This document shows, piece by piece, positions 1 through 64,000 of a stretch of DNA of 64,000 nucleotides. Under the pieces are notes generated by a model that saw nothing but the letters and a program-made list of their open reading frames with translations, ran no database searches and was not told the DNA's origin. The position numbers and the translations under genes are program-made. Position 1 is the stretch's first letter. Each line of letters opens with the position of its first letter. Source of the stretch: Elephas maximus indicus (Eukaryota > Chordata > Mammalia > Proboscidea > Elephantidae); assembly GCF_024166365.1 (NCBI RefSeq), contig NC_064823.1, positions 3,342,924-3,406,923 on the forward strand, given 5' to 3'.

Positions 1-640
1 TCAGTTACCACCACCATATGGGACACTGAGTGTCTGATTAGTAGGGATGTTCCTGTTTTCCATTCTTTCAAGCAGCTACTCATTATTCTGTAAGTTGTTG
101 CGTCTGTTGATGACATTGTGCCCGAACAGGCTCAAAGAGTACGCAGAGATACTTGAAGGTGCTTGAGGTACAGCCAGAGCATGGCAGAGGTGTTGGGACA
201 AGCTGGATCTGACAAAAGTAGAGCCCCCTGGAGCCAGTGGTGTAGCAGCTGCAGCCGTTTACTCTAACCTCACCTCACATATTAGTTGTGAATTTGATAA
301 ATGCCATCGTGAAGAGCAATTGATTTATTAATTAGCAGATTCAGAATGTTCTTAGGACTCATTTGGGATACGGAGTCATTATAATTTAAAAATGTCAGTG
401 CAGCGCAATAGAAGACGAAAATGGCACCTCCCAGGGGCCCTGTGGGCAAAGCTTTTTCCTTTGGTGGGTAGGGTTTTTCTCCATGACCATAATGGAGCCC
501 ACAGGCCTCAGGAAATGAGGGGAGCTCCTACTGTGAAAGGGAGCTGGGGTTCAGGGACTAGGGCAGGATCGAGACCAAGCAAGGTAGTTTTGGCTACTAA
601 GCTGGGGATAGTAGCAGTTTCATTAGAAGACTCTAAAGAA
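1..640. other. Single-copy sequence, no gene seen
   Basis: I see no recognisable repeat or exon. An 85-codon open frame at 392-649 (+) runs into the target-site duplication of the following SINE and has no recognisable domain, so I treat it as chance. Confidence 0.6.
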
Positions 641-653
641 TTAGTTTAGGAGT

Positions 654-862
654 AGTCCAGATGGTTAACACACTCAGCTGCCAACCAAAAGGTGAGAGGT
701 TCAAATCTACCCAGAGGCAGCTGGAAGAACAGCCTGATGATCTACTTCTGAAAAATCGGCCATTGAAAACCCTATGGAGCACAGTTCTACTCAGACACCT
801 ATGGGGTCGCCATGAGTCAGAGCTGCTGACTAGATGGCAGCTGGAGTTTGTTTCTTTGTTTC
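654..862 (+). mobile_element. AfroSINE, long type, full length
   Basis: A tRNA-like head (GCTGCCAACCAAAAGG, then GAGGTTCAAATC as a B-box relic) is followed by a body with ACAGTTCTACTC and a tail ending in a T/G-rich run. It is flanked by a perfect 13-bp duplication, TTAGTTTAGGAGT, at 641-653 and 863-875. That proves a complete LINE-mediated insertion. The roughly 209-bp length places it in the long class, which keeps the middle section with GATGATCTACTTC. Confidence 0.92.
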
Positions 863-1026
863 TTAGTTTAGGAGTGATTTTTAGAGAGACCCCCGCCTGT
901 ATATAGTTTAATTACCTACATCAACTAATAGCTAGTCTATAAACCTCTTTCTGACAAAAGATTTGGCGAGGTGAGAAGGTAAAAATAAAGGCTAAATTAA
1001 ATGAGCATGAATGTTAAGTAGTCAGG

Positions 1027-1047
1027 TTTTTTTTTTTTTTTTTTTTT
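1027..1047. repeat. Poly-T tract
   Basis: An uninterrupted run of 21 T. No retroposon body is recognisable on either side, so I call it a simple repeat and not the tail of an element. Confidence 0.85.
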
Positions 1048-1639
1048 GCATGGGTACTTAAGAACTGACAGTACAATAAACTGGCATTTTCGTTCACAAT
1101 TTGTGAAACACTCTACTGCCCTGTACTGGAATGGGTAATATATCTAAAATCATGGTACAGTATATCAAGTTATCGTCTGGCATTTTTTTTCATGTGAGCC
1201 CACGTACCCAGAGAGGAGAAACGTCTTACTAATGTACTCACCATTGGACAAAAGATAGACCATGTGTGCTGTCTGTTGCGTGCTGAGTTCTAAAGTAGGT
1301 TGAGCAGTTGGGTCAGGGGAAAATAAGGTAATTACCTGAGCCCACTTATCAAATGGGTACACAGAGAGCTTTAGGGAGGAACAGATGTCATTAGTTACAG
1401 GTTTAGTCCTACCTTCTCTGCAGAGGGAGAAGAAGTTGAAGACAGCATCTGCAACTAACAAAAGGAGCAGCACTTGTTTGCCTTATTCAAGCCTCACTCA
1501 TGGAGCAAGCCCACAGACAGCCTGAAAGCTTCCTGAAGGTCCCATACGGTTGAGAACAGTTCTCCAACAATCAGAGTCATATGGCTTCTTGCTGTGGCTT
1601 TGAGCAGCTTGGAATGGAATGAGCAAAGACTTGGAAGTT

Positions 1640-1725
1640 AAGTGGATCAAGGTGTAAATCCAGCCCTAATGGGGTGACTTTGAGCAAGTTCATTAATCTC
1701 CATAAGCCCCAGTTTCCTCAGCCTC

Positions 1726-1758
<33 letters not shown>

Positions 1759-1850
1759 ACGTGTGTGTCTAGAGAGGACGGTGGCAGTGATTAAACTGAA
1801 CAATGTGTGTGTAGGTGCTCAGGAAATGTGAGTTCTCTTCCTTTTTTTAG
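1640..1850 (+). mobile_element. MIR-type SINE relic
   Basis: The order of motifs matches the MIR consensus: GGGGTGACTTTGAGCAAGTT, then CCCCAGTTTCCTCA, then the later GTGATTAAACTGAACAATG and GTGCTCAGGAAATG. A GT microsatellite (1,727-1,768) has expanded inside it. Heavy divergence agrees with a pre-placental age. The ends are approximate. Confidence 0.6.
1727..1768. repeat. (GT)n microsatellite
   Basis: About 20 GT units with a CAC interruption near the end, inside a MIR relic. Length polymorphism is expected. Confidence 0.9.
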
Positions 1851-2339
1851 ATTTGTGATGCAGCCACTTATCTATTCTGCACTTTAGTTTCCTTATACAT
1901 AAAAAAAAAAAATACATAAAAGGAGGAATAATAACGTCAAGAAATGTTTACCTGCTTAAAACTCCTCTATTAAAAAGAAGGTATTTTAGTATCAATAAAG
2001 CAAACCCTCTACCCCCTCTTGAGCACCCCTTCCTCGTTTGACATCCTTCAACCCCCTCAGCTTCCTTCAAACGAGAACTTCAGCCCAGTGCCCAGTTGTG
2101 GTGCAGGGCAGGGCTACGCTCTGTGCGGGTTGTGAACGTGTCACCACTGCCATGGCTGGAAGCCTTCATCCTACCAGGGGACACCTTGTCTGCAGGTACT
2201 ACCCCAGCCTGGAGTAAACTCAGGGCCTTTTATTGATCTTCTGTACATCTGGCATCACTGCGATACCAGGAAAAATGGAGGTTGCTGGCCCTGGACTTAG
2301 CCCTGGACAAATAAATGTGTTTGCCAGAGCGCTTTCCTG

Positions 2340-2790
2340 ACATTGGTTGTCTCCAGCCCAGGTGGCATTATGAAGGGTAATTAGTTCTCCTTATTGGAAG
2401 GGACGCCAGAAAGCTCTGCCCTGCTTACCAGTGGACACAGGCAAAAAGATGGTGTTAATGCAGCTGTTATTTGGCTTTTCATCATGCTAATGGGCAGCCT
2501 GTAAGAAATTTAACTTCCTATCACTAGCACCAAGCAACACCTATCAAACAAAGCATTGTTTCTCCTCACTGTTGAGAAGCGTGACTGGTGGAGGCCAATG
2601 ATAGAATGCTCATTTTTATCTGCTTAGTGCACAGTGCTTGTTAAAAACCAGCAGTGGCCTTGTTACCACTTGACATGACACTGGGTTCAGCTGTTTACAC
2701 TGACACGCTGCTGCACCCTTTTAGAGCTGCACCCGGGGGTCAGATTCATTAGAGAGCGTCAGCAACGCGAGGGAGGCAGCATCGGGTGGG
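2340..2790. other. Candidate conserved non-coding element
   Basis: This segment has no repeat and no open frame but carries dense motif-like words. They include a head-to-head SOX-like pair in AACAAAGCATTGTT (near 2,548-2,561), homeobox-like GGTAATTAG (2,378-2,386) and CATGCTAATGG (2,483-2,493). The texture resembles developmental enhancers, but conservation cannot be seen from one sequence. Confidence 0.3.
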
Positions 2791-5700
2791 TTCTCTGTGC
2801 TCCTCTGTTGGAAGCAGCAAGGCGAGGAGCTTGCATCCTGCAATGAGTGGCTTTTCATTTTTTTTTCCTCGTGATGATTGTTTGAGAACTGCTGTTTATT
2901 CTTTGAGCATGTGTAGAGAAGATGAGAGAGGAAGAAGGTCTGCGCATAGAGCTTACCTCAGTGATGAAAAGTAAGAATGTCGGGGCCCTTATGTGCTGGT
3001 TTTCTCTTTGCTAATGTGTGGCTCTTTGTTGCTCAGGAGGCTGCAGACAAGGAGTTAAATGCAAGTACCTTTCTTTCTTGCTTCAGCCAACAATGCTGAA
3101 AAGCATAAGTAAACTGAGTGGAACTTTATACTTAGCCCTTTATTTCCCCACCCTCCTCAGTTTTATGAGTATTGCCTTGACATGTTTGGCGACCGGACCT
3201 CCTTGGTAATGCTTAAAGCCGCATAGGTTTTGGTTCCAGTTTTGTTATCCCTTTGGACACTTAGGAAATGGTGATAAGCAATTCCTGGTGTAAGAGCGTG
3301 GACGGTGTGTAGGATGGGGGATGACATTCCAGAATCCCTGGCTCGTTTTGTGCTCACTGTGACCAGAGGAGTTGCCGTTACCCTAGAACAGCTAGAGCGC
3401 ATGTTGCATCAAGAGCTAGAGCCCAGGCCTTCACTCTCGCCACATAAGACTCTACATCCAAGAATCTGTGTGCAATAGAATGAGTGTGACAGACGAGAAG
3501 CTGCCTCAAGAGCCCTATCTGAATGTCGTGTGAGGGTGCACTGGCTGCCAAGAGCAAACAGAGCCACCATCTCCCATAAGAACAGGGACCTCTGGCATCA
3601 CTGCCCGTGGAACATACCTCATGCCCTGTCACAGCCCCTTAGATGACAGGCTGCAAAAGCTCCTCCCACCTCCACCTCTCTTTAAGGATGTGAGGATAGT
3701 TAGTGCATTTCCCTGAGTTAAATATATACCCCTCTGAAAAAGCAACTACCAAGTCATTCTGCCCTTGCCCTTGGGAAACAGGTCACTTGATTTGTCAAGA
3801 ATACCCCTTGCCAGGCCTTTGCTTCTAGCTGCTGTTAGCATTGCACAGTGGGTTCTCTTGTCTGAATGATTCTTATGAGTTGAAGCTAGGAGATATTGGG
3901 CATTTTCCCAAAGCATATGAGATAACAGTGCTGCTGAATCACAAAGCTCCAAGAAGATTTATCAAGATCCATCATGACTTGCCCAGTGCAAGCACTAGGA
4001 CACCTAGTTCGCAAGTCCGATATTGTCAACCTGGCTCAGAATTCACCAGCTGCTCCAAGAAGAGCTCCCATCCCATGAACTGGGTTTGTATCTGCACCTT
4101 CTTCTCCTGCATGCCTAATATGTAGTCATAAAGGCAAGATCCCAGGAACTAGAAGCCATGGCTTCGTTTAGAGGTGCCATGTGCTTACAGGTCATAGCCA
4201 TCTCCGTTCAGGTCTTTTCTGGGTCCTGGTGTGCTGCCTAGAATTCCAGGCACAGGGGAAGAGAGGTGTTTGTGGTGGCATAAGGCCTTTTACACAAGAT
4301 GCTTCTGTGTCTTCGGGAAGCTTTTGACACCTTTCCATTTGCCTGAGTTCACACAGAATAAGTCACACTCTTGTCCAGGGGTTTGCTGCTGGATCAGAAA
4401 AGCAGGGCAAGTAGATTCTGGTCACTCATCTATCTCCATTCCTGGCCACCACCATGGGCAGCAGCCTCCATCCACAGCTCCTGCCCCTTGTCCTCTCCCC
4501 GCCCTTGCCCCTGCCTATCTCCCATCTCCTTGTCTCTTTGTAGGTCATTTATAATCAGCAGTCATGGTGTATAGGCCTCATTAGTGATATAGCCATTCCT
4601 TCAGTGCTTCAGAAATAATCATTTAGAAAAAATGCATGGTTTCCTTCCCTTGAGAGCCCATGAGTGATGAATTTATTTCAGTTTGGCTAGCTTGGCTGTC
4701 TTGCTCAGTCTTATTTCCATATTTATTTCAACAAACATTGTAGGGTGGGCACCAGAAAACACATGCTGGGTGTACACACACGTTGCAGATCTGCTCCCAA
4801 ACTGGATTCCTCTTGAGGGAGGTGCAGAAGGAATGCCAACAAAAGAACCTTCCATTTGAAAAAATAGATCCTTTCGGCTAGGACAGGGTCCTGTGTGGAG
4901 AAAGATGAGCTAGTTCCTGACTATTTGTATTTGAAAAAAGTGTGGGTCACGTGCCAACAGCAACGATTGATTCTTAGCTCTCCATTCTGGCAAAGATGGT
5001 GCCTCAAGAGTGCTTTCACCCCTTGGCCCCCCTGCTCTGAAGGATCTGATTTATGTGACAGTGGACAGCGATGAGCTTTCTGTGCCAACGGGTAATCAGG
5101 TGCCTCGGCCTACTTCTCTTCAAGCAGACGTTGTTCCCTGTGATGAGCAGGGAGGGCTGTGTGGGGACCGCAGGCTGCTCGGACAAGGAAGCCTGCCAGA
5201 GGTTCTGGATGGCAAATGGTGTCCAGTAGTCAGACTTGGAGATGTACAAGCCACCTGGCTTCCAGAAATCTGCTCTTTCAAAAGATGTTCCAGCTTTATG
5301 GAGATTTTGTCTAATAGGGCTAAGCACGTAGCCCACCTGAAGGTTTTCAAGTGACTTCAGCCAAGGGTCAGAAGAGAAGACCTCGAAAATCTGTTTAAAG
5401 CTATGTTACTGACACTGTGTGGCAACCTCCAGGCAGGCCACTTCACCGTTGTTAACCTGCCTATTACAGACAGAGGGAGAGAGATGCACATCACATCTTG
5501 ATTTTATGGGGATGCTTTCAAAGTGGCAATTAATGCTCAATAATAATGATAATGATGATAATAAAGGGCTTCTTGTTCTAGGGTGAAAGAAACTAGAGTG
5601 TGCAGAATAGTACCTTGGTCTGAACATAACACCATTTTTCCTATGGAGAATTTAGACAGTGCACCCGTTTTCCAAGAGAAAGGGTTACAAAGCAGATGAG

Positions 5701-6225
5701 CAGAAGAACCAGGAATAAAAATTTTTGATTCAGGGACCTGAATGGTGACACTTCCAGAAATTCCTTTTCTCAGAAATGTATTTTACTAATCTTAGCGTTC
5801 CTTTTGCTAAGAAAGACCCCTTGCTTTCCCCAAACTAATTCAGTGGACCAAGCAGGGTTGTCAGAAGTGAAGAAAAAGATGAATTGAGCAATATCTAGTG
5901 GGTAATATCCTCCCCAAAATTAGACTCCCAAATGATACTAGGAGGAGGAAATATCTACAGAGTAGGGCGATATTTGTAAGTTAGGGAAATACTGGTGAGA
6001 TGCAGTATTTTCTTAGAAATAATCCCAAAAAAGAAAGTTAAAAATCTACTGCCTGGTTGAAAATTAATAGTAGGTTCCCATGCATGCTAATATCACTATT
6101 AAGAGTAGCCTTGGGACCAAATGAAGAGATCCTTTATTAATAGAGGGAAACTTGTTAGGGGGCACTTACAGGCGGCCTCCAGTTACTTTGCATTATCCTA
6201 GTAATGAGGCTCAAGGAAAATGTAT

Positions 6226-6435
6226 GGGAGTCCCTGAGTGGTGCTAATGTTTTAAGCATTGGACCATTGACTGAAAGTTTGGTGGTTCAAGCCCGCTACC
6301 CAGAGGCGCCTCCAAGACGGCCCTGGTGATCTGCTTCCTAAAGGTCACAGCCTTGCAAACCCCACGGAGCAAATCTACTCTGCGCACATGGGGTCACTGA
6401 GTTGGAATTGACTCGGCAGCAACTCACTAACAACA
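6226..6435 (+). mobile_element. AfroSINE, long type, diverged
   Basis: The head GGGAGTCCCTGAGTGGTGC, the B-box relic GGTGGTTCAAGCCC, the middle GGTGATCTGCTTCC and the tail GAGTTGGAATTGACTC are all present. It ends in CTAACAACAGG, an RTE-type CAA-rich tail. AGGAAAA occurs just upstream and at the end and may be a short target duplication. Confidence 0.85.
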
Positions 6436-7464
6436 GGAAAACATATCACAAACCCAGTTTTTGCCAACCCAGACCGTGCCCTTACTGCAGTATAATCCAA
6501 CATGGACAGGTCCGTCGGATGATCACCCTCATCCTTTTCGTCTGATGCAGACAGCGTAGACAATCATTCCTTGTGAAAGTGCCTTCTCTTGCTTACCTAA
6601 GAAAGCGGAACTGTGCCCTTGTGGGAAAAGGGATTGTGATAAAGATGGTGTTGGGGTTAGTAACTCTTTAACAAATGAAAGTTCTGTAAGCAATTTAGAC
6701 TTTCTTGGAGAAATAGTAATAACAACAGTATTGTTTTGTAAGTGAGAGTAATGGTGTATTCCACCAGGAGTAGAGTTAGTCCATGCTCTCCAGAATTCCT
6801 TGGCCTTTGGAGACATGCACAGATGCTGAGAAGCTGGGAAAGGCCCCTCATCATCATATCAAAGGAGCCTCACTGCTCTGCTAAACTCTTGGGGATTGCT
6901 TGCCAGAACTGTGATATTCCATTTTTAATTGGTAATCTGACCACCCCCAAACATGGCATTAAGACAACAGAAGTTGATAATTGAATAAAGATGATCATCA
7001 TTGCTGTTTCGAATTAGAAATAGTTCTCATAACAACTCTCTGAGGGTATTTCCTATCACCATCCTAACTCTTGCTCACGTAACCTTATATACTGCATAGG
7101 TCTGATTTTTATTGTACTGGTACATTTCTCTCAACTGCCCTTGCTAGCGTTTTTCATTTACTGATGAGTTGGCAGGCGATAGGATGGTGAAGCAGACAAA
7201 TTGATTGAGGGGCTGAAATAGATGATGTTTGTCTAGACTCTGTAACACCTTTCTGCTCCTATTTATCTATTTATGTATGTATTTATTATTTTGGCACATT
7301 TTGTAATGTGGTTTATCTAGAAAAACTGCTATGGAAGAGACAAAAATGGTGAGATGTGATGTCTTCCTACTGGTATTGTCTTTCCCACTGGTATTTCAGC
7401 CCCAAAGAGTCTGGATCAAAATTATCCCCCACCTTCAATGGCTTCCCTCATAAGGTTCTGCGTA
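6436..7464. other. Single-copy sequence, no gene seen
   Basis: AT-rich, with overlapping short frames on both strands (6,375-6,984) that exclude one another and lack domains. Nothing else was recognised. Confidence 0.55.
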
Positions 7465-7920
7465 CAGCCGTCCCTCGGTATCCACGGGGGATTAGTTCCA
7501 GCACCCTTGCAGATACCAAAATCTGTGTACGCTCAAGTTCCTTATATAAAATGGTGTAGTATTTGCATATAACCTACACACATCCTCCCATCATCTCTAG
7601 ATTACTTCTAATACCTAATACAATGTAAATGCTATGTAACGATACAATACAGTACTATATTGTTTAGGGAATAATGACAGGGCTTGAGGTGAACAACCCT
7701 CAAACAACAAGTTCTGAAGAGGGACTGAGGATCTGTGAAATGGCGGGAGGCTACAGCAGGGGATGCCGACACATCACTTCATTCGCGTGGATTCAGCGTA
7801 GTACTCGGCATATGGCAGATTCAGGTTTTGCTTTTTGGAACTTTTTTTTTTCTGAATATTTTCGATTCACAGTTGATCAGATCCACTGATGCAGAACCCA
7901 CAGATACAGGGGGCCGACTG
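7465..7920. mobile_element. Tigger/pogo-type non-autonomous DNA transposon (MER2-like)
   Basis: The element begins CAGCCGTCCCTCGGTATCC and ends with the inverted counterpart CAGATACAGGGGGCCGACTG. That gives imperfect terminal inverted repeats of about 20 bp. It is bordered by TA at 7,463-7,464 and 7,921-7,922, the target duplication typical of Tc1/mariner-pogo elements. The interior words CCTTATATAAAATGG and AATACCTAATACAATG match my memory of MER2-class elements. At 456 bp there is no room for a transposase. Confidence 0.8.
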
Positions 7921-7922
7921 TA

Positions 7923-8540
7923 ATCTGTTCTCCCCTGAGGAACCCTATTAGCACTGTCCTGGCACACAAGGTCCCCTTCCCCAGGCGCCTTTACCTTCAA
8001 AAGCAGAAAGCATCAAAACCATGTTCCTGAATAATCAGCTCCCTGAGCTGTAAGGTTATTCTCTTTTTCATTATATATATGGAATTTTTCTTGTAATCTT
8101 TGCATTTAGATTTGCTTCTTTTGAGCAACAATAAATCCCTTCATCAAAATAATATTTGACTCTTCTGTCAAAGTCTGGAGGAAATGGAAGAGCCTGTTTG
8201 GAAAAGTTATATTAAATTTTGGTGAGAGGCAGCAGAATGTGATAGAAAAAACTCACTAATGAGAGTAAGGAAGGTTGGGTTCAAGTCGAGTTATTGGCAC
8301 TCGACAATTAGTCACTCTCAATACCTCAGGGTCCTTCCTGGTAAAGTGGGGAGACCCCTTTCAGCCTTAAAATTATTATTCCAGTCTGGAATATGTAACG
8401 TTACCATGGATATCTGTGTGGTACTGTTCACTACTGGATGGACTTTTAAACTCTGTCACAGGCTAGTCACAGTTTTCTGGTTCACAGCAACTCATAGGTT
8501 CAGAGTCTTGAAGAAGTATGAAATAAAATATCAGTCTTAC
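7923..8540. other. Single-copy sequence, no gene seen
   Basis: No repeat or exon recognised. A 99-codon frame at 8,259-8,558 (+) runs into the following SINE and is judged to be chance. Confidence 0.5.
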
Positions 8541-8695
8541 CAAACCTGTTGCCCTTGAGTCGATTGCTAGTCATAGCAACCCTACAGGACAGAGTAGACC
8601 TGCTCCATAGGGTTTCCAAGGAGCTGCTGGTGGATTCAAACTTCCAACCTTTTAGTTAGCAGCTGAGCTCTTAACCACTGCACCACCAGGGCTCC
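8541..8695 (-). mobile_element. AfroSINE, short type
   Basis: On the minus strand the head is GGAGCCCTGGTGGTGCAGTG and the tail, at the left edge, reads as GAGTCGATTGCTAGTC on the plus strand. The middle section seen in long copies is missing, giving about 155 bp. It sits 56 bp from the next SINE, which has the opposite orientation. Confidence 0.9.
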
Positions 8696-8751
8696 AAATC
8701 AACCTTAGGATGCTTCAAATTATAAACAAAAGCTGCATTTATATGTCTTTA

Positions 8752-8932
8752 GGAGCCCTCGTTGCACAGTGGTTAAAAGCTTGGCTGCTAACCCAAAGGT
8801 CAGCAGTTTGAATCTACTAGTGGGTCCTTGGAAACCCTGTGGAGCAGTTCTACTCTGTCCTATAGGGTTGCTATGAGCCTGAATCTACTGGACAGCAATG
8901 GGTTTGGTCTTTTTTCTTTGTTTGTTTGTTTT
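8752..8932 (+). mobile_element. AfroSINE, short type
   Basis: The head is GGAGCCCTCGTTGCACAGTG and the body GCAGTTCTACTCTGTCC. The 3' end finishes in a T/G-rich run (TTTGTTTGTTTG). With the preceding minus copy it forms a close inverted pair. Confidence 0.9.
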
Positions 8933-9686
8933 AGTCTGTCAGCAGCATTTATTAAACACTTAGTAACATCAGGTGCCCTGAGCTGTAAGGGAAAACTCAT
9001 TCATACCAACACAAGGACAGAAATATAAACATCTAAACAACCAAGTGTACTCATGCACATTGCTGGCACATCAGGCCATCTCTGAGCCAGGCTGAAAGAG
9101 TCAACTCTCTCCCTGAGCCTCTGCTCTTAGTGAAAACGTTTAGTTAGTACCCAAAGTAGCCACGTCATACTGTGCAAAAACACTCACCAGAAGAGAGGAC
9201 ATCCGCTTGTCTTATTCCCTTCTCTCTGTAACTGGGATTTTTGCCAGAGCTCTTTGCTTCCTCAGCCAACCAGAAATGTTGTCGGTAGGACATGAGTAAA
9301 AGCCCAGGACTCCTTTAAAATAATTTTTTCCTGTGAGCTGAACACAGTTACCTTCTCTGGGTGAAAATAGAATCAGGGCCGCTTTACACCCTCTTTGTGA
9401 CTGTATTCAAAATCCCCACCCCGAAAGAGATGGTTACTTTTTGCTGATAAATGTTATTATATCTTCATAGTCAATACCCCCCAAAACCATAGTCAATACA
9501 GAGTTGTTAAAATTACTTTGACTCAAAATTAGTTAAATTCCTGGAGTGATTATATGCTGTGCTTCGTGCTTAACTAACTACTTATTGTGTTCCTCCCCCA
9601 TGTTGTCCAACTTGAAGAGTATTGGGCAAGAGTCTGTGAGGGAGGGTATTTTAGAGCCTTGCTGCTGAGCTGGGAAGGGGGGGAGC
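8933..9686. other. Single-copy sequence, no gene seen
   Basis: No repeat or exon recognised. Confidence 0.5.
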
Positions 9687-9821
9687 CAGCAACATCAAAA
9701 TCACTTAGGAGCTTGTTAGAAAGCCATAAACTCAGGCCCCACCCCAGACATACTAAATCAGAATCTATGGTTTAACATAAGCCCAGTGACTCCTATGCAT
9801 ATTGAAGCTTAATAAACACTG
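9687..9821. mobile_element. MER5A-like hAT DNA transposon relic
   Basis: The motif order CACTTAGGAGCTTGTTAGAA, GGCCCCACCCCAGAC, AAATCAGAATCT and ending AAACACTG follows the MER5A/hAT-Charlie consensus as I remember it. It is non-autonomous and old. Confidence 0.75.
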
Positions 9822-9890
9822 TTAGAGAGGGCACTGGCTGATTCAGGGGATCCCTTGCCACACAGAGGGATGGCAACTTGAGTTTCCAAG

Positions 9891-10225
9891 GGACATGGTA
9901 GTTCAGTGGCAGAATTCTTGCCTTCCATGTGGAAGACCCAGGTTCAGTTCCCAGCCAGTGCACCTCATGTGCACCCATTCACTGTCAGCGGTGGTTTCGG
10001 TGTTACTATGATGCCGAACAGGTTTCAGCAAAGCTTCCAGACTAAGAGGGACTAGGAAGAAAGGCCTGGTGATCTACATATGAAAATCAGCCAGTGAAAA
10101 CCCTATGGATCACAACAGTCTGATCGCCAACTGATCATGGCACAGGACCAGGCAGCATTTCGTTCCATTGTACATGGGGTTTCCATGAGTCGTAGGCTGA
10201 CCCCACAGCAGCTAACGGCAGTAAC
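9891..10225 (+). mobile_element. tRNA-Gly-headed composite retroposon, full length
   Basis: The 5' end is a pseudo-tRNA resembling tRNA-Gly(GCC). It has an A-box region GTAGTTCAGTGGCAGAATTC, a B-box region CAGGTTCAGTTCCC and the terminus CCAGCCAGTGCA. The body (GAACAGGTTTCAGC, AGACTAAGAGGGACTAGG, GGCCTGGTGATCTAC) passes into an RTE/AfroSINE-like tail (TTTCGTTCCATTGTACATGG, GAGTCGTAGGCTGACC, CAGCTAACGGCAGTAAC). A 16-bp target duplication with one mismatch (AACTTGAGTTTCCAAG at 9,875-9,890; AACTCGAGTTTCCAAG at 10,226-10,241) shows it inserted as one unit. A second copy lies at 20,102-20,399 and a third, on the minus strand, near 39,919-40,125. Confidence 0.85.
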
Positions 10226-10267
10226 AACTCGAGTTTCCAAGAGTGGGGATAGGTGTTTTCTAGTGGT

Positions 10268-10433
10268 GGAGCCCTGGTGGCACAGTGGTTAAGAGCTCAG
10301 CTGCTAACCAAAAGGTCAGCAGTTCCAATCCACCAGCCACTCTTTAGAAACTCCCTAGGGGCAGTTCTTCTCTGTCCTGTAGGGTCACTGTGAGTTGGAA
10401 TTGACTCAACAGCAACAGGTTTGGTTTTTGGTT
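10268..10433 (+). mobile_element. AfroSINE, short type
   Basis: The head GAGCCCTGGTGGCACAGTGG leads to the tail GAGTTGGAATTGACTC and GGTTTGGTTTTTGG. TAGTGGT at 10,261-10,267 and 10,434-10,440 is the likely target duplication. Confidence 0.92.
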
Positions 10434-10441
10434 TAGTGGTA

Positions 10442-12321
10442 GTAGTAAGTAGAAGATACAAGGTAACCTTTTTCTCTGGAAAATTGCCAGATATTTCAAG
10501 CTGGCAAATGTGACCCACAAAATATAGTATTGTTCCAAGAGGAAGAATGATCGGTGTTTAACCACATTAGAAACCCGTAATACCATCAGTTGTGTTTAAC
10601 ATAGACTCAGATAGAAGTGCATAAACCTTCTGAAAGAAAGCTTTTGTGTAAGAATGTAAATATATTTCCTATTAAAACCTACAGTAGATTGAAGTCTAAT
10701 GTCAAAATGGCAGTGTTCTGCGTTTTCCATTTCTATTTCCCTTCTATCTGTCACCAAGTTACATAAGTGATTTTGAATTTGTGTTAGAATAAAGTTTTAA
10801 TGTCAACCCAAAGCAGAAGGAGCATCTTTTTTAAAAAAAAAAAAAACTTCCTTTACCGATTTTTCTCTTCATAAAAATCCTCGGCACAGGTTTCTTCTGG
10901 AAGCCCACCCCCACCTATAATCTATCAAAAATGCTTCACTCTAATACAGGGTCACCATATGAGAATGGATACAGCTATTTACTCTTCTAAAGAGCTTATG
11001 GGAGAAACACCACACACACACACCAGTAACCACACCCTGGTTCTGACCAGCTGCCTCTTTTTTACAAGCCCCTGGAGACGGAAGCAAATGGGCAAGTCCA
11101 GGCAGTTTGTCCCCAAGCCACAACCCAGGGTAATGATGATGGAGAAGCTCAAGCAACCAGCCTTTGGCACTGCAGTCTTTAAATAGGAAGGAAAAGCAAC
11201 AGCTGTGAAAACAAATTCTTACATCTTAAACTTAGGGCCTTTACACGCAGAGTCAAGACACTATTACTCATCATATTGCTTCCGTGAGGACCATGATGGT
11301 CTTGCCAGAAAGCCTTACTTCTTTGTTTTTGTCCTGTCCATTCTCTTTCCCCTCGACTGCTCTTCTTTTCCTCCGGCTCCAGCCTCCACGCCTCTGTTCT
11401 CCCACTCCCCAGATCGAACATGTACAGATTTTACGGTTCACTGGAGAATAAGTGGCTGTCATTTCACAGACGGGCCAGGATGTAATTAGCCACAGTGCAT
11501 TGGAGTAATGGAACAGATGTCCCTTTGTAAACTGAGTTTGCTGCTGAGCACTGTGTGTGTGTGACCTACCGACTGCTCCAGGCTATTCCACAGGCTCCCT
11601 TCCCCCTTTCTGTCTCCGTCTTCCTCTTGCCACTCTGCCAGTTCCTGAGCCAGAGGCTGGGCTCACTTGTGTGTTTGTGTGTTGACTGTTGTTGTTTTTC
11701 CTCTGTGTTTCCCCGGCTCATTTCTGCTGATGAAAGGCTGCTGGTGACATGACAAAGAGTGAGTGAGCTGAACCTACACTTATTGATGTAGTCATTCACA
11801 ACAGAAAAGGTGATACCCCTCTTATGAGGTAATTGGCAGTTTCAAGTTGCGCTTATTACCGGATGATAATACACCAGCAAAATTATAAATTACTGTTATG
11901 CTCTCTCTGGCCTTCTGTTGTTTTTCTTAACTAGAAATAAAGGAGATGCGGCTCCCTTCTTCCGAGGTTATTAGTTACATTTTAAGAGGAAGAGCCAATG
12001 CTGGCCACAGAAGGATAGCCACAAAAATATCAGATACTTAAACTTGGCGCCAAATGACCTTTAAAGATAGTTCTTTTGCATAATCATGTGGACCTCTGCT
12101 TTGCTATGTGTTTCACTTTACTATGAAGAGCATCCCTTATAAAAAAATTTTTTTAAGTAGTAACTTTTGTACATTCTTAATTTTGAGGCTGAGAGCATTT
12201 TAAAAAGATAATAGGGAAAATTCCTGCTGGTAAATTACTACCAGAGGAAAGGGTGGAAAACGCAAGGTCCTTCTGCTGGGAAAGAATGAAAGTGGTATGA
12301 AATAAAGTGAATAAGGTTGAC
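10442..12321. other. Single-copy sequence with possible conserved block, no gene seen
   Basis: There is no AfroSINE in about 1.9 kb. An A-run lies near 10,831-10,848. Open frames at 11,179-11,489 on both strands and three frames cancel each other out. The segment 11,470-12,080 is listed separately as a candidate regulatory block. Confidence 0.5.
11470..12080. other. Candidate conserved non-coding block
   Basis: Free of recognised repeats and rich in homeobox- and POU-like words: TGTAATTAGCC (11,480-11,490), TGAGGTAATTGGC, AAATTATAAATTACTG and TTTGCATAATCATG (12,075-12,088). This judgement rests on texture only. Confidence 0.25.
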
Positions 12322-12330
12322 TATTCCTCA

Positions 12331-12502
12331 GTTGGAAACCCTGGTGGCGTAGTGGTTAAGCGCTACGGCTGCTAACCAAAAGGTTGGCAGTTGGAATCCA
12401 CCAGGCACTCCTTGGAAGCTCTATGGGGCAGTTCTACTCTGTCCTGTAGGGCCACTATGAGTCGGAATCGACTTGACGGCAGTGGGTTTGGGCGTTTTGG
12501 GG
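12331..12502 (+). mobile_element. AfroSINE, short type
   Basis: Clear head (GGAAACCCTGGTGGCGTAG) and tail (GAGTCGGAATCGACTTGACG). A 9-bp duplication TATTCCTCA lies at 12,322-12,330 and 12,503-12,511. The low divergence suggests a fairly young copy. Confidence 0.93.
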
Positions 12503-12511
12503 TATTCCTCA

Positions 12512-13850
12512 CTTTGGTAGTTTCCTTTCCCACTCTAGAAGGATGAGAAGTACAGACAGCAAAAAATCCAGCTCCTCCCTCAAGTTCCTGTACATTTTGA
12601 GGAATACAATCTTTATTAAAATATGTGAGGAATCAGCACCTCGGATGGTCCCGGCCTGTGTGCCTGAGAAGATCGTGTTCAGTGTGATTAATTTTTTTGT
12701 CTCCTGGCCACATGCTCAGAATCTTGGTTTTGGCCACAGGCAAGGAAAGGCAACCCGATGCCTTCTAAGGTCAAAGGTTAAAGCTCCTGTGCGTGTATTT
12801 ATTTGGTACCTTTGTCAGGTGAGAAATACTCTTTCAGTTCTCACCTTGGTCACTGGAATCAGCAAGGTCACACCCTCTTGGTCAGGGATAGAAAACATTA
12901 CTACATGACATGCCTTTATCAATAGATAAGGAATTGTGTATTTGTCATCTGGGAGAACTGACAGCAATGAGATAGGAACATCTAATTCTGAAGACTCTAA
13001 TCCAGATCTTGAGTTTGGGTCTCGGACTTGTTGTCAATGAATCCTAAAATGGTTGGTTAAATCACATTTTTTATTCTAAGACTTCAGATGTTGATTGTTT
13101 TTCCCAAGGACTAAAGAATTTCATGTGAGCTTTTAAAAATCGTTAAAAAATTAAAAACAACTGTGTAACATTAATTTTTACTCTGAGGATTTTATAATAA
13201 ATAATAGGGGGAAATAGATCTCTAGTGTATGAAATTGATACTTATACTGGTTTAGCAAGAAGTAATTGGAAACTGCCTCACCATAACCTCATTGATGTCC
13301 CTTGCTTATGAAAGCTGAAACCTCCCCTACTATTCTCTGAGGGATTTTTGTGATCACGATTGTGTCATTGGTACACATTTGGAAAAGAAAACTTCTCCTC
13401 TCATTGCCCATCTCCTTACAGGCCTAGCAGCCAGGATGTGGCATACCCTATACGCTCTGAGAACTCTATCAATATTGCTTTTGTTGTTTTGGTTTTATAA
13501 CTCAAAGGAATCCTTTGTATCCTCAAAGAACGTTACAATGCATCATTGTTAGTATTAACTATTTCTGAGTGATTTCTGTCACCTAATTAATGCCAGTGGT
13601 GATCAGTTCCAGTTTCATAAGAGGTCAGTGATTATCTATTGGGATCACCTCGCATGCCTCCTAGAGGAAAGAAGGAACGATCAGATCGTGTCTCATGTTT
13701 TATGTTTCTTTATCCTCTTCAGAAACTAGCACAGTGCTCAAGAATATTTGGTGATTGCTTAACATGAAGTAGATTTCCAAAGATGTAAAGTGTACGGGAT
13801 CATTTATTATTTTGAAGTTACAGATATCTGGTGTAGCTAGGCTGCCCAGG
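12512..13850. other. Single-copy sequence, no gene seen
   Basis: A 121-codon frame at 12,543-12,908 (+) has no recognisable domain. Part of 13,690-13,770 has an L2/MIR-like flavour (GCACAGTGCTCAAGAATATT). Nothing else was recognised. Confidence 0.45.
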
Positions 13851-13854
13851 CATT

Positions 13855-14415
13855 TTTATAGAATCTTTGGGTAGAAAGACTTTCAAGTTCATCTAGCTCA
13901 ACCTCTTGCCAAACCCAGGAATCTCCTCCAAACCCTCCTCGTCAGGGATGATTGTCGAGTCCTTTCTTGTCATCCATTTTCATTTTTTCGATATGGAATT
14001 GCTTGAAAGTCCTTCCTTACATTCAACTTATAGGATTAGAGTTCCATATAACCTCCACCATGTTTTTATGTCATGACACCAAGTACCTACTCCTTTTTCC
14101 ACGAGCAACCTTTAGAGAACTTACTAAGGCTTTCCTATTTCTCCCTCTTCTTTTTCCCAACTTGAACATTCCCAGCTCCCTCCATTGTTCCTTATATTAG
14201 CATGATTATCTGACCCTTTCCCACAAAGGTTGCCCTCTTTCTGACAGGTTCGTAATAACTGATATGTTTTTTTAATGCGACTCCCAGATGTGTACATAAT
14301 AATCCAAATGTGATTTGACCAATGCAGAGTACAATAAAAATATCACAACTTGCCTCCAGCCTAAAGGTGCTTGCATCAATTAAAAACCTCAAGTCTTTCA
14401 ACATAAAGTACATTT
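13855..14415 (-). mobile_element. CR1/L3-type LINE 3' relic
   Basis: Read on the plus strand, the motif series follows the antisense of amniote CR1 3' ends: AAGTTCATCTAGCTCAACC, then TTCTTGTCATCCA, then TTGAACATTCCCAGCTCCCT, then GTTGCCCTCTTTCTGAC, then AAATGTGATTTGACCAATGC and AGAGTACAATAAAAATATCAC. The element is therefore on the minus strand. It is old and strongly diverged, and no coding capacity remains. Confidence 0.7.
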
Positions 14416-14599
14416 AGACAAGATTTTCCTACTGCAGCACACGAGCAGTTAGTTCTTGTGAACCCAAGTATTGCGGTATTAATACTTACCTTTTCCTGGC
14501 CTGGTAAGATTTTTTCCTTTTAATTGTCATTCTTCCTGCTTGCTGTGCCGTTATACAAATCACTGATACCAATGGTGAACCAAATTTCTTTAAGGGCTG

Positions 14600-15080
14600 T
14601 CAGTCACTGCACAATAGACTCCAGACCCTGTGGTATGTCATACAACTTCATCATCTGCCCCCTGTCAACCTTCACAGCCTCATCTTCCTCCCCTCCCTCA
14701 TACATCCTCTGGGAACTAGCCACAGCGGTTCCTCAAACACACGTTCTTCCTGTCTTCACGCAGACTCTTTCTTTGACCACACTTGGACTCATAGAAGGCT
14801 CTGCCCACACTTGGACTCGTAGAATTCTATTAATCCTTTAAGGTCTAATTCAAGAGTCACTTCTTCTGCAAAGCTTCCTCTGGCCCACTTTCAGTCTTCA
14901 TCTCCTTGAAGCACCTACACTACACTGTTGGAACATTTATCATTCATTTTTGTTGTATTTAACTGCTGGTTCATTTGTTTGGCCTCCCTACTAGACTGTC
15001 AACTCCTTGATGGCCAGAGTTTTGTTTGCTCTGTGGAGTTCCATTGTCTAGGTCAATGCCTAGTATTTAGAAAGGTTAAA
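14600..15080 (+). mobile_element. L2-type LINE 3' relic
   Basis: The words TCTAATTCAAGAGTCACTTC, TTCCTCTGGCCCAC, CTACTAGACTGTCAACTCC and AATGCCTAGTATTTAG follow the L2 3' consensus. It contains a local 28-bp tandem duplication at 14,777-14,832. Confidence 0.65.
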
Positions 15081-15229
15081 TGTAGTATACATGATGTCTC
15101 TATAGATCTACTAGTACACTTTGTTCAAAGGGATAGTGAAAGGAGTTTTGTCACATGCTTTGCTCAGTCAAGATACCCTGACCTATTTGTATAGTAATAC
15201 CTGTTTGTATAGTAATACCATCAAAAAGG

Positions 15230-15380
15230 AGACCCTGGTAGCGTGGTGCTTAAGTGCTACAGCTGCTCACCAAAAGGTCAGCAGTTTGAATCCACCAGGG
15301 CTCCTTGGAAACTCTATGGAGCATTTCTACTCTGTCCTACAGGGTCACTGCGAGTCAGAATCAACTCAAGGGCAATGGGT
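15230..15380 (+). mobile_element. AfroSINE, short type
   Basis: Head GACCCTGGTAGCGTGGTG to tail GAGTCAGAATCAACTC. The flanking duplication is 13 bp with one mismatch (ACCATCAAAAAGG at 15,217-15,229; ACCATTAAAAAGG at 15,381-15,393). Just upstream a 16-bp word TTTGTATAGTAATACC occurs twice in tandem. Confidence 0.9.
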
Positions 15381-15393
15381 ACCATTAAAAAGG

Positions 15394-18300
15394 GAAGTGA
15401 GCTTTGGTGTCTTCCTTTTCCTTTTTTTTCTGTCTCTTAGAAAGCCAAGGCTAGACCCTGGTGTGCCAGTGTTGAGGGCTTCCGACCACACTGAAGATCC
15501 ACTCCACTATTACAAATCCCAGTACAGCTCTATCCGAAGCTGTATGATAACCGTTTTTCTAAACGTTAATGGGTTTGTGATTAACTATAAATTTACATAG
15601 GAATCCACACTGAGGACTAATTATAGGTGCTTATTCATTCACCTTTTAAATCCCTACTATGTGCAAATGTTTCAAATAACATCTCGACAGCACTGTAATG
15701 ACAACGATGCTGTATTCTTCAATTACGAGTTCACTTTTCAAGAGTTGACATACCACCACTGTATTTATCATCGATTAAATTTCCCTGTATTAGTTACTTG
15801 CAGTGATTTTTGAGGCAATCATCACCACAGCTCAAATTGCCATAGCAAACCACATAATCTTACCAAATAGACTTATTATCAGCAGTCATCATCCTCATCA
15901 ATTCTTTATTAAAGACTCATTTCTCAAACCATTTTAAATTGTGGCTTAGCGTAAGTCATTTATAACCACATTTAAAAGTAGGCACATTATATTTCCATTT
16001 CATAAATATGTTTTATTAGTAATGAGTAGTATAATATTAGATTACTGTAAGTATTCTCATCATAGGTTGGAAAATGCTTAATTAACAAAGATGTTGGATT
16101 GGAAAAAAGTGACTCTGAGCATATTTTTTCTTACCAAATTATTTTCTGTTTTGTTCTCTAGTCTTTGGTAATTTTTAACTGTATTCACCAGTCCCACAGA
16201 GTGTATTTCCAAGGGTCTGTATAGGAAGCCAAAACCTAATATAAGCAAACTTCCTGAAAAGACTTCCTTGTTAACTGTGGCAGATTCACTTAGACGGTCA
16301 CCTGAAGCCATCCCCCAGCTCCTTTTCAGAAACTGTCAGCAGTCAGTTGGTGAAAGGTGTTGCTGGGAATCCTTCCTTTTACAAATTAGGGAGCAACTAG
16401 ACTCCTGTTCTGATTGTGGTAACTTGAAACTCGTACATATTTGAAATCCAGAGCTGTTTTTCAGTCACCTTTCATGTTTCTTTACTTATGTTTCCCATGC
16501 TCTAAGTTAGCCTCATTTGTTAGAAGAGCAGTGGGCACCACTTATAGGGCTCACTGTGCCAGGGAAGCTGCTGAGATGTTCGTGGCGTAGAAAATCACGT
16601 TCGGAGCTGATACTAACCTTGGGCACTGCTTTAGCCAAAACCTTTTCTTCAATGGTTTGGTTTTTTTTTTAATTAACGTTTCTGTTTTACTTTCTTTTTA
16701 TCCTCAACTCCTGTTGGGACTCCTCCATTGTTTTTATTTTATTTCACTTTTAATGAGGTCTTTTGCTTCCGTATATTATCTCCTGTGAGTTAGGTGTTCT
16801 TCCATTGTTTTCTATGAACGTTCCTTTTGGTTTGTTTTTGGTTGTCTGGTTGCCAAGGGATAGGCTCTTTTTTTGATGGTGTACTATGTTTCTGCAAGGG
16901 TTGCTCATGTGTTCTCTGAAGAAACAAACCATTGGCTGCGTTTGTGGGTGCTTTGCTAACGCAAATGAATATGGGTTCGTGCTTCAACCCAAGTGACAGA
17001 GTTCTGGACAGTGTAAACATGAAGTGGCTTGCTGCTTCCGTAACAGTGGAGAGCCCTATACAGGCTGTGTTTATGCAGATAGTTGTTGGAGTGACCAGGA
17101 AGAGCATTAGAAATATGTAAGAGACGTGACTTTCCCTCAGCGATTGACTGCCCACAGTGGTATCTCAATTGCTGACGCCACTGGTCTGTCTCTACTTAGT
17201 GTTTTGTTCAGTTATCCTCCTCCAAGTCCCTAGTTATGGGATCCGTGTTCCTAAAAGCTTCTAATATGGCCCTTCCATTCACCCAGCAGATGAATAATTC
17301 CCAAGCTAATAAAAAGGTAAGCACTCTTATGAACAAAGCAGTAGAAGACTCAACCCCACTCTGAGTTCATATTGTGAAGAGAAAGTAACCTTTACAGACA
17401 CGCCTCATGGCATAAACAAATAAGCTAGTTTATGCCAGCTTCCCAGAGTCCTTATAAGGTTTTTCCTAAAATGCTACGGAGGAAGGCATTGGCTCAGATT
17501 GCTGAAGTAGAAGGCTGGCGGTTGGGGATAGCCAAGGTGGCTGCTGGGAAAAGCTGTTCAGTAACAAAGAAGCCAGCAGCATTCTCTTCTCAGATGGGAC
17601 GGAATGGTTTCTCAATCAAGTGGTCCCTCTCTGAATACCAAGCTGCCCTACTCAGTGGAGAGAACAGCCTGACTTAGCTGTGAAGATCTCTGGCAGATGC
17701 CCCTTTCCTCCTGTCGGGCTCCCTGTGGAAAAGCTGGCAAGGGGACACAAAACCACTCCCCAAGTGATAGCCCGACCCCGGATTACAAATGAGGATTGAT
17801 GTTAAGCTGAGAGACTGTAATGGCCTTATCAGGGCAATCATTCTAGAACACCCATCTCTCCTCTCTTCTCCCTTCACATCTGACTGGTTATCTATTGTTC
17901 CTCATTGCCAGTGCTTGTTTGAAGAGCTCAGCAGCATTTGCAGGTATAAAAGAATGTGCAACATTTTTTTTTCTTTTTCTCTCTCTCTTCTTCCTTGAAG
18001 TCACTGTCTATATTTAGGTCAGTGACGTGAAGAGAGATGTCGATGTGTTTCGTACCACACACTGAAGATTGCCTCTCCATGTGTGGGGGAGTGGGGAGGG
18101 TCTAATGGAACCACCCTGTGCTCTGGTGTCTTGTAGCAGGCAGCAGCCACCCAGCCCGGGAGACCTGCCCTCTGTCCCCCACCAACACCCTGTACAAACA
18201 CACTGTGTCACAGAAATTCACCCTGGCCTCCCTGAGCCTCTGTGTGGTAGAGGGAGGGGACTGCCTTATAAAAGACAAGTGAGAAGGCTGCAGGAAGTTG

Positions 18301-19950
18301 TTTTATCCTCTACCTGAAGTCCGTACCCTGCACTCTGTTCTCTCAGGTAGAAAACGTGGCCCTGGTGAATTCTGCTCACAAAGGAACTGCGCCTTTCCAA
18401 CATGCAAAAGTTCAGTCAGAGACAGTAAACAGACCTCTCTCCTCCTTCAGGGAGTTATGAGGCAATCAGAGCACCTCTCAGCCCCCACCCCAACACCATT
18501 TCCCCTCTTCTTCCCATTTTTAAGAGAAAGAAATTCTGATTTTATTCCCAATCTCTTTTTTTTTTAAGGGAGGGAGGGGCTTGTGTTGAATTGCCCTTAA
18601 ACCACTGTCTTCTACCCCAACTTCTTCCTGTCTAGATCGGCTTCATTAATTTGATAAGCCGACACCAATAGAAAGGGGTAGCACTGGGAGGAGGAGGGGG
18701 GGTGCCAGGAGGGGCTGCCTAGGGGCTGCCCTGAGGTTTTAGAAGATGAACCGCTAATGATGTTGAAGGCATACCTTTTCAGACTGCCTGGTCCCTCCGG
18801 AAAATCAGGGTCCTTTTTCACTTACTCTGTGTACTGTGAGAACTGAAAAACAGGGTTCTGTTTGGAATGAAGGGGGTATGCGAGCTGTAGGGGTGGGTGC
18901 TGGTAAGTAGACAGAGGTGTCTCTAAGGAAGAGTAAGAATACTGTCAGTTACACAGCCTGAGCCAGCTTTTTCTTTAACAGGGTGTCTGATATTGTCATG
19001 CTAAAGAGTCAGAAACTAATGGGGGGAAATAGATTAATTTGCTAGGTCATTTATTGAACTGTCTTGAGTGATACGTACAAACTAGTGAAATTAGCGCAAA
19101 TTGGCAATATGAATATTTTGATCAACATCTGTGACCCTTGCATTCAAACGGAGCAGGATGCAAACCACAGGGCTTTTGACATTTCAGATGCACTAATCTT
19201 TGCTAGTCCTTTCCCGTCCTCTAATATGATGGAAGCTGATTATACGTAAGGCAACCATATGTGTAATCTCCCCAAGACAGTCCCGGTTTATACCATTTGT
19301 CCTGGTCTGGGCGGAAAAATGATATCGTCACCCTAATTACACATCTCAGCAACTCGGAGAAGCTGAAAGATTCCCAGCTTCAGTGTGATCTTATTTTTAT
19401 TCTCTGTTCTCTTTCATACTTTCCAGATCATTCATTCTCAAACATTTACTGAAAACAAATGTCCAAAGCACTCTGAGGATAGAAAGGCATTTAAACTAGG
19501 ATCACTTCTGATTTTAGTCCATGGCAATATAAGCGATTTGCAAATTAAAAAAAAAATGTTTGAATCACAGATCAAAATTATACACTGGCTTGTTTTGCTT
19601 CTGAAATAAATATGAGGTGGGGTGAGGATGTCAGTATCATTAGTTAAGTGAAAACAACCCAGGGCCCCCCCCACCCCCCCCCCCCCACCCCCCCGCCATC
19701 CACACACACGGTCCCTGCTTTGGTAAATATTTTACTTCCTCCTCAATTCTGTCAAGTGACAGGGACTGTTTAGCATTGTTGGAGCCAACTGCTTTGTGTG
19801 GGCATCAGAGGCACCTTTGAGCCTGAAGGGGTCAGGGGTAAATATTTCAAATAGATAAACAGGTCTTGGCCTGTGGACTTACAAATTGCTTAACTAGAAC
19901 CTAAATTTAGAATGGTTGCTAAACATTCACTCCAGGGCACCTAACAACAA
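15394..19950. other. Long single-copy stretch, no gene seen
   Basis: About 4.5 kb without AfroSINEs. Several frames of 60-160 codons occur (for example 15,121-15,600 +, 16,790-17,155 -, 17,432-17,677 + and 18,069-18,317 +). None has a recognisable domain, and most are matched by overlapping frames on the other strand. A C-rich tract at 19,663-19,695 is listed separately. A coding exon here cannot be excluded, but nothing supports one. Confidence 0.5.
19663..19695. repeat. Poly-C/(CCCA) low-complexity tract
   Basis: More than 30 bases almost entirely C with a few A interruptions, just left of a CACACACA run. The G-rich complementary strand has several G-runs. Confidence 0.85.
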
Positions 19951-19954
19951 CAAC

Positions 19955-20090
19955 CTATTGTGTGGCAGCCACTGTTCTTGGTGCTTAAAATATATCAATG
20001 GACAAAAACCAAAGATCTCTGCACTTGTGGAGTTTATATTCCAGCAGACAATAGACATAATAAATAGGTGTAAATTATATAGACAGTTCT
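19955..20090. mobile_element. Ancient mammalian interspersed repeat (L2/MIR-era)
   Basis: The words TGTGGCAGCCACTGTTCTTG, CTCTGCACTTGTGGAGTTTA, AGACAATAGACATAATAAAT and TAAGTGCTGTGG match a well-known ancient repeat. A similar copy occurs at 23,836-24,030. The family name is uncertain. Confidence 0.5.
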
Positions 20091-20101
20091 AAGTGCTGTG
20101 G

Positions 20102-20399
20102 AAGGGGGCGGTGGTGATGCCCTGGTAGAATTCTCAACCTCCATGCTGGAGACCTGGGTTCAGTTCCCAGCCAGTGCACCTCATGCACAGCCACCACCCC
20201 TCTGTCAGTGGAGGCTTGCCTGTTGTTGTGATGCTGAACAGGTTTCAGTGGCCCTTCCAGACTAAGGCAGACTAGGAAGAAAGGCCTAGTGATCTACTTT
20301 CAAAAACCAGCCAAGGAAAACACCAAGGATCACGAGGGCCTGATCCCTTTGTGCACAGAGTCACCAAGAATTCGAGGGCTGACTCAACGGCAGCTAACG
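20102..20399 (+). mobile_element. tRNA-Gly-headed composite retroposon
   Basis: It has the same architecture as 9,891-10,225: GGTAGAATTCTCAACCTCC, GGGTTCAGTTCCCAGCCAG, TGAACAGGTTTCAG, GGCCTAGTGATCTAC and CAGCTAACG. About ten bases of the A-box region are missing (CCTGGTAGAATTC where the first copy has AGTTCAGTGGCAGAATTC). AGTGCTGTGG at 20,092-20,101 and 20,400-20,409 is the target duplication. Confidence 0.82.
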
Positions 20400-20409
20400 A
20401 GTGCTGTGG

Positions 20410-20865
20410 GAAAAAGTAAAAGTAGAACAGGGTGAGGAGCATGGAGTGAGGATCCAGGGCCTTTAAGTACCACCCCTGTACCGCCTTCCACCCAGAGCAG
20501 AGGCCCCACACAAACACCAAGGACAGGGAAGGCCGTACTGACACGCAGACACACAGAAGCTGCGCGTCCACGAGGGGTGTGACACAGACAGCAGCCAGCT
20601 CATTAGTCTTGTTGCACCAGCCCTTGCTGCGACAGCCAGTGCCACTGTGTGTGTGTGTGTGTTTGTAGGGGAGAATGCAAGTTTCGAGGGTGGGAGAGGG
20701 GTGGTTGATGGCCCTGCCTCTGAGGTGGAGGGATGGCCTCTGCAGTCCCGGTTCAGTGCAGGATTCCCAGCTAGAGTTCTCTGGGTTCCTTTTCTGCCCG
20801 TGCCAGTGCTTCTTCAGATAACCTTAAGCAACAAAGAAGCATCTTTTCCTGACAAAGGTCACATT
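20410..20865. other. Single-copy sequence with short GT run, no gene seen
   Basis: A (GT)n run lies at 20,646-20,662. Frames on opposite strands (20,272-20,571 - and 20,647-20,946 +) run into the neighbouring SINEs and are judged chance. Confidence 0.5.
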
Positions 20866-20876
20866 CATAGAACCAC

Positions 20877-21068
20877 CAAAACCGTTGCTGTCCCGTTGAT
20901 TCAGATTCATAGCGACCCTGTAGGACAGAGTAGAACTGCCCTATAGGGTCTCCAAGGCTGTGATCTTATGGAAGCAGACTACCACGTCATTGTCTCACTG
21001 AGTGACCGGGGGTTTTGAGCTGCCGACCTTTTGGTTAGCAGCCGACCACTGCACCACCAGGACCCCTC
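20877..21068 (-). mobile_element. AfroSINE, variant middle
   Basis: Minus-strand copy flanked by a perfect 11-bp duplication CATAGAACCAC at 20,866-20,876 and 21,069-21,079. The middle contains an unusual segment (GTGATCTTATGGAAGCAGAC, then CACGTCATTGTCTCACTGAG) that is absent from the other copies in the window. Confidence 0.9.
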
Positions 21069-21079
21069 CATAGAACCAC

Positions 21080-21528
21080 AGTGTCCACATATTAAAATTC
21101 GGCTGACTTGGAGGAATCATTTAATGCTGCTGTCAGAAAGACTAAACCAGTGTTATGAGTTCCTTAACACCCAATGGCTTTGAAAAGACAAAGCTACAAA
21201 CTCTCCAAGCTTCCTCTGTATTTGGTCCATTTATTCATTTAAAACTTTCTCTCATCAGCTAAATTCCCAGTGAAATGAGCAGTAGGGTAGATCAACATCG
21301 GTTTGAAACTACTTCATGTTTCTCTTTAGTTAAGACATTTATACTGAAGTTATATTTTGATATAAGCTGTTATTTTTGTAGTTTGATGTTCCCTCAAAAG
21401 CACTAGCTTTCAAAGAAAAGCTGTTATCTATGTTGTATAGCAGTTGCTCCATTCCTAAGATCTTGAAACAAGTTGGTCAAGTGGCTGAAAAATCCTTTTC
21501 GTTATCAATAAAATAGCGTCAGAGATTT
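21080..21528. other. Single-copy sequence, no gene seen
   Basis: AT-rich; nothing recognised up to the minisatellite. Confidence 0.5.
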
Positions 21529-22021
21529 GCACTGCCAACGTGGAGTGCATCTACCACCCTCTCTTGTTGCACTCATATGGATAAAGAGGGCACTGCCAAC
21601 GTGGAGTGCACCTACCACCCTCTCTTGTTGCACTCATATGGATAAAGAGGGCACTGCCAACGTGGAGTGCACCTACCACCCTCTCTTGTTGCAGTCATAT
21701 GGATAAAGGAGGGCACTGCCAACGTGGAGTGCACCTACCACCCTCTCTTGTTGCACTCATATGGATAAAGAGGGCACTGCCAACGTGGAGTGCACCTACC
21801 ACCCTCTCTTGTTGCAGTCATATGGATAAAGGAGGGCACTGCCAACGTGGAGTGCATCTTCCACCCTCTCTTGTTGCAGTCATATGGATAAAGGAGAGCA
21901 CTGCCACCGTGGAGTGCACCTACCACCCTCTCTTGTTGCAGTCATATGGATAAAGGAGGGCACTGCCAACGTGGAGTGCACCTACCACCCTCTCTTGTTG
22001 CAGTCATATGGATAAAGGAGG
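21529..22021. repeat. Minisatellite, 8 copies of a 61/62-bp unit
   Basis: Units begin with GCACTGCCAACGTGGAGTGC at 21,529, 21,590, 21,651, 21,713, 21,774, 21,836, 21,898 and 21,960. Two classes exist. Units 1, 2 and 4 have TTGCACTC and AAAGAGG (61 bp); units 3 and 5-8 have TTGCAGTC and AAAGGAG (62 bp). GCACT and AGTGC at the start of each unit can pair as a small stem. The array gives open frames on both strands (21,606-21,953 +, 21,735-21,926 -). These are by-products of the repeat, not genes. Confidence 0.95.
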
Positions 22022-22214
22022 TAGTTTCTTCTCTACACCATGGGAGACAGAGCAGGAGAGACTTAGGGGATTGGAGAGCTGCCCACAGCGCCACTGACTG
22101 AGAAAGTCCGTAGTCATCAAATACTATCTCACCAGAGAAGGCAAAGCAGAAGAAATGAGCAGGTTCCTCAACATGTGAAAAGCAGCTATAAACCCAGGAC
22201 TGTGTTTGTCCCAG

Positions 22215-22385
22215 GAAACCCTGGTGGTGCAGTGATTAAGTGCTACGGCCACTAACCAAAAGGTCAGCAGTTCAAATTCACCAGGCGCTCCTTGGGGACT
22301 CTGTGAGGCAGTTCTACTCTGTCCTTTAGGGTCACTGTGAGTCAGAATTGACTTGATGGCAGTGGGGTTTTTTTAGTTTGTTTTC
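22215..22385 (+). mobile_element. AfroSINE, short type
   Basis: Head GAAACCCTGGTGGTGCAGTG to tail GAGTCAGAATTGACTTGATG plus a T/G-rich end. The flanking 11-bp duplication has one mismatch (GTTTGTCCCAG at 22,204-22,214; GTTTGCCCCAG at 22,386-22,396). Confidence 0.92.
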
Positions 22386-22396
22386 GTTTGCCCCAG

Positions 22397-22849
22397 AAGG
22401 ACCTCTAACATACAAAAGTAAAAACACTCAGAGTGAATTGAAGAAAGTCTTCAAAACTGGGAAAGATTAGATTGGAGAGAAATATGAGTCAAGAGTTCGA
22501 TTTAAAAAAAAAAGCTCCTCAAGTATACATAGGCGTTTGTGCTAATCTTGCTTTCGTGATTAATCATATTTCTGAGAAAACTTAGGTGTTTGAAAATAAA
22601 CCCATAACCGTCTGTGACCATTTATCTGGTGGCAGTATAGCCCAATTTGAAGAAAATGCTCCCAAAAGAAGTAAAAAGCAAGTCAAAAGCGAGCCTTTCA
22701 AATTTAGCCAATCAGATGATTGTAGACATCACGGCTGTCTTCCCTAAGCCAAACCTCAGGGAAAAAAATTCCAAGATATTGAGGCAGCTTCATAAAGTGG
22801 GCACAATTGGAGCCATGTTACCTACAGAATAACATACTAACTTCTCAGT
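22397..22849. other. Single-copy sequence, no gene seen
   Basis: A 61-codon frame at 22,647-22,832 (+) has no domain. Nothing else was recognised. Confidence 0.5.
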
Positions 22850-23190
22850 GTTACAGTCAAGATTATGTATAATCTGACTCCGAATTACCTTTGCAGCTTC
22901 CTCTCCATCTCACTCCATGTCTCATCAATGCAGGCACCCTGCTTTCTTCTCTTTTCCCTGAGTGAGCCATGCACTTCAGAGAGCCTGGAATGTTCTGCTT
23001 CCTTTCTTTGCCCACCAAGATCACTGTCTACCTTCTAGGTTCAATCAGAAACCACCTCAGTCAGAAATTACCTGTCCTTCCATGCCAGTCGGTTTTTGTA
23101 GGTACCTCCGTTTAATGTTTAGTTCATCCTGCCTTGCATTTTACCCAGTTCTTCATCTGTTTCACTTCCCCAGCAGATTGTTTCTCCTCT
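22850..23190 (+). mobile_element. L2-type LINE 3' relic
   Basis: The words GGAATGTTCTGCTTCC, TTCAATCAGAAACCACCTCA and AATTACCTGTCCTTCCATGC follow the layout of L2 3' ends. The boundaries are approximate. Confidence 0.5.
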
Positions 23191-23218
23191 GACGCCAGTG
23201 ATGCGAGTGACCTCATAT

Positions 23219-23429
23219 GTTGTTGTTGGGTGCCGTCAAGTCAACTTTGACTCTTCGCAACCCCATGTGACAGAATAGAACTGCCCCGTAGGGTTTTCAT
23301 GGCTTTTTAATCTTTACAGAAGGAGATCGCATGCAGGCCTTTCTCCTGTAGAGCCTCTGGTGGATTCAAACTGCCAACCTTTCAGGTAACAGCCAAGCAC
23401 TTAACCGTTTGTGCCATCGGGGATCCTTA
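23219..23429 (-). mobile_element. AfroSINE, long type
   Basis: Plus-strand reading: tail TTGTTGTTGGGTGCCGTCAA, body CATGTGACAGAATAGAACTG, middle TAATCTTTACAGAAGGAGAT, then the head complement. The flanking duplication is ACCTCATAT (23,210-23,218; 23,430-23,438). This copy shows the ordinary arrangement of the segment that is amplified at 40,739-56,447 and at 32,264-32,419. Confidence 0.93.
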
Positions 23430-23627
23430 ACCTCATATACCAGGTACTTAATAAATGTTGGCAGAATTTTGTCAAATACAATAATAAGGTGTATGATAAA
23501 TCATATGTGCAACTACATTTTCCAGACCAAAAAAAAGTCAAGAAACATAAGCATGGGACAGAACATTTGAAATTAGGCTCGTCCTAGAAGACCCAGATTG
23601 CAAAAGCTACTGTATCACCAACCCATA

Positions 23628-23725
23628 GTATTAGCTAACATTTTTGAGGGTTTGCTACATTGCAGGTACTACAATAAGTTCTTTAGTATTTGATGATTTT
23701 CTTATTCCTATTTCCAAACTGTAGG
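23628..23725 (-). mobile_element. MIR-type SINE relic
   Basis: TAGCTAACATTTTTGAGGG and TGCAGGTACTACAATAAGTT follow the complement of the MIR 3' half. Confidence 0.55.
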
Positions 23726-23835
23726 GTGTACCAACGCTGAGGGGGATGGGCTCCTTATAAGCAGTCATTCATAAGAAGAAACATTGATATGCCCACAGCT
23801 GGGAAAGACTTCATGGAATAGATTTGTCTTAGGTA

Positions 23836-24030
23836 TCTATTGTGTGCACACCACGTGCCAGGTACCTGGTAGACAATGGGGAGGTAATGCTGAACAAAAC
23901 AGAGATGGTCTTTAACCTTATGGGGCAAGAGTCTACAGGCAGAGACAGACGTTAGTGAAATAATCACACAGATACATCATTACAGCTTGTGATGAGGGCA
24001 AGTGCTGTTAAGGAAAAATATAACCCAGGA
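23836..24030. mobile_element. Ancient mammalian interspersed repeat (L2/MIR-era)
   Basis: Same family as 19,955-20,090. Shared words in order are CTATTGTGTG, ATGCTGAACAAAACAGAGAT, GGCAGAGACAGACGTTAGTG and GCAAGTGCTGTTAAGG. Confidence 0.5.
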
Positions 24031-24067
24031 AGGGAGGGGGCTTCACAGAGGAAGCGAAGGCTCCTTA

Positions 24068-24237
24068 AAAAAAGAAAACCAAACCCACTACCGTCGAGTC
24101 GATTCCAACTCTAAGCAGCCCTATAGGACAGAGTAGAACTGCCCTGTAGAGTTTCCAAGGAGAGCCTGGCGGATTTGAACTGCCGACCTTTTGGCTAGCA
24201 GCCGTAGCACTTAACCACTAGGCCGCCAGGGTTTCCA
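24068..24237 (-). mobile_element. AfroSINE, short type
   Basis: Clear complement of head (CCGCCAGGGTTTCC) and tail (CCGTCGAGTCGATTCC). Perfect 11-bp duplication AAGGCTCCTTA at 24,057-24,067 and 24,238-24,248. Confidence 0.93.
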
Positions 24238-24396
24238 AAGGCTCCTTAGAGATCAGAAAATCCAGTAGAGGCGGTCCCGGGGTTACAAGCAAGATCCATT
24301 CGTAAATCTGTCTTTACGTTGAATTTATAGTGTCAGTCAAATGTTTGTCTTAGTATATAGTATATATTTTACCTTTCTATGCTACGCATACAAAGG

Positions 24397-24560
24397 AAAC
24401 CCTGGTGGCGCAGTGGTTAAGTGCTATGGCCGCTAACCAAGAGGTCGGCAGTTGGAATTCGCCAGGCACTCCTTGGAAACTCTATCAGGCAGTTCTACTC
24501 TGTCCTATAGGGTCACTCTGAGTCGGAATCAACTCGAGGGCAGTGGTTTTTTTGGGGGTT
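24397..24560 (+). mobile_element. AfroSINE, short type, first of a tandem pair
   Basis: Flanked by ACGCATACAAAGG (24,384-24,396) and ATGCATACAAAGG (24,561-24,573). It inserted into the Tigger-type element. The head AAACCCTGGTGGCGCAGTGG is close to consensus. Confidence 0.93.
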
Positions 24561-24573
24561 ATGCATACAAAGG

Positions 24574-24728
24574 AAACCCTGTTTGCCTAGTAGTTAAGTG
24601 CTACCACTGCTAACCAAAAGGTCAGCAGTTCAAATCCGCCAGGCGCTCCTTGGAAAACCTATGGAGCAGTTTTACTCTGTCACTATGAATTGATATCAAC
24701 TCGATGGCAATGGGTTTGGGTATTTTTT
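24574..24728 (+). mobile_element. AfroSINE, short type, second of a tandem pair
   Basis: It follows the previous copy directly in the same orientation, between ATGCATACAAAGG (24,561-24,573) and ATGCATACAAA (24,729-24,739). It lacks about 15 bases of the GTCCTATAGGGTC region. It is more diverged (CTGTTTGCCTAGTAG) than its neighbour. Confidence 0.92.
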
Positions 24729-24933
24729 ATGCATACAAAACACTTAAGAAACCCAAACCATGCAATGTTTTCAGGAGCACCACAAAAATAGTATGTATGT
24801 TCGTTATTACGAACCATTGTATATAACTCAAATTTTTAATGTAATAGGCTTTACGGCAGTCCGTTCTTAATATGAGTTGTCCAAAAGTCAGATGTTCGAG
24901 TAACCAGGGGACTGCCTGTAGAATGTAACTAAG

Positions 24934-25541
24934 GCAATGGTTCTCTAAGTGTAGTTTTAGGACCCGCAGCCTCAGCATCACCTGGAATCTTAGTTTCCTA
25001 GTGTTACTGTAACTGAAATACCACAAGTGGGTGATTTTAAAGAGCAGACATTAATTTCCTCCCAGTTGAGGAGGAGGAAAATCCGAAGTCAGGGCACCAA
25101 CTCTAGGGGAAGGCTCTCTGTTGGCTCTGGGGGACGATCCTTGTGTCTCAGCATTCCTCGGTTCATTGGCGATCTTCGCATCGCTTCTATATTCACCTGT
25201 TTGTGCATGCTTGTCTCTGTGTCTTCACTGCTCCTTATAACTGAGAATTGATTTTTTTTTTTTAGGACATACCTACACTGATATGTCTCGTTGATATAAC
25301 AAAGAGAACCTTATTTCCAGACAGAATTACATCCAAAGGTATAGGGGTTAGGATTTCAACACATATTTTTGGGAGACACAATTCAATCCATAACACAACA
25401 CCTGGGGTCTTAGAAATGTAAATGATCAGGTCCCTCCCTAGATCTACTGACTCAGAAACTTTGGGAGTGGCGCCCAGCAGTATGTGTTTTAACAAGCTTT
25501 CCAGGTGATGGTGATGGACCCTGAAGTCTGAGAACCACCAC
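24934..25541. mobile_element. MER5A-like hAT transposon relic, split by an LTR
   Basis: The left part (CAATGGTTCTCTAAGTG ... CAGCATCACCTGG) ends at 24,985. The right part (CACCTGGGGTCTTAGAAATG ... AAGTCTGAGAACCACC) resumes at 25,399. Together they cover both ends of a MER5A-type element, with an LTR insertion between them. Confidence 0.75.
24986..25398 (-). mobile_element. MaLR (MLT1-like) solo LTR
   Basis: It aligns by eye with 40,190-40,705. Shared words are GAAATACCACAAG, GGAAGGCT, GGTCCTTGT-like, and a terminal CAATTCAATCCATAACACA. On the minus strand this gives the classic MaLR start TGTGTTATGG. CACCTGG at both borders (24,979-24,985; 25,399-25,405) includes the target duplication. No internal retroviral sequence remains. 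Confidence 0.65.
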
Positions 25542-25574
25542 ACCAAGCAGACAAGGTGGGGTGGGGATGAGGGC

Positions 25575-26040
25575 AGAGTACCAGTTAGAAGAAATAGTAT
25601 AGGGAGACCCCAAGGCTGGAAAGAACATGGCGCATAAATGGAGCTGCTGGGAGGCCTGTACAGAAAGCCAGAGGATTGTGGGGTGGGGAGAGACTGGAAA
25701 GTGTGCTGGAGTCAGATTGCTTCAGGACCCATGGTAAGGATCCTGTATACTGTCTGAAGAGCAGTGGAAAGTCACTGAAGAATTTTAAGCAGGAGTGTGA
25801 TATGATCAGATTTGAAACATCCATCTGACCACACCATGGACAACTGATGAGGGGGAGCCGGAGTAGACATGGAGAAGCCTATTTGGAAGTAACCTCAGTC
25901 CTCTAGTTGAAAACTGATGGAATAGAGTGATAGGATATGAGACAGGAGGAAGTAAATAGAGTTGAGATAAATTGAGGGGTGACGGTGAAAGGGCTTTGGC
26001 AACATTTTCAAATGGACATTGAGGGAGGGGAATGTAACAG
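25575..26040. mobile_element. Probable ancient mammalian repeat, unclassified
   Basis: AGTGGAAAGTCACTGAAG, TTTTAAGCAGGAGTGTGATA and TGATCAGATTTGAAACATCC resemble a widespread ancient mammalian repeat that I cannot name with certainty. The ends are approximate. Confidence 0.35.
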
Positions 26041-27059
26041 GATGGAGCCTAGTTTCTGGTTTGTGAAACTGGATTGATCTTGGTAGTTCCAGTCACTGAG
26101 AGGCACAGGATGTTTCATTTTGATCATGCTGAATTTAAGGTACCTTTCCTTAGCAGAAATTAGATGGATGAAAGCCAGGAAAAGAATTATTCTTGAGGGG
26201 GAGATAGGGTAACCAAATGAGCAAAAGTGGAGATGAAAATGAATGCTTTGATGTTTGTCTGTATGATTGATTGATCAATTGATTTTTACTACCTATTACC
26301 TTTTCCCAACAACATGGAAGACTTTGAAGAGTAAGACAGGAATATTAGGGTGGGATGAGGACCAGCTATGCCAGATCTTGAACTCCAAGGTAATGAAGTT
26401 GGATCACCATTGAACATAGTTGATCAGGGTAACATCATGGCAGAAGTATGCCTAGGGAACATTGACCTAGCAGTGTCATGCTCAGACAAGAATCAAGGAG
26501 GAAGACCATCGCAATAGCTCTAAGGATGCTAAAGGACTACCTTGTTCTTTCTAATTGTAATATAAAGTTAGCATTTGGGGACAGTTATCAAATTTATATA
26601 CATTCATTCAATATATTCCATAAGCATACACACACACACATGCACATATATATATATATATATTCCATAAACCTGACTTCTAATTTGTGAACAGAAAATG
26701 ATAGACTTGAGAGCATGGAAACTAGGTCTTTTTGCTTTTTTCAGCTTTCCATCACCAAGCAGAGGTTGAGTATTTTAACAGAAGCTCGTGTTAACTAGGA
26801 CCTACACACATAGTAGGCACCCATTAAAAAAAAAAAAAAAACAACCATAAAGACCTATTAAATGAATTGGATTGACATCCGTGGAGTAGTGAAAGAAGAC
26901 GCAGCACACTCCTAGACTCCTAAAGGAGAAAGGGGAGAATGATGGGGGCCCTTGCATGAGAATTAGGACCTTGCCCCCATCTGTTCCTCCTTCCTCACTC
27001 CCTCCCCCCACTGCTGCCATGGCGACAGGTCTGGAATCACAGTAAGCCTTATGCCCCAG
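26041..27059. other. Single-copy sequence with microsatellite, no gene seen
   Basis: Contains a (CA)n/(TA)n compound microsatellite at 26,628-26,662 and an A-run at 26,825-26,841. A 127-codon frame at 26,802-27,185 (-) ends in a translated homopolymer and is judged chance. Confidence 0.5.
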
Positions 27060-27720
27060 AGAAAACAATACTCTGTTTGAACAGTGTGAGTTGGCCTCTA
27101 ATGCTCTAACGCGGAGGGTCAGCAAGCCCCATCCCCCTGACAAAAGGCAGCTGTTTACCAGAGGGTCAGCGGCACTGCTGCTCATCGATTTGAGGCCATT
27201 TTATCCCTCGACACTTTCCATTTGGTTGTTTTTGAACTCACACCACAGACGCAGTGCTGTTGGTCTGGTTCTGGTGTGAAGTTACTGATGTGGCAGCCAG
27301 CATCCCCTCTGCTCAATCCCACAGAGCCTCTTTTTTTTTTTTTGTGCTTCTTGTCATTGTAGTTGACTCACCAGGCTGGGGCTGTTTGAGCTAAACTAAA
27401 TTAGTAACAATGCAATCAACATCTCTATTTTTAATCTTTGCTCTCCCACCCCCATTTCCTCCCCTCCTGACTGACTCACGGTTTCTAGGTCTCAGAGCTC
27501 TGCAGCCTCATAAGAATTACATTGGGTCTAGGCGAATATATGCACAGATGTGATGTCCTACCATCCAATACAGTGAATGTTCCCTTTTTGCTCTAGTGGC
27601 ACGAGGGTTCAAGCGTTAGAAGTATTATTTATTATGCTGTTCGTCATCCTTATTGTTGCTGTGTTACCGCTCAAGCTGTTGTTTATCTCCTGAGGTCTAA
27701 GATGAATTGTAGGCAAGGGA
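27060..27720. other. Candidate conserved non-coding block
   Basis: Repeat-free apart from a T-run near 27,331-27,343. It contains balanced AT-rich words such as AAACTAAATTAGTAACAATG and TATTTATTATGCTGTTCG. It has no coherent frame. The call rests on the absence of repeats and on texture only. Confidence 0.22.
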
Positions 27721-27958
27721 GGGAGCCCTGATCTGATTTCTGAAACTCATCTTCAGATAAAAACTTCAGTTTTGAGCTGAAACTTTTAACTTTCACTTCT
27801 GGAAACTTGAGCTGGTATAAAGCATATACCAAGCACAATATAGCACCAGTATGCAAAATATTTTTTTAAAAAATGAACCAGTATGCAAAATTTTTTTCCT
27901 GCCTAGATCTTTGCATGCTGATAATTATATTAATTTTATAATTTATAGATATTGATAA

Positions 27959-28160
27959 AGTCCCCAGGTGGCACAAACGGTTTGTGCTCGACTTGTAACC
28001 TAAAGGTTGGTGGTTCAAACCCACCTAGCAGTACTGTGGAAGAAAAGACCTGATGATCAGCTTCCATTAAGATTACAGCCAAGAGAACCCTACGGAACAG
28101 TTCTGCTCTGCGACACGTGGGTCACCGTGAGTTGGCATCAACTCCACGGCAGCTGGCGAC
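27959..28160 (+). mobile_element. AfroSINE, long type
   Basis: Head GTCCCCAGGTGGCACAAACG, B-box relic GGTGGTTCAAACCC, middle GATGATCAGCTTCC and tail GAGTTGGCATCAACTCCACG. GATAAA on both sides is a possible short target duplication. Confidence 0.88.
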
Positions 28161-28189
28161 AGCGGCATAAACAGAGATAAAAGTTAAGG

Positions 28190-28425
28190 GCATGGTTTTT
28201 TGGAGCCTAAATTTGAATTCCACTCCGTCACTTGTTACCTTTAATCTTGGGCTATTTAGTTAATTTTTCTGTGTCTTAATTTTCTCTTGTATAAAATAGA
28301 CTTTGCCTTTCATACACATGTCATATAACTCAGAGTTGTTGTGAGAATTAAATAAGTAAATATTTATATAGTGCTTAAAACAGCGTTCGGTGCTCGAGCT
28401 CTCAATAAATCTTGGCTATTATTAT
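28190..28425 (+). mobile_element. MIR-type SINE relic
   Basis: The order TTTGAATTCCACTCCGTCAC, TTGGGCTATTTAGTTAATTT, GAGTTGTTGTGAGAATTAAA, TGCTTAAAACAGCG and CTCAATAAATCTTGGCTATT follows the MIR consensus. Confidence 0.75.
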
Positions 28426-28429
28426 TCAA

Positions 28430-30145
28430 CAGCCTGTATTTTCCTGTTTTAGGAGAAATGATTCATTGAGTCCTCCAAAGAGTTTTCTTTCAACAAGCAA
28501 GAATACATCTTGGAATTTTACCTTCCCATATCTTTGAATTTACAAGTAATCTTATGAGTGTGAACACTAAGTTACAGACAGACCCATTTGTCTTTAATTC
28601 AAAAGTAGAGCATTCTAGATATGCATTCTGCCTTTCATATAGCCAGAATTTTGGTCTCATTTCATCAAAATTAGGCATTGGCCCTCACATGGTCTAAATC
28701 GAAGTGCACTTCTCCAAATAATTTTATATACAGTGACTCTGCTTGACTTACCAAATATTGCCTCATTAGCCTCTAAATCCTAATGATACTCTTTCACTTC
28801 TAAGGTGCATATAAAACTTGCCGTAGAAGTTTTCCCTTTTGTCTTGCAGCACCTGGGTCTCTCCATCGCTTCCAACCCTGGCCCCTTTATTGGCTGTGGG
28901 AAGGAAGGCCTGTTGCTGGACTATTCTGGCAGTAGTCCAAAGGGAGGGTCATAGAACTCAGACAGGTAGGATCTAGAAAGTTGTCAGAAAAATCCCAGCA
29001 ACTTTGTGAACCCCAGAAACTACATCGATCAGCATGGTTTCTCAAATCTAGGGAGGCTGTACCCACCTTTCAGCTGTAAGAGCTATACCAAAAATTATCT
29101 GAGCCACAATTTCTTGCAGTTTGGTTATATCTACACAAGAATCATAAACCAAGACTCAGAGGGCTTTAGGCGCAGATTTGTAAAGTCCATGGATAGCAAT
29201 GGTAACAGCATTGAGATTTTCCCCTGTGAGAGGAAATGTCCTCGATGTGTCTCCCAGAGCCTGAGGGAATTAGACACACCTGGTCACCTTCATCTTACTA
29301 GCTGTTCAGTAGTAACAAGTCGGCTCTTTGTTTTTTAATTAATGTCCACATTCCAGTAATACAGTCACATAATTTGAGAAGTCACGTAGGTCCGTAAGGC
29401 TAATTGATGAAAAACAACAATCCTGCCCCACTCCTTTTCCCAACCTGATACCTGCTCCCGGAAATACTGTAGCTGTGTCTTCTGGTATGAGCCTCCACAT
29501 TTTAAGTAATGTGTATATACAGCTATTACTTAATTACTGTGTTTTAGATATTACCTATTGACTTCCTACCATGGGAAATATGGATTAGCTCACTTATATT
29601 TCTCCCTCCACCTCTCAAAACACACTCCCTCTTCCCCATCTTCCCAATTATTACTATATCACAATTTTTGGTTAGATCGGTTTGTGTGTGTGTGTGTGTG
29701 TGTGTAAGAAAGAGAGAGAGAGAGATGGCTACATAAATGCTATTCACAGGTGAGCCCAATGGTGGATTTTGATTACATTACTATCTTGTACCACTTTTGT
29801 TTTTCCTGCAGTCCATAATTGGGTATATTTGTCTGCTCGCTTAGTTTTCTGTGTACCTGTCATTAAATCATTCACAGAATCTTCATCAGAAGTGTAAATC
29901 TCCTCTCAACACATTAGGTAATTAATCTCTTTCTTTTTCTTCATGGAATTAGTCCTCCTGGAGCCCTGCATCCTTCCACTCCAACCTAACTTAGTGCTTG
30001 CTCTCTAAGGCTGCGGCAGAGCAGGCATCCTGAGCCTTCCTGAGCCTCCTCCTCTGTCTCATTCCCTATTTGTGGATCCTGAGTCTTCTCTGGCTTGATT
30101 TCTTTCCCCATTTTAGTGGAATGTGTCCTCCCTCTACTACATTGA
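28430..30145. other. Mostly single-copy sequence, possible old LINE pieces, no gene seen
   Basis: A 110-codon frame at 29,006-29,338 (+) has no domain and no strong start context. 29,340-29,640 has a faint L1-like texture. A compound GT/GA microsatellite is at 29,683-29,724. Nothing else was recognised. Confidence 0.45.
29683..29724. repeat. (GT)n(GA)n compound microsatellite
   Basis: About eleven GT units, a short AAGAAA bridge, then about seven GA units. Confidence 0.9.
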
Positions 30146-30338
30146 GTTCCCTGGGTGGCACAATCAGTTTGCACTCGGCTAGTAACCTTAACAGTTGGCA
30201 CTTCGAACCCACTCAGCAGCACCACAGAAGAAAGGCCTGGCAATCTGCTTCCATAAAGATGACATCCAAGAAAATTCTATAGAAGTCAGTTCTACCCTGT
30301 AACACACAGGGTCACCATAAGTCGGAATCTACTTGACA

Positions 30339-30345
<7 letters not shown>
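30146..30345 (+). mobile_element. AfroSINE, long type, with (TG)n tail
   Basis: Head GTTCCCTGGGTGGCACAATC to tail AAGTCGGAATCTACTTGACA. The T/G-rich tail has expanded to a (TG)n microsatellite at 30,342-30,372. Confidence 0.9.
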
Positions 30346-30373
<28 letters not shown>

Positions 30374-30620
30374 TGTTTTTTTTTTTAATTCTCTAATAAC
30401 TGCCTGAGGAAAGGTACAAGAGGTAAATTTTTGAGATGTTACCAGTATGAAAATAGCTTTATTCTTCTCTCACATCTGACCAAATATAAAATATGTAGAA
30501 CTCAAGGCTGTAAAGCACTTTCAGGAAGAATCTTACAGCATTTCCCCCGTAGGCTCTGGTTTCCAGTATTGCTGTGGAGAAGTCTATTGTCATTCTAATT
30601 CCCGCCTTTTAGAAGCTATT

Positions 30621-30687
30621 TCGTTCTGTTGTGCACAGCGTTGCTATGAGTCCGAACGACTCCACTGCACCTGACAACAACAACAAC
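30621..30687 (+). mobile_element. 5'-truncated RTE/AfroSINE tail insertion (67 bp)
   Basis: Only the terminal segment is present (TCGTTCTGTTGTGCACAGCG, TGCTATGAGTCCGAACGACT, then CTGACAACAACAACAAC). It lies between perfect 10-bp copies of AGAAGCTATT at 30,611-30,620 and 30,688-30,697. The CAA-repeat tail is the RTE-type 3' end. This is a genuine, extremely short retroposition event. Confidence 0.85.
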
Positions 30688-30697
30688 AGAAGCTATT

Positions 30698-31720
30698 AGG
30701 ATACTTTCTTTACTTGTGGCTTTCTAAAATTTCACAGTAATGTACTTGCGTGTGGCTGGTTTTTTTGTTGGTTTGTTTGTTTTTTGCCTTCATTGTTTGG
30801 GAAATTTTCTGGGCCCTTTGAATCTAGAAGCTAATGTCCTTCAGTTTGGGGATTTTTTTTTCTTGTGTGATTTCTTTGGCAAATTTTATCTACTATGTTT
30901 TCTTTCTTTCTGGAATTCCTATTATTTTGATGTTGTACCTTTTGGACTGATGCCCAAAATTCCTTATTTTCCATCTCTTTGAGTTTTGTTCTTCTTTTTG
31001 AAAGATTTCTTTAACCTCATCTTCTCACCCTTCAGTTTAATATTATTTCTGCTACCACATTTTTAATTCATAAAGTTTTAATTTTCTAAACGTATATTTT
31101 TATACGACCCTGTTCTTATTTCAAGAGCCCTGGTGGTGCAGTGGTTAAGCGCTTGACTACCAACCGAAAGATGGGCAGTTCAAACCTACCAAATACTCTG
31201 TGGGAGGAAGATTTACAGCCTTGGAAACCCTTTGGGACAGTTCTACTCTGTACTATAAAAAGGGTCTCTATAAATTGGAATCGACTGGACAGCAACTGGT
31301 AAAAGAGGTTCTTATTTCATGGGTTAAAATTTTTTTTTTAATTCTTTGAGGATATATTAACGATTTTTTACGTTTTTATTTTAAAGAGTCATTTTGCTTC
31401 CTTTGTTTTCTCTGTTTTCTTTTTTCATTTATTTGGACTCTGAGTTTTATGAGAGGCTTTCCTCAAATGTGTGGTGATCCTTGCTTATCCACTCATTCTT
31501 TGGAGTAAGGTATAAAACTCTGACTGGAAGCCCTGTGATTATACATGAGGACTCTCAGATGATGATGCTGGACCTGGAACCCAGCCATAAGAAAGAATCA
31601 AAGTTCTAGTAGTCATTTTCCATAGCCTGATGAATTTCTCTAGAAAGAAGTCTGCTGATCTTCCATCTAGGAGATATAAACTAATTGCCAGTGTTCCTCA
31701 GTATGAGGTAAAGAGATCAC
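30698..31720. mobile_element. L1M-like ancient repeat, split by a SINE
   Basis: TCTGGAATTCCTATTATTTT, ATTTTCCATCTCTTTGAG, CTGCTACCACATTTTTAATT and GACCCTGTTCTTATTTCA continue, after the SINE at 31,124-31,307, with TTTGAGGATATATTAACG, CTTTCCTCAAATGTGTGGTG and GATCCTTGCTTATCC. I recognise this order from a widespread mammalian L1M-era 3' sequence. The subfamily name is not certain. Confidence 0.5.
31124..31307 (+). mobile_element. AfroSINE, long type
   Basis: Head AGAGCCCTGGTGGTGCAGTG. Perfect 12-bp duplication GTTCTTATTTCA at 31,112-31,123 and 31,308-31,319. It splits an older repeat, so it is the younger of the two. Confidence 0.95.
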
Positions 31721-32221
31721 ACCATGCCGATCATCTGGTCTGAGGCTTTTGCAGACTGTTGGCCCTCTGAAAACACAGGATGGTATTATAGTAAGACTGA
31801 GACCCTTAGATTAGATTTGGGTTCAAATTCTAGCTGTACCCCTTAGTAGAGTATCAGTTTGGTTTGCGATTAGCTATATATAAGAAGCACTAGATTACAG
31901 AAGCTCAATAAAAAGTGTTTTCTTTTCCTCTTGTAATAATAAGCAAGAGATAGGCAGATGAAAGAAGTGCAACTGTTCTGTGTTGTCAGAATTTTTCCAT
32001 CTCCTTCTATCTTTATACCCACTATGTGGCTTTTATCTTCACGTGTGTTATCTAAAGGTGACAGGATGATGTCTTCACCACCAGCCTTACATACATCTGT
32101 ACTCCAGGCCTGAGAAAAAAAGAAGCAACAAGGGGAAAGTGGCGGAGCCAGTCAGAAATCTCCAAATTCCCTGCATACATCTCATTGGCCAGAACTGTGT
32201 CACGTAGCCACCCCTAGCCAC
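31721..32221. other. Single-copy sequence, no gene seen
   Basis: A faint MIR-like word (TTTGGGTTCAAATTCTAGCT) occurs near 31,818. Nothing else was recognised. Confidence 0.45.
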
Positions 32222-32225
32222 ACTA

Positions 32226-32515
32226 CCAGTTGCCATTGATTTAGTTCTGACTCATGGCAACCCCATGTGTTTCAGAATAGAACTGTGCTCCATAGGGTTT
32301 TCCATGTGTTTCAGAATAGAACTGTGCTCCATAGGGTTTCCCATGTGTTTCAGAATAGAACTGTGCTCCATAGGGTTTTCCATGTGTTTCAGAATAGAAC
32401 TGTGCTCCATAGGGTTTTCCACGGCTGATTTTTTAGAAGTAGATGAACTCCAACCTCCAACCTTTCGGTTTGCAGCCAAGCATGTGAGCCACTTGCATCA
32501 CCCAGGACCCTGTCT
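32226..32515 (-). mobile_element. AfroSINE, long type, with internal tandem expansion
   Basis: The plus-strand order is tail (CCAGTTGCCATTGATTTAG, CTGACTCATGGCAACCCCAT), four copies of a 39-bp body segment (32,264-32,419), then the normal continuation (CACGGCTGATTTTTTAGAAG) and head complement (CCTTTCGGTTTGCAGCCAAG, GCATCACCCAGGA). The element is normal except for the multiplied interior. Confidence 0.9.
32264..32419 (-). repeat. 4 x 39-bp tandem array inside a SINE
   Basis: CATGTGTTTCAGAATAGAAC starts units at 32,264, 32,303, 32,342 and 32,381, and each ends in CTCCATAGGGTTT(T/C)C. The units are nearly identical, so the expansion is much younger than the SINE. 39 bp is 13 codons, so open frames on both strands (32,265-32,525 +; 32,252-32,479 -) persist through it as an artefact. 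Confidence 0.97.
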
Positions 32516-32534
32516 GCCACACTAGGTGTGCATT

Positions 32535-32710
32535 GTTGGGCAAGTTATTGAACCTCAGTGGGCATCCATAACCTGATCTTTAAAGTGAGAATAAAAATAC
32601 CTATCTCACAGAGTTGCAGTGAGGAATAAAGGAGAAAGTATAAGATACATAGCATCATCCCTGACACATAATTAAAAAAAAGCCCTTTATAAATGGTAGT
32701 TCCCCTCTCC
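32535..32710 (+). mobile_element. MIR-type SINE relic
   Basis: TTGGGCAAGTTATTGAACCT, TCTTTAAAGTGAGAATAAAA, ACCTATCTCACAGAGTTGCA and a degraded CCTTTATAAATGGTAG end follow the MIR order. Confidence 0.7.
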
Positions 32711-34035
32711 TTAATCCTTAATATTGGTTTGATTTCTGAACACGCCAGCTAGCAGCATGTGCTGCAAAGACCTATATAGACATATATTATGTCATAAAAA
32801 TTAATTTTGTTTTTGAGCATTATATAACAACCATTGACAAAACATTAGTAAAAATAAAATTTGGAAATCACTAGTCGGAAAATATGTTTTTAGCATAGGA
32901 TGACTGAATATAACATGCAGAGAATATAAAACTATAAAGATGATTTTACAGTACGGGTCTTTTATTGTAATCCTTAATCTTCCTTTATATCCCTTCCCTT
33001 ATAACTATGCCACCCACCAACCTCTTTTTACCACACTCTTCTCTTGATCCCTTGAGAGTTTCCTTAATTTGTATTTACTAGATAGCAACTGATTTTTTTA
33101 TTTTTTATCTACAAAGCTTTATTAGGCGGTCATTGGAGCATCTTTGTGTGATTTGTTTGTGTGTGTGTGTGTGTTACTTTAGTCAGATCCAGTGACTGAC
33201 TGTCCCTGTGCTCCTTCGCAAAGCTGCTTGAAGACCTTTCAGACCAGTTTGGGTCTGGAGTTGGGGAGGCTGATGTGAGGAGAGGGTTGTGGCCAGCCAA
33301 GCCGACAACTGAGGATTTATGAAAAGTGCAATGGCCTATTAGAGTTTGGGTGTCAGAGGGCGAGAATACACATGGTTTCTGTGTTTTTACGTCCATTGAG
33401 TTTCCTGCCTGTATACACGGTGGAGTGTTTTGTTTCACCCCCTGTGCCCTGCGACCTAACGAGTGCCAGCACACACTGTAGCAGCGGACAGGGACGAGGG
33501 TCACAATTTATCAGTCTAAGTTGGAGGGGACCTTTGTTTTCCTCCCTTTAGCTAAAGGAGCATTGGTAACAGGGTAAAGGCTTGGTGCTGTAGTTGTTTC
33601 TGTACAGTGAAAAAAGAAACAATATTTCAATCTGTCCTGAGCCAGGCTGCCTCCCTAAAATCAACAGCTAAGAACACAACCTCTCAAGATAAATACAGAA
33701 GGGGAAGAAAGAAGCCTCTCCATTTAAAAACGCTTGCCTTCACGTGCGGCCCTTTTCTCTCTGGCCCTTGCCTGCGTTTAGTTCTGGCTCTCTCTGTAGA
33801 AATCAGATGCCACAGTCCAGGGGAGAAGCTCTTTCACAGGGAAAACAAAAGGCAGCTGTCACTTTCATCCCAAGCTCCCTGATAACATTCCAGCAGAGTT
33901 CCTTTTTCTGGAGATGAAATAAGAACCCTGGCAGGCCCTCTTGACTGGCCACATAAATCATTTGTAGTAATTGCTCTGAGAGGAGAGCCTCTCAGGCTCC
34001 TCAGAGAAAGGGGGGAAACCATACACCGGAGCTCT

Positions 34036-34105
34036 CATTCTCCCTCCCCCTCCCTCCCCCTCCCTCCCCCTCCCTCCCCCTCCCTCTCCCTCCCTCTCTC
34101 TCCGT
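34036..34105. repeat. (CCCTCC)n polypyrimidine tract
   Basis: About five units of CCCTCCCCCTC-type repeat pass into CTCTCT. It is a long pyrimidine/purine strand-asymmetric tract. Confidence 0.9.
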
Positions 34106-34523
34106 CTCTCTCTCACCCGAGCACTGTGCCATCCTCACTAGTTTGTCCCACATACACACACCCACCCACATGCATGCCCCTCAGGGTTCACTAAGGGGAG
34201 TTACCCACACTAGGGTGGGCTCAGTGAGCCATATTAAAAAAAAAACATGGCACAGAATATAATAATCAGTTTTATGTTTCCCTCTCTCTGAGGTTGAGCC
34301 AACTTAAATTCCTCTGCAGTGGAGTTTGGGAGGGGAGACTGGGAGTGTTGACAGAAAAAGTAGGAGGGAGAGAACACAAAGGTAAGAGTGGGAATGCTTA
34401 TGATTTGGCTTCGTTTGGCTTATCCATTGCAGTGTGTTCTGTAATGTGTCACCTGCCTCCTCTTTGCCTTTTCTGGTGAGTACTGAGATGTGGTTGTAAA
34501 AATTCCCATGCACGTGACCTGGG

Positions 34524-34556
34524 AGCTGCTGCCGCTGCTGCCGCTGCTGCTGGGGC
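34524..34556. repeat. GCTGCCGCTGCT trinucleotide-type repeat
   Basis: Ten contiguous GCN-type triplets (CTGCTGCCGCTGCTGCCGCT and on). No supported gene surrounds it. Confidence 0.85.
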
Positions 34557-35299
34557 TTGGCACTCTACTAAGGACCCAACTCTCAAAAGCCACAAAGCTA
34601 TAATATCCCTTCCCCTCTGTGGCCAATAAAGATAGTGATAATCAAATAACAGGGCTTAGAAGTGGTATGGTGCCTGCAGCAGTTGGCCACAGCCTGGTGA
34701 TGTACACCCTCCCTTGTACGCTGATGTATGTTCATTGAATATATTGAGGCCAGCAGAGACATTGGCGGGGGGCTTTCTCAGGCACACACAGCTGCTTGAA
34801 GAAAGAATAGATGGCTATAAGAATGAATACATGAATGGATAGATGGATGAATGAATGAAGGATGAGTATTGTGTTATTGAACAGAGCTTGAAAAGCCAGG
34901 AAAACTGCAGAGCCTCTCTGAGAGATAAACTCCTGATCCCTCTCCACACACGAGAGTTGTCCTCAGCATTATGCCCGAGGATAGAGAAGAGAAAGTGAGG
35001 AAAGGGCAGAGCTAGGTATGAATGGAGGAGTGTATGTTTCCCTGCTCCGTCCTTTAGCCCTGGCTGTAAATCAGTCCTACCCCCTACCCCCCACCATGAA
35101 CATGGGACCTACTAAACCAAAATCCATGATATTTATTTTGTTTGATAAGAAAAAAATATCAAACTCGAAGTGCATCTGTTAGGTGTTCTACACCCGTGTG
35201 CCCAGAGCCCATTTCACCTGTGTCAAACTGAGAATGAAATCAGCCTGATATTTTGTATTTCCCAGTCTATTTGATACCAAGTCTCCAACTTTGAAAAAG

Positions 35300-35515
35300 G
35301 AGCTCTGACGGCCAGTGATTAAAGTGTTCAGCTGCTGACTGAAAGGTTGGCGGTTCGAACCCACCAGCCACCCTGTGGGAGAGTGACGTGGCAGTCTGCT
35401 GCTGTGAAGATTTACAGCCTTGGAAACCCTAGGGCACAGCCTTCCTCGGTCCTGTAGCGTTGCTATGAGTTGGAATCGACTCGACAGCAGTGAGTTTGGG
35501 GGAGAGGGTGTTTGG
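35300..35515 (+). mobile_element. AfroSINE, long type
   Basis: Head GAGCTCTGACGGCCAGTG, B-box relic GGCGGTTCGAACCCACC and tail GAGTTGGAATCGACTCGACA. AACTTTGAAA at 35,287-35,296 and 35,521-35,530 is the target duplication. Confidence 0.92.
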
Positions 35516-35530
35516 TATCTAACTTTGAAA

Positions 35531-35949
35531 GGAGAGAAAGCTAGTATTGGCAAAAAATTTATATTTCACCTGGTTTTTACCCCAGACGTAAAACTAGGTG
35601 TGTTCCTGCACAACTCATTTCTGCCACTGAGCAGCTGAGCATTTGAGGATACACGTGTACCCACTGGAGGTGTCCCATGGAGTCCGAGCTCACCCATCCT
35701 TGCTTGGATCTCTCTCTTACCCGCCCCTCCATAATCTGTGATTCCTCTCTTGGCTGTCAAGTCAGTTATTACAGAGCAGCATAAGTATTTACACTGAACC
35801 AAAGCTGATGTCTGTGCACGATCAAACACGTACATGTATTTTAAGGGTTTCAGGTTCAGGGCTTCTCACATACAGGTCAGTAAATTTTTGCTTTAATCTA
35901 CAAGGTCAGTTTAGGTTGGAAGTAATAAACTCCATCACACGTGCAAAAA
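35531..35949. other. Single-copy sequence, no gene seen
   Basis: Short frames on both strands; none has a domain. Confidence 0.5.
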
Positions 35950-36130
35950 AACTAGTAATAATGGTTTATATTTGTGTAGGGCTTTACAGTTTGCAAAGCA
36001 GCTTTCTTGTCTGTTGCTGTTTTTAAACTGAAGAAACCAAAACCTAGACAGAGTTCAGTGATTTGGCCAGGGTCACACAGCAAGTGAGTGACAGCAACAG
36101 GACTGGAAGCAAGGTGGCGGGACAGCTAAC
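35950..36130 (-). mobile_element. MIR-type SINE relic
   Basis: GGCCAGGGTCACACAGCAAG and GTGACAGCAACAGGACTGG are the complement of the MIR core and head. The upstream GTGTAGGGCTTTACAGTTTG fits as well. Confidence 0.65.
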
Positions 36131-36258
36131 CTCGTTTGTCACAGAGTATATATCGTCTCTAAATTATCGTGGTGACTTTTAACAAATTACTTTTACGTAA
36201 TATTTTAATCATTTAAAAATCTGTACATTTTAGAAATTTAAAAAATAATAATAAAAAA

Positions 36259-36330
36259 AACAGTGCCGTGGAGTCAATTCTGACTCATAGCAACCCTGTA
36301 GGACAGAGTAGAACTGCCCCATAGAGTTTT
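36259..36330 (-). mobile_element. AfroSINE, 5'-truncated
   Basis: Only the tail half is present (GCCGTGGAGTCAATTCTGAC to AGAACTGCCCCATAGAG). The head is absent. Confidence 0.88.
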
Positions 36331-36479
36331 TTTTAAATCATGTATGATCCTGTCATCCAAGATAATCTGATATCACTTGGAATCGATTGATTCCAGTCAT
36401 TTTTTATGCTCATCAGTCTGTTAAGGCTTTGATTTATACAATATTAAGTCATACAGCATTTGGTTTTGTCTCTGACTTT

Positions 36480-37260
36480 TTTCACCTTTTTTATTGAGAG
36501 TTTTCTGCTTTGTCATTAAACATTACTTGTAAAACGTGATTTTTAATGCCTGCATAATTTCCTATGGTATGGCTTTGCCATAAATTATTTAAAATTCAGT
36601 CTATCTCCTATTGTCAAACGTTTTTGCTGTTTACCTTTTTATTGTTTATGAACATCCTTGTAAGCAAACCAGTGGAGTTGCTGATTGTTTCTGTAGTAAG
36701 CATTCAGAGAAGAGGAACTGCTGGGTTGAAGGTTATCAACAATTTTTTAGGATCTTGACATGTATTATGTAATTGGTTTCTAAAAAGACTTCATCAATTT
36801 ATATACCCATCTGAGTGAGCACTCCTAGCATGTCCTTTCCAGTTTTGAGAATTATGACTTCTCAAACATTTTTTTGTAATATCGTAGTGAAAAAATGCAT
36901 TTTTATGTTTTAATCTGCATGTGTGTGATCATTAGTGAGATTAAACACCTTTGTTGAGAATTATTGGCTAAATTGTACCTTTCTTTTATAAACTGCCTTT
37001 TAATCATGCCTGCTGTCCATTTTTAGATTAAGATATGTATTTCCTCTTTTTAAAATATTACATATTATAAATTTCCATTTTTGTTACAAATATTTTATCC
37101 CAGATTTTATTCTGCCTCAGCTTCTAAGGGTTTTTTTATGTCTAGTTTTTAAATTTTTATGTAATTATAACCACTTCCTTTGTAACTTTTATTCGTTTTG
37201 TACTTAGGAAGACTTGTTCTATAATGCCATCATTACATATTGACTTTTTAATGTTTTTTA
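36480..37260. mobile_element. L1M-like ancient LINE 3' relic
   Basis: GAACATCCTTGTAAGCAAAC, AGAGGAACTGCTGGGTTGAA, ATATACCCATCTGAGTGAGC and CCTTTTAATCATGCCTGC follow the familiar order of an old L1 3' region. It is highly diverged and AT-rich, with no coding capacity. Confidence 0.5.
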
Positions 37261-37465
37261 CATTTAACCGTATACTTTTCTGGAATATATTTTGGTGTTG
37301 TTGTGAGGTGCAATTCTAACTTTATATTTTTCCCCAACTTTTGCCTTTTTAATAATTCTTCCTTTCTCCATACTTTTAACATATAATGAATTCTTAAGGT
37401 CTCTTTCTGGACTATCATTGACCTACCTTCCATTGATCTAGCAATTCTTACACTAAGAGCTTTAT

Positions 37466-37638
37466 CCAAAACCAAACCCATTGCCATCTAGTCGATTCCG
37501 ACTTACAGCGACCCTATAGGACAGAGTAGAATGGCCCCATAGGATTTCCAAGGAGCACCTGGTGGATTTGAACTGGTGACCTTTTGGTTAACAGCCAACC
37601 TCTTAACTCTTAACTGCTATGCCACCAGGGTTCCCAAT
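37466..37638 (-). mobile_element. AfroSINE, short type
   Basis: Plus-strand CCAAACCCATTGCCATCTAG to CCACCAGGGTTCCC. AGCTTTAT at 37,458-37,465 and 37,639-37,646 is the target duplication. CTCTTAACTCTTAACTGC shows an 8-base tandem duplication in the head. Confidence 0.92.
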
Positions 37639-37646
37639 AGCTTTAT

Positions 37647-38489
37647 AGTAGGTTTCAATACTTCACATTCTTCTTTAGCTCCTCCTCCCAGCTTATTTTC
37701 CCAAAATAACTACAAAAACATTTCATTAAGTTCCTAAATGAATCCTTCTGGAATGTTGACTTGAATTACATTAAATCTATAGAATAATTTGAGAAATTAC
37801 TTCTTTACAGTATACAGTCTTTCCATTCAGAAATAAGAAATTTATCTCCCTTCACTCAAGTCTTCTTTTATGATTCTCTAATTTTCTTCATATAGTTCCT
37901 ATTCATTCCTTATTAAGGTTATTCTGGGGTAACTCAAGTGTTTAATTACTTCTGTTTCTGAAATCATTGCAGAGTGGCATTTTAAAAAGGAGGGTACTGA
38001 TTAGCTAAATTGCGGTTAAAAAAACTATGAGAAAACCCAACAGAACCTGACAAGCTAGAAGTCATTAGTAATTAAATAATTTACATCTAAAAAATAATTG
38101 GATTAAATTAACCTATTTTAAGGTATTATTCCTCAGACAAGAAATGTCCAGCTGTTGTTCTTGAGTTGCCGTCAGTGACTGTCCCTAATAATATACCACT
38201 CCTAGTCAGTGAGTGAGAAATAAATGAGCTTCATGCCCATAATAAATGAATTTTTAAACAATTGCTATTTGCCATTACTAAATTGTAACGTTCTTGATAC
38301 ATTACTCACCAGTGCTAAAGTCACACTTCTAGCAGAAGCCAAGTCTCAGGCCTTAGCCCAGTATAATTTTTCTTATGATTTCTCAAAACACACCTTTTTC
38401 TAATGCGAAAATGAATATTTTAGTGTAATAAATAGTATTTAAATTTACACACACAGACAAGAGTATATGTGTGTATGTAAACAGAAGGA
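37647..38489. other. AT-rich single-copy sequence, no gene seen
   Basis: Possibly continues the old LINE on its left (TTCCATTCAGAAATAAGAAA), but I cannot place it. No exon recognised. Confidence 0.45.
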
Positions 38490-38691
38490 TTCCTAGGTGG
38501 CTCAAAAGGTTTATGCTCTATTGCTAACCTAAAAAGTTGGTGGTTCGAACCCACCCAGTGGTACCATGGAAGAAAAGGCCTGGCAATCTGCCTCCATAAA
38601 GACCACAACCAAGAAAACCCTGTGGAACACTTCTACTCTGTAACACACGGGGTCGCCGCGAGTCCTAATCAACTCCACAGCAACTAATAAC
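38490..38691 (+). mobile_element. AfroSINE, long type
   Basis: Head TCCTAGGTGGCTCAAAAGG, B-box relic GGTGGTTCGAACCCACC and tail CGAGTCCTAATCAACTCCAC. It ends in CTAATAACGACAAGG, an RTE-type tail. AAGGAT on both sides. Confidence 0.88.
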
Positions 38692-39279
38692 GACAAGGAT
38701 GTGCACAGGGCGGATTACAGAATTTTAGAGCATAACCAGGTTGAAAATCGACCAGCCCGAGCCTCTAGTCTGAGCTGGGATTCACAAGCTCCCGGTCACT
38801 GCTGGTGAGATGATGCTCTGTGTGTGCATGTCTCCAAGGGAGAGTCCGTGGCCGAATCTCCCGTGATTGCCAACCATCTGTGATTCTAAACACAGTTGAG
38901 AAGGACTGAGCTACTCCAACTCTTTTGTTCATCCAATGAAGAAACGAAAGCCCAAACTGTCGAGGACCTGGGGCCACAGCTCCTCGGGGCAGAGCCAGCG
39001 CAGGGAGTCAGGGCTCCTGCTGCCCAGCTTTTCCTGCCCCACCCTCCTGCCCTGCCCCACCCTCCTGCACACCAGATGTGAGTGTTCTGTCATGTCCCCG
39101 CACACCCAGGGACCTTCATCGTGTGAGTGGGGTGTGGTGGCACTAGTAGGAAATGTAGATGTGGATCTGGACTCACCAGTTTTGTGACTCTGGGCAAGTT
39201 ACTCAACTCTGGCCTCAATTTCCTCTTCTATGAATGTGACCTATCAAAAGCCCTTAAGAAGTAGGGATTTTAAGAGACT
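38692..39279. other. Single-copy sequence with MIR fragment, no gene seen
   Basis: 39,150-39,240 matches MIR plus strand (TTTTGTGACTCTGGGCAAGT). An 18-bp unit CTGCCCCACCCTCCTGCC is doubled near 39,035-39,070. Overlapping frames here (38,765-39,187) show no domain. Confidence 0.5.
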
Positions 39280-39385
39280 ATGCACTCCTTGGAAACTCTG
39301 CGGGGCAGTTCTACTCTGTCCTGTAGGGTCGCTATGAGTCAGAATGGACGGCACTGAGTTTTTTTGTGTTTTTTTGGTTTTTATA
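39280..39385 (+). mobile_element. AfroSINE, 5'-truncated
   Basis: Begins inside the body (GCACTCCTTGGAAACTCTGC) and keeps the tail (GAGTCAGAATGGACGGCAC) and T/G-rich end. The head is absent. Confidence 0.88.
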
Positions 39386-39679
39386 ATGAGATGTACGTAC
39401 ACATACGCCCAGGTACTTTATAAACTGTAAAGTGCTAGGGTGTTAGTATTATTTTCATCCTGGCTGTGGGGAAACTGAGGTGACATGAGCACATTGGAGG
39501 CATGTGGCAGCGTTGGTGTGTTCAGCTGCCACCTTTTCCACAGCAAGCCTTTCACCCTCCACCAGAGCTGGCCTTGCTGCACTAATTAGCCCTCTGCACG
39601 CCTTTGATAGCAAACGTGATCGTTAACTTACACATGTCTCCCAAACACTTGCTGGACAGCTAGATAGCAGTAGATAGAT

Positions 39680-39918
39680 GGCTGCTCTCAGGTTGACTCC
39701 GACTCATGGCAGCCTCATGTACCACAGAAGGAAACGTCGCCTGGTCCTTCGGCGTCCTCACGATCACCATCACGTGCAAGCCCATCATTGCGGCTATGAT
39801 GCCAGCTCATCTCACTGAGGGCCTCCCTTGCCCGCGCTGACCCTGTACCTCATCAAACATGATGTTCTCCTCCAGTTATTGATCCCTGCTGAGGACATGT
39901 CCAAAGCAAGTGAGTCAG
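39680..39918 (-). mobile_element. RTE-type LINE 3' fragment
   Basis: The plus strand reads the complement of an afrotherian RTE 3' region: GGTTGACTCCGACTCATGGC, CGCCTGGTCCTTCGGCGTCC, TCATCTCACTGAGGGCCTCC, AAACATGATGTTCTCCTCCA and GAGGACATGTCCAAAGCAAG. Its last 40 bases are the same motif as the AfroSINE tail, consistent with SINE-LINE 3' sharing. Confidence 0.65.
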
Positions 39919-40125
39919 TGTTCTGCTGTGATTCATAAGGTTTTCACTGGCTAATTTTCAGAAGCAGATCACCAGGCCTTCCTTCCTAGTCTGTCTTAGT
40001 CTGGAAGTTCTGCTAAAACCTGTCCACCACGGGCAACCCTGCCGGAATTTGAAACACCAGTGGCATAGCTTCCAGCATCACAGCAACATGCCAGCCACCT
40101 CAGGACGACGCACTCACGGATGGGT
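39919..40125 (-). mobile_element. tRNA-Gly-headed retroposon, partial
   Basis: AAGGTTTTCACTGGCTAATT, AGCAGATCACCAGGCCTTCC, TAGTCTGTCTTAGTCTGG and CTAAAACCTG are the complement of the body seen at 9,891-10,225. The tRNA-like head itself is lost or too diverged. Confidence 0.65.
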
Positions 40126-40189
40126 GGTGCCATAAAATTTTAAATTTTCCAAAAATGGTAACTTGTAACATTTGAAAGATTATGGTAAC

Positions 40190-40705
40190 TGTCTTGGTTA
40201 TCTCGTGTTGCGATAACAGAAATACCACAAGCGGATGGCTCTAACAAACAGAATGTGTTCTCTCACAGTCTAGGAGGTTAGAAGCCTAAATTCAGGGTGC
40301 CAGCTCCAAGGGAAGGCTTTCTCTCTGTCGGTTCTGGGGGAAGGTCCTTGTCATCAGTCTTCCCCTGGTTGAGGAGTTTCTCAGCATGGGAACCTTGGGT
40401 CCAAAGGACGTGCTGTGCCCCTGGTGCATCTTTCTTTGTGGTATGAGGTTCCCCTGTCTCTCTGCATGCTTCTGTTTTGTATCTCAAAAGAGACTAACTC
40501 AAGACACTGCCTAATCTTGTAGATTGAGTCCTGCGTCATGAACAGAGCTGCTTCTAGTCCTGTCTCATTAACATCATAGAGATAGGATTTACAATACATG
40601 GGAAAATCACATCAGATGACAAAATGATGGACGATTACACAATACTGGGAATCATGGCCTAGCCAAGTTGAATATTTTGGGGGAAAAAGAATTCAGTCCA
40701 TGACA
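40190..40705 (-). mobile_element. MaLR (MLT1-like) solo LTR, complete
   Basis: On the plus strand it starts TGTCTTGGTTATC and ends CAGTCCATGACA, so both ends carry TG...CA. It is bordered by a 5-bp duplication GTAAC (40,185-40,189; 40,706-40,710). Internal words (GAAATACCACAAGCGGATGG, CTCATTAACATCATAGAG) match the diverged copy at 24,986-25,398. No internal retroviral region is present. It ends about 30 bp from the satellite-bearing SINE. Confidence 0.8.
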
Positions 40706-40755
40706 GTAACCTTCCCCCCTCCGTTTTTTTAATTCTTTTGGTTGTTGCTGTGGTT

Positions 40756-41004
40756 GGGCACCACTGGGTGGAATCCGACTCAGGTGTCACAGAGTACAAC
40801 TGCCACGGAGGTTTTTTCACTGGTATTTCGTTGTTGCTGTTGTCGGGCACCACTGGGTGGACTCCAACTCACGTGTCACAGAGCAAAACTGCCTCGGAGC
40901 TTTTTTCACTGCTATTTGGTTATTCCTGTTGTCGGGAACCGCTGGGTGGACTCCAACTCACGTGTCACAGAGTAGAACTGCCGCATAGGTTCTCCTTGGC
41001 TGTG
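40756..41004 (-). repeat. Diverged ancestral units at the left edge of the array (89-bp spacing)
   Basis: The anchor GGGCACC/GGGAACC occurs at 40,756, 40,845 and 40,934, spaced 89 bp. From 40,934 to the next anchor at 41,005 the spacing is 71 bp. The 89-bp units keep SINE-like sequence lost from the 71-bp unit (GTTGTTGCTGTTG and TTTTTTCACTG) and are closer to ordinary SINE (GTGTCACAGAG, where the 71-bp unit has GTGTGACGGAG). Confidence 0.9.
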
Positions 41005-44000
41005 GGGCACGGCTGGGTGGACTCCGACTCCCGTGTGACGGAGTAGAACTGCCGCATAGGTTCTCCTTGGCTGTGGGGCACGGCTGGGTGGACTCCGACC
41101 CCCGTGTGACGGAGTAGAACTGCCGCGTAGGTTCTCCGTGGCTGTCGGGCACCGCTGGGTGGACTCCGACCCCCGTGTGACGGAGTAGAACTGCCGCGTA
41201 GGTTCTCCTTGGCTGTGGGGCACGGCTGGGTGGACTCCGACTCCCGTGTGACGGAGTAGAACTGCCGCATAGGTTCTCCTTGGCTGTGGGGCACGGCTGG
41301 GTGGACTCCGACTCCCGTGTGACGGAGTAGAACTGCCGCGTAGGTTCTCCGTGGGTGTCGGGCACCGCTGGGTGGACTCCGACCCCCGTGTGACGGAGTA
41401 GAACTGCCGCGTAGGTTCTCCGTGGGTGTCGGGCACCGCTGGGTGGACTCCGACTCCCGTGTGACGGAGTAGAACTGCCGCGTAGGTTCTCCGTGGGTGT
41501 CGGGCACCGCTGGGTGGACTCCGACTCCCGTGTGACGGAGTACAACTGCCGCGTAGGTTCTCCGTGGGTGTCGGGCACCGCTGGGTGGACTCCGACCCCC
41601 GTGTGACGGAGTAGAACTGCCGCGTAGGTTCTCCGTGGGTGTCGGGCACCGCTGGGTGGACTCCGACCCCCGTGTGACGGAGTAGAACTGCCGCGTAGGT
41701 TCTCCGTGGGTGTCGGGCACCGCTGGGTGGACTCCGACTCCCGTGTGACGGAGTAGAACTGCCGCGTAGGTTCTCCGTGGGTGTCGGGCACCGCTGGGTG
41801 GACTCCGACCCCCGTGTGACGGAGTAGAACTGCCCCGTAGGTTCTCCGTGGCTGTCGGGCACCGCTGGGTGGACTCCGACTCCCGTGTGACGGAGTAGAA
41901 CTGCCGCGTAGGTTCTCCTTGGCTGTCGGGCACCGCTGGGTGGACTCCGACCCCCGTGTGACGGGGTAGAACTGCCGCGTAGGTTCTCCTTGGCTGTCGG
42001 GCACCGCTGGGTGGACTCCGACCCCCGTGTGACGGAGTAGAACTGCCGCGTAGGTTCTCCGTGGGTGTCGGGCACCAATGGGTGGACTCCGACCCCCGTG
42101 TGACGGAGTAGAACTGCCGCGTAGGTTCTCCTTGGCTGTCGGGCACCGCTGGGTGGACTCCGACTCCCGTGTGACGGAGTAGAACTGCCGCGTAGGTTCT
42201 CCGTGGCTGTCGGGCACCGCTGGGTGGACTCCGACTCCCGTGTGACGGGGTAGAACTGCCGCGTAGGTTCTCCTTGGCTGTCGGGCACCGCTGGGTGGAC
42301 TCCGACCCCCGTGTGACGGAGTAGAACTGCCGCGTAGGTTCTCCGTGGGTGTCGGGCACCAATGGGTGGACTCCGACCCCCGTGTGACGGAGTAGAACTG
42401 CCGCGTAGGTTCTCCTTGGCTGTCGGGCACCGCTGGGTGGACTCCGACCCCCGTGTGACGGAGTAGAACTGCCGCGTAGGTTCTCCTTGGCTGTCGGGCA
42501 CCGCTGGGTGGACTCCGACTCCCGTGTGATGGAGTAGAACTGCCGCGTAGGTTCTCCGTGGCTGTCGGGCACCGCTGGGTGGACTCCGACTCCCGTGTGA
42601 CGGAGTAGAACTGCCGCGAAGGTTCTCCGTGGGTGTCGGGCACCGCTGGGTGGACTCCGACCCCCGTGTGACGGAGTAGAACTGCCGCGTAGGTTCTCCG
42701 TGGGTGTCGGGCACCGCTGGGTGGACTCCGACTCCCGTGTGACGGAGTAGAACTGCCGCGTAGGTTCTCCGTGGCTGTCGGGCACCGCTGGGTGGACTCC
42801 GACCCCCGTGTGACGGAGTAGAACTGCCGCGTAGGTTCTCCGTGGGTGTCGGGCACCGCTGGGTGGACTCCGACCCCCGTGTGACGGAGTAGAACTGCCG
42901 CGTAGGTTCTCCGTGGGTGTCGGGCACCACTGGGTGGACTCCGACTCCCGTGTGACGGAGTAGAACTGCCGCGTAGATTCTCCTTGGCTGTCGCGCACCG
43001 CTGGGTGGACTCCGACTCCCGTGTTACGGAGTAGAACTGCCGCGTAGGTTCTCCGTGGGTGTCGGGCACCGCTGGGTGGACTCCGACCCCCGTGTGACGG
43101 AGTAGAACTGCCGCGTAGGTTCTCCGTGGGTGTCGGGCACCGCTGGGTGGACTCCGACCCCCGTGTGACGGAGTAGAACTGCCGCGTAGGTTCTCCGTGG
43201 CTGTCGGGCACCGCTGGGTGGACTCCGACCCCCGTGTGACGGAGTAGAACTGCCGCGTAGGTTCTCCGTGGCTGTCGGGCACCGCTGGGTGGACTCCGAC
43301 TCCCGTGTGACGGAGTAGAACTACCCCGTAGGTTCTCCGTGGGTGTCGGGCACCGCTGGGTGGACTCCGACCCCCGTGTGACGGAGTAGAACTGCCGCGT
43401 AGGTTCTCCGTGGGTGTCGGGCACCGCTGGGTGGACTCCGACCCCCGTGTGACGGAGTAGAACTGCCGCGTAGGTTCTCCGTGCGTGTCGGGCACCGCTG
43501 GGTGGACTCCGACCCCGTGTGACGGAGTAGAACTGCCCCGTAGGTTCTCCGTGGGTGTCGGGCACCGCTGGGTGGACTCCGACCCCGTGTGACGGAGTAG
43601 AACTGCCCCGTAGGTTCTCCGTGGGTGTCGGGCACCGCTGGGTGGACTCCGACTCCCGTGTGACGGAGTAGAACTGCCCCGTAGGTTCTCCGTGGGTGTC
43701 GGGCACCGCTGGGTGGACTCCAACCCCCGTGTGACGGAGTAGAACTGCCCCGTAGGTTCTCCGTGGGTGTCGGGCACCGCTGGGTGGACTCCGACCCCCG
43801 TGTGACGGAGTAGAAGTGCCGCGTAGGTTCTCCGTGGCTGTCGGGCACCGCTGGGTGGACTCCGACCCCCGTGTGACGGAGTAGAACTGCCGCGTAGGTT
43901 CTCCGTGGGTGTCGGGCACCGCTGGGTGGACTCCGACCCCCGTGTGACGGAGTAGAACTGCCGCGTAGGTTCTCCTTGGCTGTCGGGCACCGCTGGGTGG

Positions 44001-47000
44001 ACTCCGACTCCCGTGTGACGGAGTAGAACTGCCCCGTAGGTTCTCCTTGGCTGTCGGGCACCGCTGGGTGGACTCCGACCCCCGTGTGACGGAGTAGAAC
44101 TGCCGCGTAGGTTCTCCTTGGCTGTCGGGCACCGCTGGGTGGACTCCGACTCCCGTGTGACGGAGTAGAACTGCCGCGTAGGTTCTCCTTGGCTGTCGGG
44201 CACCGCTGGGTGGACTCCGACCCCCGTGTGACGGAGTAGAACTGCCGCGTAGGTTCTCCTTGGCTGTCGGGCACCGCTGGGTGGACTCCGACTCCCGTGT
44301 GACGGAGTAGAACTGCCGCGTAGGTTCTCCTTGGCTGTCGGGCACCGCTGGGTGGACTCCGACCCCCGTGTGACGGAGTAGAACTGCCGCGTAGGTTCTC
44401 CTTGGCTGTCGGGCACCGCTGGGTGGACTCCGACTCCCGTGTGACGGAGTAGAACTGCCGCGTAGGTTCTCCTTGGCTGTCGGGCACCGCTGGGTGGACT
44501 CCGACCCCCGTGTGACGGAGTAGAACTGCCGCGTAGGTTCTCCTTGGCTGTCGGGCACCGCTGGGTGGACTCCGACCCCCGTGTGACGGAGTAGAACTGC
44601 CGCGTAGGTTCTCCGTGGGTGTCGGGCACCGCTGGGTGGACTCCGACCCCCGTGTGACGGAGTAGAAGTGCCGCGTAGGTTCTCCGTGGGTGTCGGGCAC
44701 CGCTGGGTGGACTCCGACCCCCGTGTGACGGAGTAGAACTGCGGCGTAGGTTCTCCTTGGCTGTCGGGCACCGCTGGGTGGACTCCGACTCCCGTGTGAC
44801 GGAGTAGAACTGCGGCGTAGGTTCTCCCTGGGTGTCGGGCACCGCTGGGTGGACTCCGACCCCCGTGTGACGGAGTAGAACTGCCGCGTAGGTTCTCCTT
44901 GGCTGTCGGCACCGCTGGGTGGACTCCGACCCCCGTGTGACGGAGTAGAACTGCCGCGTAGGTTCTCCTTGGCTGTCGGGCACCGCTGGGTGGACTCCGA
45001 CTCCCGTGTGACGGAGTAGAACTGCCGCGTAGGTTCTCCGTGGGTGTCGGACACCGCTGGGTGGACTCCGACCCCCGTGTGACGGAGTAGAACTGCCCCG
45101 TAGGTTCTCCGTGGCTGTCGGGCACCGCTGGGTGGACTCCGACTCCCGTGTGACGGAGTAGAACTGCCGCGTAGGTTCTCCGTGGGTGTCGGGCACCGCT
45201 GGGTGGACTCCGACTCCCGTGTGACGGAGTAGAACTGCCGCGTAGGTTCTCCGTGGCTGTCGGGCACCGCTGGGTGGACTCCGACCCCCGTGTGACGGAG
45301 TAGAACTGCCGCGTAGGTTCTCCTTGGCTGTCGGGCACCGCTGGGTGGACTCCGACTCCCGTGTGACGGAGTAGAACTGCGGCGTAGGTTCTCCGTGGCT
45401 GTGGGCACCGCTGGGTGGACTCCGACCCCCGTGTGACGGAGTAGAACTGCCGCGTAGGTTCTCCGTGGCTGTCGGGCACCGCTGGGTGGACTCCGACCCC
45501 CGTGTGACGGAGTAGAACTGCCGCGTAGGTTCTCCGTGGCTGTCGGGCACCGCTGGGTGGACTCCGACCCCCGTGTGACGGAGTAGAACTGCCGCGTAGG
45601 TTCTCCTTGGCTGTCGGGCACCGCTGGGTGGACTCCGACTCCCGTGTGACGGAGTAGAACTGCCGCGTAGGTTCTCCTTGGCTGTCGGGCACCGCTGGGT
45701 GGACTCCGACTCCCGTGTGACGGAGTAGAACTGCCGCGTAGGTTCTCCGTGGGTGTCGGGCACCGCTGGGTGGACTCCGACCCCCGTGTGACGGAGTAGA
45801 ACTGCCGCGTAGGTTCTCCTTGGCTGTCGGGCACCGCTGGGTGGACTCCGACCCCCGTGTGACGGAGTAGAACTGCCGCGTAGGTTCTCCTTGGCTGTCG
45901 GGCACCGCTGGGTGGACTCCGACTCCCGTGTGACGGAGTAGAACTGCCGCGTAGGTTCTCCTTGGCTGTCGGGCACCGCTGGGTGGACTCCGACTCCCGT
46001 GTGACGGAGTAGAACTGCCGCGTAGGTTCTCCTTGGCTGTCGGGCACCGCTAGGTGGACTCCGACCCCCGTGTGACGGAGTAGAACTGCCGCGTAGGTTC
46101 TCCTTGGCTGTCGGGCACCGCTGGGTGGACTCCGACTCCCGTGTGACGGAGTAGAACTGCCGCGTAGGTTCTCCTTGGCTGTCGGGCACCGCTGGGTGGA
46201 CTCCGACTCCCGTGTGACGGAGTAGAACTGCCGCGTAGGTTCTCCTTGGCTGTCGGGCACCGCTGGGTGGACTCCGACTCCCGTGTGACGGAGTAGAACT
46301 GCCGCGTAGGTTCTCCTTGGCTGTCGGGCACCGCTGGGTGGACTCCGACTCCCGTGTGACGGAGTAGAACTGCCGCGTAGGTTCTCCTTGGCTGTCGGGC
46401 ACCGCTGGGTGGACTCCGACCCCCGTGTGACGGAGTAGAACTGCCGCGTAGGTTCTCCTTGGCTGTCGGGCACCGCTGGGTGGACTCCGACTCCCGTGTG
46501 ACGGAGTAGAACTGCCGCGTAGGTTCTCCTTGGCTGTCGGGCACCGCTGGGTGGACTCCGACTCCCGTGTGACGGAGTAGAACTGCCGCGTAGGTTCTCC
46601 TTGGCTGTCGGGCACCGCTGGGTGGACTCCGACCCCCGTGTGACGGAGTAGAACTGCCGCGTAGGTTCTCCGTGGCTGTGGGCACCGCTGGGTGGACTCC
46701 GACCCCCGTGTGACGGAGTAGAACTGCGGCGTAGGTTCTCCGTGGCTGTGGGCACCGCTGGGTGGACTCCGACTCCCGTGTGACGGAGTAGAACTGCGGC
46801 GTAGGTTCTCCCTGGGTGTCGGGCACCGCTGGGTGGACTCCGACCCCCGTGTGACGGAGTAGAACTGCCGCGTAGGTTCTCCCTGGGTGTCGGGCACCGC
46901 TGGGTGGACTCCGACCCCCGTGTGACGGAGTAGAACTGCCGCGTAGGTTCTCCTTGGCTGTCGGGCACCGCTGGGTGGACTCCGACCCCCGTGTGACGGA

Positions 47001-50000
47001 GTAGAACTGCCCCGTAGGTTCTCCTTGGCTGTCGGGCACCGCTGGGTGGACTCCGACCCCCGTGTGACGGAGTAGAACTGCCGCGTAGGTTCTCCTTGGC
47101 TGTCGGGCACCGCTGGGTGGACTCCGACCCCCGTGTGACGGAGTAGAACTGCCCCGTAGGTTCTCCTTGGCTGTCGGGCACCGCTGGGTGGACTCCGACC
47201 CCCGTGTGACGGAGTAGAACTGCCGCGTAGGTTCTCCGTGGGTGTCGGACACCGCTGGGTGGACTCCGACCCCCGTGTGACGGAGTAGAACTGCCCCGTA
47301 GGTTCTCCGTGGCTGTCGGGCACCGCTGGGTGGACTCCGACCCCCGTGTGACGGAGTAGAAGTGCCGCGTAGGTTCTCCTTGGCTGTGGGGCACGGCTGG
47401 GTGGACTCCGACTCCCGTGTGACGGAGTAGAACTGCCGCGTAGGTTCTCCGTGGCTGTCGGGCACCGCTGGGTGGACTCCGACCCCGTGTGACGGAGTAG
47501 AACTGCCGCGTAAGTTCTCCGTGGCTCTCGGGCACCGCTGGGTGGACTCCGACTCCCGTGTGACGGAGTAGAACTGCCGCGTAGGTTCTCCGTGGCTGTC
47601 GGGCTCCGCTGGGTGGACTCCGACCCCCGTGTGACGGAGTAGAAGTGCCGCGTAGGTTCTCCTTGGCTGTGGGGCACGGCTGGGTGGACTCCGACTCCCG
47701 TGTGACGGAGTAGAAGTGCCGCGTAGGTTCTCCGTGGCTGTCGGGCTCCGCTGGGTGGACTCCGACCCCCGTGTGACGGAGTAGAAGTGCCGCGTAGGTT
47801 CTCCTTGGCTGTGGGGCACGGCTGGGTGGACTCCGACTCCCGTGTGACGGAGTAGAAGTGCCGCGTAGGTTCTCCGTGGCTGTCGGGCTCCGCTGGGTGG
47901 ACTCCGACCCCCGTGTGACGGAGTAGAAGTGCCGCGTAGGTTCTCCTTGGCTGTGGGGCACGGCTGGGTGGACTCCGACTCCCGTGTGACGGAGTAGAAG
48001 TGCCGCGTAGGTTCTCCTTGGCTGTGGGGCACGGCTGGGTGGACTCCGACTCCCGTGTGACGGAGTAGAAGTGCCGCGTAGGTTCTCCGTGGCTGTCGGG
48101 CTCCGCTGGGTGGACTCCGACCCCCGTGTGACGGAGTAGAAGTGCCGCGTAGGTTCTCCTTGGCTGTGGGGCACGGCTGGGTGGACTCCGACTCCCGTGT
48201 GACGGAGTAGAACTGCCGCGTAGGTTCTCCGTGGCTGTCGGGCACCGCTGGGTGGACTCCGACTCCCGTGTGACGGAGTAGAACTGCCGCGTAGGTTCTC
48301 CGTGGGTGTCGGGCTCCGCTGGGTGGACTCCGACCCCCGTGTGACGGAGTAGAACTGCCGCGTAGGTTCTCCGTGGCTGTCGGGCTCCGCTGGGTGGACT
48401 ACGACTCCCGTGTGACGGAGTAGAACTGCCGCGTAGGTTCTCCTTGGCTGTCGGGCACCGCTGGGTGGACTCCGACTCCCGTGTGACGGAGTACAACTGC
48501 CGCGTAGGTTCTCCGTGGCTGTCGGGCTCCGCTGGGTGGACTCCGACCCCCGTGTGACGGAGTAGAACTGCCGCGTAGGTTCTCCGTGGCTGTCGGGCTC
48601 CGCTGGGTGGACTCCGACTCCCGTGTGACGGAGTAGAACTGCCGCGTAGGTTCTCCTTGGCTGTCGGGCACCGCTGGGTGGACTCCGACTCCCGTGTGAC
48701 GGAGTAGAACTGCCGCGTAGGTTCTCCTTGGCTGTCGGGCACCGCTGGGTGGACTCCGACCCCCGTGTGACGGAGTAGAACTGCCGCGTAGGTTCTCCGT
48801 GGGTGTCGGGCACCGCTGGGTGGACTCCGACTCCCGTGTGACGGAGTAGAACTGCCGCGTAAGTTCTCCGTGGCTCTCGGGCACCGCTGGGTGGACTCCG
48901 ACTCCCGTGTGACGGAGTAGAACTGCCCCGTAGGTTCTCCGTGGCTCTCGGGCACCGCTGGGTGGACTCCGACTCCCGTGTGATGGAGTAGAACTGCCGC
49001 GTAGGTTCTCCGTGGCTGTCGGGCACCGCTGGGTGGACTCCGACCCCCGTGTGACGGAGTAGAACTGCCGCGTAGGTTCTCCGTGGGTGTCGGGCACCGC
49101 TGGGTGGACTCCGACTCCCGTGTGACGGAGTAGAACTGCCGCGTAGGTTCTCCGTGGCTGTCGGGCACCGCTGGGTGGACTCCGACTCCCGTGTGACGGA
49201 GTAGAACTGCCCCGTAGGTTCTCCGTTACTCTCGGGCACCGCTGGGTGGACTCCGACCCCCGTGTGACGGAGTAGAACTGCCGCGTAGGTTCTCCGTGGG
49301 TGTCGGGCACCGCTGGGTGGACTCCGACCCCCGTGTGACGGAGTAGAACTGCCGCGTAGATTCTCCGTGGCTGTCGGGCACCGCTGGGTGGACTCCGACC
49401 CCCGTGTGACGGAGTAGAACTGCCGCGTAGGTTCTCCGTGGCTGTCGGGCACCGCTGGGTGGACTCCGACTCCCGTGTGACGGAGTAGAACTGCCCCGTA
49501 GGTTCTCCGTGGCTCTCGGGCACCGCTGGGTGGACTCCGACTCCCGTGTGATGGAGTAGAACTGCCGCGTAGGTTCTCCTTGGCTGTCGGGCACCGCTGG
49601 GTGGACTCCGACTCCCGTGTGACGGAGTAGAACTGCCGCGTAGGTTCTCCGTGGCTGTCGGGCACCGCTGGGTGGACTCCGACTCCCGTGTGATGGAGTA
49701 GAACTGCCGCGTAGGTTCTCCTTGGCTGTCGGGCACCGCTGGGTGGACTCCGACTCCCGTGTGACGGAGTAGAACTGCCCCGTAGGTTCTCCGTGGCTGT
49801 CGGGCACCGCTGGGTGGACTCCGACTCCCGTGTGACGGAGTAGAACTGCCGCGTAGGTTCTCCGTGGCTGTCGGGCACCGCTGGGTGGACTCCGACCCCC
49901 GTGTGACGGAGTAGAACTGCCGTGTAGGTTCTCCGTGGCTGTCGGGCACCGCTGGGTGGACTCCGACTCCCGTGTGACGGAGTAGAACTGCCGCGTAGGT

Positions 50001-53000
50001 TCTCCGTGGCTGTCGGGCACCGCTGGGTGGACTCCGACTCCCGTGTGATGGAGTAGAACTGCCGCGTAGGTTCTCCTTGGCTGTCGGGCACCGCTGGGTG
50101 GACTCCGACTCCCGTGTGATGGAGTAGAACTGCCGCGTAGGTTCTCCTTGGCTGTCGGGCACCGCTGGGTGGACTCCGACTCCCGTGTGACGGAGTAGAA
50201 CTGCCCCGTAGGTTCTCCGTGGGTGTCGGGCTCCGCTGGGTGGACTCCGACTCCCGTGTGACGGAGTAGAACTGCCGCGTAGGTTCTCCGTGGCTGTCGG
50301 GCACCGCTGGGTGGACTCCGACTCCCGTGTGATGGAGTAGAACTGCCGCGTAGGTTCTCCTTGGCTGTCGGGCACCGCTGGGTGGACTCCGACTCCCGTG
50401 TGATGGAGTAGAACTGCCGCGTAGGTTCTCCTTGGCTGTCGGGCACCGCTGGGTGGACTCCGACTCCCGTGTGATGGAGTAGAACTGCCGCGTAGGTTCT
50501 CCTTGGCTGTCGGGCACCGCTGGGTGGACTCCGACTCCCGTGTGACGGAGTAGAACTGCCGCGTAGGTTCTCCGTGGCTCTCGGGCACCGCTGGGTGGAC
50601 TCCGACTCCCGTGTGATGGAGTAGAACTGCCGCGTAGGTTCTCCTTGGCTGTCGGGCACCGCTGGGTGGACTCCGACTCCCGTGTGACGGAGTAGAACTG
50701 CCCCGTAGGTTCTCCGTGGCTGTCGGGCACCGCTGGGTGGACTCCGACTCCCGTGTGACGGAGTAGAACTGCCGCGTAGGTTCTCCGTGGCTGTCGGGCA
50801 CCGCTGGGTGGACTCCGACCCCCGTGTGACGGAGTAGAACTGCCGTGTAGGTTCTCCGTGGCTGTCGGGCACCGCTGGGTGGACTCCGACTCCCGTGTGA
50901 CGGAGTAGAACTGCCGCGTAGGTTCTCCGTGGCTGTCGGGCACCGCTGGGTGGACTCCGACTCCCGTGTGACGGAGTAGAACTGCCCCGTAGGTTCTCCG
51001 TTACTCTCGGGCACCGCTGGGTGGACTCCGACTCCCGTGTGACGGAGTAGAACTGCCCCGTAGGTTCTCCGTTACTCTCGGGCACCGCTGGGTGGACTCC
51101 GACTCCCGTGTGACGGAGTAGAACTGCCGCGTAGGTTCTCCGTTACTCTCGGGCACCGCTGGGTGGACTCCGACCCCCGTGTGACGGAGTAGAACTGCCG
51201 CGTAGGTTCTCCGTGGGTGTCGGGCACCGCTGGGTGGACTCCGACCCCCGTGTGACGGAGTAGAACTGCCGCGTAGGTTCTCCGTGGCTGTCGGGCACCG
51301 CTGGGTGGACTCCGACCCCCGTGTGACGGAGTAGAACTGCCGCGTAGGTTCTCCGTGGCTGTCGGGCACCGCTGGGTGGACTCCGACTCCCGTGTGACGG
51401 AGTAGAACTGCCGCGTAGGTTCTCCGTGGGTGTCGGGCACCGCTGGGTGGACTCCGACCCCCGTGTGACGGAGTAGAACTGCCGCGTAGATTCTCCGTGG
51501 CTGTCGGGCACCGCTGGGTGGACTCCGACCCCTGTGTGACGGGGTAGAACTGCCGCGTAGGTTCTCCGTGGGTGTCGGGCACCGCTGGGTGGACTCCGAC
51601 CCCCGTGTGACGGAGTAGAACTGCCGCGTAGGTTCTCCTTGGCTGTCGGGCACCGCTGGGTGGACTCCGACTCCCGTGTGACGGAGTAGAACTGCCCCGT
51701 AGGTTCTCCGTTACTCTCGGGCACCGCTGGGTGGACTCCGACTCCCGTGTGACGGAGTAGAACTGCCGCGTAGGTTCTCCGTTACTCTCGGGCACCGCTG
51801 GGTGGACTCCGACCCCCGTGTGACGGAGTAGAACTGCCGCGTAGGTTCTCCGTGGGTGTCGGGCACCGCTGGGTGGACTCCGACCCCCGTGTGACGGAGT
51901 AGAACTGCCGCGTAGGTTCTCCGTTACTCTCGGGCACCGCTGGGTGGACTCCGACTCCCGTGTGACGGAGTAGAACTGCCGCGTAGGTTCTCCGTTACTC
52001 TCGGGCACCGCTGGGTGGACTCCGACCCCCGTGTGACGGAGTAGAACTGCCGCGTAGGTTCTCCGTTACTCTCGGGCACCGCTGGGTGGACTCCGACTCC
52101 CGTGTGACGGAGTAGAACTGCCCCGTAGGTTCTCCGTTACTCTCGGGCACCGCTGGGTGGACTCCGACTCCCGTGTGACGGAGTAGAACTGCCGCGTAGG
52201 TTCTCCGTTACTCTCGGGCACCGCTGGGTGGACTCCGACCCCCGTGTGACGGAGTAGAACTGCCGCGTAGGTTCTCCGTTACTCTCGGGCACCGCTGGGT
52301 GGACTCCGACTCCCGTGTGACGGAGTAGAACTGCCCCGTAGGTTCTCCGTTACTCTCGGGCACCGCTGGGTGGACTCCGACTCCCGTGTGACGGAGTAGA
52401 ACTGCCGCGTAGGTTCTCCGTTACTCTCGGGCACCGCTGGGTGGACTCCGACCCCCGTGTGACGGAGTAGAACTGCCCCGTAGGTTCTCCGTTACTCTCG
52501 GGCACCGCTGGGTGGACTCCGACTCCCGTGTGACGGAGTAGAACTGCCGCGTAGGTTCTCCGTTACTCTCGGGCACCGCTGGGTGGACTCCGACCCCCGT
52601 GTGACGGAGTAGAACTGCCGCGTAGGTTCTCCGTTACTCTCGGGCACCGCTGGGTGGACTCCGACTCCCGTGTGACGGAGTAGAACTGCCGCGTAGGTTC
52701 TCCTTGGCTCTCGGGCACCGCTGGGTGGACTCCGACTCCCGTGTGACGGAGTAGAACTGCCGCGTAGGTTCTCCGTTACTCTCGGGCACCGCTGGGTGGA
52801 CTCCGACCCCCGTGTGACGGAGTAGAACTGCCGCGTAGGTTCTCCGTGGGTGTCGGGCACCGCTGGGTGGACTCCGACCCCCGTGTGACGGAGTAGAACT
52901 GCCGCGTAGGTTCTCCGTGGCTGTCGGGCACCGCTGGGTGGACTCCGACCCCCGTGTGACGGAGTAGAACTGCCGCGTAGGTTCTCCGTGGCTGTCGGGC

Positions 53001-56000
53001 ACCGCTGGGTGGACTCCGACCCCCGTGTGACGGAGTAGAACTGCCGCGTAGGTTCTCCGTGGCTGTCGGGCACCGCTGGGTGGACTCCGACCCCCGTGTG
53101 ACGGAGTAGAACTGCCGCGTAGGTTCTCCGTGGCTGTCGGGCACCGCTGGGTGGACTCCGACTCCCGTGTGACGGAGTAGAACTGCCGCGTAGGTTCTCC
53201 GTGGGTGTCGGGCACCGCTGGGTGGACTCCGACCCCCGTGTGACGGAGTAGAACTGCCGCGTAGGTTCTCCCTGGGTGTCGGGCACCGCTGGGTGGACTC
53301 CGACCCCCGTGTGACGGAGTAGAACTGCCGCGTAGGTTCTCCGTGGCTGTCGGGCACCGCTGGGTGGACTCCGACCCCCGTGTGACGGAGTAGAACTGCC
53401 GCGTAGGTTCTCCGTGGCTGTCGGGCACCGCTGGGTGGACTCCGACCCCCGTGTGACGGAGTAGAACTGCCGCGTAGGTTCTCCGTGGCTGTCGGGCACC
53501 GCTGGGTGGACTCCGACTCCCGTGTGACGGAGTAGAACTGCCGCGTAGGTTCTCCGTGGCTGTCGGGCACCGCTGGGTGGACTCCGACTCCCGTGTGACG
53601 GAGTAGAACTGCCGCGTAGGTTCTCCGTGGGTGTCGGGCACCGCTGGGTGGACTCCGACCCCCGTGTGACGGAGTAGAACTGCCGCGTAGATTCTCCGTG
53701 GCTGTCGGGCACCGCTGGGTGGACTCCGACTCCCGTGTGACGGGGTAGAACTGCCGCGTAGGTTCTCCGTGGGTGTCGGGCACCGCTGGGTGGACTCCGA
53801 CCCCCGTGTGACGGAGTAGAACTGCCGCGTAGGTTCTCCTTGGCTGTCGGGCACCGCTGGGTGGACTCCGACCCCCGTGTGACGGAGTAGAACTGCCGCG
53901 TAGGTTCTCCGTGGCTGTCGGGCACCGCTGGGTGGACTCCGACCCCCGTGTGACGGAGTAGAACTGCCGCGTAGGTTCTCCTTGCTTGTCGGGCACCGCT
54001 GGGTGGACTCCGACCCCCGTGTGACGGAGTAGAACTGCCGCGTAGGTTCTCCGTGGCTGTAGGGCACCGCTGGGTGGACTCCGACCCCCGTGTGACGGAG
54101 TAGAACTGCCGCGTAGGTTCTCCGTGGCTGTAGGGCACCGCTGGGTGGACTCCGACTCCCGTGTGACGGAGTAGAACTGCCGCGTAGGTTCTCCGTGGGT
54201 GTCGGGCACCGCTGGGTGGACTCCGACTCCCGTGTGACGGAGTAGAACTGCCGCGTAGGTTCTCCTTGGCTGTCGGGCACCGCTGGGTGGACTCCGACCC
54301 CCGTGTGACGGAGTAGAACTGCCGCGTAGGTTCTCCGTGGCTGTAGGGCACCGCTGGGTGGACTCCGACTCCCGTGTGATGGAGTAGAACTGCCGCGTAG
54401 GTTCTCCGTGGGTGTCGGGCACCGCTGGGTGGACTCCGACCCCCGTGTGACGGAGTAGAACTGCCGCGTAGGTTCTCCGTGGGTGTCGGGCACCGCTGGG
54501 TGGACTCCGACCCCCGTGTGACGGAGTAGAACTGCCGCGTAGGTTCTCCGTGGCTGTAGGGCACCGCTGGGTGGACTCCGACCCCCGTGTGACGGAGTAG
54601 AACTGCCGCGTAGGTTCTCCTTGGCTGTAGGGCACCGCTGGGTGGACTCCGACCCCCGTGTGACGGAGTAGAACTGCCGCGTAGGTTCTCCGTGGCTGTA
54701 GGGCACCGCTGGGTGGACTCCGACCCCCGTGTGACGGAGTAGAACTGCCGCGTAGGTTCTCCGTGGCTGTAGGGCACCGCTGGGTGGACTCCGACCCCCG
54801 TGTGACGGAGTAGAACTGCCGCGTAGGTTCTCCGTGGGTGTCGGGCACCGCTGGGTGGACTCCGACCCCCGTGTGACGGAGTAGAACTGCCGCGTAGGTT
54901 CTCCTTGGCTGTCGGGCACCGCTGGGTGGACTCCGACCCCCGTGTGACGGAGTAGAACTGCCGCGTAGGTTCTCCGTGGCTGTAGGGCACCGCTGGGTGG
55001 ACTCCGACCCCCGTGTGACGGAGTAGAACTGCCGCGTAGGTTCTCCGTGGCTGTAGGGCACCGCTGGGTGGACTCCGACTCCCGTGTGACGGAGTAGAAC
55101 TGCCGCGTAGGTTCTCCGTGGGTGTCGGGCACCGCTGGGTGGACTCCGACTCCCGTGTGACGGAGTAGAACTGCCGCGTAGGTTCTCCTTGGCTGTCGGG
55201 CACCGCTGGGTGGACTCCGACCCCCGTGTGACGGAGTAGAACTGCCGCGTAGGTTCTCCGTGGCTGTAGGGCACCGCTGGGTGGACTCCGACTCCCGTGT
55301 GATGGAGTAGAACTGCCGCGTAGGTTCTCCGTGGGTGTCGGGCACCGCTGGGTGGACTCCGACCCCCGTGTGACGGAGTAGAACTGCCGCGTAGGTTCTC
55401 CGTGGGTGTCGGGCACCGCTGGGTGGACTCCGACCCCCGTGTGACGGAGTAGAACTGCCGCGTAGGTTCTCCGTGGCTGTAGGGCACCGCTGGGTGGACT
55501 CCGACCCCCGTGTGACGGAGTAGAACTGCCGCGTAGGTTCTCCGTGGCTGTAGGGCACCGCTGGGTGGACTCCGACCCCCGTGTGACGGAGTAGAACTGC
55601 CGCGTAGGTTCTCCTTGGCTGTCGGGCACCGCTGGGTGGACTCCGACCCCCGTGTGACGGAGTAGAACTGCCGCGTAGGTTCTCCGTGGCTGTAGGGCAC
55701 CGCTGGGTGGACTCCGACCCCCGTGTGACGGAGTAGAACTGCCGCGTAGGTTCTCCGTGGCTGTAGGGCACCGCTGGGTGGACTCCGACTCCCGTGTGAC
55801 GGAGTAGAACTGCCGCGTAGGTTCTCCGTGGGTGTCGGGCACCGCTGGGTGGACTCCGACTCCCGTGTGACGGAGTAGAACTGCCGCGTAGGTTCTCCTT
55901 GGCTGTCGGGCACCGCTGGGTGGACTCCGACCCCCGTGTGACGGAGTAGAACTGCCGCGTAGGTTCTCCGTGGGTGTCGGGCACCGCTGGGTGGACTCCG

Positions 56001-56333
56001 ACCCCCGTGTGACGGAGTAGAACTGCCGCGTAGGTTCTCCGTGGCTGTAGGGCACCGCTGGGTGGACTCCGACTCCCGTGTGATGGAGTAGAACTGCCGC
56101 GTAGGTTCTCCTTGGCTGTCGGGCACCGCTGGGTGGACTCCGACCCCCGTGTGACGCAGTAGAACTGCCGCGTAGGTTCTCCGTGGGTGTCGGGCACCGC
56201 TGGGTGGACTCCGACCCCCGTGTGACGCAGTAGAACTGCCGCGTAGGTTCTCCGTGGCTGTCGGGCACCGCTGGGTGGACTCCGACCCCCGTGTGACGGA
56301 GTAGAACTGCCGCGTAGGTTCTCCGTGGCTGTA
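41005..56333 (-). repeat. 71-bp satellite array, 216 monomers, derived from an AfroSINE interior
   Basis: The anchor GGGCACCGCTGGGTGG (or a variant) recurs every 71 bp from 41,005 to 56,263. Each monomer continues CTCCGACTCCCGTGTGACGG, AGTAGAACTGCCGCGTAGG, TTCTCCGTGGCTGTC. The span of 15,258 bp equals 215 x 71 minus 7, and I located exactly seven 70-bp monomers, so the count closes. GC is about 66% in a common monomer, with about eight CpG. Variants are clustered by position and form local higher-order repeats. The minus strand has no stop trinucleotide in the common monomer. This is why frames such as 40,958-49,168, 43,321-50,943 and 52,492-56,268 stay open; they are not called as genes. Confidence 0.97.
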
Positions 56334-56447
56334 ATCTCTACAGAAGCAGATCATCAGGCCTTTCTCCTGTAGAGCTTCTGGTTGGGTTCAAAGTGCCAGC
56401 CTTTTGGTTAGCAGCCAAGTGCTTTTCTGTTGTGCCAACAGGGCTGC
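56334..56447 (-). promoter_or_regulatory. tRNA-like head of the satellite-bearing SINE (degenerate pol III promoter)
   Basis: Read on the minus strand, the head starts GCAGCCCTGTTGGCACAACA (A-box position, degraded from GGTGGCACAGTGG) and has CACTTTGAACCCAAC at the B-box position, where intact copies read GGTTCGAACCC. Any transcript would run straight into the array. Both boxes carry substitutions at key bases, so activity is doubtful. Confidence 0.5.
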
Positions 56448-56605
56448 TTTTATATCTGGTAGCAGTTCATTTTTAAATTGGTCCAAAAGCTTCATGAAGA
56501 GTTCACCAGTTCATGTTATCAAGCACCTTAGAAAGAGCTACAAATCTGGGTATTTGTGAGGGGAACCTTTATGAAGAAGAACAGTTATATAATTTCTAAG
56601 CACCC

Positions 56606-56752
56606 TAAAAACCCGTTCCCATAGAGTCAATTCCGACTCGTAGGACAGAGTAGAACTGCCCCATAGGGATTCCAAGGAGCAGCTGGTAGATTCGAACTGC
56701 CGACCTTTTTGTTAGCAATTGTAGCTCTTAACTATTGTGCCAACAGAGCTCC
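56606..56752 (-). mobile_element. AfroSINE, short type
   Basis: Plus-strand ACCCGTTCCCATAGAGTCAA to GTGCCAACAGAGCTCC. It lacks about 14 bases (the CATAGCGACCCTA region) between GACTCG and TAGGACAGAG. AAGCA borders both sides. Confidence 0.9.
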
Positions 56753-56824
56753 AAGCATCATAATATATGTTTATTTAACACTTTTTGCTATAGAGTACAG
56801 TTAGGTATAAGGCATTTGTGTCAT

Positions 56825-57040
56825 TTACGTAATAATACCTTACATTTGAAAAGTGCTGCTCAGTTTCCAAAGCACTTTTACATTATATTTAATATATAAA
56901 TATACTTTTTATTTAATCCTCTCAAGAGTCTTGTTAAGAAGGAATTGTTATCCTAATTTTTAAAATGAAGAAATGAGGTTGACTCCCTGGAGGCTCACGG
57001 TTGACCATCAGCACAGCCAGGACTTGACCCCGTGGGCCCC
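56825..57040 (-). mobile_element. MIR-type SINE relic
   Basis: TTTCCAAAGCACTTTTACAT, TTAATCCTCTCAAGAGTC, TTGTTATCCTAATTTTTAAA and CAGCCAGGACTTGACCCC follow the complement of the MIR consensus. Confidence 0.65.
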
Positions 57041-57233
57041 AAGTCCATCCATCTCTCAGAGATTCCTAAACACTGTGCCGTTGCAGGAAACTGCAAAAAC
57101 TTTGTCCTATGAAAAACAGTTTTACTCAGTTTGGTTTTGAAAAAGAAAAGAATGATCATTCTTTTCTCTTGTAATTTTTATTTTTCCAATATTCTGGATA
57201 GAGAAAAAATATAGAGGCATATTCAGAAAATGA

Positions 57234-57450
57234 AGGAAACCTAGTGGCACAGTGGTTAAGCACTCAGCTGCTAATCAAAAGGTTGGCGGTTCGGACCCAC
57301 CCAGTGGCTCTGTGGGAGAAAGACCTGACAATCTACTCCCGTGAAGATTTTAGCCTAGAAAACCCTACAGGGCGGTTGGACTCTGCCACACTGGGTGAGG
57401 TCACTACGAGTCGAAGTCTGACTTAACAGTACCCAACACTAATAACAATG
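57234..57450 (+). mobile_element. AfroSINE, long type, full length
   Basis: Head AGGAAACCTAGTGGCACAGT to tail CGAGTCGAAGTCTGACTT and CCCAACACTAATAACAATG. Perfect 12-bp duplication TTCAGAAAATGA at 57,222-57,233 and 57,451-57,462. Confidence 0.95.
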
Positions 57451-57462
57451 TTCAGAAAATGA

Positions 57463-58909
57463 TTGAGCAAGAGGGAGAAACAGTAAGCAAAGCTAAGGTA
57501 AAGAAAGGAAGACAGGCAGGAGGAGAAGGCAAAGCAGTGTGAGTTGTTCATGGGAAAACTAACAGTGAACAAAAGCCAGAGCAACCTCGGAATGTGGACC
57601 ACAGGGAACCAGGGAGAGCAAGAAAGCCTCACGGTGACAGACACATGCCCAGCTACAGCCGGCCACTCTGGAGAGAGGTACATGTGAGAAGATGTATACT
57701 ATCTTCCCATAGGAGATTCTGGCCACCTTAAGAACTAACCAGCTCTACCCCCATCCCAAATGTCCCAGAATATAGGACAGCTTCAGGCTGTCCAACCTAT
57801 GTTCCACCTACCCCATCCTGGAGCCAGCTGGATCCCAGCAGGGCTGGAGGGTTAGAGCTCTCTCCTCACTGTTAACTGGGATTTGGCAACAATGCAGTGC
57901 TGATCTGAGCCCTAGGGCTGAAACCCTGTAGCTAATGGAAGACTTGCTGTTTGGAAATAATTAGACAGTAACATCCTGAACCACATAATCCAGTCCCATC
58001 CTGAAGGGGGCAGTCTTCTGCCCAGGTGCCTTGGGCATCTGGGTAGCTCAGGCACCTGTGGGAAGCCTAGACTTGCTGGTACCTGCCCTATACTTGGGAA
58101 TTGAGTCAACTCTTGACAAGACTGAACCCCCGGTGCTCGTCTTCTCTTCACATTGAACAACTTTGCTGTTTAGTTTCTTGGTCTGCATCTGATACCAAAC
58201 ATCATTGCTTTCTGGAATGTCCAGAGGTGCACACAGGAAGAGATGTGGGTGCCCACGTGTGTATACACACAGCCCTGCTCCTGGCCTCCTCTATTGTGCC
58301 TTCTTAAATTTGGACTCACTTAGATGCTGACCCACATCTGAAATCCATCCTCAGTCTTACCTTCTTGACTAGGACATATTTGTTGTCGCCTCTTTTTGGT
58401 GGAAAACATTCGCTGTTTTTGAGCTCATGTTTTATGCTCCTCCCTCTCCTCCCACCTCCAGCTTCATCGCTCCCAGCTACCAGCACCCTGAACTCTACCC
58501 TATGGTGAGTTGACCTTGCCTAGGGAGTAGGGTTGCCACAGATAGCAAAAACAACAACAAAAAACCCTCGACGCCCAGTTAAATTTGAATTTCCAATAAA
58601 CAGCTTACACTAACACACTTATGCTAAAAAAAATTATTTGTTCTTTACCGTAAATTCAGATTTAACTTGGTGTCCTTCATGTTCTCTGGCAACCTTCCTT
58701 GGGAGCCATGCCTGACAAGTCTGTGACCTCTTGAGGAGAGCCCTGGTGCCTAAGGTGGTCTTTGCTGTTGAAACGGGCCTTTCTCCTAGTGGACTCCTAG
58801 GTACCCTTAGAGGCCTGGTTATTTCTTAGAATTAAATAGACAACTTGGTGTGTCAGTCAAGCCCAGGCATCTGAAGCCCAACAAGCACCAGATCAGATTT
58901 CTGAAAATT
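57463..58909. other. Single-copy sequence, no gene seen
   Basis: Minus frames at 57,423-57,683 and 57,912-58,160 have no domain. A short A-rich run lies near 58,550. Nothing recognised as a repeat. Confidence 0.5.
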
Positions 58910-58920
58910 CTCCCTACCTG

Positions 58921-59124
58921 AGGGAGCCCTGGTGATGCAGTGGTTAAAGCACTCCACTGCGAACCAAAACAATGGTGGTTCAAAGCCACCAGCCTCTCTG
59001 CAGAAGAAAGGTGAGGCAGCCTGCTCCTGTGAAGATTTACAGCCCCAGAAACTCTGTGCGGGCAGTTCTACTCTGTCCTGTAGGGTCGCCGTGAGTCAGA
59101 ATCAACTGGACACCAGTGGGTGGG
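58921..59124 (+). mobile_element. AfroSINE, long type, full length
   Basis: Head AGGGAGCCCTGGTGATGCAG to tail GAGTCAGAATCAACTGGACA. 11-bp duplication CTCCCTACCTG at 58,910-58,920 and 59,125-59,135. Confidence 0.94.
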
Positions 59125-59135
59125 CTCCCTACCTG

Positions 59136-61230
59136 GATGCAGCTCATTACAGCCATTGAAATGTCATTACGTTTCTCTCTCTGCCAAGATTTCCTCCAGC
59201 TTTGCAAATAAGGGCCAAAAACATTGCAGATAACTGAAACAATTTGCCAGCCCTCTATCTCCCCAACAGGATGACTGGTTGCAAAACAAATGAAATCACT
59301 GCTGTTTACAACTCATCATGCACAGTTATGTTTCATTTTGGGCAAATGGCTGTTTGTAAAACTAGTCTGCCATATTTTTAGTCATTATCTCCCTTTTCTT
59401 TCAAAAATTAAAGCTGACTTTGAGTTTTCATATGAAAACAAATCAGAGACCCTTCTGATTATGTTTGTGGTCTTGGGTGTATGAAGTCTTCCCGTGGTGG
59501 AGGCCTCCTTCCCTTGCTAAGGTTCAGGTGGTAACTGGAGAGGTGCAGCTCTCTCTCTTTTTCCCCTTCCCTTTTTAAAATCTCTCTCTGGTCCATAAAA
59601 CTTTTAAAATAGAACTTTATAACTTTCAGCAAGTTACGTGTTTCTCTCTCTGTTTCATCTTTATCTTCAGCATCAAATCAAATACTAAGCACACAGGTAT
59701 TCATGACACCTAATATATAGGACTTTATGTCATGGAGAGGCGGAATCCTTATCATCTTGCCTTCGCCAGGACCACACAGGTGGGCTTCTGTGCTGCTCTC
59801 TCTGCGTCAGCAAAGGAAGATGGGGCAGGAGATCAGTAAGCAAATCTAGACCTACAGATGGCCTTCTTGCACCTCTAACTGCTCCTGAGTCTTTGTACTC
59901 ATCAACATTCTCCGGGGAACATTTAAAACAATTCACTTTGCAAGGTGCATGTAATGTTTACCCAAAAAAAAAAGTATTAAAGTCTGATTTACAAAATAGC
60001 CTGATTCTACTCTTTTCTGCAATGAAGATAATGTGTGTCATAGATTTAGCAGTATACATGTATTATAATAGAGACTATATATAATAGTGTACATATAGTA
60101 CATTCTTTAGTGTGATATGCAAGAGTAAATACAATCCTTTGCAGGACAGTTATGTTTTATACAAAGATGTATGCTTTTTTCCTGACATTATAAATATTTG
60201 GTCACATATTCCCCCTTTTTCTTCTATTTCCCTAACTTCTCCTGAAACTAAGAGAGAGTAAATATTAAAGTGTATTTGCTTCTGTTTAAATGTGAATCAC
60301 TAGACTTACTAGGGGCCCTCCTTCTGGAAAAATTAAGTACTGCAATCGAAATCAGCTGTAGCTGTGCTTTGTGCTGGCTTCATGTAGGGGGGCACTGGTG
60401 GATTCAGAAGCCCGCTCTTTAGCTTCTCCAGCACAGAAGACAAGGATCACGTTATTCTGGAGGAAAAGATGAGTATCAAGCTCGTCCCTATTATCCTTCC
60501 CTTCCCCTCCCCCACTCTTACCTACTTCTATTTTATGAGCTTCATTTTCCGTTTTCCTTATATGAACTTGATGGTGTGCTAGGAGAACAGAAAGAGAATT
60601 GAGTTAACTGCCTTCCTTGGATTTTCTAGTTTCCTTTCCACTGCCCACGTCTTAAAATTAAATGTCTTTTTTTTTTTTTTTCCTAAACACACACACACAT
60701 GCACGCTTTATCTACAAACATTTGTCTAGTTAAATTTTCTGAGTTCAGTTGTTTCAATCTGAAAAGTAGGATGGATACCTTTCTCATTAGACACCTTGTA
60801 ACATTAATTTGATATATGGTGTCAGGGTGTTTTTCCTTGCAAGAATCAAAAGAACTACTGACCCCAAACAAACAGAGATGGTTGTAACTCATGGAAGCGA
60901 TTCATTTTAGAAGAAGTTGGCCATTTAATTTTGTGTAGTACCTCACATACAAAAATGGTATTACTCACCTACAATTAGTAAAGGTCATGTTTTTGAGTGT
61001 TCTTTCCCAGTCTTTGATCCTAGGAGAGCCAGGGATTCAGTAAGGCTGGCTGGAGTTGAAATGCCCTTATTAACCATGGACAGAAAAGAAAGCTTGCAAG
61101 TCCAAGATCACTTGGGAATGGAACTAAAAATCTTACCCATAAATTGAGGGTGTTTTAACTGCCCAAACTAATGACATATACACAAAGAGATTCAGCCGCG
61201 TTTTAATCTGCCCAGTTCAGATAAATAGAT
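59136..61230. other. AT-rich single-copy sequence, no gene seen
   Basis: Contains a T-run at 60,668-60,682 followed by a short CA run. No exon or interspersed repeat recognised. Confidence 0.5.
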
Positions 61231-61232
61231 AA

Positions 61233-61415
61233 AAACCAGACTCACTGCCGTCAAGTTGATTCTGACTCGTGGCAACCCCGTGTGGTACGGAGCAGAACTG
61301 CTCTGTAGGGTTTCTTGCCTGTAATCTTTACAGAAGCAGGTCGCCAGGACTTCCTTCCATGGCTCCATTGGGCAGGTTCAAAGCTCCAAGCTTTAGGTTA
61401 GCAGCCTATCACAAC
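61233..61415 (-). mobile_element. AfroSINE, long type
   Basis: Plus-strand CAGACTCACTGCCGTCAAGT, CCGTGTGGTACGGAGCAGAA, TTGCCTGTAATCTTTACAGA and the head complement TTTAGGTTAGCAGCC. The sequence CCTGTAATCTTTACAG gives the normal context of the array's right-hand junction. Confidence 0.88.
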
Positions 61416-61500
61416 TTCTTAGGTAAAAAAAAATAAGACATCTAAAATTACAAAATTTAATGGGTAATGGCCACAAATGGGCCTGGCTAAAATAAAAAGG

Positions 61501-61623
61501 TGACCCTATAGGATAGAGTAGAACTGCCCCATACGGTTTCCAAGGAGCACCTGGTAGATTTGAACTGCCGAACTTTTGGTTAGCAGCCATAGCTCTTAAC
61601 TACTACACTTCCAGGGTTTCCAG
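61501..61623 (-). mobile_element. AfroSINE lacking its 3' tail
   Basis: Head and body are present (TGACCCTATAGGATAGAGTA to CTTCCAGGGTTTCC on the plus strand), but the GTCGATTCCGACTC tail is absent. Perfect 10-bp flanks AATAAAAAGG at 61,491-61,500 and 61,624-61,633 look like a target duplication. Confidence 0.85.
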
Positions 61624-61633
61624 AATAAAAAGG

Positions 61634-62395
61634 AATTGCTTATACATCCCTATTAAATTGGACAACTTGCCCTATTTCAAGTAAAATACCAAAACTGGCT
61701 TTGTCATTTTGTTTAATTTTAGAGGTGAGGGTAAGACTACATTTAGAAATTGGCAGAATGTCTTGTCTCTGAGGGCTTCTGTTCTTCTCCGTTGGAGGAA
61801 CCAGTGTTTTTACGGGCTTGGCTCTAACCTGTTTTATCTCATAGACTATGAGTGATGTGATATGTGCGTAAGGGAGGTTCCCAATATAAATAACATTGGG
61901 CAAGCATATCGTGACCCGTGATTGGTGGGCTCCATAGATAGAAAGCCAAGGCAGTAACAGCTGCAGCCTTTGTGTTGACTTTATCTTTGCAATTGCACTT
62001 TACGATCAATAATATTTGGGTTACAACAGCCGGTGAGCATAAAGATTTTGGGTTTTTTGGGTTTTTTTAACTTGTGTGTCACACCCTGCATTTAATGTTC
62101 TAGAGATATTTAAAAGAAAAGCTTAAAACTGACCTTCTTTAAAAATCTGTTACCACTCAAAATCATCTGTGAGAAAGGTAGTATAGTTATCCCCGTTTTA
62201 AAGATAGTGCTGAAGCTCCTGGAGATGGGTACTCTCCATGTGGCAGAGACAAGGAAAATTCTAAAGCTTTATCCCAAGCCTACTTTTGGCCATTGCCTTT
62301 CCACACAAAACAAACAATACCAATATAGTTATACCAGAGGCAGTCACTGAAGATGGCTAGCCAAGGATCTAACTTTTTATGCTCAGCCCCATAAA
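61634..62395. other. Single-copy sequence, no gene seen
   Basis: No repeat or exon recognised. An 87-codon minus frame at 61,640-61,903 has no domain. Confidence 0.5.
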
Positions 62396-62445
62396 GTTTT
62401 TGTTGTTATTAGGTGCCTTTAAGTTGATTTTGGACTCATAGCCCA
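62396..62445 (-). mobile_element. AfroSINE/RTE tail fragment
   Basis: TTTGTTGTTATTAGGTGCCT and AAGTTGATTTTGGACTCATA match only the terminal 45 bases of the family. Strongly 5'-truncated. Confidence 0.65.
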
Positions 62446-62659
62446 CTGAAAAGCTTTGGATATTGAACTATGTGCAGAGTTTAGCTCTGTCTAGGATATA
62501 GATAGAATGTCAGAGAAGAACGCGCTATAGCATTCATGGTATTGCATTGAACCATATAAAGTTGCTGATATTTAACCGTTTTTTATCTACAGATACAGGA
62601 GGTTCATGTGCTTCAACCTGATACATACCACTCATTTTAAATATTTGGAAATATTAAGA
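62446..62659. other. Single-copy sequence, no gene seen
   Basis: Nothing recognised. Confidence 0.45.
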
Positions 62660-63070
62660 ACAAGTGATCTTTGTTTTTCTTATTTTATTAAAAAAAAACT
62701 TTTAAACCAGATCTGAGGGAATACTATCATGAACAACCATGTACATACTACCCAAATTCAATTATCAAGATATTGCCACAACCACAGCTCCTTAATGGAT
62801 CACTCCCCACATTTTGGCTGAAGTAATATTTTAAAGCAAGCCCTAGACATCACGTCACTTCACCCCTATATACTTAGCACACAACTCTAAAATACGGGTA
62901 TTTTCTTATGTAACCATAATGCCATTATCACACCTAATAAATTAACAGTCACCCCTTGGTCCATATTAACATTGCTCAAAAATGTTTTTATGGTTGGTGT
63001 GTTCATATTAGTATCCAAACAAAGTCCACCTGTTTGGATGTTACATCTTTAAAGCGACTTTAATCTGGAG
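62660..63070. mobile_element. L1M-like ancient LINE 3' relic
   Basis: ATGTACATACTACCCAAATT, CATAATGCCATTATCACACC, ATTAACAGTCACCCCTTGG and GGATGTTACATCTTTAAAGC follow a familiar old L1 3' order. The subfamily is uncertain. Confidence 0.5.
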
Positions 63071-63534
63071 AAGAACCTCTCTGCCTTCGTCTTTATTACA
63101 TGCCATCAACTTGTTGAAGACACTAGGCCGTTGTCCGGTGTCACATTCTAGATTTATCTGTTCAGTGCCACATGGTGGTGTTACCTTGGCCCACTGTGAA
63201 GAGGGTAAATGACCTGAACTGTGGCCTCTCACCCCGCTCCCCTGACCCCAGCAGGCTCGTGCCCTACACCACCTCAAGCAGCGTGAACCAGCTGACGTGT
63301 CCGTCACAACATCAGGTGGCCACGACCACACCTTAACTGGACTCTACTTAGTTAAATATATGCATGCGTGTGTGTATGTATCTATCACGTTTTTATTACT
63401 TTAAAATAAGGCTAACTTGGTTAAGATAGGCTACCTGGGTTAAGATAAACAATAAAACCATGGAAGCTTTAGATGGGATATATATTTTCTTTAATTATAA
63501 GAGTACATTGAGCCTGCAGCCTAAGTAAGCAGTC
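63071..63534. other. Single-copy sequence, no gene seen
   Basis: A 96-codon minus frame at 63,041-63,331 starts in unique sequence and reads into the old LINE; no domain. Confidence 0.45.
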
Positions 63535-63539
63535 TCATT

Positions 63540-63690
63540 GTATAAAGAGCCTGCATTGTGCCAGACACCAGGCCAGGCACTTTGACATGGTCTCTTTCAA
63601 TCATAACAATTGTGTGAACTATCAGCTCCGTTTTACAGTTGAGGAAACTGAGCTTAAGGGGAATTAAATAAGCTAAGGCTGTATGGATCC
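63540..63690 (-). mobile_element. MIR-type SINE relic
   Basis: TGTGCCAGACACCAGGCCAG, CAGCTCCGTTTTACAGTTGA and GGAAACTGAGCTTAAGGGG are the complement of the MIR consensus. Confidence 0.75.
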
Positions 63691-63924
63691 ATGTCTGGCG
63701 CTCAAATAAAAACGAAGACCTAGAAAACCTAAGTGCTGGATCCTTATTCTTTTCACCATTCTTTCATGGTTGTTGTGTCCCAGGTACTGTGCTTGGCTTT
63801 GGTGACTATCCTTTCTGTTTTGATTTGTGGTATTTTTAAGTGTATATATTGTAATCTGGTGTTGAAATTGCTAATGTAGGATTGAACTAGCCTCTACCAA
63901 TGGCTCATCACATAATATTAGGTG

Positions 63925-64000
63925 TTCCACCAGCCACTCCTTGGAAATCCTGTGAGGCAGTTCTACTCTCCCCCATAGGGTTGCAATGAGTCTGAATTGA
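63925..64000 (+). mobile_element. AfroSINE, 5'-truncated, cut by the window end
   Basis: Starts in the body (CCACCAGCCACTCCTTGG) and reads TTCTACTCTCCCCCATAGGG to GAGTCTGAATTGA at the last base. The tail continues beyond the window. Confidence 0.88.

Follow-up and report, generated by a model that had tools for sequence, protein, structure and literature searches.

A tandem array of about 15.4 kb on contig NC_064823.1 of Elephas maximus indicus raises the question of whether a SINE can give rise to a satellite from within, at the site of its own insertion. The array lies in a stretch of 64,000 nucleotides (positions 3,342,924 to 3,406,923 of the forward strand), hereafter the window, and is associated with interspersed elements that we take to be AfroSINEs. 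An initial sequence-only reading proposed that one SINE insertion expanded its interior about 200-fold in place, and this proposal is supported by the alignment of the repeat unit, by the SINE parts that are still attached and by the uniqueness of the unit junction. Very probably, a single old AfroSINE expanded its own interior in place, with recombination as the probable motor; it did so in at least two steps, with 89-bp and then 71-bp units.

Anatomy of the array

The organization of the array has been probed using a combination of TRF and anchored segmentation. TRF reports a period of 71 at 40,930–56,332 (217 copies, 96% matches) and a period-89 stretch of 2.8 copies at 40,737–40,982 of the window. 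Anchored segmentation of this one assembly resolves 219 units, with spacings of 71 in 209, 70 in seven and 89 in two, and with 81 distinct sequences among them. The 216 tandem 71-bp units reported initially correspond to the core of the array, but these are preceded by a transitional unit and, to the left of it, by two leader units of 89 bp. The 216 core units have a mean pairwise identity of 95.5% and a GC content of 66%, and CpG is almost undepleted.

All components lie on the minus strand, with the SINE tail pointing leftward. The tail of the founder SINE (40737..40751) was assigned from the sequence and from alignment with ordinary copies. It is followed by leader unit 1 (40752..40840), an 89-bp unit containing SINE body and a tail segment, and by leader unit 2 (40841..40929), also 89 bp; both are delimited by the TRF period and by segmentation. 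The transitional unit identified by segmentation (40930..41000) carries leader-type states in its left part and core-type states in its right part, and ends in GGC/TGT. The core units (41001..56329; 71 bp, seven of them 70 bp) are defined by TRF, segmentation and the junction search described below. Finally, a TGT (56330..56332) that is common to the start of the unit and to the native SINE (GGC-TGT-AATC) leads into a leftover single-copy SINE half of 117 bp (56333..56449), identified by alignment. This half comprises the middle and, judging from alignment to ordinary copies, what is presumably the head of the element.

SINE origin of the unit and of both ends

The origin of the unit was assessed by aligning the doubled 71-bp consensus with ordinary AfroSINEs of the window, as failure to align above chance had been set beforehand as the refuting result. 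Alignment was well above chance for the two full-type copies that serve as references, both on the minus strand and delimited by alignment: the copy at 23.2 kb (23216..23430) scores 59 and the copy at 61.2 kb (61230..61412) scores 47, each against a best of 29 from 200 shuffles. For the copy at 32.2 kb the score is 39, against a shuffle maximum of 38. The repeat unit thus derives from part of a SINE of its own genome. The founder parts also align with the abundant SINE family of this genome, a 17-nt motif of which has 160,631 copies genome-wide. PMC3747384 names the AfroSINE family and gives its origin as a tRNA.

The array had been described initially as joined to a SINE tail on the left and to the middle and head of a SINE of the same orientation on the right, and both parts are found attached. 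The right half (56,333–56,449) matches positions 94–213 of the 23.2-kb copy at 80% identity and is identical to the window SINE consensus at 79/98 positions; it is the part that is absent from the array units, such that the left tail, the units and the right half add up to one SINE. The terminal units extend to the SINE end at both array ends (40,737–40,751 and 56,333–56,449). The array exits on the right through GGCTGT-AATC. The consensus of 10 ordinary copies at this site reads TGGC-TGT-AATC, with TGT present in 7/10 and GGC-TGT in 4/10. Furthermore, the leader and core units have in common a body deletion of ~10 nt that is absent from the 10 full-type window copies aligned. Candidate target-site duplications on the left (40727..40736, TTTTAATTCT) and right (56448..56457, TTTTATATCT) match at 8/10 positions, a value equalled by 17% of 300 random window pairs.

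Unit variation and the motor of expansion

Comparison of unit sequences demonstrates local homogenization. Neighbouring units share types beyond shuffles (z of 4–8 at lags 1–5), an 8-unit block is repeated at a 13-unit offset, and divergence is 3.3% at lag 1, 4.7% at lag 80 and 4.0–4.3% at lags 120–200. Sampled core pairs differ by 3.4%, and the two leader units differ at 9/62 compared columns. At columns 30, 36 and 39, none of the 216 core units carries the leader state, which the transitional unit shares with the leaders. At column 36, however, it is the leader units and not the core that deviate from the state of most other SINEs, which contradicts the core as a plain descendant of the present leader units; consequently, only a common ancestor or recombination is claimed for leader and core. 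At columns 28, 30 and 39, where leaders, transitional unit and SINE plurality share the old state, 3/3 core changes are AT-to-GC (column 28 being partly fixed), whereas the 27 rare variants (≤5 of 216 copies) comprise 16 GC-to-AT, three AT-to-GC, seven G/C and one A/T changes. This contrast between fixed and rare changes (one-sided p about 0.013, calculated by hand on too few sites) is a hint that GC-biased conversion contributes to the core. A coding reading was also considered and rejected: the consensus lacks minus-strand stops in any frame, yet so do 17.5% of 20,000 shuffled units, and the minus strand of the array itself contains 24 stop triplets.

The following mechanism is proposed. The founder would have been one old full-type AfroSINE on the minus strand, carrying the body deletion, in which a short internal tandem duplication arose. 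First, tail and body would have been duplicated together as an 89-bp segment, producing the leader units. Next, a 71-bp duplication would have occurred in the last copy, still joined to the native SINE middle. This founding duplication may have formed between TGT trinucleotides in the tail (...GTTGT/CGGG) and the body (...GGCTGT/AATC), providing 3 bp of microhomology. Finally, the 71-bp unit would have multiplied to 216 copies, with sister or homologous arrays probably undergoing unequal exchange and conversion with each other. The left edge may represent a fossil of the early stages, with the right edge kept homogenized. We infer the order of the expansion steps from the order of the units, and exchange and conversion, with recombination as the motor, because of the local runs of identical units and the block duplications. 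The most suitable interpretation of the array is that of a neutral product of recombination, for which a host function is unnecessary.

The same anatomy could have been generated by another motor, namely slippage during replication or template switching (by break-induced or rolling-circle reinsertion) in place of unequal exchange, and this is a quite possible, if not the favoured, explanation. The 3-bp microhomology at the founding junction points in this direction, as do microhomologies of 8, 7, 5, 3 and 1 bp in five readable small arrays, and the block at the 13-unit offset suits one large jump. Repeated exchange is better suited to the local mixing of unit types and to the homogenized right edge, although sequence alone cannot separate these motors.

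Small AfroSINE arrays elsewhere in the genome

Smaller relatives of the array are present in the same genome. Within the window, TRF and the sequence reveal a SINE-internal mini-array on the minus strand (32263..32421; 39 bp × 4.1) with SINE on both sides and a 3-bp junction microhomology (CCA). Genome-wide, the 17-nt SINE motif recurs within 27–88 bp at 61 other loci, of which 51 are two-copy loci and 10 have at least three units, the largest about seven. This census is a floor, as it counts only arrays that contain the motif, and there may be other large AfroSINE arrays that lack it. Six of the 10 arrays with at least three units were fetched and examined by eye, and all six keep both SINE ends. 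There are thus at least 10 stalled small relatives in the genome, and probably many more. As a further control, a 160-kb sample was assembled from the start of contig C7 and 15 stretches taken at the 3-Mb position of C7 or of another contig, five of 20 candidate contigs being too short for such a stretch. No AfroSINE-derived array occurs among the 107 TRF rows of period ≥15 in these 16 stretches, a weak control because several of the stretches are satellite; the 29 AfroSINE loci in the sample are confined to 7/16 stretches. Near-tandem SINE copies were observed in one sampled stretch (L016, 1,898–2,247).

The two-copy loci also bear on the nature of the seed: instead of an internal duplication, another SINE, in truncated form, might have landed next to or within the original one, and the tail sequence of the leader units would reflect this. 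The 89-bp leader units do include a tail segment, and nested or adjacent SINE insertions do occur, because several two-copy census loci have an apparent SINE tail between the motifs. This origin is nevertheless unlikely given the deletion common to leader and core and absent from the 10 aligned copies, and given that both leader units are equal in length and boundaries. It is similarly improbable that the copy number or homogeneity of a real array is an assembly product: although assembly is difficult across 15.4 kb of units that are 95.5% identical, the 81 distinct unit sequences form an ordered, locally structured pattern and the window contains no N.

Genome-wide uniqueness

A search for other 71-bp arrays identified no second locus. 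The unit-junction pattern has 160 matches in the 3.4-Gb genome, all 160 of them in the window, while the reversed junction pattern used as a control has 0 matches genome-wide. A founder-body pattern allowing ≤3 mismatches has 201 matches, 200 of which are within the window, and the sole match outside it is a single-copy SINE. These searches cover the stretches of the assembly that do not read N. At the sensitivity used, the array is a private locus and not a dispersed satellite family. The in-place expansion of one SINE at a private locus is favoured because junction and tolerant matches are virtually confined to the window. The same confinement makes it very improbable that the array was brought here as a copy, together with SINE pieces, after expansion at another site or from a dispersed satellite family, even though dispersed SINE-derived satellite families are described for squamates in PMC10702118. 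Capture of a pre-existing tandem array between two SINE insertions or halves, with a secondary likeness to SINEs, is hardly credible: SINEs as well as tandem repeats are frequent here, with 29 AfroSINE pieces left in the window once the array is masked, but the unit shows alignment to the interior of the SINE, the flanking SINE parts are complementary, have the same orientation and do not overlap, and the array exits through GGCTGT-AATC.

The uniqueness of the locus also affects how it is named. With all junction matches in one window, the array does not occupy the many loci of classical dispersed satellite DNA. A minisatellite, or VNTR, is a tandem array at a single locus with units of roughly 10–100 bp, and the array has both this unit size and a single locus. 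The term satellite in the initial description is generous for a single-locus array of 15.4 kb.

Comparison with known systems

Arrays of this kind are already known, as SINE-derived satellites in squamates and as Alu or B1 minisatellites; a literature search found no mammalian SINE-derived array of such size. Human Alu-derived minisatellites were reportedly described by Jurka and Gentles in 2006. The squamate satellites (sSats) are, in excerpts of Vassetzky et al. 2023 (PMC10702118), tandem repeats of SINE segments, with a snake unit of 67 nt, arrays of up to about 1000 units, greater homogeneity in longer arrays and a subtelomeric preference. Most have a SINE extension at one end, and both-ended arrays are called minor variants; the authors state that mammals were not specifically checked. 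The elephant array likewise consists of SINE-segment repeats with terminal SINE extensions, and it combines length with homogeneous units (219 units, 95.5% core identity). In contrast to the numerous sSat loci in many genomes, it is one large both-ended locus in a mammal and stems from another SINE family. The initial claim that SINE-to-satellite conversion with both ends attached offers a view of satellite birth is supported; SINE-ended satellites as such had already been described in squamates.

Minisatellites seeded by SINEs are also known in mammals. Ahmed and Liang 2012 (PMC3389668) describe 17 × 52 bp from an AluJo that lengthened at its original site in humans' own lineage, and mean unit numbers of 2.30–2.42 for Alu classes. 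There too a SINE-internal segment is duplicated in place; the elephant array has 219 units. The unstable mouse VNTR family derived from B1 (Bois et al. 1998, via PMC9659126 and PMC6947457) is listed as (GGCAGA)n, a short unit as compared to the 71-bp SINE-body unit of the elephant.

Chromosome position and implications

The array lies 3.38 Mb into a contig of 166.4 Mb, and neither TTAGGG nor CCCTAA occurs in the initial 10 kb of that contig. Three of the 10 small arrays with at least three units are no more than 3.5 Mb away from a contig end, where 5.5% would be expected (p = 0.015, with a cut-off chosen post hoc), compared to 1/51 two-copy loci. A tentative, rather doubtful proposal is that AfroSINEs constantly yield small internal duplications, nearly all of which stall, and that one seed in a recombination-rich chromosome-end region escaped to become a self-sustaining array via meiotic exchange and GC-biased conversion, which would have raised the unit to its present GC content with CpG almost undepleted.

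The starts of satellites are usually inferred after their traces have been lost. At this locus the seed, the intermediate units and the expanded array stand in order with the parent SINE attached, offering an unusually clear view of the birth of an array, and the small stalled AfroSINE arrays of the same genome can be used as controls. The locus thus provides a clear mammalian case for a question that, in the excerpts cited, PMC10702118 leaves open. If the proposal of a seed library with one runaway is true, seeds, stalled arrays and the runaway of one SINE family would be present in one genome, and the transition from seed to satellite would become countable.

Array Anatomy and Composition

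The window (C7:3,342,924–3,406,923; C-numbers denote contigs) lies in an assembly of 3,401,163,062 bases and 64 contigs. TRF identifies a 71-bp array at 40,930–56,332, with 217 copies and 96% matches. Its left edge is overlapped by a second, 89-bp array (40,737–40,982; 2.8 copies). Segmentation anchored on an 18-nt pattern, with at most two substitutions, divides the array into 219 units, which comprise, from left to right, two 89-bp leader units, one 71-bp transitional unit, and 216 core units with a mean identity of 95.5%, seven of which are 70 bp in length. The GC content of the array is 65.9% compared to 42.7% for the remainder of the window, and its observed/expected CpG ratio is 0.96 compared to 0.28; the interval 40,930–56,332 forms a large CpG-rich island in which CpG is almost undepleted. 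On the minus strand, the consensus unit is free of stops in all frames and stop-to-stop ORFs reach up to 2,755 codons. A coding role was rejected, as 17.5% of shuffled units are equally stop-free by chance.

SINE Origin of the Repeat Unit

The SINE copies in the window are presumably AfroSINEs. Elements of this family are described as tRNA-derived and present in all afrotherians (PMC3747384). The relationship of the unit to these copies was probed by aligning the doubled consensus unit to individual SINEs, with 200 shuffles each. The full-type copy at 23.2 kb scored 59 and that at 61.2 kb scored 47 (best shuffle 29 for both). The 71-bp consensus therefore aligns with the SINE interior above chance, in line with the earlier proposal that one SINE expanded its own interior. 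The score for a third copy at 32.2 kb (39; shuffle maximum 38) is insufficient alone. The segment at 56,333–56,449 is an 80% match to positions 94–213 of the 23.2-kb copy, while 56,330–56,460 does not align with the unit above shuffles (score 18; shuffle maximum 22), showing that this segment is the SINE half absent from the units. Furthermore, the consensus of ten full-type copies, all from the window, reads TGGC-TGT-AATC at the array exit point, with TGT in seven of the ten copies and GGC-TGT in four. Because the exit point has this context, the array runs unbroken into the SINE on its right, as the sequence-only reading had stated.

Leader and core units have in common a body deletion of ~10 nt that is found in none of the ten aligned copies. 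The deletion-bearing pattern has one other match in the genome, a single-copy, full-type AfroSINE with a founder-like body deletion on C32 (fetched stretch L017; C32:13,141,251–13,141,950). A diverged, partial internal duplication of ~32 bp was seen in this element by eye; exact-run tests at periods 32–35 detected no duplication.

The proposal that the SINE expanded in place, and the possibility of similar arrays elsewhere, were assessed by pattern searches of the whole genome, in which assembly stretches reading N cannot match. A 33-nt unit-junction pattern with three ambiguous places, searched on both strands, gave 160 forward and no reverse matches (reversed-pattern control, 0); all 160 fall inside the window, and all those listed by place are on C7 within the array. 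A 34-nt founder-body pattern (up to three mismatches) gave 201 matches, 200 of them in the window. This confinement, save for the single-copy SINE on C32, upholds that proposal and indicates, at the sensitivity used, that the array arose by expansion in place and not by import from a repeat family.

Order of Events and Turnover

The founder SINE retains its left tail (40,737–40,751) and right half (56,333–56,449). The right half is identical to the window consensus at 79 of 98 positions, which falls within the 70–86% spanned by the ten ordinary copies in a leave-one-out comparison, so the founder is an old copy. The two leader units differ from one another at 9 of 62 columns, and divergence between leader and core is 18–19%, compared to 3.4% for sampled core pairs. 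These ratios suggest that the SINE predates the leader duplication, which in turn predates the present core, an order that is relative and carries no absolute dates. The transitional unit has leader states at columns 28, 30, 36, and 39 in its left part and is core-like in its right part; the leader states at columns 30, 36, and 39 occur in 0/216 core units. At column 36 it is the leader units that depart from the state seen in most other SINEs, a state that the core shares; this argues against a simple chain from leader to core. A TGT at the 71-bp junction is common to the SINE tail, which reads GTTGT|CGGG, and the array exit, which reads GGCTGT|AATC. Since the leader units include tail sequence, a second, truncated SINE could have seeded the array in place of an internal duplication, although we consider this very improbable.

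Turnover within the array was probed by scoring unit-type identity at lags 1–60 against 200 shuffles. Identical unit types exceed shuffles (z > 3) at lags 1–6, 8, 9, 13, 15, 23, and 25. In addition, a block of eight units is repeated at an offset of 13 units. Units diverge by 3.3% on average at lag 1, a value that climbs to 4.7% by lag 80; at lags 120–200 it stands at 4.0–4.3%. Unequal exchange or conversion acting locally produces such a pattern. All three well-polarised core changes are AT-to-GC, and 16 of 27 rare core variants are GC-to-AT, a hint, based on very few sites, of GC-biased conversion.

Small SINE-Internal Arrays and Other Repeats

A genome census used the exact motif GAGTAGAACTGCCCCAT (160,631 occurrences) and is blind to arrays lacking it, including the window array. 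A second copy lies 58–88 bp away in 47 pairs and 27–57 bp away in 41 (control 0 for each); these 88 pairs represent 61 loci, or ~1 per 2,600 motif copies. At least three units are present at ten loci (eight from multiple pairs, two from reading the match), the largest having ~7 units. The remaining 51 loci contain two exact motif copies. At several of these (e.g., C2:22,993,452; C7:29,799,137; C8:86,667,314) an apparent SINE tail separates the motifs by eye, and these loci may therefore represent SINEs inserted into or next to one another and not internal duplications. A third, imperfect unit seems to be present at the two-copy locus C6:141,323,688.

Six of the ten larger loci, with units of 74, 75, 23, 29, 34, and 23 bp, were fetched. 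In every one, SINE sequence can be followed by eye on both the tail and head sides. Junction microhomology, read from perfect-run lengths, is 8, 1, 5, and 7 bp in four; the other two are too diverged. In the window, a second AfroSINE contains an internal 39-bp array (32,263–32,421; 4.1 copies) with SINE on both sides and 3 bp of junction microhomology. Three of the ten loci are situated no more than 3.5 Mb from a contig end, where 5.5% would be expected (p = 0.015, with the threshold picked post hoc), compared to 1/51 two-copy loci. Among the ten, the motif span is longest at two loci that lie 0.86 and 1.95 Mb from a contig end; the window array is 3.38 Mb from one.

Other repeats were also seen. 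The window contains a minisatellite of eight 62-bp units (21,529–22,021; spacing alternating 61/62 bp) that is not obviously SINE, and two head-to-tail AfroSINE copies (24,383–24,717) that are spaced 177 bp apart and share 82% identity across 122 nt. The overlap test flagged near-tandem AfroSINE copies at 1,898–2,247 of L016 (C20, 3.00 Mb). A 24-bp satellite fills the 10 kb fetched from two different contigs (L012, 1–10000, C15, 3.00 Mb; L014, 7–10000, C17, 3.00 Mb) and resembles a derivative of the telomere repeat, with CTAACCC and blocks of AAC. Another 10-kb stretch (L007, 6–9997, C8, 3.00 Mb) is filled by a ~32-bp satellite that is degenerate (~69% matches; TRF periods 32, 62, 94, and 126).

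Relation to Known SINE-Derived Satellites

In squamates, SINE-derived satellites have been described that keep their SINE ends attached, lie preferentially in subtelomeric regions, and are more homogeneous when the arrays are longer (PMC10702118). Searches of open-licence literature showed no array derived from an AfroSINE and, among mammals, no SINE-derived array of such size. Given these squamate cases, the elephant array is ordinary in principle, belonging to an already known kind; it stands out by its number of units and by its retention of both SINE ends and intermediate units.
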